A DNA stretch of 64,000 nt from Apoderus coryli (Eukaryota; Arthropoda; Insecta; Coleoptera; Attelabidae): NCBI GenBank assembly GCA_911728435.2, contig OU452198.1, forward strand, positions 1,736,001-1,800,000. Reading direction: 5' to 3'. This document shows positions 1 to 64,000 of the stretch, one piece after another. Position numbers and translations under genes: made by a program. The first letter of the stretch is position 1. Each line of letters begins with the position of its first letter. The notes under the pieces were generated by a model. That model had not been told where the DNA came from, did no database searches, and saw nothing but the letters and a program-made list of their open reading frames with translations.

Positions 1-218
1 ATAGTTACCATGAGCAACTGATATGCTGATATTTAGCAAAAGCGCTGATGCGCTTGTCCGCTTAATACGCGCAAAAAGAGTATCGGACGTAAATATATTT
101 TGTTATACAGCTCGTGTAGTTTAATATTAAGAAAAGAGTATATTTCACCACTTCGTAATATCTAAAAACAATGTAAAATACCGAATCAATGATCACTTTA
201 TATAATTCAATACTAAGG
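1..218. other. unassigned AT-rich sequence
   Basis: I see no open frame, RNA gene or repeat that I can support before the dispersed repeat that begins near position 219. Confidence 0.5.
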
Positions 219-640
219 GAAATTGAGTTCATGTTTAAATTAGCATCTTCACGTGTTTCGGGTGTAAACAGATTTCGGATTAATTACGCTATTGCAGAAA
301 TAATAAGTAGGACATTTTGGCAGCAAAGCATTGTAAGTTGGTATGTTGTTTAAGCGAGTAGATTCCATAAGAGTAACACACAAATCTATTTTCTTTTCTA
401 CTGACTTTACTTTAATGAAAAATGTGACTATTTGGGAACTATTTTAAAAATGTTTCCCTTCAAAGCAGCCTCACCAAAAGTAGCCTACCGCCTATTCTCA
501 ATATTTAACTGTATGTTAAAACACGTATTTTACAATTGCTTATCATCGGAGGAGATACGTACGAACTTTTACTCATTTTCGTTGAAGATTACAGTGAATA
601 AGGGCTATCACGTTTTATATTAGTTAAAAATAGCCACTCT
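219..640 (+). repeat. dispersed repeat A, copy 1
   Basis: This stretch matches 21494-21935 in the same orientation, with about 85-90 percent identity by eye. Shared blocks include a GTTTCGGGTGTAAA motif, GATTTCGGATTAATTACGC, and a block around 436-500 containing TTTGGGAACTATTTT and AAAATGTTTCCCTTCAAAG. Copy 2 has a roughly 30-bp insertion near 21590. No coding sequence is conserved between the copies; the short frame at 432-623 is interrupted in copy 2, so it is not a gene. The repeat class is unknown. Confidence 0.75.
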
Positions 641-1400
641 AATTGACTTAAAAAATATTAAATAAAGCGTTTACTATAACTTAACAAAATAAAAAAAAAA
701 TGTTATATTAAAAAAAAAAACAATAACCCATGGAGACTTCAGCTTTTCGAATTATCGACCATTACAGAAAAAAAATTAGATATATCAATTCAACAAACAA
801 AATAAAAGTTAAATTTAGGTTAAGTTAGGAAGCACTGCTTCAACTTTTGTAAAAATGTCTTTTTTTTACTAATAAAATCTATAGTATTGTTGTGTTTATT
901 ATTATTGTTATTAAAAATCACCCAATCATGTCAACATTTAACTGATAACACCACTCAAGGTTGTTTTCAATCACTATGACACACCACAAATATTTCTGAA
1001 ATTGACAGCGATATTATTATGTACTTAAATATTTTTACAAAAATAAAAATACAGTACTGTGGTTAGAAACCAAAAACTATAATTATTCTTAGTCAGGACC
1101 TGACTTGTAACCCAAAATGGCGGCATCTTACGTCACAGTTTTTTTCAAAGTGCGAACGTGGAGTCGGAATGCTGTACTTATTAATGCTGTGGTATTGTAT
1201 TTGGCAGAACCGGATCAAGGAATGTTTCTATGTGAGCAAAGTTATAAATTGCCGCCCCGTCCAGTTAATTAGTAATATGTGTGTATTATAATAATGTATG
1301 TAATGCTATGACCGTATTTTAGATTTGGTTCTTACTAATCTTGTTCTGTAATTCGCAATAATACCATCTATGCCTCGTTACATTCTTTGATACACCTTAT
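641..1400. other. unassigned AT-rich spacer
   Basis: Poly-A runs near 690-720 and AT-rich sequence. Nothing recognisable until the LINE fragment begins. Confidence 0.5.
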
Positions 1401-1433
1401 AAACATGCGGACAGTTTTGATTGAAATGACAGT

Positions 1434-2697
1434 TTGTCCAGTAAGTATAATTTTAGGAAAGCAAATTTTCATTTATTATATCAGCAACTTTTTGAAGCTG
1501 ACTGGACCAGCGTTATTTTTTCCACAGACGTGAATAGAGCTTGTGAAGCTTTTTATAGCAAGGTGTTTAATGTTTTCGAAACTTGCATACCAAAAAAAGT
1601 TAACAGAAAGATTAGATTTCCAGTTTATTACAATAAGGATATTATTAGTATTATTTATCGTAAGGAGAAAGCTTATATGGATTTTAAAATGTTTAGAGGT
1701 GCTTATTATCGCGATAGGTATGACAGGCTGAGGCGAATCATTAAAAATCAAATAGATGCTACTTACACGGAATATATAAGTACAGGAATGTGAGGCCTTA
1801 GTTATGTCTGACTCCAAAAATTTTTGGTCTTTTATTCATAGTAGACTCAGTATATCCAGGATGCCGGGAGTGATGAGGGACTCTGATGGGATAACCTATT
1901 CTGGACCGCAGGATATTGTTGACGCATTTAGTGGATATTTTGAAAGTGTTTATGCACGCTCATCACCTACTGTTCCAGACTTGCACATGCCGCACTCGAA
2001 TAGTATAGAAGTTTCGGTTTTGGATAGCGACGATATAATCGGCGCTTGCAGGAAGTTAAAGAACAAGTTCACGGCTGGCACTGATAATATTCCGAGCTTT
2101 CTGTTAAAGGATTGTGTGTCTACATTTTTGAGCCCTCTGTTGCACATTTATAATTTGATTTTATCCACCAACATATTTCCTTCATTGTAGAAATCTGCTA
2201 GGATTATTCCTGTACTTAAAAAGGGCGATACATCAGTAATTGACAATTATAGGCTTGTTGCATTGATCTGCAGTTTTGCCAACATTTTCGAGATTGCCTT
2301 GCACAATAAACTGAATCCGCAAGTAAAAATTTTATTGTCTCCATATCAGCACGGTTTTATTGGAGGACGTTCTTGTCTAACTAACTTGTCCTCCTTTTCA
2401 CATAGCATATGTGAGGCCCTGGATGATCGATCTCAGGTAGATGTTGTATATACGGATTTCCGTAAGGCATTTGACCGCATTGACCATTATATACTCTTGA
2501 AGCATTTAGATAGGATTGGTTTTTCCAATGGGTTGTTAAGCTGTTTGAATCTTACCTTGTCGATCGCATGCAGTTTGTTGAGTGTGAAGGTTATAAGTCC
2601 AGAAAGTTTGTTTCAACATCAGGTGTGCCACAGGGATCAAACCTTGGCCCACTATTGTTTAACATCTTTATTAATGATCTTGTTGAAATTATAGAAT
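1434..2697 (+). pseudogene. LINE (non-LTR) reverse transcriptase, 3'-truncated
   Basis: This is part of the second ORF of a jockey/CR1-like LINE. Frame one (1434-1790) reads as the linker between endonuclease and reverse transcriptase. After a frame change, 1804-2190 carries the start of the RT domain with the AGTDNIPSFLLK block. A stop at 2188-2190 replaces the Trp expected before KSARIIPVLKKGD, and the same frame then continues. Motif A is present as YTDFRKAFDRIDH, with its catalytic Asp near 2455. Motif B (SGVPQGSNLGPLLF) lies one frame away near 2622-2665. Similarity stops at INDLVEII, exactly where the G/T minisatellite begins. The catalytic F/YADD block is missing, so the gene is dead. 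The missing C-terminal part lies in opposite orientation at 3280-3957. Confidence 0.85.
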
Positions 2698-3275
2698 GGT
2701 TTTTTTGGTTTTGGTTGGTTTTTAAGTACAGGGTAGGGTTTTTGTTGGTTTTTAAGTACAGGGTAGGGTTTTGGTTGGTTTGGGTTGGGTTTTTTTTTGG
2801 TTTGGTTTGGTTTGGGTTATTTTTGGTTTGGTTTGGGTTTTTTTTTGGTTTGGTTTGGGTTTCTTTTGGCTTGGTTTTTTTTGGTTTGGTTTTTTTGGTT
2901 TTGGTTGGTTTTTAAGTACAGGGTAGGGTTTTTGTTGGTTTTTAAGTACAGGGTAGGGTTTTGGTTGGGTTGGGTTGGGTTGTTTTTGGTTTGGTTTGGG
3001 TTTTTTTTGGTTTGGTTTTTTTTTGGTTTGGTTTTTTTGGTTTTGGTTGGTTTTTAAGTACAGGGTAGGGTTTTTGTTGGTTTTTAAGTACAGGGTAGGG
3101 TTTTTGTTGGTTTTTAAGTACAGGGTAGGGTTTTGGTTGGTTTGGGTTGGGTTGGGTTGTTTTTGGTTTGGTTGGGGTTTTTTTTGGTTTGGTTTTTTTG
3201 GTTTTGGTTGGTTTTTAAGTACAGGGTAGGGTTTTGGTTGGTTTGGGTTGGGTTGGGTTTTTTTTGGCTGATTTT
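2698..3275. repeat. G/T-rich minisatellite with 30-bp core unit
   Basis: A strongly strand-asymmetric array with almost only G and T on the plus strand. A core AAGTACAGGGTAGGG recurs eight times, at 2724, 2754, 2914, 2944, 3056, 3086, 3116 and 3218. Spacing is exactly 30 bp inside clusters, and clusters are 140-190 bp apart, giving a higher-order unit. Between clusters are runs of GGTTT and GGGTT, including several consecutive TTGGG units near 2962-2985 and 3243-3260. The minus strand stays open across the array as a Lys/Pro/Asn/Gln-rich peptide, which I attribute to the repeat and not to selection. Confidence 0.9.
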
Positions 3276-3957
3276 TGTCGTATCTTTGTAGGTCGGTGTT
3301 GGTTGTAATGTTAGGGATTATCCATGGTGGTGTAGATGGTAAGGTTGTGGGTAATAATTGTGGAAATTCAATGCTTAATGAGGTTTTGTATTTGTTGACT
3401 CTATGGTAATATGGAGGATCAAGGTGGGGTTTTGTTTCAAAAGTTGTTTCGAATCTATTTGAAAAAACGTTAGAATACGTAGGATTTTCTCTTTTAGTGT
3501 ACATAGCTGCTGCGTATGATAGGCTAAGGTACTGACGTCTTCTGGCTAGGTTGGCTTCTCCGGATTCACAATGTAAGCTCTCCGTCGGACTTGTTCTATA
3601 TGCTCCTAATATAATTCTTAAAGCCTTATTATGTAGTACGTCGAGTTTCTTTAAGCATGAGTTTTTTGCTGATGCGTAGACCATACAAGCATAGTCTATT
3701 TGTGATCTGATAAGGCTTTGGTAGATTCTCAATAGTGATATGCGATCAGCTCCCCATTGCTTGTGACTTAGGGATTTCATTAAGTTGATCGCTGACTGAC
3801 ATGATTTAATAAGTTCCGCTACGTGACATTTGCAGTTTAAATTTTGGTCGAATATCATACCCAGAAACCTTGTTGTGGTTACATATTTTACCCTTTCTTT
3901 TTGAAAAGTTAAACTTGGGACATGATATTTAATAACGCAAAAATATCTGGTGCTCTA
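3276..3957 (-). pseudogene. LINE reverse transcriptase C-terminal region, 5'-truncated
   Basis: The minus strand encodes the region downstream of the RT catalytic site in jockey-type LINEs. Reading 5' to 3' it has FLGMIFDQ, then HVAELIKSCQSAINLMKSL, WGADRISLLRIYQSLIRSQIDY and a LHNKALRIILGAYRTSP block, then the usual SLHCESGEANLARRR stretch. The frame is open upstream of the first Met (3858) to a stop near 3957, so the Met is not a true start. The 3' end runs straight into the minisatellite, which extends the frame artificially. Together with 1434-2697 it supplies complementary halves of one LINE protein, in opposite orientations, lacking only the FADD segment. Confidence 0.85.
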
Positions 3958-3960
3958 GAA

Positions 3961-4500
3961 GTCTAAACTGTAAATTTTACTGTTAATTTAATTTTCACGC
4001 AAATTGGCAATAAACTTTAAGTATTAATTCACAGAGTATGCCTTGTATGTACGAGTAGGTATATGGGAATAGCCAGAGCGTTCATTATGCATTGTATACA
4101 CAAGCACCTTTCATATTATTTTAGATGCTGTTAAATATTAGCCATTGTTGAAAAGTTTCAGCGTTGTTCCTATTATGGACGATGAAATTTAGAAAGTTAC
4201 TTGAGAAAGTTTTGTATATGTATTATTATATTTACCTATTTAATGTGGAAATCATGTTATTCATTCTGGGAGATTTCGGTAGAAATACTGTTTCATATAC
4301 GGGAAAATGTGGGAAAGACGCTACTGGAAACTGTTTTTCTTGAATAACTTTTAAAATACTCCGTACAATATAACAAAGATTTTATATTGTGGACACCATA
4401 GTAAACTTTTTTTAATGTTACTTGAAATTGAGGCTTCTACGAGGTACTGATCAAAACCAGGGCATTTCATATGTTAATAGCATCATATTATTGAGCGTTG
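3961..4500. other. unassigned spacer
   Basis: AT-rich, no supported gene, RNA or repeat. Confidence 0.5.
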
Positions 4501-4505
4501 ACACG

Positions 4506-4566
4506 ATTTCCTCGCGAGATAGGTCGGATTCTTAACCGTCGAATCCGACCTATCTCGCGAGGAAAT
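4506..4566. repeat. perfect 26-bp hairpin
   Basis: Bases 4506-4531 are the exact reverse complement of 4541-4566, with a 9-base loop (TTAACCGTC). The arms contain TCGCGA, unusual for this AT-rich window. The right arm overlaps the 3' end of the RAD50-like reading frame, so the last residues of that frame are encoded by the hairpin. Confidence 0.95.
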
Positions 4567-5137
4567 GGAATTTAAGTTCTTTTTCGTACTGTTCGATGTT
4601 GTGTTGGGATCGAATAATCTCCTCAGCACATCGATATAGAATACTTGCATCTGTAATTAAGTTCCGACAGATTTCGAGTTTCTTTTGGGGATCTTGAAGA
4701 TCGGCTTGAAGTGAGACCAGTTCAAAGGATATATTTTCTAAAGAATCAGTTTTTTCAGCTAGTTCAAATTCTAGTTTTGGGATTTTATCTTCTTTCAGCA
4801 CAGTGATATTAACATTGACTTGTGTGATTTCCTGTAATTTATTGTAAAACTCCTCTTGTTCTTTCAATTCCTTCTCGACTCGAATTATTTTGTTGGGTAA
4901 TTCTTCAATTTTAGTTTTTAATTTTTTCACAATATCACCTGCCACAGATCTTTTCGAAGAAAAATCCGTTTCGCAAATTGGACAACATGGTTCACTGGTT
5001 TCAAATTCGCTGATAAATTTCTCGTACATTACTTTCGCGGACCGGTAGTTACCCTTATATCTTTGCAATTTCTCCTTTCTTTCATAAGTCTTTGTTAAAA
5101 CTGCATCAAAATTGTTTCCTTTGCACAATTCAGACAT
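4550..5137 (-). pseudogene. RAD50: RAD50 zinc-hook / coiled-coil fragment
   Basis: A 195-residue open frame resembles the middle of RAD50, the ATPase of the MRN double-strand-break repair complex. Residues 1-50 and 60-195 are heptad-rich coiled coil with high Lys/Glu. At about residues 51-58 sits CCPICETDF, the CxxC zinc-hook motif that dimerises RAD50 through shared zinc. Full RAD50 is about 1300 residues, so this is only the hook and its flanking coils, without Walker A or B domains. The minus-strand sequence before the first Met is pyrimidine-rich (TTTTCCTTTCAATG), like a 3' splice site that lacks AG. The frame ends inside a perfect hairpin at TAG. It could be an isolated exon of a gene with long introns, but the lack of a clear acceptor and the hairpin end favour a captured or dead fragment. 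Confidence 0.75.
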
Positions 5138-5239
5138 TGAAAGGAAAATTGATGTTGTAAGAAGTACGGATGTAAAAATTAAAACAAAAAAACATACGTT
5201 TCTACCTTATCGAACATGTCCTTGACAATAATTATTGTA

Positions 5240-5345
5240 AATGGACAAGAAGTGATGGTCCTGTAAAGTGGCCTCCGCGTTCTCCAGTCGAAAGTTTCCT
5301 ATATTTTGCATTTGAGGAGTTTTCAAAGACCAACTTTCTTTGAAA
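5240..5345 (+). pseudogene. possible mariner-type transposase C-terminal relic
   Basis: One plus-strand frame reads GPVKWPPRSPVESF, resembling the WPxRSPDLSPLDFF motif around the last catalytic Asp of the transposase at 56388-57461. No other part of a transposase is recognisable nearby. The match is short, so this is tentative. Confidence 0.3.
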
Positions 5346-6881
5346 ACAGGAGTGCATTGTGTCTATACCAGACGTTCGAAAAAATAAAGCCAATAAATCA
5401 CTTTATTTCGAAACAATCTCAACTCAAGCTATACCTACTTACTTACTCTCAAGGGAGTAACAAACTTGTTTCGCGGTTGAACTTTACCAATTTTACACAA
5501 GAAAAGCGAAACGCAAAAAAAAAAAATGGAAAATAAAAACTGGAAAGCAGTAAACTGAGATTAAAGGGAAACATTTTAAGTGCATCACATATAGAGCGAG
5601 CCAAGTAGTGATTTAGTCTTGTGTATAGGGCCATAAACAAAAAACACAAAATAACGAAACTTAATAATGTCAGAGCAGGTATTTACACAAATAATGAAAC
5701 AAACGGCGCGCGTGTGCCGGTGGAATTTTAAAAAATCTAAACGAGGCATACAATAATTGATTGCGTTTGGGTGATAGAGAAAAATGGCTTGCAAGAACAC
5801 GTATAGAGTCAAAATTAGATGTTGGTGAAGTAGTTTACAATGACCGGATTTCTTGGACATACTGAAACTTCCTTATACAGGGTGAGTCACCCTATAGACG
5901 CGACGGTCTACTGTGGCAAAACTATTCAGATTTTCAAAATTCTTTCAACGTCTAATTTTGTAGATCCATTAAGACTACATTCTAGAATAGGTGCCATTTA
6001 TAATGGGTGTTAAATTATCCCGTAGCACATCAAACTTACGTTTTTTTTTTAAATAGAACACCCTAGATATTATTTTTGTACCACGTAACTAAAACTCAAA
6101 AATATAAATTGGGAAGCCAGTAATCGACCGTCTTGCGGTGTATATCAGAGTGTCTGTTCCAGATTTTAGTTATATAGTAGCGAGAAACGTGATTGTGCAA
6201 CTTCGGCAATTTCCTGAAGGTTTACCCAAGCGATTATTGAGTCGCATGATATATCTATGTATCTGTCTCTGTGTTTCTCTTCTTTTCATATTGACTCTTT
6301 TTATGTCAAAGTAATGATAATGTTAACGAGAGACAATAGGAAAGCTGTTATTTTAAACTAACAGACATTGTTAGTGTTTCGCACACGATAATTTTGTATA
6401 AGTTTATGAAATAGACTGTAGGTCGACTATTGTTGCGTCCACATTCAGTTATTTTATTTTCCGCATTTTTTTTTATTATAAATAAGTAATAATTGAATGT
6501 GATTCTATATTTTAAACAAAACCCAAATTCAATGTAAATTCATAATATGTTTCATAGTCAGTTAATAAGTTTGCGCGTGCATGTTGGCCTTTAAGGACGA
6601 GCTAAACTACTATTTAATTCTATTTTATTGTGTAATTATTGTTATTTTTACTCTATTCTACTATTTTTCAACTATATGTTATCTATTTTTAATAATTATA
6701 AATTCTGATATTCTGATAGCGCTGTCTTTGTCGTCGAAAAGCTGCAAAATTGGCAAAAGTTGGGGTAAGCGATCTGCGAATCCGCTGCCAGGATGGATCG
6801 CATCAAAATACAAATGGAAAATTTATTTTTTTCTCACGGGAACTAGGCACTTTTCAACTGTGATTTAATACGGTTTCCCTA
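5346..6881. other. unassigned sequence with one TACAGGGTG end
   Basis: No supported gene. A TATACAGGGTGAGTCACCC motif at about 5874 resembles the ends of the DNA elements elsewhere in this window, but I could not find a matching partner. Small frames at 5306-5860 and 6581-6868 show no family features. Confidence 0.45.
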
Positions 6882-7541
6882 TTTTATCAATTAATTTAAT
6901 TACATCTACACAGTTAATTTAAGTGTGTGACGCAGAGGGAGATGTCAACTATTCTTCTTGAGCTATTCACAAACATTCATCTGATGGCTTTCATGGCACT
7001 GTCACTTTAGGTTATTAAGGTTATTATCACTTTTTCAGTAAAATTACTTTAAATACACAATGACAACTTCTAAATTTACTACAACTATATCGAATAACCT
7101 TTTTATAACACTACAATATACAACATGTTGATAGAAATTGATCTTAAGCATGAAAATAATGCTGAAAACTTTTATACTATTAATGTAAACAAAGAAAATA
7201 ATAATAAACTATTTGACACAAGCAATTTGTCTGTCGTTTGAAAAAAACATCTTACCAAAACCAAATTATGACGTGAAACTAGAGGTGTCAACTATATTGG
7301 AATTTGTCGACTTTTTTTAAAACCATTTTCATGACTATATTCTCAGAAAAACATATGGGAGAAGCAATTTCGTATATTTTTAGTCACAATCGTAGGCAAG
7401 AATAAGGTACACATTCGTAAATTCTATTGAAAAAGTATTAATCTTTAAAAATATGACTCACTTCACACATACTACGTTCCTTTTATAAATATCACTATTC
7501 CAAATGTCATATAAACTGTGACAGCTACCGCACACAAAAAA
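6882..7541 (-). repeat. dispersed repeat D, copy 1
   Basis: This matches 22764-23352 in inverted orientation, about 85 percent identical by eye over 550-650 bp. Conserved blocks include ATTTATAAAAGGAACGTAGTATGTG and GGTAGCTGTCACAGTTTATATGACA (read on the minus strand here). One boundary falls exactly where the BEL/Pao RT fragment begins, so the repeat may be a piece of the same element, such as its LTR or untranslated region. Confidence 0.8.
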
Positions 7542-7860
7542 ATACGATATCAATAAATAATTGTTCATTCGGCTGCCACTTCAGTCCTAAAATCTTTTGG
7601 GGGCATGTAGAATCTTCAAATAATTTCTCTGTGTTTCTTAAATTTTCGGAAATTTTCTCAAATACATCTTTCGAATTACAAACCCACCCTCTAAGTTCGA
7701 AACCTCTACGTTCGTGAATATTTATCACTTCATTTATTAATTTAATTGCGTCTTCTGAGTTTTCCGAACTATCAAGATAATCGTCCATGTAATGACGATG
7801 AATTATGGCTTCAACAGCCTGTGGAAATGTGTCTACAATTATTTTTCTTCATATAAAATT
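7525..7860 (-). pseudogene. BEL/Pao reverse transcriptase fragment
   Basis: The frame is open upstream of the first Met (7788). It reads FPQAVEAIIHRHYMDDYLDS, containing the YMDD catalytic motif in the HxYMDD form typical of Pao/BEL elements. It continues with AIKLINEVINIHERRGFELRGW and ILGLKWQPNEQ, all in the order expected downstream of the BEL catalytic loop. Only about 110 residues remain and no protease, RNase H or integrase follows. A decayed piece of an LTR retrotransposon. Confidence 0.75.
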
Positions 7861-8950
7861 TAAACTATAAATTAATATTTAATTCAGCAACAATGGGCAA
7901 CAATGCCATCTGGCATATACCCACTATACAACCACCTATCGCTCTTCGTCTAAACATAGTTGCCAGCGTTTAATTGTACTAAGCATAGCATACGAATCTT
8001 GCCATTAAAAAAACACTATAAGAAGCACGCTTCATATAAATGCAGCAGAGATTTAATGTAAAATAAAGTTATATGACAACGCTTGGCGAGTGTTTTGTAC
8101 CCATATGTCGATTATTATTTTGATTATATCTATCTCTATCACACAGTCGCAAATTTCTAGTGCTGTCGCACAGTTGTGCTATACCTACCTGTGCTCATAT
8201 TATTTTTAATTACTTTTAAAGTTTTGATTTTTGATATTTTGAATACATTTTTAATTTAAGTTTGAAAATCTAAAAAAGCAGTGAACAAATTAAAAAAATA
8301 TATATACGGTTATTAATTAGTAGGTACTGTAGCGAAAATTCTCACGATTTTCTGCTACACTTATTTTATAAATAAAATAAGTTTTAACTTATCGAAGTAG
8401 CATAATATTTTAATATTTTCAACATTACATAGTGGGTTACAAAAACCACACACTGTATCTATAAACTGTAATTAAGGTTGCGGCACTCTAGATGTTGGGA
8501 CACGACTCTCATTGGTGGAATGGGTCACGTGGTGACGCCTATTTTTAAGGTACTTGAAACAAAGAGAGGAAGGTAGTACTTCTTCTGATTTTGACCGTTG
8601 AAAGAGAAGCTACCAGAGAATGAATTTCTGAAAATCCAAAAAGATTTAAAGACAAATGTAAGTTCCTTATAACGTAATAAGGGTACTGTTGGGATGGTGT
8701 ATCAATGAATATGAACATGTATGGTAAATAGAAGATTATCTAGCATCACTACGTCGTAGTACGTGAATCGCCATTTTGCCGATGCATTTCTTAAGGTAAT
8801 GTTTTTCTTGTAGTATGTTAATTTATATACATCTCCCTTATTAAAATATATTCGTTTTTCAAATCGGTGTCTTTGAATCTCGAAAGAATTGAAATCATTT
8901 GATTTCTTCGATATTCAAATTGACAGTGATAATTAATATCTATCACAATA
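7861..8950. other. unassigned; small TGTAGC...GCTACA hairpin
   Basis: No gene seen. At about 8330-8362 an imperfect hairpin begins TGTAGC and ends GCTACA. The same TGTAGCGG start appears on the minus strand at 9993. LTRs begin TG and end CA, so 8330-9993 may hold pieces of the LTRs that flanked the gag fragment. This is only a suggestion. Confidence 0.35.
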
Positions 8951-8961
8951 TGTTCAGAGAT

Positions 8962-9650
8962 TTATTCCATGTGATTTTTACATAACATCTTTGTGGAAAT
9001 TCGTGACCATTGTGACACAGCATATACAGATTTAATAAAGCTAAGCCTTATTGTTGCTGTTGCTTTGTCTTCACGAGTGAATACATGCGATCTTACACTG
9101 TTTAACGAGCGAATGAATGAACGAATATCTCCTCTGACGTTTGATCGTTCATATTGAGGAAGAAGATTATGGCGAATCTTGTTAACGATACTTATTTCGT
9201 CGGGTTTTTCCGAAAGTCTATTAAACAAACCCTTCATATTCGAAATGAAGATAGCAACTCTCTCATTAGGAGCTTGCGTTCTGGATTCAATTTCTCTCCT
9301 TAAATCCTCATCGTAATGATATGGAAGAAAGTCGTCTTTGAGTTTCTTAACTAACTCATCCCAGTTCGTGAAACGGAGCTTGTTGTTGTTAAACCATGTC
9401 CAAGCCTGAGCCTTAAACAAATCACCAGCAGAGCTGAACAACTCATCCTTAGAAACATGTCTAAAAATTCTCAGAGACTCCACTCTTTCTAAAAGTGAAA
9501 CGACAGATTCATTGACATGACCAGAAAAACTAATTTGCCATTTATATGGCAGAACAGTCTTGGAAAAGAAAGATTGTGAAGCTGCTTGCGGTGAAGTGTC
9601 TCTGTTTGAGTGAACAGGGGTTGAAGATGCAGGTGGCGATAAATTAGACT
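8962..9650 (-). pseudogene. LTR-retrotransposon Gag fragment
   Basis: A reading frame open from about 9650 to a stop at 8962 encodes a retrotransposon gag-like core (Retrotrans_gag family). It reads SPPASSTPVHSN, then LPYKWQISFSGHVNESVVS and LLERVESLRIFR. These are followed by the diagnostic DLFKAQAWTWFNNNKLRFTNW, LKDDFLPYHYDEDLRREIES and RTQAPNERVAIFI blocks. The first in-frame Met (9483) lies inside the domain, so the true start is upstream. The C-terminal CCHC zinc knuckle is missing and no pol follows. Sequence upstream on the minus strand (9993-9652) could be LTR/leader, beginning TGTAGCGG. Confidence 0.8.
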
Positions 9651-9993
9651 AACTGATTTTAATGATCCGTTGTTTTATTTCATCGATCAAAATCAGTTCA
9701 AATAGCAGGTTGAATTCTGAATTCTTTTAGGAATACAATTTATTATCTTTATCTTATCGTACACAAATTTTTGTATATTTTTTTTATTTAAAAATATTCT
9801 GGCGCCCGCTATTGGTTCCTGAACGGTTTGGAGTTGAACTTGTTGGAGTTTGCTAGGAAATTGGTCGAACCTATCCGACTTTGTTAGCCTGGTAAAGAAG
9901 TGATAGCGGCCTAGCAAATTCTTTAAACTAAATTTGTTACCTACTTGAATTATTATCGTTACACAAGAGGTACAAATTTGGACCGCTACACGA

Positions 9994-10470
9994 TTGGCCT
10001 ACCTATTTTTATAAAAATAAATGAGTAGGTACCGTAAAATATTGTTTTTTTAATAATACAATTTATTATAATATCTCATACTTTAATATAGAAGAAGCAA
10101 GTGGAAGTACTACACATCAGCAGCGTAAATAACATTTACGCTGACATCAGGTAAGCGAAGTTATTATGAAAAATGATGTTTATTTTTTAATTTTAACTAC
10201 GGTTATTACCTGGAACTCACATCTAAAAGAACCAAAGCAAAGCGGAGAGAATACACTGATCTCGAAAACAAATGAAACTAAAAAATTAAATGTATGAGTC
10301 TAACAAAAATAACTACAAACAACTCGATAATAAATTTGTCATGGCAGAAAAATGGTTCGAATCCAAATAGACTGTGCCTTAATATTACAAGAACAGAGCG
10401 GATTGATTTGTCACTTAGGGGTCGTCAATACGTTAACGATAAGGTTGTTAAATTTGTATGGTTGCCTTCC
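9994..10470. other. unassigned spacer
   Basis: AT-rich, no supported gene. Confidence 0.5.
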
Positions 10471-10473
10471 AGG

Positions 10474-10503
10474 CTGAGGATGGAGCTGGGACTCCGAAAC
10501 ATG
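10474..10503 (+). ncRNA. degenerate hammerhead-like motif
   Basis: CTGAGGA, a hairpin GGAG/CTCC, then CGAAACATG. This is the order CUGANGA - stem II - GAAA of a hammerhead core, but with G at the fourth variable base and no readable stem I. A likely fossil, similar to the others noted in this window. Confidence 0.35.
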
Positions 10504-11332
10504 TCCCTTTGAATAAAGATTTTTAAAATTATTAGTGGATTAGCTTTCCTAATTTAACCCACCTTGTAGCTCTACTATTGATAGCAAATACATGTAAGCC
10601 AAATTTGGGACGCACTGTATATTTCTAATAAGAAGAGTTGTATTTATCATAAAAATACAATAAAACCGCCAGTTAGTTAGAAGCTGTATAATAGTTTCTC
10701 ATTTCCTATGCAGTACAATAATCAAACTTTATAATGTCATTACGTAGAAAGAGATATTAAAATTGCGAGTAAAGTTTTATTTTACAAACGATTAAATTTC
10801 AGTGATATTGCTAAGGTAATAATAATAATATAACTGGACATGGCAATACAAGAAAACTAACCGATGTTGTACAAATGTGTCCTGCAGTCCTTGTTATGCT
10901 AATTTCTGAGTTCAAAATGCAGACCAACAATGCAGTTGCTTGCAGATTTTGTTTGGTGTTGATTTCCAATATTTGATGCTGATTAAATATACAGTGCGTT
11001 TTTACACCCACAGTTGTTGTCTGAGAAAGCAGTTGCGTCAACGAAAATATTGACGATCGTTGAATGAACGTTAATATGATCAATATGACGCTTTCTGCCT
11101 CCTAATCTCATATGATACTGAACCCAATTTAGCAGTAATAACACTTTTAAACCATTTATCGATGTGACTTCGTTTTAACGGGGTATTGTTAGTTTTATAA
11201 ATTTTCTTTACTTTAATTTCATGACCAAGTGTAGCGTTAGGATTCGTATTAATTAACCGGAGTTATATATAGATAGGATAATGAATGCAGAGAGTATTAC
11301 CCCGTCTAAACCCTAATAAGATAATTAATATA
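10504..11332. other. unassigned spacer
   Basis: No supported feature. The small minus-strand frame at 10811-11083 has no family signature. Confidence 0.45.
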
Positions 11333-12800
11333 GCCACTAGGTTCGAATTTAATACATAATATTTAACGAGCGTTAATCTAGATGTTGCGTAATTCTTAAA
11401 GACTCAGAACCAAATTATGATAGTCAAAAGAATAATAACAGAATCAAATTATTAAATGAAAGAAACAAACAACTAATAGCTAATCAAACCATTTTTAGAT
11501 GACACAGCAACTTTGGCGTCGTTCACAACACTTCAACCTTGTTTAACACTACTGGTTCAAGACTTATTCATTTTGTTTCCCCACGTAATAAAACTCAAAT
11601 TTTTGTAGGGGGTATCTTTATGTTTATTTAAAATTAAGAATAAAAGAGAAGAATTAATTATTAAAAGAAAAACTAAATCTAAATTAAAACTAAACAAAAT
11701 CAAGAAAAAGAAACAAACTAAAACATAGAATAGTCAACAATTGATTATTGAACAAAACTCTTATTTATCTAATATTTAATCTTAATAAGGACTTAGTACA
11801 GTGGAAATCGATGTAATTACGAATAATTTACATTGATTTCCACTCAAAAGAGGGATTATAGCCAATGGGAATTCGAAAACGCCAGTTTTCGAACGCACCC
11901 CTTGCGCAGCGTTTGAATAAAGCACTAATTATTGATTTTTTTACTCTTTAGTCGTACTTCTATTTCCTGTTATACGATGTGGTTTAAGCGTATCTCTAGA
12001 GATGGCGATACGACGTTTAATTCCGTGAAAATATGAATAATATTTCTATGATTCAATTCAATTGGTATAATTGCTTAAAGATACTTAATTTATACTAACT
12101 ATGATTCGACGTGATGTAGATATTTCCCTTGCTGTAAATGCGAGTACATTCTGCCGTAATATAGCAACTATATTAGTGACAAAATATAACTCATAAATAA
12201 AGCGAGAGCCTTTAACTCAGTTTAAAAAAAGACTGCCCAAGACTCACCAATAACTATTGATATTATTATTATTATTATTGTTACCCCCTTGGTAGATTCA
12301 GACATTGGGAAGCAAAAAAAAACCTCGTAATTAATATCAACATTCCATCGATCATAACTTATTCCTTAATTTAAACAATTTATAAACATATCGACAATGT
12401 TAGGGAAAGCAATACTTGAGCAAATCGGCAACACTGTTACCCAATAAATATCTGTAACTACATAAGAGGGTGTATAAAGTACATAACAAGGCAATAAACA
12501 CTATTATCTTAAGAACAAAATATTTTTAAAAGCCTTGCATAATTTTTATGACGCAGATAACTTTTAGACCCCCCATGTTTGTCGTAACACATAATATTAG
12601 GGTACGTTCGTATTTATGTACAAATAAGAACCCTATGTCAACAAATCTATGGGAATATTTCGTGTTATCGTAAATATATATATTAGAAAAAAAAAGACTT
12701 GTTAGATATTTGAAATTCTCAGAAAGAAGTGATCTGCCACCCATGTATTCTAGAATTAAGTAATCTGTAAGTTTGCCAGTGGCGGATTCTATTTTGTTAC
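11333..12800 (+). repeat. dispersed repeat E, copy 1 (1.47 kb)
   Basis: This aligns along its length with 29283-30993, same orientation, at over 90 percent identity by eye. Both copies start CCACTAGGTTCGAATTT and end near GTTTGCCAGTGGCGG / GCTTGCCAGTGGCGG. Copy 2 carries about 298 extra bases (29801-30098) next to an internal hairpin, which is either a deletion here or an insertion there. No conserved reading frame is present, so it behaves like a non-coding element. Confidence 0.9.
11801..11845. repeat. hairpin inside repeat E
   Basis: GTGGAAATCGATGTAA and TTACATTGATTTCCAC form an imperfect inverted repeat around a short loop. The same hairpin is kept in copy 2 near 29757-29800, right beside the 298-bp length difference. 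Confidence 0.8.
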
Positions 12801-13490
12801 AATTTGCAGCAATTCCACTTTTGATTGTTTCTTAGTAATAGCTGCTTTATCAAAAGTGATATTGGTAATGTAATTAACTCTTGCTGTATAATATAATAAA
12901 AAAGCAAGAAAATCGATTAAAATATTTTTTAGTAGCTGCAAACTTCTCTGCAATGAAATGCATTCCCAGAGTTCTTTTTCGCCAATTAAACAAGTTTCAC
13001 TCGGTATGTAATAACTGTAAGAAGTTTTATCGTTAATCTTATCCTGACATCTATATTTGAAACTGGCAAAAGTTTTCTTGCTACTTGAGAGTGAGAGAGA
13101 GTAGTCTTATGATAATAATATCTACTATATTCATATCTCGCTGAAAATTTCAAACATAAAGTTTCACTCACTATTAGAATCCAGACTGGGTAATAGTGAG
13201 TTACTGGTGGAATGTAATAAGAAATTTAACATACACTTCATGAAAGAAGTTTACATTCGAAAACTTCTCTTGCAGAAGTAGTTAAAATGCCAAGTGATCA
13301 GTGGAAATATGTTAAGAGTACGTTTATGTTGGAGCTCTGATTAACGATAGCGATAAGAGCAGTGCAAATTTCATTCCCATATGAAGAGTTTAGTTTATAG
13401 TGGAGCTTTGACAACAGAGCGGATTTCTAATTAATTAATTTCACAGCTTCTATTTAGGGTATGTCAAAAATATCATTTTTAAAGATTTTG
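12801..13490. other. unassigned spacer
   Basis: No supported gene or repeat. A possible TE end (TTTAGGGTATGTCAAAAATA) lies at 13453, resembling ends at 17152 and 33071. Confidence 0.4.
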
Positions 13491-13674
13491 GTTTTTTTGT
13501 TTTTTTTTTTAATTTTATGAAAATATTTCTAAAACCGTGATTTTATTTTAATAGTAGGTATGAATTTAACCAATTTGAGAAAAAAGTTTATTCGTGTTTT
13601 TTGCACAATTGGTGTAATCATAAATCACGATTTTGAAAATATTTTCATAAAATTAAAAAAAAAAACAAAAAAAT
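13491..13674. repeat. foldback with 55-bp arms
   Basis: Arm 13491-13549 (TTTTTTGTTTTT... ATTTTATGAAAATATTT ... CGTGATTTTA) is inverted at 13616-13674, spacer about 67 bases. It lies between a TAGGGT end at 13455 and CACCCTGTA at 13990-13998, so it may be the core of a 540-bp MITE. Confidence 0.7.
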
Positions 13675-14371
13675 ACAATACTAAGTATGCTGCCCTGCTG
13701 CTCCAAGCGAACATCTCTAGAAAGTACAAGTTTCCCTGATGCTAAAGAAAATAATTTGCATAAAATGAACCGAGAAAAGATCAATGTCCAACATGTACAT
13801 CGAATGAAGCTGCTTGCGAGAAAACCAAAACAAGTATACAAGAAAAATACAACCTTCACATAAAAAATAAAGAATGAGCCAGACAGGAAAAAAACTTGGA
13901 CAAGGATATAGCCAAAGACAATCCTGAAAAGATCCATTTGGCTACTTTTGATTTGCAGCATATACAAATCGATGTAGTTCTTGGAGGGACACCCTGTATT
14001 ATCTATAATAGTAATAATTCATATAATACCAACATGTTATAAAATATGTCCCAAATCCCTCTCTCTCCCTAGTAAAATGATAAACCGTTAAAGTTCATGA
14101 ATATGCATTAGCGTGTTGAGCTAGAGCTAGAGCTAGCTATACAGAGATGATAGATAGACATGGTATAGGAACCAATAATTAATTGATAAAACCAATGGCA
14201 AACAATGTTAGATGGATTAATTTGCTATAGAAGCAGATTAACAAAGTACTAATGCGGATTATTAGTTCGGTTGTACGTCTATTGGATGTGAGTACAGTTT
14301 GTATACGTACGTTGACGAGGAGTTAACATAGAAGAAGAAAAGGTGTTTAGTATAGCTATGTGAGCCACTAT

Positions 14372-14640
14372 ACAGGGTTGCTTGTAAGTAGGTCTGAATA
14401 TTTTAAGACGTGATACCAGGAGACATAATAAGCCAATTTGAGTATATAGTACCCTGCTCCAAAGTGGACCCTTTTCGAGATATTCGATTTTTTAAGATTT
14501 TTGTCACCTTCAAGTGGATTGTTTATAATCTTTTTTTAATTTGGTCTCGTTTTGAACATTTTTGGTGATTTTTTGTTAAAAATCACTTAATTAAAAGTAA
14601 AATTTAAAGTACAAGAAATCTGGGGGACCGTATCGACCTT
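14372..14640 (+). mobile_element. TACAGGG-type element end, truncated by LINE
   Basis: Begins TATACAGGGTTGCTTG, like other element ends here, and runs into the LINE coding sequence at about 14640. No partner end was found. Confidence 0.35.
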
Positions 14641-16440
14641 ACATCACTCATACCATCCGTCAGATGATTGTTCTTAAAAACAAAGCCCACAAAAAGTATC
14701 TCACTAACAAAACACCTATAAATGAAGTTCTTATATCGAACTCAGAAATTATGTTAAGAGTGCAATTAAACGTGAGAGAAAGGCTTATGTTCAATATACG
14801 TTGGGTAATTGTGAGAATAGTCCCAAGCGGCTCTGGAAGAACATTTCAAACTTGGGAGTTCCTGCAAAATCCAATGCAAGTTGTGAGCTGCACGAAGAGC
14901 TCGGTTCGCCTCGCGATATTAACAACTACTTTGTTGGCGTGGCTGGAGGGTCGTTGGTTGATGTTGAGGTTTTGAACTTTGATAATTGTTTACCTTTACA
15001 GAAATCAGTACCGATGATGTTTTGACTAGTTTAAGACTGAAGAAATCTAATGCTAGTGGAGTTGATGCTATCAATGCAAAAATGCTTAATCTCATCATTC
15101 CTTTTTGCTCCGAAATCATCAAAAATCTATTTAACGAGTGTATCCTTAGGGGTGAATTTCCTGCACATTGGAAGTCTTCTGTTGTCATTCCGATGCCTAA
15201 ATCTTTCAGCAATCTGCGTACTATTAGCTCGCTCCTTACCATCTCCAAGATGCTTGACAGAATAGTATCGTTTCAGATGCGAGATTATTTGAATCGGTTC
15301 CATATTCTACCTATTGTACAATCAGGATTTCGCTCTAGACACTCCACTTCTACTGCTCTGTTAAAGGTGACGAATGACATTGCGAGTGCTATGCGTAAGT
15401 CAAAGTGTACGATATTGGTCTTGCTAGACCAGAGCAAGGCTTTTGATCTGGTTAATTCTGATTGGCAAGCTTCAGTATTTGGGCTTTGACGAAGATCCAT
15501 TGCATTGGTTTAGCAGCTATCTGTACCAAAGAAAGCAATGTGTAAGAATCAGATCAAATTGCTCAGACTTTAGAGAATTGAACTGTGCGGTCCCTCAGGG
15601 AGAGACCACTTCTCTTTTCAATTTATACTTTCGATTTGCCTAAGAGCCTGAGCCATTCAGCAGTACATCTTTACGCGGACGATGCCCAAATATACTCCCA
15701 TTGCTCTGTTGCCGAGTTTCCGGACACTTTGTGCAGGCTAAATCAGGATCTTGTTCAATTTTCGGTTTGGTGTGGGCTGAACCCCAGTAAGACTGTGGCT
15801 TTGTGTATTGGTGGTGAGCGGCGTGCCGAGTTGATGCGTTCCTCTGGTAATGTTTTGGTGGAGGGAGAGTTGGTGTAGTAGGTGGATAACTCTAAAGATT
15901 TGGGTATTTTCATTGATTCCAAACTAAGTTTCAATGATCATTGTGCTCAATTATATAAGAATTCATTTTTCAGACTTAAATGCATGTATCATTTGAGATC
16001 TACATTAAGCGAAGGTACAAAGTTAATGCTAGTTATTATTATTATTTGGTTAATTATAATTAATTAAAATTACAGTGAGTTCAAAACGCTTGTATAAGCT
16101 TTACGTGTTGGGTTCCTTTTGCTTCCCACATTACTCCATTTTTTAATAAATTAAAAGAGCCAAGGCAGGTGTTTGATTTAATTAATTATATTCCGTATTG
16201 CTCTATAAATTAATTACTTTGCATGAACCAGAGTACCTTTGTGATCAGCTTTTTAGGAGATCGGATGTGCATGGACTGGACTTGCGCCTCAACACATTTA
16301 CAATTCCGGAACATTCCACCACTAAATTCGAAGGCTGTTTGTCATACATAGCCCCGAAACTTTTAAACAATATGTTGAATATCATTGATATGCCTTTGAA
16401 TAGTTTCAAATGTGAGTTGAGGCGTAGGCTCTATCCGTAA
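14640..16440 (+). pseudogene. decayed LINE reverse transcriptase (near full RT + C-terminal domain)
   Basis: A non-LTR retrotransposon gene split over at least six frames. The start (14646-14720, IRQMIVLKNKAHKKYL) is the linker after the endonuclease. The RT domain follows at 14986-15489: VLTSLRLKKSNASGVDAIN, then FPAHWKSSVVIPMPK and ILPIVQSGFRSRHSTSTALL, then motif A LLDQSKAFDLV. After a frameshift come LQYLGFDEDPLHWFSSYL and VPQGE (motif B decayed), then HLYADDAQIYSH with the catalytic YADD at 15673-15690. The C-terminal FIDSKLSFNDH block (15903-15950) is followed by an insertion of A/T-rich sequence near 16030-16075, and the end is at 16440. An A-rich TAATAATAATAAAATA tail follows. Frameshifts and stops make it non-functional. 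Confidence 0.85.
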
Positions 16441-16499
16441 TTGATGTTCTTAGAGAATGATGTAGATGTAATAATAATAAAATATTAAGCCGAGATAAT

Positions 16500-17150
16500 A
16501 AAAATGGTAATACGCCGAGAGTGCATAATGTTGCATGTTTAAAATACTCATTGTGATTAAGCAACTACTTGATCACCTATATGTCTGACTGGTTCGACTT
16601 TTCTTCTGGTAGTAGCCTCATTTTCAGGTAACATGAAAAAAAGTATACAGATTTGGTGGATATCCCAGTAGTCTCAGCTATACTATACACAGAGCAATCC
16701 CCGTATTTGCCAAAACCGGTATTTAAATTACATTTAAGAAATTCAGTTTCTCAATCCCTTTCCCCATTTGATTTTCCCATAACTCTTCCTTCCTTTAAAT
16801 ACTTACCTTAAAGATGTGATCGATTAAGAGATGAAAAAAAAAACAAGAAACCAATTGCTAAACTCTTACTTACTCAAAGATAATGGCAGTCTAACGACGT
16901 CTGATGACTTTGGTTTGACTGCTTGAAATTGTTTCCTTTCTGGAAGAGGAAATCGAGATTTGAAAAGGGGGCATGGTATACCGCTCGTCATACGAATTTG
17001 TTTTTATTGCTTTAGGGATGCGGGAGAATCTATACTGCATGTTCCTCGATTTCAATTTGCTTTAACAACATTCAGGGAAAAATAATCAAAATCAGGATAG
17101 AGTTTCTTTTCAATCACTTACATAAACAATAATTATCTAATGAAAATTGT
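16500..17150. other. unassigned spacer
   Basis: No supported gene, RNA or repeat. Confidence 0.45.
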
Positions 17151-17151
17151 A

Positions 17152-17225
17152 CAGGGTATATCAAAAATAACATTTTTAATGATTTTGATTTTTTTGTTTT
17201 TTTTTAATTTTATGAAAGATAAAAT
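17152..17225 (+). mobile_element. element end related to 13453 and 33071
   Basis: ACAGGGTATATCAAAAATA followed by a T-rich tract and AATTTTATGAAA. The same order occurs at 13455-13520, and the first 20 bases resemble 33071. A shared terminal sequence of a DNA element family; the other end here is uncertain (CCCCTGTATA at 17700). Confidence 0.5.
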
Positions 17226-17535
17226 CAGCTGAAATTGTCTCTAAGATTGAAGCAGCATGCAAATGATTGTCATCCTGGCAAAGACAGCCCTTGCAGCACA
17301 TCACTTTGAGACACATCACGACTTTGACTTCAATAGCGTTAGAATCCTTGATCGTGAGTGCTGCTATACGAGATATTTTATACCTACATTTTGTGATGGA
17401 TATTTGTTGTACCATTTTATATTTAATGTTGTTGTTATGTGTATGTTTTTCTTAGATCAAGACTAAATAAGGTAATTAGTTGACTTATTTCCTATTGTAT
17501 TATGCTGATTTTATTTATATTTGTTTATATAGGCC

Positions 17536-17567
17536 CTGAAGAAGTTCACGTACAGTGAACGAAACGT
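17536..17567 (+). ncRNA. hammerhead-like hairpin (degenerate)
   Basis: CTGAAGA, then a perfect six-base-pair hairpin GTTCAC/GTGAAC, then GAAACG. This has the geometry of hammerhead core plus stem II, but U4 of CUGAUGA is replaced by A, and stem I is only about four pairs (GGCC with GGCU). Probably a decayed ribozyme of the Penelope-associated type; cleavage is not expected. Confidence 0.4.
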
Positions 17568-19065
17568 TGGCTGAAATTTAGAAGGTTTTGTTTATTTGTT
17601 CAATACCGACAATTCCTGTTTGAACGTGTCTATTTTGGTTTAATGTTCCTCGTTTTTTTTGAGGTAAGAAAGTAATAATTGCATGTTTTTTTTTTCATAC
17701 CCCCTGTATACTATTAATTTTCTTTCGTTGTGCCCTTAAATTAGCCAATTTTAAGCTTAAACCATATAAAAAATAAAGTTGCCAAACTACCCGAGTGAGT
17801 TCTGGTAAAAATTACCTCTATAATCGATGCACTCTTAAAATTACATAATTTATTATTTAAATAAGAAAGAACTTTATAAAAATCCCCGTCTATATACCAA
17901 GATATTTCAAAAAGTCAATTCATAAAAAATTTTTCATCTTCCGTTTGAAAATTTATTTATTCATTTTTATGCATCCAAATTGATGTTTCGATATTGCGAA
18001 TATGTTTAGCAATTTCACATCAATATACGCCAGGAGATCTGTGGGGGTAGAAAGGGAAAAGCTGTTTTATGGAGGCTTCAATAGATCGTAAAATAAATTT
18101 GATTTTTCCATGTTGTATATATGCGTACGTTCAGCAGAAATGAGATGTCTAGAGTAAATTGAAATACTACTTACTATACACGCGCTGGCGACGAGGTATA
18201 AAAGTATTTTACAATGTTGAATTTATTTTATTTTTTAAGACTTCTCCTTATATTTATTAGTGAGGCGATGAAATATTAGATATTTCATATGGTAATTGAA
18301 TATTGAATCTATAGGTAAACACGAATTGTGTTTACTACATCTCAGTGGCGGTTCGTGGGTAATTTTATTAGGTAGCCACTAAGTAAAAAATTGATGTGAA
18401 GTAAAAATTTTTTTAGATTGCGAAGGTCAAGCGCCTTCTCGTCTGTCAGCGTAAAAGTGGAATGGACTTCAGTGGATCTTTTCTTGTGATGATTTATTAC
18501 GAATTCAGACGCAGTTTATAAAGGTCGTCCAAAATAAATTGGCGTGCACAAGATCACGCAAGTTCGCCATTTAACATATTGTAACATTGAGGAAACCTTG
18601 TATATGTATATAAAGGTCAAACCTCATTTATTTTGGCACTGCTCAGATCACTGGAAGCCAGCGGTTTATAGGACCACAAAATTAATATCCACCGAATCAA
18701 ATGCTATGATGAAATCAAAAAGCAATGCGATCACAAACAAAAAGTTCATAAAATTCACAGTGTTCGACTCTTCTGTAAGAACGCCACCGTCTGTGGAAAC
18801 ATAATTTATCCCAGGATTTTTGAAAAAACCCTAAGGCCGTCTATAATTCTCAATATGATTCTCAGGATGATTGTGGCAGTTTTTAATTCCCATATCAACA
18901 GATTTTTTATCGAAACATATTCCTCTCGGATACGATAGGTACACACATGCTTTGCCCTTTAAAATTCTGTTTGCTTTGACTTACAGTTTCTTTAGGTACG
19001 ATCCCCCTGCATAAGTCAATCCAGCTGACGCACACCTCAACATTAGTCGCAGTTTACTGGTTTGA
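17568..19065. other. unassigned; possible hAT-like end at 18343
   Basis: No supported gene. CAGTGGCGGTTCGTGGGTAA at 18343 resembles the terminal repeat of hAT-type elements. I did not find its inverted partner. Confidence 0.35.
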
Positions 19066-19482
19066 TCAGTCTGATTTTACTTGCCAGCGGAACCTTGCTC
19101 CTCCTAGTTATCAATGGTAGTGGTGTGTTGATGACTTGTTGACCTGTTGCTGCGTTCTTTTCGATGTGTTGTTTGAAATCGGCAAGCATGATTTATTATA
19201 CGTCTTATATACGAGGGAGAAAGGTATCAAAAAACTCTGCATTCGATGCCCTTTTATAATCTAAAAAGGCATGGGAACGGATAGACTATAGAAGACTTAA
19301 TGCATCAAACGAAAAGTACAGTGCAGAATCCTGCAATATAACTGGGAGTAACCTTGAACAGAGAACTAATCATCAAACACCACATCGAAAAGAACGCAGC
19401 AACAGGTCAACAATTCATCAACACACCACTACCTTTGATAACTAGGAGGAGCAAGGTTCCGCTGGCAAGCAAAATCCTACTG
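19066..19482. repeat. inverted repeat, arms about 110 bp
   Basis: 19066-19172 (CTGGTTTGATCAGTCTGATT ... CGATGTGTTGTTTG) is the near-exact inverse of 19370-19482, spacer about 200 bases. The arms share GTTGCTGCGTTCTTTTCGATG on opposite strands. Either two opposite insertions of one element or a foldback. Confidence 0.8.
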
Positions 19483-20079
19483 ATCAAACCAGTAAAATTA
19501 GAAAGACTATACCTGATGATTTGTCGGATTAAAAAATTAATGAGTACTTACTCAACGAATGTTCTGAAGTAATTTCCAACTTTTAATTTGTTTTTTTTTT
19601 AATAACAAGTTCAATTCGCAAAATTAATGATGTCAATACAATTTCAAAAGAGCCGTAAATAATTGCATCTTGTGCCATTAACCAATGTACAACAAACATC
19701 TGAAGCTTAAACTGAACAAAAAAATACAACAAAATCCTTTCCATCACTTTTAAGCGGCAAGATTGGAATACAAGAAACTTTGCAATTTAATATTTTCCTC
19801 CAGAGACTTGGATAAAACGTACAATAATTATTATTTATTCTTCTTCTCTAAGCACAATTTTTCTTATATCGCATACTTAGCAATTTTATTTCTCACATTT
19901 TAATACAGTAGGTACACGGCAAAAATAACTATTACCTTGAGGAATTGAGACGTTTTTCGCAGTGTGATGGATAATGTGGTTAAAAACCGTTTTCCAGATC
20001 ATAGGATTTAAACTAATTGAGTGTTAAATAATTAATGTTATTTGAAAAAAATATTTAAAAAAAAGCGTTTCAACGCGAA
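19483..20079. other. unassigned spacer
   Basis: No supported feature. Confidence 0.45.
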
Positions 20080-20540
20080 GATACCACCGCCGTCGGCCCA
20101 AACAAAGCAAAAGTGGATGATCCAGACCTTCCTATAGAGTGCGGATCTCGACATTGGCCACTCAGAGACATACGGCCAGGTTAATGATCTCTAGAAAAGT
20201 TGGAATGGGACAGGCATAAGTTGCGCAGACCGTACTAAGCAGCGGAAAGCCTCGTTCATATGCCCTACGGTCGCATATCCCAGAAAGTCTTTCACAGAGA
20301 CAACCGTTACCCGAACGTACACATTTCCCCACGATCGCATTTTCCCGTCGAACGAAATAACACTGAGATGGCACTGCCCCTGACCCCTTGCCGAGGATTC
20401 AGAGGAGTTTAGGTGAAATTGCAGTAGCAGCACCCAACGTCGCCATCCGGTGTAATACGATAGACCCACTCCCTCCACAGTTCGCCAAATGCTGCCTCCC
20501 GTCAACCACCCTTCGAAAAAACCGCGCCATTCAAGGAAAT
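20080..20540. other. GC-richer island of unknown origin
   Basis: Base composition here is near 50 percent GC, against roughly a third for the surroundings. Minus-strand frames overlap (20191-20556 and 20162-20374) but give no recognisable domain. Possibly an old exon or a piece of a GC-rich mobile element. Confidence 0.3.
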
Positions 20541-21493
20541 ATGATAATAGAACCACAGTTTCTAACTAGGATACTAAACGACGAAAACTATGCCAATTTT
20601 TGCCATAACATATTACCTACTCTGTGTTTCAACCTGTTCATTATTCTCGAAATGTTATATTAAATCCTAACCAATAGATCGGTCGTTGAGGCGCTATTTC
20701 TTGGTCTCCTAGGTCCCCGATTCTCAACTCAATAGACTTTTGGCTTTGGAGTTATCTGATAATACGGGTTACCATGTTCTACCTAAGAGTAAAGATGGTG
20801 TTATTGTTCGAATTTACGAAGCTTTAAGACAAATTACGCACTGTGGAATTCTATTAGTGAATTCACTCTATATAGTAATCATTCATTTATCTGATTTGGA
20901 AATGTAACCTCCATATATAGGTACGGCAAACAGGCATCAGGCAGGCGCGCTCCGCTGGCGATGCATAGACCAAATTATTGTTTGGAGAGAATGTGTGTCG
21001 GTACACAGACTTCGGAAAGGGAATTATTAGGTTCGAGTAATAGTTACGGAAATTGCACTAAATGTATTAGATATCAACCTACCGTAATCTATATGCGCAC
21101 AGCATATACTTACTATTACGAGCATCAGGAGCACTTTGCAAACTTCATACCTATACCAAATCTACAGCCATTAAATATTATGACGTAATTATCATTGATA
21201 CGTGCAGGGCGGACATTTTATTAGGGGCCTATACCCTTTCTCCGAAACTATCGATGTTTTCAATGTTTTAAAATCAAGTATCTAATAATGTTCCATGTGT
21301 AAATCTTTTGTGTAATGTGTGGATTTATTGAGGAAAACGTGGTGGAATATGTTTATGGTGTGGCATCACCGAATTCCTCACCTTTTCTTGATTGTTCCCA
21401 GGTTTTGAATGAATTGAATTGGATGAAATGTAATTAATATGGAATTTTTTCTACCACGAAATTATTTTAGCAAAGATAAAATAAAATAAACTT
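20541..21493. other. unassigned spacer
   Basis: No supported gene. The 75-residue frame at 20961-21188 shows no family features. Confidence 0.45.
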
Positions 21494-21935
21494 GAGGAAA
21501 TTGAGTTTATGTTTAAATAAGCATCTGCACTCGTTTCGGGTGTAAATAGATTTCGGATTAATTACGCTATTGCGCGAATAATAAGTACGAGGTGTAGAAT
21601 AGCGATAATTTCAAAGACATGCTGGAAGCAGAGCATTGTAAGTTAGTTTGTTGTTTAAGCGAGTAGATTCAATAAGAATAACACACAAATCTGTTTTGTT
21701 TTCTAATAACTTTACTTTAATGAACAATGTGACGATTTGGGAACTATTTTAAAAATGTTTCCCTTCAAAGGAGCATTACCGAAAGTAACCTACCGCCTAA
21801 TCTAAATATTTAACTGTATGTAAAAACACACATACATACATATTTTACAACTGGCTTTGGAGGAGATGTGCATGAACTTTTACTCGTTTTGGTTAAATAT
21901 TAGGGTGAATAAGAGCTATCACGTTTTATATCTAG
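21494..21935 (+). repeat. dispersed repeat A, copy 2
   Basis: Partner of 219-640, same orientation. It has extra sequence near 21590 (GAGGTGTAGAATAGCGA) and an ACATACATACAT expansion near 21828. Confidence 0.75.
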
Positions 21936-22763
21936 GAGCTTATAGTTTAACTTTCAAAGAAATCTTGAATTGAAATCTAAAGAAATCCAAAAATTATTCA
22001 AAATATTACGTTTGTCTCCTTAACAAAATAAACAAATACATTTTTGACTCACCCCGTATATAAATTTAAAGTTTATGCTAAAAATTGACTACCGTATCTT
22101 TCTATTTTGAAATTAGTTGGTTTAACCAGATGTTAAAATAACGTTAACGTTAATAGTGGTGGACGTTATTTTTTAGAACTACCACATCTCTCTATTTTGA
22201 CATTCGTTGGTTGCAGTTATTATTCTACCATATCTCTCTAAAGAGTGTCATGTTTCGCTAAGTATTAAACATATCTTTTAGAGAAGAACGAGAAAGGTTT
22301 AATATTGAAATTAATTTTAAAGACAATTTATGTAACTGCCATAACAAATACCTTAAACTTTTTTAAAGCTATGAGATTATATACAAAACTGTAATATTTT
22401 TGTAGAGAATCTGTAAAATTTTAGGTACTTGTATGTATATACAGTTTATTTTTATATTTATTTATTGCACAAATCAAAACTGTGATAATGTTCTACCTTT
22501 ATATGTTATGTTTGTTCACTTCCGTGTATGTCATAATTCATATGTGTTTGCTTTTTCATAATATATAATTATTTTCTTTTGTTCATTCTAAAACGTATAC
22601 TGAATCTGAGATTGAGCTAATGACCCTAGCAGTCGATGCTCTTAAATAAATAAAAAAAAATATATCTCTATTTTGAAATTCGTTGGTTTTCATAATTTGG
22701 AAATATTTTTTTCTAACGTTGGTGTCACTTATTTTACTAATAATTTGCTTGACAGTTACCTTT
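21936..22763. other. unassigned AT-rich spacer
   Basis: Repeated short CTCTATTTTGA(A/C)ATT(C/A)GTTGGTT motifs at about 22100, 22190 and 22670 suggest fragments of one small repeat. No gene. Confidence 0.4.
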
Positions 22764-23352
22764 TGTGTGCGGTAGCTGTCACAGTTTATATGACATTTGG
22801 AATAGTGATATTTATAAAAGGAACGTAGTATGTGTGGAGTGAGTAATATTTTTAAAGATTAGTACTTTTTCAATAGAATTTACGAATGGTTACGTTATTC
22901 TTGCATACGATTGTGACTAAAAATATACGAAATTGCTTGTCCCATATGTTTTGCTAAGAATATAATCATGAAAATGGGTTTCACGACAGACAAATTGCTT
23001 GTGTCAAATACGTTATTATTATTTTCTTTGTTTACATTAATAGTCTAAAAGTTTTCGGCATTATTTTCACGTTTAAGGTCAATTTCTATCAACATGTTGT
23101 ATATTGTAGTGTTAAAAAATGGTTATTCCATATAGTTGTAGTAAAATTCGAAGTTGTTGTGTATTTGAAGTAATATTACTGAAAAAGTGTTAATAACCTA
23201 AAGTGACAGTGTCATGAGAGCCGTCAGATGGATGGATGTGATCATATGTTTGTCAATAACCTAAGTCAGATGGATGGGAAATAGTTGATATCTCCCTCTG
23301 CGTCGCACACAAAATGAACTTGTGTAGATGTAATTTAATTAATTAATAAAAT
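22764..23352 (+). repeat. dispersed repeat D, copy 2
   Basis: Inverted partner of 6882-7541. It begins TTTTGTGTGCGGTAGCTG and ends in an AATTAATTAATAAAATAG tract. The BEL/Pao coding fragment beside copy 1 is absent here. Confidence 0.8.
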
Positions 23353-24270
23353 AGTGTGGCCGCATTAAATCGAAATGAGATCGAATCGAATATATCGATA
23401 CATATCTTGCATCCCTAAAATGTAAGAAAGTTGACATTTTGAGCATGCGCGACAAATTAAATGTATCCGTTACGTCTGCAGTTTTGTTTACAATAAGTAA
23501 GAATATTTGCAGACCGGTCACAATTCCAATAATAATAGAAAAAAGTTCCATGGCCCCGTTTTGAACTCACGAACACTACAGTAACTATAGGGTCAATCGC
23601 TTTAGCTGTCGAGACAATTTAATTAAGGACAAGTGCGCCTCAACCTAAAAACCAAAAGTTCTAGAGCCGTTTCTGGATATACCTACACTCATATAGATAT
23701 GCAAAAGGGAAGTTTGAATAGCATTGAATGAGTTATTAAATCGCCTTGAATAAATGAATTAATCGAATAGGAAATCGGAAAATGGGTGTAAAGCAAGCGT
23801 TTGAAAACTTTCTCGAGAACAACGAGGAAATGATATATTAATATTATTATTATGATTGTACCTACTATGTCTTTGTCTCAAGAGGGTTTTCGGTTTGGAA
23901 ATTGCATCTGATAAAGGCGCGAGGTGATTTCGATGCTCGACTCGAAAATAGAAATTTAATGTTTGCTCAAATGGAATTGGTTAATGATGGATGGTACGTA
24001 ATTTTAAGATAAGATAATTCCATTATTCCACATTAAACGTAATGGTTTTTCTTATAAAATGTAAATAAAGTTGGTGGTAGTCAGTCTCTTAACAATAAAT
24101 AATCTGCAGTGGCGATAAAATCAGAAATGATTGAAAAGGAAATGGAACTGTTAGGGCCTCCAGAGAATACACGATCTGCTGACAGGTTTGGAATGAGGGG
24201 GAGTTGACGTTTAATTAATGTGTGAAAAATTGAATACCTGTGATGAACAGGAGACGATTGAATCAATAAT
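23353..24270. other. unassigned spacer
   Basis: No supported gene or repeat. Confidence 0.45.
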
Positions 24271-24274
24271 GTAC

Positions 24275-24305
24275 CTGAAGAAGACAGTTATGCATTACCG
24301 AAACG
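24275..24305 (+). ncRNA. hammerhead-like motif (degenerate)
   Basis: CTGAAGA, 17 intervening bases, then CCGAAACGTTG. The intervening bases do not form a good stem II. Listed because CTGAAGA...CGAAACGTT also occurs at 17536. Confidence 0.25.
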
Positions 24306-24413
24306 TTGTTGTTGTCTGACATGTGAAACAGAAGTTGGTTTCACTTACAATTGTGTTTTAATTAGAACCTCATCCCAAGAAAAAAATCCATTATTAAAAA
24401 AATAATATTTATA

Positions 24414-24959
24414 CAGGGTGTCCAAGATAAGAATGGGATAGAATTGTAATCTTGGACACGGTAGGTTCGGTTAAATTAGAGAAAAGTTGTACAATTTAAA
24501 CACCATTTAAATGGTGTTTTAAAAAGTAAAGTAACTTTAGCCGTTTTCGAGAATTTTTGAAAAAACAATTTCTTGCAATTTTCGTTATTATTTATTTCTG
24601 ACGTTATTTTTACAGATATAAAAAAATTAAAAGCACTTTTTCATTGTTACTTTTTGAGGAGAATAAGATAGCGTTTACAAATTTTCTCTGCGACGTTTCG
24701 TTTTTGAAAAACCATCATCAACTTTTTTTTTTTAATACGGCTCTCGAGTTTTTATTGTTAAATTTAAATCCATTTTCAATTCAAAAATAGGTGGTATATT
24801 ACACGTAATGGTTTAAACAAGTTTTCAATATTTTTAGCAATTATTTAAACTTATTCAAGAAAATTCGCCAAAGTTTTCTATCACGTTTTTACCATGCTAA
24901 AGAAACCCCTTGAGATAAGAGATGTGAGATTTTTTTGGAACAAACCTTGAACTACCCTG
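24414..24959. mobile_element. MITE-like element, CAGGGTG ends, TA flanks
   Basis: 546 bp, starting CAGGGTGTCCAAG and ending CTTGAACTACCCTG, flanked by TA on both sides. The terminal repeat is short (about 6-7 bp plus CAAG). There is no coding capacity. Ends and TA target fit a Tc1/mariner-related non-autonomous element. Confidence 0.55.
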
Positions 24960-24967
24960 TACATAGA

Positions 24968-25078
24968 AGCACCATAGAATGTGTCCACGGATAGAGTTTG
25001 GAAGAGGACAAACTTTTTATTTGTAGATTTAGAAGAAAAAGTCATTCTTTATAAAAACGTCTGCTTGTGTCAAAACTA
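24968..25078 (+). repeat. dispersed repeat F, copy 1
   Basis: Shares AAAAAGTCATTCTTTATAAA and the flanking TCCACGGATAGAGTTTGGAAGA blocks with 32932-33058 and 33108-33226. Three copies in the window; two of them form a palindrome. Confidence 0.75.
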
Positions 25079-25392
25079 CAATTTACGATTACTGTATACA
25101 GGGTGACATAGAAAAAAGTACATTGCATAGTGCCACACAATAGAGGCCACTAAAATAAGATTAAAAGTTCCCATGAACACGGGTCCGCAAGGCCTTCGGT
25201 TAAAAGTTACGGGGTGTTGAATTTTAATTTTTTAGTTTTTTGAATATCTTTAGCCAGAGACGCAAGAAATGGATAAAATGTGGTATACAGGGGTTTTTTG
25301 TCATGCTAAATTCAAATATGATCTTAGTTTTGTGATTACTGATAGAGGGTTCCATCCCTATTGAATCGGTCGTAACTTTTTATACCTTTAAC

Positions 25393-25406
25393 AATTATTA
25401 CATTAG
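25393..25406. repeat. left target-site duplication of hammerhead insert
   Basis: AATTATTACATTAG here and AATTAATACATTAG at 26181-26194, 13 of 14 bases identical. They bracket 25407-26180 exactly. Confidence 0.85.
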
Positions 25407-25442
25407 AAATGGGCTTGTTTAACAAAACAAGACTTAAAATCC

Positions 25443-25542
25443 GAGAGTTTGTCTGTCAACCACTATACTTTCACCAGACGGCCGTTTCGTCGATCCACGG
25501 CTCATCAGTGGTGATCGGTCAGTAGTTGACAGCCAAACTCTC
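25443..25542 (-). ncRNA. type I hammerhead ribozyme, minus-arm copy
   Basis: The same architecture as the plus copy, read on the minus strand: CTGATGA, stem II, GAAAC, GGCC, GTC, and the same long stem I. The only core-proximal difference is in stem II, GCCG instead of GTCG, which leaves one C-A mismatch in a four-pair stem. Predicted cleavage is after the C opposite 25477. It is probably weaker than the plus copy. Confidence 0.85.
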
Positions 25543-25885
25543 GTAAATAATGTGGTATATACCCCACACGGTACAGAGATGTAAAAGGATGTGTTTGGAG
25601 ACTTCTAGTTTTTTCGTTGGTAGTACGCCGAGTGAACAACAGTTCCTATATCGGCTGCCTGGGAGGTCTCTGACCCCATAAAGCAACTACCAACACATAG
25701 ACGCGCCGATACTCCCTTAAGCGGGATCGCATATATTTGAAATGGGCTTGTTTAACAAAACAAGACTTAAAATTCGAGAGTTTGTCTGTCAACCACTATA
25801 CTTTCACCAGAAAAAAAAACTAGATGTCGCCAAACACATCCTTTTACATCTCTGTACCGTGTGGGGTATATACCACATTATTTAC

Positions 25886-25985
25886 GAGAGTTTGGCTGTC
25901 AACTACTGACCGATCACCACTGATGAGTCGTGGATCGACGAAACGGCCGTCTGGTGAAAGTATAGTGGTTGACAGACAAACTCTC
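25886..25985 (+). ncRNA. type I hammerhead self-cleaving ribozyme
   Basis: The full consensus core is present. CTGATGA is at 25920-25926. Stem II pairs 25927-25930 with 25936-25939 (GTCG/CGAC), loop TGGAT. GAAA is at 25940-25943. A minimal stem III follows within ACGGCCGT (25943-25950), and the GTC cleavage triplet ends at 25951. Stem I has an inner helix 25914-25919 with 25952-25957 (TCACCA/TGGTGA), a symmetric 7+7 internal loop, an outer helix 25897-25906 with 25965-25974 (10 pairs), and a further nine-pair helix 25886-25894 with 25977-25985. The self-complementary ACGGCCGT in place of a real stem III is typical of Penelope and schistosome SM-alpha type ribozymes, which can cleave as dimers. 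Confidence 0.93.
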
Positions 25986-26180
25986 GGACTTTAAGTCTTG
26001 TTTTGCTAAACAAGCCCATTTCAAATATATGCGATCCCGCTTAAGGGAGTATCGGCGCGTCTATGTGTTGGTAGTTGCTTTATGGGGTCAGAGACCTCCC
26101 AGGCAGCCGATATAGGAACTGTTGTTCACTCGGCGTACTACCAACGAAAAAACTAGATGTCGCCAAACACATCCTTTTAC

Positions 26181-26194
26181 AATTAATACATTAG
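26181..26194. repeat. right target-site duplication of hammerhead insert
   Basis: AATTAATACATTAG, partner of 25393-25406 with one mismatch. Confidence 0.85.
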
Positions 26195-26420
26195 TTTGAC
26201 AAGTGTCATTATGACACATTATTTAATTTTTATTTATCATTGTTTTTGCAAAGGTTGGCAAAAGATATTCAAAAAAACCCAAAAAAAAATTAAAATTCAA
26301 CACCCCGTATCTTTTAACCGAAGGCCTTGCGGACCCGTGTTCATGGGAACTTTTTTTCTTATTTTAGTGTCCTCTATTGTGTGGCAGTATGCAATGTACT
26401 TTTTTCTATGTCACCCTGTA

Positions 26421-27960
26421 TATGTATGTATTCGGATTTTTTTTTTATATTTAAATTATTTATCCATATATATATTTATTTGTATACAATAATAATTTTT
26501 GAAAAAAAAAAATGTTTTCTAGTTGGAAAGGCCGATGAAGGTGCAAATCATGGCAACAAAGCGTCGCAGTAAATTTAAAGACGTTTTTTGACAGCATAAT
26601 AAACATTCGCAATTAGAATTGTGTTTTTGAGAACCTAAAACTCCAAGAATTTAAAAGTCTTAAATATAAACAAGGAGGTTCAAGAATAAGGAAAGGAAAA
26701 TTCAAATTTTATAGAATTTATGGGTGACCTTTGGTCCTCACTCTATTCTCCCTAACATAATATGAAATTTATAGAGTATGACGGACAAATAAATCTGTAG
26801 TTCACATCATTTAGTGGAACAAAATAATGTAAATAATAATTTGTTGTAATTTATCATTTTGTGGAAATGTCGATCTGTGTGACTGCAATTGATTGGTTTT
26901 TGAGCCCTTCGGACAAGAACAATTCATTATTATTATTACAGTTTTGCCAAAATTGCGTAAATTAATGTTAATGCTACAAATATGTTGAGCAATTTGACGG
27001 CTACAATGCGAAAAATGCATTTCATGATATACGGCGGAGCAAATGGAATTTTAGGGAACTTAATACAAAACTATTGAGGAAATAGTTTCGTTTCGTGATG
27101 TTATGATCACTTTTCGAAGCTAAAACAGTTTCGAAAACATGAATCAAGATCATCAGAACATAACTAGCATTTAGTTAAACTTGAACTATTAAGTACCTTT
27201 GACAATAAAAGTAAAGGCTTTTTAGTTTTTAGATTAATAATAATAATACACCAACAAAAAACATATACATAAATAAAATTAACATTCTAAGTACATATAA
27301 TATGTTGCTAAAAGGAACGAGAAACAATTAAGAAGAGTTCTAGTCTGGTCGCCATATTATGTAGGAATTCCTCGAAGAGTCTTTAAAGCGCCATAGGATT
27401 TCTGAGCACATTAGATATATGACTTTTAAACCTCAACTCTGTGTCCGTTTTTCCAGGTCAAGATTTTTTGCACATGCAGAAAACAACACCGATTTTGTTC
27501 CCTATCCTTTCCGAAAACTAAACCATGAGATTTTGACGGTTTTATATGGAGATGATGATTCTCCGAAAATTTACTTTATTCTGTTTTCTTGAACCTCGTA
27601 GATTATTTTTTTTCAATTTCCTTGGGGTGTTAGTTCTATATTAAAAATTCAACAATTTGGTTATAAATGTTACGATTTGTTCTTAAAAACTGAAGATTTA
27701 TTGATTGCTCTGAAACCGGTGGAGATATGCAAATGAAATTTAGTGGATTTTAAGAGGTAGTTATTGCGCATTTTTGTGTAATGTTTTTCAATAACAAATA
27801 TCAAAAATGAAATTAGGTATATGCAAAATGATCACGTAAAGTCCAAATTTTCTAATATTTTTTTGTTTAAATGAAAATATCTTAAAAACTAATAGCTTTA
27901 GGTATAAGAAAGGCTATATAAGAGTAAAAGCTTATCAATTTTCCTTTCAGTTTTTGATAT
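26421..27960. other. unassigned; weak hammerhead-like motif near 27105-27150
   Basis: No supported gene. On the minus strand CTGATGATC ... TTCGAAACTG lies near 27120-27155, but no convincing stem II forms. Confidence 0.4.
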
Positions 27961-27964
27961 TATA

Positions 27965-28023
27965 TACAGGGTGTCTCATTTGGAAAATTCAAGTAAAACG
28001 CAAATTTGAGTTTGGACTCACCC
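27965..28023. mobile_element. 59-bp mini-element with CAGGGTG inverted ends
   Basis: CAGGGTG at 27965 and CACCCTG ending at 28023, with TA on both sides. Either an extreme internal deletion product of a TACAGGGTG element or two nearby ends. Confidence 0.45.
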
Positions 28024-28675
28024 TGTATACAGGTTTTGCACTATATACTAACAATTATCTTTTTCTAAAAGTTGATAACTATCAACAAGCTATTCCCGTA
28101 AGAAGCAGAGGTTAAATTATTTCAGTTCCAGTACAGAAGCTTTAGAATTCGCCATGTTTTGCATATAATACTAGTGGTAACTTTTGAACCACTCTGTATA
28201 ATTTTCTAAAATTTTAGTATGATTAATGTCAAGTCTAAAGCAATGAAATCGTGGAATAATAAATAGGCCTTTCCTTATAAAAAAACGTAAGTTTAGTTCA
28301 CCCTGATGAGATGAGCCACCCTGTACAAATAACAATAATTTTAAAATACGTACTTTATCAATGCCTCAAATTTTTGGTCCTTGAGGTAATATCGAACTTC
28401 GACGCACTAATAACTCACCCTGTATATCCAATATGTGTTATAGTTTCGGAGATACGAGAGGGGTCCGAAAAGTGATTTTTTTGAAAAAGGCCCTGTATAT
28501 CCAAAACTACATGTGTTACACAAACTATGATTAGAGCATCGTAAGTTTCACAAAAAAGTAGCAACCTGCCCCGCTAACTTTCCCAATAACGGAGCTACCC
28601 CGCAATTACAACGAAATATGGACACCCTGTACACCGTTCTCCACGCACCACCTTCCTGTGATGACAAAATGATCA
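28024..28675. other. cluster of CACCCTGTA element ends
   Basis: CACCCTGTA-type sequences occur at about 28318, 28418, 28485 and 28620, all in the same orientation. This suggests piled-up 3' ends of related DNA elements. No coding sequence. Confidence 0.5.
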
Positions 28676-28717
28676 CTGATGATCGAATAAGATTATTCCG
28701 AAACCACTATGGTTTCT
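28676..28717 (+). ncRNA. hammerhead-like motif (weak)
   Basis: CTGATGA at 28676-28682, a hairpin GAATA/TATTC, GAAAC at 28700-28704, then ACCA CTA TGGT as a possible stem III. Two unpaired bases separate CTGATGA from stem II, so it departs from the consensus, and no adjacent stem I is clear. Confidence 0.3.
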
Positions 28718-29282
28718 AAAACAAAAAAAGAGGGTTGATTATAGATTATTTTGTGGAGATTAATTTTAATTTTGCATCCGTAAAAAATGTCAACGGTTAA
28801 ATACTTACAAAATCGCAATATAAGTCGTAGTTAAGAAGTGTATAGGTACATAATATGACCTCAGAATCGCAACGTTAATTGTCTCATTAAAACCTTTCAA
28901 AAACACACACAGCCACTAGCAATTATTGTTTTCATGTTTCTTTTCCCAGCCCGCAACTCTTTTTTTTTTGTCAGTCCTCTCTTTCCAGCTCACACTCTAA
29001 TTAATTCGCAACAAAACAATTGCAGCACACACACTCACAGGGAGAGGGAACAAAAAAACAAGTGAACGAATGCTCGCGCCCCACGAGCCACTTGAGATAA
29101 AAGTATTTTTTAAATCAAGTGTCATTAACGTCTTGTTTCGTCGACATTCAACTGTTTCCTCAACTGGTAGGTATATATTTTTTTTTTATTTTTTCTTTTT
29201 AATCTGATATTTCAGGTCACATTCGAGCAACTTAAAAGTATCTAAATCGAGTTTATTTATTATAAACAGTAACAAAATATCT
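28718..29282. other. unassigned spacer
   Basis: A CA-rich stretch near 29000-29040 (ACACACTCACAGGGAGAGGG). No gene. Confidence 0.45.
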
Positions 29283-30993
29283 GCCACTAGGTTCGAATTT
29301 AATACATAATATTTAACGAGCGGTAATCTAGATGTTGCGTAATTCTCAAAGACTCAGAACCAAATTATGATAGTCAAAAGAATAATAACAGAATCAAATT
29401 ATTAAATGAAAGAAACAAACAACTAATAGCTAATCAAACCTTTTTTAGATGTCACAGCAACTTTGGCGTCGTTCACAACACTTCAACCTTGTTTAACACT
29501 ACTGTTTCAAGACTTATTCATTTTGAGTCCCCACGTAATAAAACTCAATTTCTTTGTAGGGGGTAACTTTATGTTTATTTAAAATTAAGAATAAAGAGAA
29601 GAAATAATTATTAAAAAAAGAAAATCTAAATCTAAATTAAAACTAGACAAAATCAAGAAAAAAGAAATAAACTAAAACATAGAATAATCAACAATTGATT
29701 AATTGAACAAAACTCTTATTTAACTAATATTTAATCTTAATAAAGACTTAGCATAATGGAAATCGATGTAATTACGAATAATTTACATTGATTTCCACTT
29801 AAATGTCTTCAGTTACTTTGTATTAGCAAAAGAAAAAGATAATACGAAACTAAAATAGAAATTAAAGCAATTATACCAATAATTCAGCTTTGATAGACTT
29901 CTGAATAAAAATCTCAAAAAAATAAGTAAAATAAAATAAAAGAATTTTTGTAATCAGAAAAATGAACTTAGAAAAATTATAAATCTTAAAACAGCTTATA
30001 AGAAAATATATTTAGAAGTGACTTACTTACTTACTTAAAAGAACTAACGAGGTACTTTCTTTCAGAGTGCTAATCTGATTACCTCCCCTATTATGCCTCA
30101 AAAGAGGGATGATAGCCAATGGGAATTCGAAGACGCCAGTTTCAGAGCGCACCCCTTGCGCAGCGCTAGAATAAAGCACTAATTATTGATTTTCTACTCT
30201 TTAGTCGTACTTCTATTATCTGTTATTCGATGTGGTTCAAGCGTATCTCCAGAGATGGCGATACGAGGTTTAATTCTGTGAAATTATGACTAATATTTCT
30301 ATGATTCAATTCAATTGGTATAATTGCTTAAAGATACTTAATTTATACTAACTATGATTCGACGTGATGTAGATATTTCTCTTGTTGTAAATGCGAGCAC
30401 ATTTTGCCGTAATATAGCAACTATATTAGTGACAAGATATAACTCATAAATAAAGCAAGAGCCTTTACCTCAGTTCAAAAAAAGACTGCCCAAGACTCAC
30501 CAATAACTATTGATATTATTATTATTATTGTTACCCCCTTTGGTAGAGTCAGACATTGGAAAGCAAAAAAAACAAGTAATTAATATCAACATTCCATCGA
30601 TCATAATTTATTCCTTAATTTAAACAATTTATAAACGTATCGACAATGTTTAGAGAAAACAATGCTTGAGCAAATCGGCAACACTATTACCCAATAAATA
30701 TCTGTACATAACAAGGTAATAAACATTCTTATCTTAAGTACAAAATATTTTTAAAACACAGATAGGTTTTAGACCCCCCATAATATTAGGGTACGTTCGT
30801 ATTTATGTTTAGAAAAAATAAGCTTCCTATGTCAACAATCCATGGGAATATTTCGTATTATTATGAATATATATTATAAAAAAAAAGGACATGTTTGACA
30901 TTGAAAATTCTTGGAAAGAAAGCGATCTGCCACCCATGCATTCTAGAATTGCGTAATCTGTAAGCTTGCCAGTGGCGGGTTCTATTTTATTAC
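29283..30993 (+). repeat. dispersed repeat E, copy 2 (1.71 kb)
   Basis: Partner of 11333-12800, longer by the 29801-30098 block, which includes a TACTTACTTACTTACTT run. Otherwise collinear, including the hairpin at 29757-29800 and the ATTATTATT tract near 30515. Confidence 0.9.
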
Positions 30994-31840
30994 AGGATTG
31001 TTTATCTGATAAAGGTTGTGCAGCAGAAGAGGGTGGTGAGAATAATGTTGTCTTTGAGAAGCAGGGAAAGTTGTATAAGGGCGCATTTAGATCAGCTCAA
31101 ATTCAGTTCGTTTTACGAAAATTTAACTGATCAGTATTAGCAGTGTTCCCTTTAAAATCTTAAAATTGTTCTTGTTACTTATGTGATATGTCGCTTATCT
31201 CTGTGTTTATCTATCCAAAACCTCTTCGAGCCATGAGGGGAGCTCAAAAAATGATTAAGATAAAAAATAAGACATGTTTCTATAATATTTTTTCCTATAA
31301 GACTTCCCTAGGGAGAAATAGGAGTAAGGCGCCGTTGGTTAAAGTGAACAATGTAACCTTTCCAGTGAAAACAACAGCTGACTCATACGCTGTCACATTC
31401 TTGTATTGGTTGTTTTAATCTTTCCGTTCGTTTCGGTAGATATTGGAAGCGAGAAGTATTGACACAAAACTAATAAAGTAAAAAAGCAAAAATAATCACA
31501 TTAATAAAATGTCTGGAAAATTTTAATTAAAACCAGTAGATCATCATACCATCACAATCGATAAATTTCCTTGTGTGTTTACTGCTGAAATGCTGCGTAT
31601 ACATACAAAGCCTTGTGGCATGGCGTCAGCAGCAATGTCGCGGCATTGGCCATAGAAATATAAATCTCCACAGCCAAAAAATTTAGATGAAATATTGATT
31701 TCGTAGCGTTTTTGGCATACGAGGAAATCTATGGTGTATTGTAAAACTATTATGAATTGTGTCCTAGAAAACATATATACAATGTGTCCACACTGAAAAA
31801 AAGGTTTGTTTGGATCAAAAAAAAAAATGGAGTTGAACCA
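30994..31840. other. unassigned spacer
   Basis: Small frames at 31188-31418 (+) and 31544-31876 (-) show no domain or motif that I recognise. Confidence 0.45.
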
Positions 31841-31859
31841 AACAAATATTTCTTCGGTA

Positions 31860-32280
31860 TACGACAAACAACCCATGTACTTGAGATAAATATTTGGTTT
31901 ATTTGAATACCCAACTTGTATTTATTTGATTTAAATAAATATTTATTTGACTTAATACTTATACTTACTTGCTAACAAGGCCCGAAAATGATTTGTTTGC
32001 TTGAACTAACTAGAGTTATTTAGAAGAATGATTCCATGTACTTGGCCCAAAGGTGCTGTTACTTGGAATAAATAATTATTTGTTTATTCTGAATAAACAT
32101 TTTCTTATATTAAATAAATGATTTGTTCTATCCAAATAAATAAGTTGTTCCGGAAATCTGATAGTTTGCTTCCAATAAATAATTTGTTTGTTACAAATAA
32201 ATATTTATTTCTTCTAAATTCTGCATTTATTTGTCTAAAATACATTTGATTTATTTGAGGTAAATAATTATACATGGTTA
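31860..32280. repeat. degenerate AAATAAATATTTGTTT repeats
   Basis: At least a dozen imperfect AAATAAA(T)(A)TTTG words, often in inverted pairs such as AAATAAATATTTATTT, spread over about 420 bp. The words face both ways, so the region is rich in small hairpins. No gene. Confidence 0.6.
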
Positions 32281-32931
32281 GGGGTGTGTCTCTCAGCCAA
32301 ATATAGCCCAAAAACGTTTTGTTACCGAGATGCAGGGTGTCACAGTTTTACATTTTTGTTGGGTTTTTTATCTGAGATAATTTTATAAGTAATTAATTGA
32401 AAAATACAATATTAGTGTAATATATAACGTATTTCAGCATATATACACCAGGTTGACACAATATTGAAGGCCTTACACATTTTAGCCAATCTATATTTTC
32501 AGTTGTCAAAGATTTGCATTCAATTTAGAAACTTTCTTGCATCTCTTTTCTAAATTGAAAGGCAAATATTTAACTAAAAGCTTGGGGTGACTAAAAGATG
32601 TATTAGACCTTCAAAAAATGTGTCAGCCTGTAGATGCTGAAAAACGGTGTATTACTCTAATATTGTGTTTTTGAGATATAATAATAAATTTGGGTTAATT
32701 AGTTTAAAAATTGTCAGAGACAAATTAAAAAACCAAAACAAAATATAAAACTTTTGACAACCTGAATCTCGGTAAAAAAGTGTTTTTGGACCAAATTTAT
32801 AAGCACTTGTTTTTCTTATTTTAGGCTGAGGGTTTCTTTTGAGCCAGAGGTTTCCTCAGAAGTTTCTTGTCATTGAAATATTGATTTGAGAGTTGTGGTT
32901 CACCAACAAGACAAATAAAAAAGTTTTTGCT

Positions 32932-33226
32932 CTTCCAAACTCTATCCGTGGACACTTTGGATAAGAAGAATAACTTTTTTATTTGTAGATTTAGAAGAAA
33001 AAGTTATTCTTTATAAAAACGTCTCCTTGTGTCGAAACTGCAATTTAAAATGCCAAATTTACGATTACTATACAGGGTTTATCAAAAATAACAATTTTAA
33101 TTTGAAATTGCAGTTTCGAAACAAGCGGACGTTTTTATAAAGAATGACTTTTTCTTCTGAATCAACAAATAAAAAAGTTTGTCCTCTTCCAAACTCTATC
33201 CGTGAACACATTGTATATTATGGTGT
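32932..33226. repeat. palindrome of dispersed repeat F (copies 2 and 3)
   Basis: 32932-33058 and 33108-33226 are inverted copies of the block also found at 24968-25078. The gap holds TATACAGGGTTTATCAAAAATA (33068), resembling the element ends at 13453 and 17152. The palindrome therefore seems to flank or contain a TACAGGG end. Confidence 0.8.
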
Positions 33227-34309
33227 AAAATTCGAGAATACCAGTGGCGTTTTGTTACAGGGCAACATCTAAATTCAAGATAACATTAAACTAAAACTTC
33301 CTCATGTCTCTATAGTTATTCTGCAAAGTGTGAAATTAATTTCAATGCGAGATTCTCCTCCTGTACTTATACTTAAGAGGTAGGTACTCTTGTAAAACAT
33401 TGCTTTATACATATACGTAGAAATATCCTACAGGAGAGCGAAAGGACAAAGGTAAATTAAGCACCAGTTCTTAATTAAACCTCAGGTTTTCAGACACACG
33501 ACGGCTTAAATTTAAACAGAAGGCATCGTATATAGCTACAAGCGCTGAGAAGTTTTTGCAGTAAAGAAATGTAATTTACACGAAATACTGCCATGTAATT
33601 TCAGTTTAATGAATACTTAACTACCTGAACCATTTCAAATTGTTTTATTAGTGTAACAAAGGACGTAATAAGTTGAAGGACACTCTTAGCGTATAATAAT
33701 CGTATTTTCCTTCCTTGAAATCAAGTTTCTCTGAACCCTTTCTCCCTTGGTTTTGATGTTTTTTTTGTAGCTTGCTTTTTCGCGAATCCATCTGACCAAA
33801 CGCGAAAAATCGTTATCCATTTACAGGGAAAATTCTACAGCTAAATGAACATAAACAAAGTAGATTTTGAGGTAGCGGTTTCTGCCCGATGATGGCAGGA
33901 ATTTTGTAAAGTTGTGTAGGCTTCGGAAGCAAGATATCTTAAATTTTAGAAGAAATGCCTCAACCATTCTACAATAAAAATCTTATAAATATCTTTCAGT
34001 TAGAACTCGCTACGATAATTCTTTCCGTGTAGGTATACTGAGGCAGCAAATTCCTGCAGACGATAGACTGAGCCATTTGTTAGAAATTTTTTAATAATTT
34101 CTTGAACAAGCTCTTAGTTGGGTTATTTTTAGTACTGATTGAGTTACTGATTTGTTCACCTGCCAAATTTTAAAACAAAATCTATTATCCTTTTTGAGAT
34201 TATTATGTATTGATGCAGTTCGAGCTGATACACCCTGTATAGTGTCTGAAAAAATCTCCTATAAATAACTCTACGTCTCTCTAGTCTACCAGAAACAGGC
34301 AGTCATTAA
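33227..34309. other. unassigned spacer
   Basis: No gene. The 34060-34120 stretch (AGACTGAGCCATTTGTTAGA) is inverted at about 36950-37000. A CACCCTGTATAG end lies at 34231. Confidence 0.45.
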
Positions 34310-34317
34310 CAACCGTT

Positions 34318-35614
34318 AATTTTATAACTGCCGATATAAAGGAGGCAGGGGCGGGTTTGAAGCAAGACTCGAGTCCCGGCCCGGACGAAATTCCTCCGAT
34401 GTTTCTTCAGAGATGCATTGAATCATTATTACGACCATTGGCCGCGTCAATGCAAAAATGCATCAACATGGGCACTCTACCGGAGGAATGGCTGTCTGCT
34501 GTCGTGATACCTATATTTAAAAAGGGTGACAAGTTCGCTGCAGAAAATTATCGACCTATTAGTTTGACCTGCGCACTTTGTAAATGCATGGAGAACGTCA
34601 TTACCAGAAATATGACTTCATTTCTGGTTGAATCAAATATTATTTCCAATGAACAACATGGGTTTATGCCCAAGAGGTCGGTGGAGTCGATTCTTCTGGA
34701 ATGCCTCAATGTGTGGACCAGCCATAATGATGTTGGTCAGCCTACGGATGTGTTGTATCTGGATTTTGCTTTGCTTTTTTTGGCATATATATCAGACTTA
34801 ACAAGAACCATCACGTCAAACATGAGTTTCTTTGCGGATGACACCAAATTGTTTTGTAACCCACTGCGAGACGATAATGGGTTCCAGATCGACATTGAAC
34901 TTGAATTTGGAAAAGTATCAGGTACTACACATCAGAGCTAATAATCCCAGGACTCCATATTTCACCAATGGAAATGCCATTAAATCTGTAAATCAGCAGA
35001 AGGATCTTGGTGTCATAGTAACAGTGGATTTGAAGTGGGAGGCCCATATTTCCGCCACAGTGAAGAAAGCTAATAGACTGTGGTATCTGATACAGAGAGC
35101 TTTCAGATCAAGATCAAACTCTCTAATATTGGAATTGTAAAAATCGTATGTCAGACCACTATTAGAATATGCCAATAGCGTTTGGTTCCCCTACTTCATT
35201 AAGGACATAGAGGCATTGGAAAGGGTTCAGAGGAGATTCACTAAACTCCCTCATGCACTTAGCCATATACCATATGAGGAGCGATTGAGGCTTTTAAATT
35301 TGACATGTCTTTATGATCGACGACAACGAGGCGATCTAATTCAAACATACAAGATACTTAGTGGCTACTACTCGGTGGATCTCGATGTATTTCATCCTGC
35401 TAGAAATCCTAATCTGCGTGGCAATAGTAAGAAACTTGACAAGGAGAGATGTGCTACACTTCCTCGGAAGAATTTTATAACAAACAGAGTTCTATATGCA
35501 TGGAATTCATTACCTGAAGAGGTGATAATGGCGCAAACAGTTGACAGCTTTAAGAACAGGCTGGACAATTTCATGGATGACCATGGCGATCAGTTGGTCC
35601 ACTACTCGCTATAG
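34318..35614 (+). pseudogene. CR1/L2-like LINE reverse transcriptase with internal deletion
   Basis: Reads as the RT and C-terminal domain of a LINE. It starts with KQDSSPGPDEIPPMFLQRC, then LPEEWLSAVVIPIFKKGDK and NYRPISLTCALCKCMENVI. These are followed by NIISNEQHGFMPKRS and VLYLDFA. Here motif A is cut (the KAFD part is gone) and the frame jumps to LAYISDLTRTITSN and the catalytic FADDTKLF at about 34831-34854, so some 80-100 residues including motif B are deleted in frame. A frameshift near 34915 is followed by DLGVIVTVDLKWEAHI, a stop at 35138, and a well kept C-terminal part to 35614 (RVQRRFTKLPH, NFITNRVLYAWNSLPEEV). Non-functional. Confidence 0.88.
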
Positions 35615-36420
35615 AAGATGAGTGAAGATGACATCAATATTTCAAAAATCTCAAATTAGGAACTGAGCAACAGTTTCATCGGTTTTACCGTTTACTGTTT
35701 TACGACTAATACTAATAATAAAAATGTTCTTCCTACAAACCTTACCTATAATACAAAAAACAGACCAAATGAGTATAAACTTTTTATTTAAATATGCAAG
35801 AAATATCGCCTGCAGCTTGAAAATAGAAATACGCAATTTTTTACTGGGCGGTATGATGCAATTAATTGGATATCATTGCTAGTGGTCGTTTTTGCATTCA
35901 GTTTCTAATCAAAACTTAGTTGAAACCAAACACACTAATTAGATATCAATCAAACACCATGCAGATGGTGCAAATGCGGTCTGTCCTGGACATACAATAC
36001 AACATATCCATTGACAGAATCTAATAGGCACACCGGTTACGGATTTTGTCAATAATTAATTTTAATATAGGTGGATACAGAAGACAAGCCTAATTATTAG
36101 ATTCTGTTTCAATCCAATCAACATTTAGGCGAATTTTAAGGGTGACTGTGTGTGTTTATACAAAATCTGGAACATTTTTTTAAGACCGACCACTGTTTGA
36201 TAATATAGTCTTCCTTGATTTCATTACTATGATAACAACGTAGCCATGTATTATTGTCAGGTAGGTGTCAGTTAATTGATTTTTACTCGAACTTGTTTTT
36301 TTTGTGAGTTGGCAAGTTTGAAAATATGGAAATGTCGGTCTAACAAAAACATTGTACCTACATCCAGCTTTTCTGCAAGCTGCAAAACATTACTTTCCGG
36401 TCTTGTATAATGTAAATTAC
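35615..36420. other. unassigned spacer
   Basis: No supported gene or repeat. Confidence 0.45.
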
Positions 36421-36613
36421 TACGAGGGTTGGTATTTATGTATTGAGAACTGGCAACACTGGTATTGCCAGGTGAAATCTGTCAACACCATCTAAGTTTG
36501 ACGTTTTTGACAGTATACCCACTGAGAAAGTTTTGACGTGCGCGCAATATCGACAAAAAATGGCATTGAGTCGCGAAAATATTCGAGTTATGATTTAATA
36601 TGACTTTCGACTA
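36421..36613 (+). pseudogene. mariner 5' end and transposase start
   Basis: Begins TACGAGGGTTGGTATTTATG, a mariner-type terminus also seen at 42443 and 54436. The leader continues through TTTTTGACAGTATACCC to an ATG at 36560. The encoded start MALSRENIRVMI is followed by TAA and then YDFR, matching the N-terminal helix of mariner transposases (AMIYYDFRRG). The gene stops being recognisable after about 18 codons. It provides an empty-site reference for the insertion at 42545-43673. Confidence 0.75.
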
Positions 36614-36654
36614 AAATAAACGGACGTTTATTTAAATAAACGGACTTTTATTTT

Positions 36655-36795
36655 ACTTAACTCGAAATTTGACGAAATGTTAAACTATGATAGGCAGCTG
36701 TAGCGGCGCTGGCTTTATTTTATAATACTTGATCAATAACATTCGATCTGGAGCACCCCAAAATTTTACATAATTTCTTCGTTTTTGTAAAGGTG
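36655..36795 (+). repeat. short direct repeat G, copy 1
   Basis: Matches 37728-37862, with the block CAGCTGTAGCGGCGCTGGCTTT and ACTTGATCAATAACA kept in both. Confidence 0.75.
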
Positions 36796-37496
36796 TCATC
36801 ATACTTCATGCAGGTGGCAAAAATGGATTTGTTCGGAATGCGTTGTTATTATCTGCTAAAAATATGCCCTAAGCACGAGTTCTACAAAAGATCACCCCTG
36901 TACTCTGTATTCTCCCATCGGAGATGAGGAATTACCCAACTAAAGGCATGTTCAAGAAATTATTTAAAAAATTTCTAACGAATAGCTCAGTCTATAGCTG
37001 AAGACGCGTAAGAAGAAAAGTCGACCCAGTATACTGCTCAGCAGTGTTATGTTTTAAAATCAGACAAAATAGAATCGATTTTCACCGTCTTTTATGGCTC
37101 ATAACTTTTTTGTTATTTGAGATAATTGATTTCTGCAAACAGTTTCTTATAGCACTTTTGAACGAAGAATAAGATATAGTAACTTGTTTTAATACAGGGC
37201 CATTCGTAAAGTTACTGTAACGAAAATTATTTTTTCCTTATATTGTATAATTTTTAATTTTCTTACAGCCACTAAAATTCCCTTTTCAAAAGTATATAAT
37301 AAGTTATATATATTTTTTAGATCTAACAATATATTTGACTTTAAAATTTCACCAGTTATGTAGTTGGAACCTATAATTCTAAATATCAATCAATTAAATA
37401 AAGTAGTTAGTTTTTTACGTTTATTTATTGGAAATAATGAAAATAACACAATTATAATAATAATTATTAAAATTCTGTTTCGTTACGCAAGTTATA

Positions 37497-38929
37497 CAGG
37501 GTGAACTATCACTCAGTACAAAACCACATGCTCAATTGAATGTGAATATTTAGTCGATGTTTACAAAATGGGGCAAATCCACGTTTTTCCCTGGTAAATC
37601 GGCGCCTGTGACAATTATTTTTCACGATGGCTTCCAACCTACGAACAGCTGTACGCGGCGTTGCCAATTGTAGAGAGGTGAAAATGAATGCCGGCACAGT
37701 TTGTTAATATTCGCTGATGCCGGTTTATTTTAAATTTAACGAAATATTAAACTATAATAGCCAGCTGTAGCGGCGCTGGCTTTGTCTTATAAGTAATACT
37801 TGATCAATAACAATCAATCTGGAATAATCCAAATTGGAGATGATTTCTTCGTTTTTACAAACTTCTAAAATGATATTGTCGCATTTTGAACACATAAACA
37901 CTAACTAAAGATTGCCGGAAACACACTAAAATGTAAAATTACTTAATAACCAAATTCGACGTTAATCATCTGTCAACCAGCAGCCTAAGGTGTTGCCAAG
38001 TTTATAACATACATATTACGCTTTTTATTTTGATTGAAAATAACTTATTGAAACTCAATGTGTATTGTGTATCGAGCATCTAGCCATATTATGCTACTTT
38101 TAATCCTTGACCTACGCATTCGTTTGGCATGTGTATACCACGTTCGCAAGTGTCAGAAATTCCTCACAAATTTCTCAGATCAGATTGGCTGATGTGGCAT
38201 AATCACCTACCACTCGCCCTCACTTGAAATTTTTTATAAAAGGAACGTGAAACTGTCAAAATTATTATCATTAGCTACGAAATAATTTGAGCTTAATTTC
38301 TCACGTAACTATGTTTGTTTTTACATTACATTAAAAATTGCGCATTGCATACTTTACACATTAGGCAGAATAAAATACACATATGATAAAACGGGTTTCC
38401 TACGTAAACTACAAAAAAATTTTGTCGGTTATGTTATAAATATGAATATATTATGAAATAACGTAAATATTAATGATGTGATGAATGGTGAATCACCAGA
38501 TTTGCCAAGAGCTAACTGAGAATATTTAACGCATATTGAATATCGCTTTTTTGGCTAAATCTGGCAAGCCTGCATTCACGAATAATTATTATCCAAGTTT
38601 TAGGTGCTAACATAATATTTAATATTGCGCATGATTGAAGTCACATAATCATCTACATTTTGTAAATAATTTTTTTACTTTAAATGCTCGGTAAATCGAT
38701 ACTCTTGGCAACATGGCGCTGTACCATAACCTTTAAACTAATGTCTAACGTAAACTTCAGTTGGGCAGGCGGTCATAGGCGTTGTAAAAAGGTAGTTTAA
38801 TATGATTTATAAAAAAATTATTTTCAGCCTTAATAAAAATGTTGGACATTTTTTGAAAGGCGTTTCTGTTAAATCGTATTTTTCTCTACCTCCAGTTAAA
38901 ATTTTTGTACGGATGGATAGTTCACCCTG
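37497..38929. mobile_element. 1.43-kb TIR element, CAGGGTGAACTATC ends
   Basis: CAGGGTGAACTATC at 37497 is perfectly inverted at the 38929 end, and similarity extends to GTACAAAA after a few mismatches. TA flanks both ends. The interior holds no intact transposase: the minus frame at 37509-37697 is short and of unknown family, and direct repeat G copy 2 (37728-37862) lies within. A non-autonomous or decayed Tc1/mariner-type element. Confidence 0.7.
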
Positions 38930-39096
38930 TATATTTTTGATTATATTATATCTTGTAGGGAAATTTTTAGAGCGACACAGCCGTTTTTCTGAAATGACCA
39001 TAAATAAATAATCCATAGAATGCAGTGGAGTATAATACCAATTACAATGAAAAGTACACCACGTCTGCACCAGTTTATTTAAAAAACTTGTTATCG
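38930..39096. other. unassigned spacer
   Basis: No feature supported. Confidence 0.4.
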
Positions 39097-39129
39097 GGAC
39101 ATGTTTTGGAATCTCCAAAGCATCATCGG
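39097..39129 (-). ncRNA. degenerate hammerhead-like motif
   Basis: On the minus strand CGATGATGCTTTGG ... CCAAAACATGTCCC. It resembles the CTGATGATGCTTTGG-loop-CCAAAGCGAAACATG layout with the GAAA block eroded. The downstream AACATGTCCC is shared with 10496-10506. Confidence 0.3.
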
Positions 39130-41229
39130 CTTATTAAAATTAAAAAATTCTTGTGATCAAAATTAAAAACAAATTTTTTTAATAAAATTGCTGAAGACGA
39201 CGTGTGTTTTTCATATCAAATTAATAATATACAGGGAGTTCCATGAGAAAAACAAATTTATATAGGTACGTTTAGGTATCTACACTGTATACTTTCGTCA
39301 AAAACCGGGCAACTTAAAACCAGAAGTGAAAAGTGCCAGCGTTTTTTCCCAAAAAACAATTCCTTTAAATTTCATCGTATTTGTGCGTGACTTTTGGTGC
39401 TCACTGTATAATATTATTACACTGGAACAACTGGATTAAAAAGTGTTAAACTGGTGTAGCTGTTCATATTTGCCACCAAAGTAAAACAGAATAGTTTATT
39501 TCTCCTCTGATCTCTGTGACAAACATGTAAAAAAATGTACATTAGTACACTGGAATACCAAAGAGTTGCTTTGTATTTTTGTGTCTCCTCTTTTACATTT
39601 TCTCGGCAATACGACGTATACATTCTCTTTGCCTTTTAGTAAAAATGTGTTGTTTAGAAGAAAAAGCATGAAAAAGAACAGAAGAAATTCTTAGTTTTAT
39701 GAAAAACATCATACTAATGCTTAAGAGGTTCCGAATGACAAAAGGAATTCATTATTTTTTTAAACAATTCATCCAATTAATTTACTATCATCATCTTTTA
39801 AACGAGATTGACATGAAAGATATCGTTGCTTTCAACTATTGTATTATTTATTCACATACCTAATACCTTGAGAAAGGAGACGTTCTTGGATATAAGCTCT
39901 TTGAAATGTACGTTGTTAAAAATAAATCCTCTTTCCCGACATGATATAATATAATCAAAAATATTATGTAATAATAATAAGTTTATTTGCAGCTCATTAA
40001 CTTAAACTTAACATATTATATAAAATAAAAAATAATAAAACATATTCTTGTACGTAAAAAATGATTAAAAAGGATTACAAAGGCAGTAAAAACTGACTGA
40101 TAGTCGCCAAATTTAACGAAAATGTCATCTTGACAGTTATTTTAACTGAAATACCCATTATACTGCTTTATTGTTATTTCACCAGATGAGAGGTGTAGCG
40201 GTTGATGATATTTTTTTAATTTTTTACTTCTTTATATTAACTTAAATATACCAGCGATGAAAAACCGTTCCAACTAAACATTATATAGATTTGAATGACC
40301 TAGTCGATTTTTTAACCAAATTTTGTTTCAATTGGTCAAAAAATGCGGCCTTGATAAACAATAAAAATAAGGGTAACTTTGGATAACGTTGTAGATCTCT
40401 AATTTGTTTAGTTTATTGTAAAATTGCAATTAGTTAGAAGGTACGTGTAGACGTCGTAAACAGTCCAAACAATTTGGTTTAGAAGAGTAGCTTCAATCTG
40501 TTTTTCCGTATAAAATTTGGACTGGTATAGTAGCAGTTTGAATTTATGCAGTTGTAACTTGTAACTTAGTGTTTGACGAAATTGTTTCTCAATATTTTAA
40601 ATATTTGATAAAGATTAAAAAAATGATCGAAACGTCATAATAGATTGTTAGAATATTATGGGGTAGTTAAATTTTATAAAATCCTGACATAAAATCGAGA
40701 AACTACAAAGCAAAATAAATATAATAAAGAAAAGGTCAAAGAAAAATAGAAACAAATTTAGATATAGATTTATAAACTTTTCAACTGAGGTCAATTTTAG
40801 GGTTCAGAAATAAGCAGTTTTCAAAATTTCGATCTCCTGAATAGTTAGACCGTTTTTAAAAATCTATCTAACTAAAGAAATATGTCAATGAGTATTATAC
40901 ATTGGTGCAATCCACCTTCTACCCTTCATCCCCTTATAACTACTGTTACGTATACCTACCATATAAACACAAGGGTTATATGTATAATATACTTCAACTG
41001 ATAGCCTGAATTCTTGCATCAGATAGGCCATTAAACTTCCTATGTTGTGTCGTATAATGAATTCATTAAAAAGCCTTTAGAAATTTAAGTTGTGTAACCT
41101 ACGTAAAATACGACCCCAGCTTCTTCTTGTTTACTTTTAGTTGGGTGTAGTGTCGAATAGATAACATAGAGAACATCTATAGTGTATCCTTTTAGAGTGT
41201 AGGTTTATTATTTATTCTCTTTTTAGAAT
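39130..41229. other. unassigned AT-rich spacer
   Basis: About 2.1 kb without a supported gene, RNA or repeat. Confidence 0.45.
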
Positions 41230-41640
41230 GATAGTTACTTATGCCAAGATCTCTATTCAATGAAGATCGGCAACAATTATGGCAAATTCGTCTCTGTCTC
41301 GGGCAGGGAGTTTGAATCTAAGCCTGTCCAATCCCTTATGTTTTGCAGCCAAGAGCACTGTCTACGTCCAGAACCACGTTTTCCCTCAGTCTTGCCCTCC
41401 ATAATCTGTTGCAGGAATCTGTACTTGTCCTGTCTCATGACATGGGTTTCGTCTTTTTATGGTCTCGAGAATTGTTGATGTTAAACCTCTTGATTGGGGA
41501 TATGATCGGTCCATGGAATACGCAGCATTCTGCGATATACCCACATCTCAAATGCTTCCATCTTGTTAATACTGCTGACTTTTAGCGTCCAGGCCTCGAC
41601 TCCATACAGAAACATGGCATACATATATCATCTAACGAAG
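41230..41640 (-). pseudogene. LINE C-terminal fragment (RTE/I-like tail)
   Basis: Translating the minus strand gives MFLYGVEAWTLKVSSINKME, then AFEMWVYRRMLRIPWTDHI. After a frameshift come DKYRFLQQIMEGKTEGKRGS and WLQNIRDWTGL. This is the conserved region after the RT domain of LINEs that end in the AFEMWxYRRxLxIPWTD and GKRxxGRRRxSWLxNIRxW motifs. Plus-strand frames here are shadows. Frameshifted and without RT motifs, so dead. Confidence 0.8.
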
Positions 41641-42442
41641 TTAAGTCTAATGTTTAAATTGCAAATCAAAGAGCCTTCATAAAATGAAGGCAAGAGAACC
41701 AATATGAACTCTTTTACAAGAAAGAATGCTACATCATCAGACCCGGACGTCATGCAATTGCCAAACTTCACACTGACGTTCACAATATCACTCTCAGTCA
41801 CAATAATAAACAGACTTCATGAGATACACCGGGCTTTGGTAAGCAATATTAGATCTAGCGTTACTGGGAGCAAAAGGAAATTCCAATTTGGAAAAGTTGA
41901 AAAGGTTCCTGTTTTGTTATCATTGGACTGCCCTGTATTATAGAAAACAAGTAATAAGAGAATGTAGAATCTGCCAATAAATATTTCGTAGTTAACACAA
42001 CCACAAATTGTTTCAATCATTATTATGTATAATGTGGCAATAATAATCTATTCAAAATATTGGTTTCCATAATATATTTGGAAAATTCTATCAACGTAAA
42101 ATATTGTGGGCACGCATTACATTAAAATCGTTCAAATTCAAATTATTAATTAATTTCCAGAATTTGTGGCTGGAACAAATTACCAATTTACCTATTTATC
42201 TATATCTTTTCATTTATACACTCTTCCAAATGACGTGACGGTATTTTATTTATTAAACAAGTATGATTTACATAAATATGGACGAATTGAAACAATATTT
42301 GGCAATTATTACACGTAGTAGGTAAATAGTTCATATTAAACCCATAAATACACTCGAATTTTGCTATTTGATATGCTCGGTTAATTCCCAATTACATAGA
42401 GTCTGCGGTTGTAAAAAAAAAAACAATAGTTGCACTAGTCAA
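41641..42442. other. unassigned spacer
   Basis: No supported gene or repeat. Confidence 0.45.
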
Positions 42443-42544
42443 TACGAGAGTTGCTAATTATGTATTGAAAACTGGCAACACTGGTATTGCCAGGTGAAAT
42501 ATGTCACCGCCATCTTGAAGTTTGACATTTTTGACAGTATACGC
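42443..42544 (+). mobile_element. mariner 5' end, interrupted
   Basis: TACGAGAGTTGCTAATTATG and the leader up to GACAGTATACGC align with 36421-36530. The alignment breaks at 42544 and resumes at about 43675, so a later insertion splits this mariner. Confidence 0.8.
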
Positions 42545-43673
42545 CTTAGACAAGCAAAGAGAGAGGACGCGTAATGCGAACGAAAAAGTGAAGCACTGTC
42601 ATCACTCAACTTCCTCCAGTGGCGTATCGGAAACACTTGGATTAAATACGTATAACTCTATACTACAAACACGGTGTAATTGAAACTAAAATATTTTAAA
42701 ATTAAAGTGGCTTTTTTTGTGGTGAAATGAATATTATGCAGTATGACTAATATTTTTTATAGAGACCATATGAACTAATATTAAGCATATTATATAGTAT
42801 TTTGTAATATACCTAGTTGAAATGTCATTTTTAAATTCTCTCCCAGCTTTTGCTATTTTAGTAAATAAATTTATTAACATTAACATAAAATACTTATGAT
42901 ACACACCAACAAAGTTTGTCTGCATGCCAACATTATTAACTACTTAAATATTACATAACACAACATAAAACATAGAAATGTATATAACTTAATCAAAACA
43001 GAAAGTCAGTGCTGAGGAATTCATCAATGGAGTAAAAAGCCTGGTCAATTAAGTAGTTTTTTAATCTATTTTTGAACATTGCAAGGCTCAGTGTTTTCAA
43101 ACTATCTGGCAAATGATTATAGCATGTGGGACCATAATAATTTACAGAATTTCTGCTTCTACCCAACCTCATATATTCATTTTTGTTTCTGGTATTGTGG
43201 TTGTGAACTTCATCATGCCTTATGTACAGATTGTAATTATTTTTCACATACATAATTGAATTGTAGATCTAGAGACACGGGAGTGTAATTATTTTACATT
43301 CTTTAAATTTAGGTCTGACATCCTCTCTAAACTTTAAATCTGTCATTATTCGAACCACTCGTCTTTGGATTGCGAATACCCGACTAGCATGACAAGAGTG
43401 TCCCCAAATTGACAAAGCATATGAAGCCACACTGTGAAAAAGGCCAAAATATGCTGATTTCAAAACATTAAAAGAGACTTCACCCTTCAAGCTTCGCAAC
43501 ATGAACACAACCTTAGACAACTTGGCAATGGTAACCTCGGCATGACCCGCCCAGGTTAGCTTTTGGTCCAAAGTGACACCCAAAAACTTTACCAGACCAT
43601 CAGAAACATATGTGCAGTGCATTTTTTGTTAAGGACTGGACTGTTACTTGTCCTCTCTCTTTCCTTGTTTAAG
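42545..43673. mobile_element. 1.13-kb TIR insertion carrying a LINE fragment
   Basis: CTTAGACAAGCAAAGAGAGAGGAC at 42545 is inverted at 43650-43673, 22 of 24 bases matching. The flanks are GTATACGC (42537-42544) and TTATACGC (43674-43681), a 7- to 8-bp duplication. The uninterrupted sequence at 36520-36545 shows the empty site, so the boundaries are well supported. The cargo is a minus-strand LINE C-terminal fragment and there is no transposase. An 8-bp target duplication would suit hAT, P or Merlin types; the terminal sequence does not settle it. Confidence 0.75.
42990..43628 (-). pseudogene. LINE RT C-terminal domain (within the TIR insertion)
   Basis: The minus strand reads VKFLGVTLDQKLTWAGH, then LRSLKGEVSFNVLKSAYFGL and FHSVASYALSIWGH. 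QRRVVRIM and LPCL follow, then one in-frame TAG (about 43266). It continues YNSIMYVKNNYN, HNHNTRNKNEY and CYNHLPDSLKTL, with a FKNRLKNYLIDQAFYS end and a stop at 42993. This is the complete region after the RT catalytic site of a CR1/jockey-like LINE. Only the single stop breaks about 200 codons, so it is fairly young. RT motifs upstream are absent. Confidence 0.88.
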
Positions 43674-43674
43674 T

Positions 43675-43915
43675 TATACGCACTGATAACTTTTTGACGT
43701 GTGAGCAATATTTGTGTTACTTACAGAAGTCGAAAAGTTCATCTCGACCAAAAAATGGAAGTATGTCGCGAGCTATGATTTATTATGACTTCCGACGTGG
43801 TCAGTCCAAGGCCACTGTATATCGCTGCGTCACTGATTTCAAACGTAACCGTAGTTCGCTCATGGACGAAGTTAAAGATGGTCGTCCAAAATCGTCACCA
43901 TTCATTACAAAATAA
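43675..43915 (+). pseudogene. mariner transposase N-terminal fragment
   Basis: Continues the mariner begun at 42443. The frame reads MSRAMIYYDFRRGQ, then SKATVYRCVTDFKRNRSSL and DGRPKSSP. These are the first helix and the second helix-turn-helix of mariner transposases, with the stretch between them deleted. It stops at 43915, and no catalytic DDD region follows. Confidence 0.8.
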
Positions 43916-43924
43916 CATAACATA

Positions 43925-44420
43925 TATAAAATGCGAATGATTTGAAGGTATTTCGAACTATTGGCTGTCCTGATCGTGAACAGGATTTAAACGTTCTTCA
44001 TCGGTGGTGTATTATCAGGAAATACGAATGCATGACATTTTATACAGGATTGAGACTCCATGACCATAATTATGAAATTGACAACACACCCATTTTGGAA
44101 ATATGCTCACAGATAAAGGATTTCAGTGTCGTGGTTGATTGTGAACTTTCTTTTAACCAACACATCAGATAAGATATTTGTCGAGCCGCGCTTAAATCTT
44201 TGGAATTTGTCTTGAGATCAACCTCGGGAATCCGTATAGCGTTGACTGTCTGACATCGGTATATCGGGCATTAGTAAGAGCTAAGTCTTTTATAAAGTGA
44301 TTAATTTTCAAGTCGACTGCCCTCGCCTCCTCACGGATATTCATCCTCATAACCCCCAACTATTTCGACATCTGCAACTTCCGTACAACTATGAAAAATA
44401 ACGGTTACGTTTACGCTAAT
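43925..44420 (+). pseudogene. LINE C-terminal fragment
   Basis: Reads REQDLNVLHRWC, ECMTFYTGLRLHDHNYEIDN, then IKDFSVVVDCELSFNQHI. This is the segment just after the catalytic YADD of a LINE (LGVxxDxxLSFNxHI). Decayed pieces (VINFQVDCPRLL) continue after a stop at 44172. It abuts the mariner fragment. Confidence 0.7.
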
Positions 44421-44438
44421 GCAAAACTGGCCTTATAA

Positions 44439-45110
44439 TTGGGTGAAATTGGGAATCGGGATAAAATTGAGCACTTGGCCTTGGGATATCCTGATTATAC
44501 TATGCTTGAGGCAGGTGAATTCAATTTGTCAGAAACATGTAGCGAATATAGAACTATTAGCTTAATGTGTCATCTGTTAAAAATATTCCTAAAAGTAATT
44601 CATGGTCGAGTTTACCCTAAGTGTGAGGAGTACTTGAGTGAGTCTCAATTCGGGTGGTTTCGGCACAGGGAAGGCTTTGTTTTGTATAAATGTTCTTGGT
44701 CAGAGAAGTCGGGATATGTCAATTGATCTATATGTCTGCTTCGTGTTCGACACAACATACTAATAGAGACCCTCGGAGATATTGGACTGGATGGGAGATA
44801 GATTCAAGTTATCTCTAATCTCTACTGGAATCAAACATCTATTGTAAGGGTTGAAAGTGTTGATTCAACTGCGATCGATATTAATAGAGGAGTAAGCCAG
44901 GGTTGCATCTTGTTTCTTGTTCTTTTTAATGTTTACTCTGAGAGAATTCTTAGAGAAGCACTTTCCGAAATATCAGCGGGCATTATTGGCAATGGTGAGG
45001 TCATTAATGTGAAGAACAACTGTGGAGGCGAAGAGAGCATCGAAAAGAGAGAGAATGCTGATGTTTTGATATGATGACATGATTATTTTAAGCGACCTAA
45101 TTGTTGCGAG
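44439..45110 (+). pseudogene. LINE reverse transcriptase fragment (RTE-like)
   Basis: A different LINE from the preceding one. It reads CSEYRTISLMCHLLKIFLKV, then IHGRVYPKCEEYLSESQFGW in the first frame. After frame changes come GDIGLDGR, ISNLYWNQTSIVRVE, then motif B as RGVSQGCILFLVLFN, and DDMIILSD near 45076. The motif order matches RTE/craniofacial-protein-associated LINE polymerases. Motif A is unreadable and several frameshifts are present. Confidence 0.75.
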
Positions 45111-46581
45111 TAAGCATTAGGCCATCCAAGTGTATTCAACAAATAATGTAGTTGACTAAATGGTAGATAAATCATATACAAAAGCCAAAACAATATGTAT
45201 ACAGCTACTACACAAGTGAAATTGTAATTTTCTTCCATTTAACATTGCCAAAGTCATGAATTTGGCATTTCACAATTTGTGTTTAATATTTGAACAGAAA
45301 ATTCATTACATTTCTCTTTATAATATCCATCCTCTGGCATATTCACTGTTGGAGTTGGCTTTATTCCTATCCTGCTCTTATATATACGCAGTAGTCGGAT
45401 TATCCAGAGATTGCTGTCTTCTTCTCTCTCTCCAGGGTGTACGGCAAGCAATATGTAATATTAATTGTAATGAACTTTCCTTTTGGAATACTATACGAAA
45501 CGAGTAACTCCTTGTTTACTACTCGTATATCTTGTATGTATGTAGATTTAGAGGTTTATTGTGAGATTTTCAGCTTAACCACTTGCTGAGAGTTTAGGTA
45601 CATTTATAGGAATCCAATCTACTTTTATACAGGACGTTCCAGGAAAACCAACACAGAACATAAACTACCTCACCGGTGTTTTACATCATTAAATCAATAC
45701 AGACTTTTCAACAGCAATTAGCAAAGTAATCATAATTATTTTGATCGCGAGCTGGCTTAGGTTGATATGGTTATAATTAATCGGTACATTCGACTTTTCC
45801 GCAAGGGTCACATCCCTTTTGTTCAATATAAGGCCAACTATTTATCTTTTAATCCTTGCCAATACTTGTTAGAGCCAGATCGTTCAAATCAGTTGTCGTG
45901 CGATCGAAAACGTTGATGCTGTGCACAGGGATGAAAAGCAGCAGTTAAAGAAATCCACTTCTAATTTGTTCAAGAAATAACCTATAATAATATAATAATA
46001 AGGAACCGTTATACCCAAGGTGCTATATCAGATATTCTGTTAACATACCCCTACACAACACGGTAGGTTATTTCGCACTCGGGGGATGTTGTTAATCCAA
46101 TTCCCAGCACTTTAACCGATTGAATTACATATAGATATCACACACACCTAAATGCAACGTTATACAGAGTGATTCACATGTCTATGGTCAGTTGGAAGTT
46201 TACGAGAAAACGAAACAGAATCATCATTAAAATTTGAATAATACACTCTATGAATTTAACCTATCAGTCTAATGTATTTTGACATTCATCCCACTTCTGA
46301 ATATACCGTAACTTAACTGCAATTAAAATCTGTTTTAAATGACCTCGAAACCCGGAAGTAGTATTTGCAATGCAAATAAATATTAATGTACATTAGATAG
46401 ATCTTTGGCCGTACGAAGGGTTAAAATTTCGATGTATTTTGATTCGTAGAATTCAGAAGTCAAATTATTCGGGTTTATTTTTACTTTTTTGTGAGATTTT
46501 TTGCGTCATTTCACCTTCATAACAGCGTCGAAAAATGTTGGTTATGGCCAAAAGGACAAAATTCTTTTCTATTATAAACAT
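45111..46581. other. unassigned spacer
   Basis: No supported gene. The overlapping frames at 45254-45507 show no family signature. Confidence 0.45.
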
Positions 46582-46610
46582 GTTTCGGCCTTAGCTAAGG
46601 CCATCTTCAG
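46582..46610 (-). ncRNA. hammerhead-like hairpin (degenerate)
   Basis: On the minus strand CTGAAGATGGCCTTAG, then CTAAGGCCGAAACATG. Stem II is a long perfect palindrome (GGCCTTAG/CTAAGGCC) set between CTGAAGA and CGAAAC. U4 is replaced by A and no clear stem I or III is seen. Confidence 0.4.
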
Positions 46611-48862
46611 TGTATCATCTAATCATTCAAATTAATTATTATGATCTTTTGAGTTAAATTTTTCACAATAAGCTCATGAGCCTGCAGTGAAAAGGATTTT
46701 GTGATGCAGAAGCGGCAGTTCGTGAATATCGTAGATGCTATTTAAATGGAACAGTTCCAGATGTTCGTGTTTTCATCAGACCACATCAGAATTTTCGTAC
46801 TTTTGGACCATCTTAAGCTGAGCCAACTAGCTCTTGTATTGTTACAATTTAACATACAATCTTCCATAGTTGTTACGGGCGTATTATATACCTACACGAT
46901 TTTTAATTTTGCTCAAAATAAAAAATCAACCACAGAAATATCTGGGGAGTGTGGTGGCCAAAGAAATAGAAACCGTCGACATAGTTAAAAAGCCAAATTT
47001 TAAAAGTTCTCCCATGTATAGTTTTCTATATATGCAGATGACGACGGGACACCCTGTATATGGCAAAACGTAGTTCATACGGTATATATTCTAAGCGTGT
47101 ACAATTCAAACCAATTCATAATAATTATTATTCAACAAATTGAAAAAATAACAATTTACTCAAACTATTAAATCATTTCGACTAAATGGAATTAAATCTA
47201 AAAATCAGTTCGCCCGATTTTAATGCATTGAATAAATTACAGTATAATTAAATCACTAACTTCAATTAAAATTGTGCTGGCGCTATTTCATAGGAAATAG
47301 CTCAATTTCGCTAAAAATATTCATTTATGATAGAGAGAGAGAGAGAGACCTTTAAGGGAGAGGAACATAAGTTTGTTAAGAGCTTAATCAATATTATTTC
47401 AGGTGGCTTAGAAATAATAATTGAGTTCAAGCCTTAGATACAAATTAATAATTATTATGTAGGATTTAGAATGTTATGTTATTTTTGTTTGATGCGTAAA
47501 GATACATATTGACAATACAGAACTGTCAAAATAATAGGTATGTCAATTTTCAACAAGTTTTTTTTCCTGTGAATTTTTTCACTTTTTTTTTTCAAACCTA
47601 AAAGTAAAATATTGAGTGGTGTAGCTGCCTGATGAGTAAAAACAAGTACGAAATATTGTAACCACTTTGTATTTAAAAGAAAAACAATAATTAAATGACC
47701 CTTCTGTAAACAAAATAACTAAAACTTTTTAGCATTTTTAAAATATATTCCTATTTTTAAAATATATTCCTATACAAATACAGCTACAGGGTGACTAGTA
47801 GTGTACGTCTGAAATAAAATACATTTTTATGTCGACTGTAATAATGATTGTCGATACTTAGGTATGAGTTCGTTCAAAAGATTAACCAGTCACTACCATT
47901 TGTAAAGCAAGAAACAATACGGGTTTATAATGATTTCTCAATCTCCCGAATCAGCGACTGGACAAAAACCCATTGTTTTTTTATTCGCCCTTTATATATT
48001 ATTTGATATGGGAAGCCGTGACACCCTCCAACTACTAGCTTCTGTATATAATAATAAAAGTCTGACATTTAATTTACATGAAGGCAATTCGGTGTTCAAA
48101 AATGAGTCCACACTGAATTTAAAACATGTCATTCTTCGAACAAGAAAACACGGTCCATCTGTTTCTAAAAGTTGAACAAAGAAAAGAGACAAAAATTATA
48201 TATTTTTGTTATTTATGTACCTACTCGTAGACGTATTTATTGTTTTGGTAAAATCTGTATCAATAAACGATAAGATAGATAGAAAACAGGCTCGTTAACA
48301 ATCCACTTAAAATAATATTCACAAAAATATTATATTTCTTAAACTAATAGAAAATATCTATAAAATCACCCAACTAGTATACATAATACCAGTGGCGTGG
48401 TGTCTTATTACAATATGCCGAATATACTACAGTCATAGGAAAATCACAATTAAGCTTAAATATTTAATATAGCTAACATATAATATCTTCAATTAATCGA
48501 AATGTGTTATAATTGAAGAAATAGACATAATTTGTTTATGTAAAAACCTTCATATTTGGTCATTATCGTACCGTAAATATTAACGTTATGTAAAATGTGT
48601 GCACATTCAAGAATCTTCAATAAAATTTCAGTCTAATGCGTTTGGAAAAACCAATGTGGAAAATATATTCAAAAATCTTGGAGACATTATACCACAAAAT
48701 AGACAACAATTTTGGCTGAAACTACTTGAAAAAAACGTATCATAAAATAAATTGTGTAAAACTATTTGAATTCTTTTAAACAACTACAACTAAAAATCTT
48801 GAGATTGGAACAATGTGAATGTAGAATTTTCTCTATCGATCCATGAATCTGTTCAGATAATT
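46611..48862. other. unassigned; element ends at 47045 and 47784
   Basis: CACCCTGTATATGG at 47050 and ACAGGGTGACTAG at 47784 are element-type ends, facing each other the wrong way to form one element. A (GA)n run lies at 47333-47347. No gene recognised; the frame at 47930-48175 has no known features. Confidence 0.4.
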
Positions 48863-49190
48863 GGACTGCGTTATGCATAACATGACCAAGCGCCATTTTA
48901 ACGAATATAGATAAATGACTTCTAGTTATTAAGCTTTCTAAAAAAAAAACTGTCCATCAGATTGACTTCAAATTTTATATGGAGATCAAAAGTACTAAAG
49001 TGAAATTAGTTTCGCTGTTTTATCATGATAATATAAAAAATATAGGTTTGGTGAACAAAAAAGCCGTTTGGTCGCTTATTGGTTTTATGCATTCCTGCAT
49101 GTTTGAGTTTTGCATACTTTGACTATATGCCATTTTTGGCGCTTAGTCTTGTTATGCTAATTTCGGGCTGCATTTTTAGTTTTACATATT

Positions 49191-49427
49191 TTAACTACAC
49201 GCCATTTTTGGCCAAAAAGGTAGGTAAGGCCAAAGTTTCTGAAGGTATGTATTGAATTTTGGCACTTCTAAGGAGGAACGTCTTCCCCGTTTTTTTGCTA
49301 AATCGATTTCCTGTGCGCTACTTGCAAAGTCTTTCTTTACAAATATCTTGAATGGGTGTTTCTTTTGAATCTCTCTTATGTTCAGCCAATTAACTTTTTG
49401 ATTTTCAATATCTGTTTTTCTATTCAC
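49191..49427 (-). CDS. unrecognised lysine-rich reading frame
   Basis: A 78-residue frame inside the 2.06-kb TIR element, with NRKTDIENQKVNWLNIREIQ, then KKHPFKIFVKKDFAS and a KKRGRRSS basic patch. Composition looks protein-like and could be DNA-binding. I do not recognise the family. It may be a remnant of the element's own gene. Confidence 0.3.
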   Translation of the reverse strand: MNRKTDIENQKVNWLNIREIQKKHPFKIFVKKDFASSAQEIDLAKKRGRRSSLEVPKFNTYLQKLWPYLPFWPKMACS

Positions 49428-49659
49428 GATAGATTTTTCTCTAAGCCAGAAGTTCCGAAAAATCTTCTGTCTTCATTTTGTGAATAATTAGAGGTTTTTT
49501 CTTTCTGCATGCTTTCATAATATTGAGGTAATCATCTGGGGATTATATAGTCTGTTGTAACATTAAGGCACATTCGATATCACCAAAATTGTTATAGTTA
49601 GGGAGAAAACTGTGCCCTGATACCAAAAAACGCGTGATAATTTTCTGCAAAGATGGATG

Positions 49660-49922
49660 TACTTCCCAAACAGCTTTTAACATTAAAACCACCTTGATAT
49701 TTCTGTTTGGCCCCCACAGCTATCGGAATAAGATATTTACACGATTGCATATCCTGATTTTCCATAATATACTTCTATAAGCAGGATCAAATGCTTATAG
49801 AAGTAGATTATGGAAAATGAGGATATGCAATCGTGTAAATATCTTATTCCGACAGCTGTGGGCTGTGGGGGCCAAACAGAAATATCAAGGTGGTTTTAAT
49901 GTTAAAAGCTGTTTTGGAAGTA
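49660..49922. repeat. long hairpin, arms about 125-130 bp
   Basis: 49660-49783 is inverted at 49792-49922 with an 8-base spacer. Only a few mismatches and a short GGGCTGTG insertion separate the arms. If transcribed it would form a long dsRNA stem. Confidence 0.9.
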
Positions 49923-50176
49923 GCGAGCTCCACGTCCAGCTTCACCTTCCAACCATAGGAAGCAATGACCCTTGTTTGCTTTAGCAGTGTGGATGCCCAA
50001 ATTATAAAGCCAAAGCTGTCGTTTATAAAAGACAATATTGATGGGTATGCGAGAAAGTGTACTTTCGAAGTAATAGAAATATTTCCATTGGATACCCTGT
50101 ACAGAGGTCTATTTTGAGGTCGATTACGTGTTTTATAAAGGTTTACAAATCAATAATAATTAATAATAATTATCTA

Positions 50177-50463
50177 TAAAGGTAAGTTTATTACAATATT
50201 TTTGATGAAAAGACAACCCATTGGCGTTACTGTCTTGTATAAATTTCATTGTATAGTCTTTTTTGTTTTGAATTGAAATTTTCAAACGTAGAATAATAAT
50301 AATAGTTAATAATAATAATAATTAATAATAATTATTATTATTCTACGTTTGAAAATTTCAATTCAAAACAAAACAGACGATACAATGAAATTTATACAAG
50401 ATAGTAACGCCAATGGGTTGTCTTTTCATCAAAAATATTGTAATTATTGTAACGTACCTTTAC
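50177..50463. repeat. long hairpin, arms about 120-130 bp
   Basis: 50177-50302 is inverted at 50329-50463. The arms carry AAAAGACAACCCATTGGCGT and TTTTCAAACGTAG blocks, with an AAT-rich centre. Only 250 bp separates it from the previous hairpin. Confidence 0.9.
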
Positions 50464-50918
50464 AGATTTTTCTCCGGCATATTTAAGCATTAAAGCTACT
50501 ATTCTCTGCATCATTTTTAACACCAGGCACAAAACACAACAACCGTCATATTCAAAAATTTAATGATAGTCCAATACTGCCAAGGATCTACTGAACTGAT
50601 TAATTGATAATAATGATTAAACATAACTTGACCAAGCGACAAAATAACTGTTATATTGGCGGTTGGCCATGTTTTGCTAAACTCTCGTATTGACATTTTT
50701 GAATTTTTCTTTCAACATGGACTTGGTCGTATAATGAGTAATGACAATAAGTAAATGCATAATTTGGCGTTTAGCGTTTTTAATTATTTCTTTTAACATA
50801 AAGGTCTGTATATGCCCATTAATTTTGTATAGTTAGATCACACCTTTAGACATTAGATGGCGATATTATCTCAAAATTAACGAAATGGTGCTTGGTCATG
50901 TTATGCATAACGCGGTCC

Positions 50919-51796
50919 AATTGTTATTTAACCAGTCACGCATTGTTCTACCAAAGGGAGTCTGACATTATCTAATCCAAACACGATTTGTCTTCGTTTC
51001 ATACCATAAGTGTCATCCACATGACCAATCATTTTGGAGCAAATCATTTCTTGCGCACGACATTAAATACAATTGCCTAGCCTGATAGGGGATTTGTCAG
51101 TTTAGTTTTTGGACGTCCTTTATAGCGGGATTAGGGGTTCGTAATAAACTTCTAATATCACTTTCAAAAAAAAAAATTGGAATTGCCTAACACAATGAAA
51201 CACGCATGGCTATCCAAAAAAGATTGATTAAAATCACCAACACCATTGGAAAAAAAAAATCAGAGCACGTATTTACTAGTCATACAGAATGTTTTAGAGT
51301 GCCGTTGCCGCAGTTTATATGGTGGCATATTTAAAAAAAAAAAATGGGCAATAATATGGTTTCTGTGGGCACTGAATTTTATATGAAGCGTGTATGCATT
51401 TTATGGCTGAATGAAAATGTGCTTCGATGAAAAAAAAAAAAAAATGAAAGCAGCAGGAAATATCGACATTGGTATAATAAAAAAAAATGCCGAAATCAAC
51501 ACTGGTATGAATCTGTGATTATATACGATACGAAGAAAAATATTTTCTATTTTCTAATTTTTGACTTCAACTTTTTTATATTCTGCGCTTTTACACATTT
51601 TTATAGACGCCCTATATGTATAGGTGCTTATCTTACGGATCGGATATCGTTCGAGAGAAACTCAAAATGTCTTTTTAAGCACGCCCCTGATGATAACATA
51701 TGTTATGCTGAAGACCAGGTAAAAAATGCTTTAAAATGGCCTTGGACAGACAGAGACAGAGAAAACTTTGGATAAGTTTTTTTAAGAGCTTTTCAG
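50919..51796. other. unassigned; A-rich runs
   Basis: Several poly-A runs (51168, 51335, 51430). No supported gene. Confidence 0.45.
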
Positions 51797-51912
51797 GGTA
51801 AGTTCAGGATTTTGTAGCAGAACTTTAAAAACTTATAGAAAATATTTTTGTAAGATCAAAATTTGATAACGGCTTTAGATTTTGCTACAAATTTTGAGCG
51901 TGTTCAATATAA
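51797..51912 (+). repeat. direct repeat H, copy 1
   Basis: CAGGATTTTGTAGCAGAACT through ATTTTGCTACAAATTTTG matches 53629-53738 at over 90 percent. The preceding CAGACAGAGACAGAG also resembles GAGAGAGACAGCGAG before copy 2. Confidence 0.85.
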
Positions 51913-52303
51913 ACGCTTTAAAATGGCCTTGGACTAAATACAATTTAAATGTCAGTTTACTCAAAAAATTCCAGTTAAGTCTACTAAATTGTAATCCAAA
52001 AATTGTTGGAGAAAATTTACAAAAGCCGAAAAAAAAAACCCTGTACTTCGGAAACAAAATTTCCACGGATATAATATTTACCGGGTGTCCATTAAGAATG
52101 GCACTCGGCCATATCATGCGATTTCTGCAAAACGGCTTTAGGTTTGAAAGAAAATTTGCTGCGTGTACAATACCGAATGTTAGTTAATAAAATAAAGTAA
52201 TTTGTTTGGACTCTTTATCTTAGTAGACTGGTTTAGGAATCGTATTGCGGTGTGCAATTATCAGTTCATTGTCTAAAGAAAGCTGTGGTATATTATAACC
52301 CAG
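51913..52303. other. unassigned spacer
   Basis: No supported gene. A second copy of the short AAAATGGCCTTGGAC word (51733 and 51918) sits on either side of repeat H. Confidence 0.4.
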
Positions 52304-53057
52304 TAGCGCTATTCTGTACGCTGTATCGACATTCGTCGGTATCGGTATCTTACCGACATCGAACGATTGCGCGGCCGATGAAATCAAAACGACGGTATTC
52401 TGTATGCCACGGTTACCGACAGTCGGAAATGCAACCGTCAACTATCGGCTTGCAAGTGACATCACTCAAACCGGTACGTTCAGCCAATGAGCGTTGAGAT
52501 ATTTGTAAACAAATAACAAATATTTTGTTGTGCTTCATTTCTAATTTGTGTGACGTTTTAAGTTTGAATTTTTGAATGTAAGATGTCTGCAAGATGTAGT
52601 AGATAAGTGAAAATTATTATACCAAGATAATAAATAGTGACACATCTCTTAGAAGTATTTTACTACAAGAAGGAAGGATATCCTTTGTTTTTGTTGTCAA
52701 GTGTTTGGTTAGGCTATATATTTAAATTTGTGAGGGTACTGCAAAATCTCACAATTTTAATAAAGCACTAGACACTACACTGTAAAATCACTCTATATTC
52801 CAAATATACTTAAATAATAATCCGCAATTCCAACCAAACCATCAATAATGATCCAATAATCGCTCAACAAACATCGGTATCGGCCACAGTGGGGTGAACG
52901 AGGGCACGGTGAGATACCGATCTAGTCGACTCAAATTACCGATATCGGTCGGTATTAGAGCATACAGAATGCCGCACGAAGCGACTTGCCGACGGCTGTC
53001 GGTAAGTGAGAATTACCGATACCGACGGCTCTCGGAAACGTGTACAGAATAGCGCTA
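52304..53057. mobile_element. 754-bp TIR element, TAGCGCTATTCTGTAC ends
   Basis: TAGCGCTATTCTGTAC at 52304 is inverted at the 53057 end, flanked by CAG on both sides. The sub-terminal 150 bp on each side is rich in ACCGATA/TATCGGT words and TTCTGTATGC. The GC-richer arms enclose an AT-rich non-coding centre. A 3-bp duplication would fit PIF/Harbinger-like MITEs, but this is uncertain. Confidence 0.7.
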
Positions 53058-54435
53058 CAGGATTTGTTTGGGTCCTGACTCTCGGCTCACTAGTTTCAAG
53101 GATAAATGCCACCATATTGAATGGTTGTAAAGATAATACAAATTGGTAGCACGTACAGAACTTGATATTAATAACACAAACTTGACAAATCGTATCCAAT
53201 TTTCCTTGTATTTAAACCATTTTTTAATTCGCAATAATAGCCATACCAGCATTTTTTACATTCGTATTTATGATACCACCGTTCTCGAACCAGTAACGAT
53301 TCCAACAACACACTTGGGTGTTACTTATCTTCCGGTCCGGTTAAAGGGCAGATACTCGCAGACTAATTAGAAGTGGAAACGGCCAAATGCGGAACAATAG
53401 CTAACCGTTTATTATTGCATTACGTTTCGTTGTTTTTGTTTTGCTATGCATAGGCGGTTTATTGTAGAAAAACCATATTTTGCCTAGCTTAGGTAGGTAC
53501 ACTATAAATGTGGATAGTAGTTGGGGATTTAGTTATGGCAATTAATTGTCTCCAATTTATATTACTTCGTACTCATACATACATTAGCAATTTACTATAC
53601 TGGTCAACGGAGAGAGAGAGACAGCGAGCAGGATTTTGTAGCAGAACTTTAAGAACTTATAGAAAATATTTTTTTAAGATGAAAATTTGATAACGGCTTT
53701 AGATTTTGCTACAAATTTTGCACGTGTTCAATATAGACGCTTTTTGACATATAACTGACAGTTCTACTTTTAAAATGGCGGTCAAGCGCCATTTTCTACT
53801 GAAATTTTAAACGGAAAGAAGATTTTGAAGAAGATTTTAAGCTGATTACGACGTCCAAATTTCAAATCCCTTGGGATATTGGGGAAGGGTCGGGCTTGAG
53901 ACGAACAGTTGTCTTTTGGTGGGTTTTGATAGTCGTTTGAGGTGTTGGTAGTGTCCGAGACTAAGTGATCACTGTCTCTCCCCTTCGGTCAAATGATGCC
54001 GGGAAATCTATAAGATATCGGAGGCGACACTAGTATTGGATCGATTAGCCTCAAGAATCTGAATTTCAGAAGGTCTGGGCGTAGCCCTAATTTCTTATTA
54101 TAAATGACAACCCTATTTTGGCATTCTCAAGAACATTTTTGGCTCTCCATATCAAAAATAGGGTGATTCACCTAAGTGTTTCATTATAAGTTTTAGGAGA
54201 AAAATTAATATGTTGATTTGAAACGTTATGCATTTATATAAGAAGGGAAGAGCTTCTTTATACCGGAAATGGATATGAACTTCCTTATCTTCCAAGGAAC
54301 ACCCTATATATTATTCTATTTCTATTTTAAGTATTTTTCTTAACCTTTTCCTATTCCTATCTTCAACTGTTTTTGAAATTTGTAAACGCTATCTTCCCGA
54401 AAAGAACCAATAAGAAAGTGCTTGTCATTTTTTTA
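53058..54435. other. unassigned; contains direct repeat H copy 2
   Basis: Repeat H copy 2 occupies 53629-53738. A GC-richer stretch at 53870-54080 shows no recognisable coding. The remaining small frames have no family signature. Confidence 0.45.
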
Positions 54436-54540
54436 TACGAGGGTTGCCTTTTATATTTCGAGATTTGGCAACCCTGGAATTGCAATCTGGCAACTGACAG
54501 CTCTATCGTAAAGTAAGACATTTTTGAGGTTATATTATGA
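54436..54540 (+). mobile_element. mariner 5' end relic
   Basis: TACGAGGGTTGCCTTTTATA, TTTGGCAACCCTGGAATTGC and GACATTTTTGAGG follow the order of the mariner ends at 36421 and 42443. No transposase follows. Confidence 0.6.
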
Positions 54541-54852
54541 TATGTACTCAGAACGTTTTGACAAATTACTTTATTTTATAAACTATCATTCGGTATTGTA
54601 ATTTACACAAAATTTAGATGATTTGTTTTTATACACACTTAGTTTTATAAAAAAACTCTCTTAATTAATCTCAATAAGTACCTACTGATGTAATAATAAG
54701 ACCGCGTGTTACAAACGTTCCAATATAAATACATACAATCGACTTGGATTGCACGTTGCCAAATTTAATTTATTTTAATAAACAAACTAATAACATTAAC
54801 GAACTAAATTTACTATATTCATTTTACACAACACTGTTCTCAACTATTCACT

Positions 54853-55345
54853 TCATAATTGATTGTCCGTCGCTGATATACGTGGGCTATATATATGAGG
54901 TGTTTCTTTCTCGAACACTTCCAGTAAATAGTCGTTTGTTCTACAACACTGGCGCGCGTATGTCCATTCCAGGTCCATACCGTACGCGAGGCACATCATA
55001 TATTTCCAATTATCAGCAAATTCTAAACAGGACTTTCCTTGATCTTCATATGATTTTGCTACGAAAATATTTCGAAAGCATTTATAGCAGCTTTGCACAT
55101 CATTAGAGGAAATTTTATTCTTGCCTGTTTTAAGCCACTTCCAATAGGCTTTCAAAACGTGGAAAGTACACAACAAGAAAGATGATTCAGGCCATATGTT
55201 TTTTAAAGCGTTTCTTTCACGTCAACCGTAAGAATAACTTTTGGTTTAATTTTAATGGGAAACATTTCATAAAGGCTTCTAAAAATACATTCGATTCTTA
55301 GCTGCTACTTAGGATGCAGTCCAAAGGTAATCCTCCAATAGCGGA
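54853..55345 (-). pseudogene. MULE (Mutator-like) transposase fragment
   Basis: Minus-strand frames read IGGLPLDCILSSS and FLEAF, then RNALKNIWPESSFLLCTFHV and LKAYWKWL. FADNWKY and LEWTYARQC follow. The LCTFHVLQAxWRWL pattern after an acidic TDN-type site belongs to the MULE/SWIM-type transposases common in insects. Frameshifts lie near 55200 and 55260. The D and E catalytic residues are not all readable, and the SWIM zinc finger is missing. Confidence 0.6.
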
Positions 55346-55816
55346 CTGTGTTATAAAGTAGTAAACTTTATGATTTTGTGTATCGCAGTTGCACGTGGAA
55401 TCAACAAACATAATCTCTGACGACTGGTAAAGCGTTGCAAACTCTTTGTATAATTGGTGTGCAGAGTGCCACGGGAAATCAAAATGTTTTTAACAGCAAT
55501 TTCATATGTAAATCGCTGACGCATTAGTCTAATACGTCGGGACTTTATGAATCTGTGATCCATATCACCACAGTTGTGTCGGCGAATTGCGAAAATGCGC
55601 TCCGGACGAGGTATAGCCTACTAAATTTGTACAGTGTCGCAGGCTTCGATAACATTTCACCTGATTACTATAGTATAGCCAACGCAGTGTTGCCGGATGT
55701 ATTTATTTATCTCTAAGCATAGGGAACATTTTAATATTCGTCACAATATTATTAAGTTTAACTAGGAAATGGAGCTTTTATACGACTCGAGATAAAACAT
55801 TAAATATCATCGACAT
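55346..55816. other. unassigned spacer
   Basis: No supported gene. Confidence 0.4.
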
Positions 55817-55818
55817 TA

Positions 55819-56162
55819 CAGGGTGGTCCAACGAAAAGTTTGCATCTAGCTTTTCTCTTTTTTTTGTAGTCGAATGCGAAAATGCTCGGACACGTCGATT
55901 TTGCTTTTGAGGGGGACACATTTTAAACATATTTTTCGATCTGCGCCTTTAACCCCCTAGCGGGGGTGAGTAACAACCCTAAAATTTTAAATGGAAAGAG
56001 GGGTCTAATGACATATCATTTGAAAGGACACAAAATTGTCTTTCTAATGATACCCTATTTGTCGAATTTTACTAAAACAGTTAATACGAAAACGACTTTA
56101 AAGACATTAAGCCGATAATTTTGGTATTAATGAGAAATACAAATAAGTTTTAATTATTACGA
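55819..56162. repeat. left terminal inverted repeat
   Basis: Includes the GC-rich CCCCCTAGCGGGGG block near 55961, itself a small hairpin (CCCCTAGCGGGG). Confidence 0.93.
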
Positions 56163-56387
56163 CTGAAAACAACTACAATCATTTCTAAATTATTTACTTT
56201 GAAGAAAAACGGGATTTCAAAAACACTATCTTATTTATCAGAACTAAATTCCTCACTAATCGTTTGCGTTTTTTGTTGAAATAAAAACTGCAGATACGTG
56301 TAGGAAAAGAATTTACACCGTTTATTTTAGTCTTTTCATTGATTCAGTTTGGTTGCTTCTCAAGTTATTTTACTTTTACCGTACAAA

Positions 56388-57461
56388 ATGATTTATTCCA
56401 TTCTAGAACGAGTTGAAATTGTTAAACTTTATTTTCAAAATAATAGTAGTGCTAGACTTACGGCTCGCTTATTTAATGAGAGACATCCCGATAAAAATGT
56501 GAATGATGTGTACGTTGGCAAGTTAGTTAAAAAGTTTGTAGATACCGGATCTGTCTGTAATGTAAAACACCAGCCGCAGAAACCGATCAGAAATGAAGCT
56601 GTGGAAGTCGCTGTTTTAGGGCATGTTGAAATGGATCATAGTCAAAGTACCCGTCAACTAGCTGAAGCCTCAGGTGTCTCCCGTTCGTCCATAATACGAA
56701 TTTTAAAAGCGTACAAATTTCATCCGTACAAAATCAAATTAGTACAGGAACTAAATGAGGATGATCCTGATAGAAGGCTGCAATTTTGTGAAGCAATGAG
56801 CCAGCGTTTAATTGAAGATCCGCAATTATTATTTAACATTTGTTTTTCCGACGAATGCACATTTTATTTGAATGGAGCTGTAAATAGGCACAATTGCCGT
56901 TACTGGGATGACAGTAACCCACATTTATTCCGTGAGGTTCATACCCAGTATCCTCAAAAAATAAACGTCTGGTGTGGCATATTAGGAAATCATATTATAG
57001 GACCACTTTTTATTCCTGGAAATTTAACTGGTGAAGTGTACCTAAACATGCTTGAAGACACAATTGATCCTTTAATAACACAAATAATAGAAGATGACCA
57101 AAATCATACTGCTGATCGGCTTTATTTCCAGCAAGATGGAGCACCTCCGCACTATGTGGCTCCTGTAAGACAGTTCTTAGATGACCGGTTCCCTGGACGG
57201 TGGATTGGAAGGAGGGGCCCAATTGAATGGCCTGCCAGGTCACCGGATTTATCGCCTTTAGACTTTTTTCTTTGGGGGCACTTAAAAAATAAATGTTTTG
57301 CCACGAAGCCCGAGTCCATAGAAGATCTTCGCCAACGCATTACAGAAGAGTGCAGAAACATAACACCTGATATGCTACAAAATGTTAGAAATAGATTTGA
57401 ACAAAATCTGTATTATTGTATGGAATCAAATGGGTCACATTTTCAACATTTGTTAATGTAA
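56388..57461 (+). CDS. transposase, DDD type with DUF4817-like N-terminus
   Basis: The enzyme that would cut and paste the surrounding element. I choose Met at 56388 (357 residues) because the 13 residues after the upstream Met at 56349 are hydrophobic and unlike the family. Residues 4-52 (ERVEIVKLYFQNNSSARLTA ... RHPDKN) form the first DNA-binding helical domain. Residues 87-107 (STRQLAEASGVSRSSIIRIL) are a classic second helix-turn-helix. The catalytic triad is Asp155 (FSDECTF), Asp250 (QQDGAPPHY) and Asp292 (SPDLSPLDFFLWG), with 41 residues between the second and third. There is no frameshift or premature stop and the length is normal. It could be active. Confidence 0.93.
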   Translation: MIYSILERVEIVKLYFQNNSSARLTARLFNERHPDKNVNDVYVGKLVKKFVDTGSVCNVKHQPQKPIRNEAVEVAVLGHVEMDHSQSTRQLAEASGVSRSSIIRILKAYKFHPYKIKLVQELNEDDPDRRLQFCEAMSQRLIEDPQLLFNICFSDECTFYLNGAVNRHNCRYWDDSNPHLFREVHTQYPQKINVWCGILGNHIIGPLFIPGNLTGEVYLNMLEDTIDPLITQIIEDDQNHTADRLYFQQDGAPPHYVAPVRQFLDDRFPGRWIGRRGPIEWPARSPDLSPLDFFLWGHLKNKCFATKPESIEDLRQRITEECRNITPDMLQNVRNRFEQNLYYCMESNGSHFQHLLM

Positions 57462-57561
57462 CGTTTTAATAAATCAATTTAACAGCTTGTTTACTTTTTT
57501 TACAAAGCAATGTTAAAACTAACAAACATTGGAATGTACTAACGATTGCAGGTGTTTTCAC

Positions 57562-57905
57562 TCGCAATAATTAAAACTTATTTGTATTTCTCATTAATAC
57601 CAAAATTATCGGCTTAATGTCTTTAAAGTCGTTTTCGTATTAACTGTTTTAGTAAAATTCGACAAATAGGGTATCATTAGAAAGACAATTTTGTGTCCTT
57701 TCAAATGATATGTCATTAGACCCCTCTTTCCATTTAAAATTTTAGGGTTGTTACTCACCCCCGCTAGGGGGTTAAAGGCGCAGATCGAAAAATATGTTTA
57801 AAATGTGTCCCCCTCAAAAGCAAAATCGACGTGTCCGAGCATTTTCGCATTCGACTACAAAAAAAAGAGAAAAGCTAGGTGCAAACTTTTCGTTGGACCA
57901 CCCTG
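57562..57905. repeat. right terminal inverted repeat
   Basis: Inverse of 55819-56162. Ends CCACCCTG followed by TA. Confidence 0.93.
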
Positions 57906-57918
57906 TATGACACTAAAT

Positions 57919-60012
57919 ACAGGGTATATTTATTGAGATATTGGATTCAAATTTAGTGTGTTGCTTCAGCATAAAGAGCTACTTCTTTTCAAAAAACAAC
58001 ACAAAAAACAATGTCTTAATAGCCAAAATACGGGATGTTCAGTACCTATTGACCCTCCAAATTTTTATTACGTACGCCAATGACTTTTAAACTAAGTATT
58101 TATAGGTTACTATGTATTTGTGATTATTTTTTAGCTCTTATAAAATTTGGATAAAACAATTTGTTTTTGAGATATTTGGAAAAGTATTGGCTCTTGTTTG
58201 ATGCCTCGGTGGTTCTGGCTAATCTTATAATGTTGAAATATCAAGCAACTCTGGTGTTACCTTGGATACCTACTTAAGCAATGTTTTATTGTTGTCAAAT
58301 TAGTTGTCACAATTTGACAGTAGTTTAACGTTTAAAAGTTAATATTTTTAATTATCGGTAATTTTATAAGTAAACAAAACGAAAATGGATCGTAGACGAA
58401 ACAATTTTATATGTTTTTCGGAAATGACGGATATGATTTTAATCATGGGTAAGATTTAAAGACATTTGATTGATTATAATCAGTTAAATTGTATTTTTGT
58501 TTATTTACTAGGAAAATGTAACTCTAACGCTAGTTTAGCCGCTAGGCGGTACGCAGAAAAGTTCCATAATCGAATCATCCAAGACGAAGTTATTTTTCAA
58601 ATTTAGTTAGGCGACTAAGGCACAGTGGAATTTTAGGGAAGACCGTAAAGGGAACTGCGGTCGACCCCGTCTAATTCAACCGGAAAAAGAGGAGAGTATT
58701 TTAACAAGCATCGAGGAGACACCCCCCGATATAGGTTGAAAATATTGGGAAATCTGAAGTACACCAGATTTAAAAAAGACAGCTTTACCCCTACCACATT
58801 CAAGAAGTACAATCTCTGCTGCCTCAAGACCTTGAGCTGAGGTCTGGGCTATGTAGGTGGATATGCGAAATGCATGACAGAGATATACACTTCATCAAAA
58901 ATATTTTATTTACGGACGAAGCTACCTCTACTAGAAACGGGGTCACAAATATTCATAATACACATATCTGGGCAGAAGAAAATCCTCATGCCGTAGTAGA
59001 GACACATCATCAAGTAAACTTTACAGTAAACGTGTGGGTTGGTGTCGTGGATAATTTCTTTTTGGGTCCTGTAATTTTACCAGGGAATTTGACTGGTGAT
59101 TCATTTTTAGCATTTCTGCAAAACATACTGCCCGATTTACTTGACGATTTGCCTCTCTTAATCAGACAAAACATTTGGTTTCAACTTGATGGTGCACCAG
59201 CACAATTTGCTAGGAATGTAAGGAGATACTTACATGAAAAGTTTCCCCAACGCTGGATTGGGCGAGGCCAAGATGCTCCTGCTAAATGGCCACCCCGATC
59301 TCCAAATGTTACCCCCTTGGACTATTCAGTCTGGGGTTGTATGAAAGATGTTGTTTATAAGGTTTCGATTTTGAGTGAAAATTATTTAATAGAGAGAATC
59401 TTACAAGCTGGGGAAGACTTTAGGTTGAAACCTCTACTAGACTAAGATTTTCTTTACTAAAAAGAGCTCGCATATGCATTGAAAAGAATGGGGGTCATAT
59501 CGAGCAATTTCTTTAGACTGGTAGTTTCTCTAATGTTTATTTAAATAATTAATATTTGACTATGATGCTTCGAATTAACAATTTCGTGTTCGTAGTGTTT
59601 AGTTTTATTACCTTTTCGAAAACTGTACTTAATTTGATGCACTGTTATGGTAATTTGAGTTAAATATGCTTGATTTAGTAGTGAAAATACCGTGAGCCGC
59701 GTAGACAACAAGAGCCAATACTTTTAAAAATATCTCAAAAACAAATGAATTTATCCAAATTTTATAAGAGTTAAAAAATAATCAAAAATACATAGTAACC
59801 TATAAAAACTTAGTTCAAAAGTCATTGGCTTAGGTGATAAAAACTTGGGGGGTCAATGGGTACTGAACATCCCGTATTTCGGCTATTAAGGAATTGTTTT
59901 TTGTTTTATTTTTTGGAAAGAAGCAGCTCTTTATGCTGAAGTAACACACTAAATTTGAATACAATATCTCAATAAATACTAGTATTCGATATTATCAAAT
60001 CATACACCCTAT
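57919..60012 (+). mobile_element. second mariner-type element, decayed
   Basis: About 2.09 kb, starting 13 bp after the previous element with ACAGGGTA and ending ACACCCTAT. Inverted arms run from about 57926-58205 (TATTTATTGAGATATTGG ... ATACGGGATGTTCAG ... AAAAGTATTGGCTCTTG) to about 59712-59975. They diverge by roughly 10-15 percent, and the right outer end has extra sequence near 59980-60000. A 57.9-58.0 kb extension shows the arms are about 280 bp. Older than its neighbour. Confidence 0.75.
58385..59445 (+). pseudogene. decayed transposase with spliced 5' exon
   Basis: Exon 1 (58385-58448) begins MDRRRNNFICFSEMTDMILI. A 63-bp intron with GTAAG (58449) and TTTACTAG (ending 58511) joins it to GKCNSNASLAARRYAEKFHN, the same helical N-terminus as the neighbour. 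A stop follows IIQDEVIFQI near 58603. Then RRLRHSG, NCGRPRLIQPEKEE continue in other frames with several breaks. From 58870 the catalytic part is open for 191 codons: LFTDEAT, WFQLDGAPAQF and SPNVTPLDYSVWG hold the three Asp residues, with 43 residues between the last two. It is a related but distinct subfamily and inactive as read. Confidence 0.85.
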
Positions 60013-61740
60013 AGTCCAGACCTGTCCCGAGCGATTATTATTTGTTGTTGTTTATGTTCCAATAAATTTCATTTATGTTTACAAAAATGTAAAATATTTT
60101 ACTATGGTAAATTTGTAAGGGTATAGTTAATAATAATAATCCTTTCTATAATTTATAATCCTACGCATACACATTTGATATGTTACATCCCTGACACTAA
60201 AGAGAACAAATTAGCTCTTTCTAGAGACAATATAGGCTAATAATTCGCAAACTAGCTATTGTGTAAATTATGCATCAGATATGAATATAGCTAGGTATAT
60301 GCGTATTCTCTTCTGAACAAGAACTAATTATAATATATTATGTTGTAGAAGTACCTAATTAATTTGTAACGTTATATCTACCTGGATTTACGTGAAATCT
60401 TGTTAAATCTGGATAATTCAAGCAAAGGTTAATGTACACAATATATAGTCAGCGTACTTATATGGCAAATGAAACTCGTTTTTGTTCAGCTACATCTATT
60501 AGAAATACAGACAACCCCGATTTTGTAGATGGCGTTGTATATATTATTTCGAACTAAATAATCATATGATCAAATGTTAGACAAGGAAAGGTATAAGCTT
60601 CCCTTACAAAGTGGGAGTTTGTCTTTTAGTATTATACCTACTTAATATAGGTAGGTATCATAATATGTGAAGCAGTTTTTTTGTCATGTTGGTAATACCT
60701 GTAATAATGGAATATAATATCTACGCAAAGATATGATGTGTATGTACGAAAATAAAATGTTCAAGAGTATACATATACAGGGCTGGTTCATTAAATGTTT
60801 TAGACAATCATTTTAGGTCTTTAAAATTTCGGATATAAGGATGCATCAAAAAGTTCTATTTAAATTAACTAAATTTTGCATTATAAGTATGACTTCCCGT
60901 TATACCTCATTCAGTTTTAAGGATCAAACTCAAACAGCAGACTCCATTTGTCTAAACATGAAAAAAATATCATATTAACATGGGTTGACAAAGGCTTTGT
61001 TATCGAGATAATACCACCCTGGTTTTTTACGAATCGTTTTGCGATTTATTCATGAAATTTTACAAATGGTTAGTTTTTTAAAATCTCTGTCGAACAATGT
61101 TAACATTATTAAAAAATAAATCTCAGAGGCGGGTAAATTAAACGAGAATGCACAACAAATTATATGCAATAAAGGTATCCTGATATTGATACGAGGTCCT
61201 GTTATAGAGTAATATCGATATTTTTTTTTTTATTATTCCACAAGAAATATTAATATGACGAAGGCTGCTTTTTGCAAGTGGCTAATGTAAAAAATGTTTG
61301 ACATGTGCTGCATGACAATAATTATTTAAATAATACAGTTTCTAAATAATACAGGATGTAAAAAATTATAATTTTTATTCTGTTTTTATTCAAAATACAA
61401 ATATTATATTGAGAAATATGGTTGAGGGTTTTGGTGAAGTGGTGAAACGTATTTTTAATACAATTTATTTTACTTTAAAGGTGCTAGACTCATCGATTAT
61501 AATCGAATATTAATTTACGCAAAAATAGCCATACTAGTAAAATAAGACTTAAAATAAATGAATTGAGTTTCTTAAACCTCAATGCAGTTTTTGCGATGCC
61601 TATTTGTAAAAAAAACTTACAGCCTCCTTAACATATGTGTTTTTGTATACATTAATCTTTGATTCAAGATACACACGGAATGGTAAAGAAACTACTTAAC
61701 GGGGTTTGTTAGGAAAACAATCTGTTTTGAAAAAATGAGA
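60013..61740. other. unassigned spacer
   Basis: Isolated TACAGGGCTGG (60777) and TACAGGATG (61351) sequences could be element ends. No gene. Confidence 0.45.
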
Positions 61741-61744
61741 TACA

Positions 61745-62003
61745 GAAATTCCTTCTAGGCTCTCAACCTCATGATATCCTTAGGGAGTCGAGTTTCAAGT
61801 GCCTTCGGATCTATCGGTTTGAAACAAACCACGGTGCACCCACTGCCATCCTTCTTGCCTTGGTCCCCGTGGCCTTTAATCGTTTCAGGTACGATGGTGC
61901 CGCGTATCCCCATGCTGGACTGGCATAGATCAATGCAGGTCGCAAGGGCATTTTGCTTCTTCTGCCAATCATCGGATAGACTTCGAAATGATGCCTGTGG
62001 CAT
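61745..62003 (-). pseudogene. jockey-like LINE C-terminal fragment
   Basis: In the informative minus-strand frame the sequence reads MPLRPALIYASPAWGYAAPS, then YLKRLKATGTKARRMAVGAP and WFVSNR, then a stop. This matches the post-RT region of jockey LINEs (RPALTYACPVWGYAAPSYLK ... APWFVSNxQIHxDL). A longer open frame in another phase (61755-62003) and one on the plus strand are shadows. Relative GC-richness of this stretch reflects the LINE. Confidence 0.75.
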
Positions 62004-62007
62004 TCGC

Positions 62008-62240
62008 TAACAATTATAAATTACTACACCACAGGGATTTCTGTTGTGAAGCCTAAGATTGCTAAACAGACCGATCCTCGAGCCGCAAATTTTGTCCCAA
62101 AATTGACACACCCAATCACCACCATATACCGGCTGTTATAGGTCGATGCGTTACCTGCTCCTCATAATCTTGATGGCCCTCGTAAATGGTACGCCTCCAT
62201 CTCGGTCTGTCGTTCGCCTTTTCCTTAATTTTTCAAGGAC
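62008..62240 (-). pseudogene. LINE 3' end with zinc-finger-like tail
   Basis: The minus strand reads KANDRPRWRRTIYEGHQDYE, a stop, then after a +1 shift DWVCQFWDKICGSRIGLFSN, followed by LRLHNRNPCG and a stop at 62008. The W-x-C ... C-x-SRIGLxSHxRxH pattern is the C-terminal zinc-finger-like end of endonuclease-RT LINE proteins. It is a different family from the jockey fragment that follows four bases later in the same orientation. Confidence 0.7.
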
Positions 62241-64000
62241 CATACAGTTCAACGCCTTGAACTTTGATAATTTGTGAATTCGCAACAATGACAGAGCTTT
62301 AAATTGATACAAGACCCTCAAAATAAGTTTTTTTTTATTTGCATTCGAACTAATGCTTACTTGAACTGGAATAGTGAAGTGCTTAGGCATGAAAACCCTA
62401 TAGACCGAGCGTGAGTTGCAAAACACAAGATTTTATTCTAATGGAATAGTTAAAAGTGGGCAAAGTTTTTTGTGTTTGCTGGCGCACAAAGTTTACAACC
62501 ACCATAGTTAACATAAAGTAAAGCCAAATATAAATTTTATGGAAACTTTGCGAATAGCATCGAAACTTTTCCCACAGTGATTTGTACGAGTTTTAATGTA
62601 GATAGTCGTCGTTATATTATCCTGGTTTTTGCTCAAGTGTTTCAGTATTTTTTATTCTGCTTCTGCAGAATATGTTGTTTTAGATCCAATGAATGTTTTT
62701 AATTTTATATCGTTTTACCATAATAACATGTTAAAGCTGATTATTTGGGTATTTCGCCACTATTTAAAATCCTGAATGTTAAGCAATCAAAAATAATCCT
62801 TTCGGATTCCATCTCCAGAGGATAAAAAATCCCATTCTTTACTTGTTTTATCACCAGAAGATTTATTTTTTGCAGCCTTTATTAACGTCCTCTAAATCTT
62901 TAATTTTCTCAGCTAAACTAACACCGCTGGGATATCTTACTTGATTCGTAAAGAAAAACCAACCTAAATTTGGGATTTACTAGGCTTCGACTCTAAAATG
63001 GGTTAGGAATTCCCTAGGTGTCTCACAGAAATCTACCTGCTTTATTGCCTACCATTATAGGCGTTATGAACGCGTTAAGAACATTTTCAAAAGGATGCTA
63101 TATTAAAATGTAAATGGGAAACCCGAAAGATCTTAATAAATGCACAAAAATTTATTATCCGTAAAATAAGTCCATGCCATGTTGTTGAAAAAGGCACACC
63201 TTTGCTGAATATGGGCGAAGAAGACAAAATCTGTCCCATCGGTGAGGAAGCTAAAGGCATGTTATACACATTGATTATTTGACGAACGGAGGAACGATGA
63301 AGATGAAGACCTGACGAAATAACTGCTCCGTTTCACGTCGACTGAGGAAATGATAGCGGCCACAGCCAAATATTTTCAAACGTCATATTTTCCTGAGGGC
63401 TTGAATAAATTCGAGAAATGTTGGGAACTGTGTACCACTCAAATTTTGTTCAAATAAATAATTTTCTGGCGGATATGATACAACTTTCACCCATTCTTGC
63501 ATCCAATCAAATATATCAGTAAAGTTACAGTGATAATTTATTAAGAAACAGAAAATGTACCGTACAAAAGAAAAAGGAAAAACAGGCAATTTAGTTAGAA
63601 TTTATCATTTCCCTTTGGTACGGTTGGAGCAGCTGAAGCAATGTAGAGTATACGTATGGCAGCCAACGAAAAGCAGCGGTTTTTCTCTATATTTTCAACT
63701 ATCTGGGGAGGAGAAGTGTATAATATGAAATATGGGAGCTATTTTTATATAAATGCTATCTTCTTGTCAGCTGTTTTTTTCTTTTTGGGTTTCTTGTTAC
63801 CGTATTTCTGTATCTGCTGCTATCTCGGATTTAATAGTTGCCAGTGTAATTATTGCTATAGTCTTTCTAATTTTAGTTTAAAATGATATAAAAAACCACA
63901 ACTCGATATCCCTTTGTACGTAGCCGTCCATAGGCGCACCCTTTTATCTTTTCATAACAATACATGTCCAGCCAAATCATGTTTATTTATGATATATATC
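62241..64000. other. unassigned spacer
   Basis: No supported gene. The 76-residue frame at 63656-63886 has a hydrophobic central stretch, but no homology that I recognise and no splice context. Confidence 0.45.

Follow-up and report, generated by a model that had tools for sequence, protein, structure and literature searches.

The locus described here raises the question of how an insertion that consists of two oppositely oriented, hammerhead-bearing arms comes into being, from what form of RNA it is copied, and by what kind of enzyme. It lies in a 64,000-nucleotide stretch of the genome of Apoderus coryli (assembly GCA_911728435.2, contig OU452198.1, positions 1,736,001 to 1,800,000), which is referred to below as the window and whose own numbering is used throughout. 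The insertion (25407-26178) is 772 bp long, is built from a 333-bp unit with a GC content of 45%, and has arms that point outward, the 5' sides of the RNA meeting at its center; its inverted repeats are 97 to 98% complementary. An initial annotation had attributed this arrangement to twin priming on an RNA whose 5' end had been made by self-cleavage. The reading that we favor, with a probability of about 0.7, is that the insertion is a metazoan (non-LTR), non-autonomous retrozyme, mobilized when a Penelope-type enzyme copies a circular RNA by target-primed reverse transcription on both target strands.

The initial annotation had described two arms meeting head to head within a target site duplication (TSD), and both observations held, the arms being parts of one 333-bp unit (Table 1). 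In its minimal form the TSD matches at 13 of 14 positions (AATTATTACATTAG at 25393-25406 and AATTAATACATTAG at 26181-26194), and in an extended form it matches at 15 of 16; its length can be read as 14 or 16 bp because the target and the element have bases in common at the right junction, where we place the end of the insert at 26178. Unit positions are numbered in the ribozyme sense, position 1 being the first base 3' of the hammerhead cleavage site, and the two outer ends are called A (near 70) and B (near 228). Both hammerheads score below the curated Rfam value of 34 bits, the plus-strand copy just under it (33.8), and Rfam reported no hammerhead in the window at its gathering threshold. 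The ribozyme core pattern, with up to three mismatches, was found twice in the window and not at all in 100 shuffles. The minus-strand hammerhead has C at unit position 310, where the family has T, and a stem II pair is broken. Two filler A residues at the inner junction are explained by neither arm. No ORF of at least 130 amino acids was found in the insert, nor was poly(A) at either of its ends. The unit, folded as a circle, has a predicted energy of -111.3 kcal/mol, compared with a mean of -81.6 for 100 shuffles.

Table 1. Coordinates of the insertion, its parts, and its MITE-like host in the window
Feature	Positions	Strand	Details
Left terminal inverted repeat, MITE-like host	25095..25256	+	From inverted-repeat comparison
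Left TSD	25391..25406		16 bp, 15/16; shortest form 14 bp, starting at 25393
Left arm, sense on minus	25407..25811	-	Unit 332 (inner) through one full unit to 70 (outer, A end)
A start-site motif AAACAAGCCCATTT	25407..25420	-	Motif 3' end is the exact left boundary of the insert
Type I hammerhead	25471..25514	-	RF00163, 26.7 bits, E 4.4e-4
Second, internal A motif copy	25740..25753	-	Inside the partial second unit
Inner junction	25809..25813		Site equivalent to cleavage at 25809/25810; left-arm match extends 2 nt beyond it, then 2 filler A
Right arm, sense on plus	25814..26178	+	Unit 196 to 333, on to 227 (B end)
Type I hammerhead	25914..25957	+	RF00163, 33.8 bits, E 1.9e-6; cleavage 25951/25952
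B start-site motif AAACACATCCTTTT	26165..26178	+	Motif 3' end is the right boundary of the insert
Right TSD	26179..26194		16 bp, 15/16
Right terminal inverted repeat, MITE-like host	26256..26422	-	Matches the left repeat at 92% over 167 nt

The insert sits within a MITE-like element with inverted repeats of 162 to 167 bp, and the initial annotation had named, as an observation that would speak against it, a MITE family that normally carries the palindrome as its own internal sequence. We rejected the palindrome as a core of the MITE because the insert recurs at 39 other places and a match to the MITE was found in only 1 of 79 loci, L001, which is the window itself. Other repeats and coding sequences lie in the surroundings. 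A further dispersed repeat occurs in both orientations with approximately 90% identity at 24974-25085, just left of the MITE, and at 32911-33216. Tandem repeats of the G-rich TTTGG type, with periods between 5 and 142 bp (2707-3304), adjoin a reverse transcriptase fragment, and RVT_1 fragments occur in the window. An uninterrupted ORF of 370 amino acids (56349-57461, plus strand) has HTH domains, one of which is weakly like those of Tc3-type transposases.

Copies of the unit were sought in the same genome (428 Mb, 129 contigs), and 156 listed matches were clustered into 40 loci. Of 1353 first-look candidates, the 40 with the best scores make up the sample: 39 loci taken with flanks plus the window, giving 40 mapped loci. 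L017 was left out as the reverse-complement twin of L016, and 39 loci were analyzed. L016 (contig C24, 1.95 Mb) and L017 (contig C24, 0.81 Mb) carry the same 486 bp of retrozyme, with identical unit limits and TSD but inverted relative to each other, which probably reflects duplication of part of contig 24. L021 (1501-3349) is a five-segment insertion with 3.5% internal divergence, more complex than a two-arm scheme; repeated template switching or nested insertions may account for it. Beyond this genome, the insert had no match among phages or plasmids, and the exact hammerhead pattern had none in viral contigs or genome contigs, in a search that possibly left out near relatives.

The form of the template can be approached through the divergence among copies. 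The comparison included 203 unit copies or part-copies from the 39 loci, with all segments counted, including the second fragment of L015 and the five of L021. Copies within one arm diverged by 0.72% (293/40416) and copies in the two arms of a locus by 0.81% (257/31858), whereas copies from different loci diverged by 2.24% (57518/2569001). Young insertions were exact: L028 had no difference in 4120 comparisons across two arms and eight copies, and L024 had none in 1159. When left arms were paired anew with the right arms of other loci, none of 2000 permutations gave a divergence as low as the true pairing (mean 0.0118 versus 0.0214). At sites polymorphic in the family, 2549 of 2605 comparisons agreed within loci versus 73666 of 91074 between loci. 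Because divergence within arms and within loci lies below that between loci, both arms and all tandem copies of an insertion were read from one monomer, at least in the informative loci. The window is not one of these: its arms differ at 12 of 448 positions (rank 14 of 26), no less than the arms of other loci, and it therefore cannot serve in this comparison. Variants fixed within a locus are rare in the hammerhead (1/1663 versus 32/7521 in the rest of the unit, p 0.02), as expected if the live RNA needs a hammerhead.

The longest arm, 2254 nt, spans 6.8 units and crosses the hammerhead site uncut seven times. Most simply, the template would be a 333-nt circle that was copied for more than one round. 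The alternative is a linear multimeric transcript from a homogeneous genomic array, which would also account for arms longer than one unit and for read-through of the cleavage site. A multimer from a homogeneous array would likewise yield identical copies, and multimeric retrozyme RNAs are present in axolotl, as reported in the available part of PMC7229834. However, many of the sampled arrays are heterogeneous, with divergence within a locus of up to 3.5%, yet the young insertions had 0/4120 and 0/1159 differences, and mixing of alleles within a locus is rare, 2549 of 2605 comparisons being in agreement. We therefore regard a linear multimer as unlikely, though worth keeping in view.

The outer ends of the arms, where reverse transcription would have started, are fixed. 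Sixty of 65 outer ends in the 39 loci fall at A (68-79) or B (225-236), intervals that were chosen after inspection of the data; the second, separate fragment of L015 was excluded from end counts, and with it the figure would be 60/66. After TSD correction, where a TSD had been called, A narrows to 68-74 (n=26) and B to 226-230 plus one end at 234 (n=22). At the window the insert boundaries coincide exactly with the 3' ends of AAACAAGCCCATTT on the left and AAACACATCCTTTT on the right. The sequence common to the sites A (approximately 70) and B (approximately 228) is AAACANNNCCNTTT. In the register of the ends the two motifs match at 10 of 14 positions, and only 2 of 2462 random position pairs were equally good with the same slack; the likeness is significant only when anchored at the ends, since with a free offset 15% of random pairs were as good. 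At the template level the two motifs showed no significant conservation (p 0.31). A structural likeness of the two sites was considered and discarded, as a small hairpin precedes A and none precedes B. Just 3' of B, unit positions 228-250 hold a cluster of variants fixed within loci (23/682 versus 32/7521 elsewhere).

Head-to-head arms are present in 26 of the 39 loci, and in 21 of these 26 one arm ends at A and the other at B; A/A and B/B pairs do not occur. If the ends were drawn independently, the chance of 21 mixed pairs would be approximately 5e-7 with equal frequencies and 2e-8 with the 9:4 ratio of A to B seen in single-arm loci. In the five other head-to-head loci (L014, L026, L027, L031, and L040), one end is at its proper site and the other is off-site, and no TSD longer than 7 bp was found; our guess is that the off-site ends result from later damage. 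The remaining 13 of the 39 loci have a single arm, whose outer end is at A or B in all 13, and a clear TSD is missing in several of them. TSDs were called in 27 loci. They are 9 to 19 bp long, mostly 12 to 14, and 87% A+T; 25 of the 27 are at least 11 bp, two are just 9 bp, and that of L043, being made up of element sequence, should be set aside. The target shows approximate symmetry, A-rich at one cut and T-rich at the other. We also examined whether the target primer anneals specifically to RNA sequence 3' of A and rejected the idea: the A flank is matched equally well by primers from the A side and from the B side, and the annealing signal is therefore read as AT-richness.

Fixed, paired start sites bear on whether the insertions were made in trans by an L1-like LINE through ordinary twin priming. 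The initial annotation had invoked twin priming, and the part of that proposal that stands is priming from both target strands, as indicated by the head-to-head arms and the TSD. The L1-type version of it does not stand, both initiation sites being fixed. TSD length and the AT-rich target would suit a LINE, RVT_1 fragments are present in the window, and 5' inversions are reported for 18 to 22% of human L1 insertions in the available text of PMC12016303. Against this, 26 of the 39 loci have inverted arms, second priming occurs at a fixed site rather than at scattered ones, and the insert of the window has no poly(A) at either end. Mobilization by a LINE consequently appears improbable.

The inner ends behave differently from the outer ones. 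The initial annotation had placed the inner end of the minus arm within one base of the position equivalent to hammerhead cleavage. It is indeed near 25809/25810, but the homology continues to 25811, and the real distance is given as 0 to 2 nt because a run of A residues blurs the position. From this near-coincidence it had been concluded that self-cleavage made the 5' end of the template RNA, in other words that the template was a linear RNA with a hammerhead-cut 5' end and that, with twin priming, the inversion junction is the cleavage site. Starts of other copies at random positions had been named as the observation that would count against the idea, and this is what was found. The 65 inner ends in the 39 loci spread evenly and are compatible with a uniform distribution over the unit (Rayleigh p 0.81; KS p 0.26). 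Only one, that of the window itself, is within 3 nt of the cleavage site, where 1.4 would be expected, and two are within 10 nt, where 4.1 would be expected. Furthermore, left-arm homology in the window continues 2 nt beyond the cleavage site, although the A run makes this ambiguous, and arms run through hammerhead sites that were left uncut, in L010 as many as seven times. The proposal retains in its favor the left inner end of the window, 0 to 2 nt from the cleavage site, but as a rule it is refuted in the sample of 39 loci, and we consider it very improbable. The inner junction of the window most likely fell at the cleavage site by chance; for this locus alone, run-off at a cleaved 5' end is conceivable.

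Inner junctions instead bear marks of end joining at arbitrary points. Microhomology at the junctions averages 2.7, versus 0.66 at random, and at least 2 nt are shared at 12 of 18 contiguous junctions, compared with 15.5% at random. The remaining 9 of 27 junctions, in eight loci and including the window with its 2 nt, contain 1 to 9 nt of filler. An origin of the second arm at the DNA level, through foldback or through gene conversion of an inserted single arm, is scarcely credible. It would likewise yield similar arms, but in 21 loci one arm stops at A and the other at B, both fixed sites, and diverged loci such as that of the window indicate that conversion is not maintaining identity.

Head-to-head arms with two start sites are also found in the Penelope-like elements of the same genome. 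GIY-YIG matches are abundant (all 150 scored candidates, of 1260 in a first look); the check for a reverse transcriptase (RT) domain covered one GIY-YIG family, and the Penelope sample comprises five ends. L079 (G000:C1:11604000-11613000, 1975-6846) is a Penelope-like head-to-head palindrome of 4.8 kb, near-perfect at 99.6%, with an uninterrupted ORF of 728 amino acids in each arm that has RVT_1 and GIY-YIG domains. It is a young, probably recent insertion. Its TSD, read by eye, is ATTACTGTCTTA, and its left arm is 34 nt longer than its right arm. L078 is also head to head, with an arm difference of 30 nt, the TSD GTGGTGCTTTATT, and a right end with 4 nt in common with the target; the TSDs of these two loci are 12 to 13 bp. 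The five Penelope ends (L069, L078, and L079) fall on two sites approximately 34 nt apart, at 692-696 and 726, and both head-to-head loci (2/2) pair the two start sites, one per arm. Among 120 listed relatives of the Penelope protein, of 486, the best-scoring named ones are from longhorn beetles (Molorchus and Aromia), followed by others from a springtail, Tribolium, flies, and a mealybug; no relative of the ORF was found in PDB at E 0.001. Rfam reported no hammerhead in L079 at E 0.1, and a hammerhead-like string was noticed there by eye. Candidate hammerhead strings (CTGATGA or CTGAAGA, then GAAA, then GTC or GTA) lie near the GIY-YIG loci L049, L056, L064, L070, and L076 and fit Penelope-borne ribozymes, as would be expected.

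Published accounts agree with this anatomy. Penelope head-to-head arms with an optional 31-bp "tail" on one arm and TSDs of 8 to 10 bp are described in the accessible part of PMC3846280. According to the available text of PMC11167929, a PLE cuts and extends both strands with a preference for ATT, and two internal RT start sites explain the "tail"; the same text reports that the anole PAc in vitro had no strand difference in start site and that its hammerhead mutants still insert. The published "tail" is the two-site arm difference of L078 and L079. Because the Penelope loci have head-to-head arms and two paired start sites, the retrozyme integrates with the same geometry. Several points weigh against a Penelope enzyme. 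A and B are 157 nt apart, versus approximately 34 nt for the Penelope sites, and in 5 of the 26 retrozyme loci with head-to-head arms one end is off-site. There is also no sequence link to the GIY-YIG loci: comparison of the unit with 30 of them gave nothing below E 0.1, a search in which an autonomous partner may have been missed because 30 of 150 GIY-YIG matches were compared. The A/B motif was not enriched in GIY-YIG loci either (5 sense versus 10 antisense matches). The small Penelope sample, the negative Rfam result for L079, and the in vitro behavior of PAc weigh on the same side.

Penelope-type reverse transcription of a circle would proceed as follows. Tandem transcripts would self-cleave through their type I hammerheads and be closed into 333-nt circles, by analogy with the retrozymes of PMC7229834 as described in its available part. 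A dimeric Penelope-type RT/endonuclease would bind the RNA and make a staggered cut in both strands of an AT-rich target, 12 to 14 bp apart to judge from the TSDs. The two 3' ends would then prime at fixed places, A (approximately 70) for one strand and B (approximately 228) for the other, as the end positions show, and each enzyme would copy 5'-ward, often for more than one round of the circle, leaving the tandem, near-identical copies that are observed. The two cDNAs would finally be joined at arbitrary points, often through short microhomology, giving head-to-head arms between TSDs; in single-arm loci one cDNA would have been joined straight to the target. The two fixed start sites, the A/B pairing, the TSDs, the scattered inner ends, the junction microhomology, and the use of one monomer per insertion are read directly from the sequences, and from them we infer that the template was circular and that a Penelope enzyme was the driver. 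The predicted fold of the circle places A (70) and B (227), 157 nt apart in sequence, in one multiloop bridged by an arm (92-226), so that they may lie close in space. A more specific and tentative model, to which we would give somewhat less than even odds, is that two RT protomers hold one circle at two multiloop sites; the two strands at the target cut would prime one protomer each, and both would copy in the same direction. This would amount to two-headed rolling-circle target-primed reverse transcription, in which the hammerhead serves only for making the circle.

This insert family bears on the enzyme that moves animal retrozymes and on the role of circular RNA as template. The clues that it offers are two precise start sites, the A/B pairing across the two strands, and a single monomer as the source of each insertion, all of them consistent with integration of the Penelope type. 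Penelope has been proposed as the retrozyme partner on the basis of co-occurrence and shared hammerheads (PMC7229834 and PMC7761336, available parts), and the available text of the 2020 review (PMC7761336) describes retrozyme repeats as having no conserved motif that would help to deduce the partner. Animal retrozymes and Penelope tails are known already, each separately. Among the titles and abstracts listed in searches of the open-access literature, none concerned head-to-head retrozymes, paired start sites, or twin priming with hammerheads.

Among known systems, plant LTR retrozymes resemble the insert in their hammerhead-processed circular RNA intermediate, but they have LTRs, a type III hammerhead, a 4-bp TSD, and proposed Gypsy machinery (PMC7229834, PMC7761336, and PMC4918200, all in their available parts). 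Schistosome W-elements are hammerhead-bearing repeats with signs of mobility, one with a possible TSD; they are satellite-like, and fixed paired start sites are not reported for them in the accessible text of PMC8490949. Twin priming by L1 likewise produces cDNA from both target strands, an inverted arm, and a TSD of approximately 13 bp, but inversions are a minority there, and one cDNA starts from the poly(A) tail and the other from varying internal places (PMC12016303, available text). The metazoan non-LTR retrozymes of Cervera and de la Pena (2020, PMC7229834) have the same type I hammerhead, tandem units of 150 to 450 bp, a GC content below 50%, a TSD longer than 4 bp, no coding capacity, and a predicted self-paired circle. 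The insert agrees in its type I hammerhead (below the gathering threshold), its 333-bp unit with 45% GC, the absence of an ORF of at least 130 amino acids, a TSD longer than 4 bp, and its dispersal. Those retrozymes are reported as tandem repeats, and the available part of that paper does not mention head-to-head arms or two fixed, paired start sites. These are features of Penelope-like elements, which encode an RT and a GIY-YIG domain and whose start sites are approximately 30 to 34 nt apart, whereas the retrozyme is noncoding, with sites 157 nt apart; by the RT plus GIY-YIG ORF, the insert is not itself a member of that group. In the available texts of PMC3846280 and PMC11167929, Penelope-like elements have the same head-to-head arms, a second start site, TSDs of 8 to 13 bp, and an AT-rich target, and their RNAs are likewise reported to contain hammerheads.
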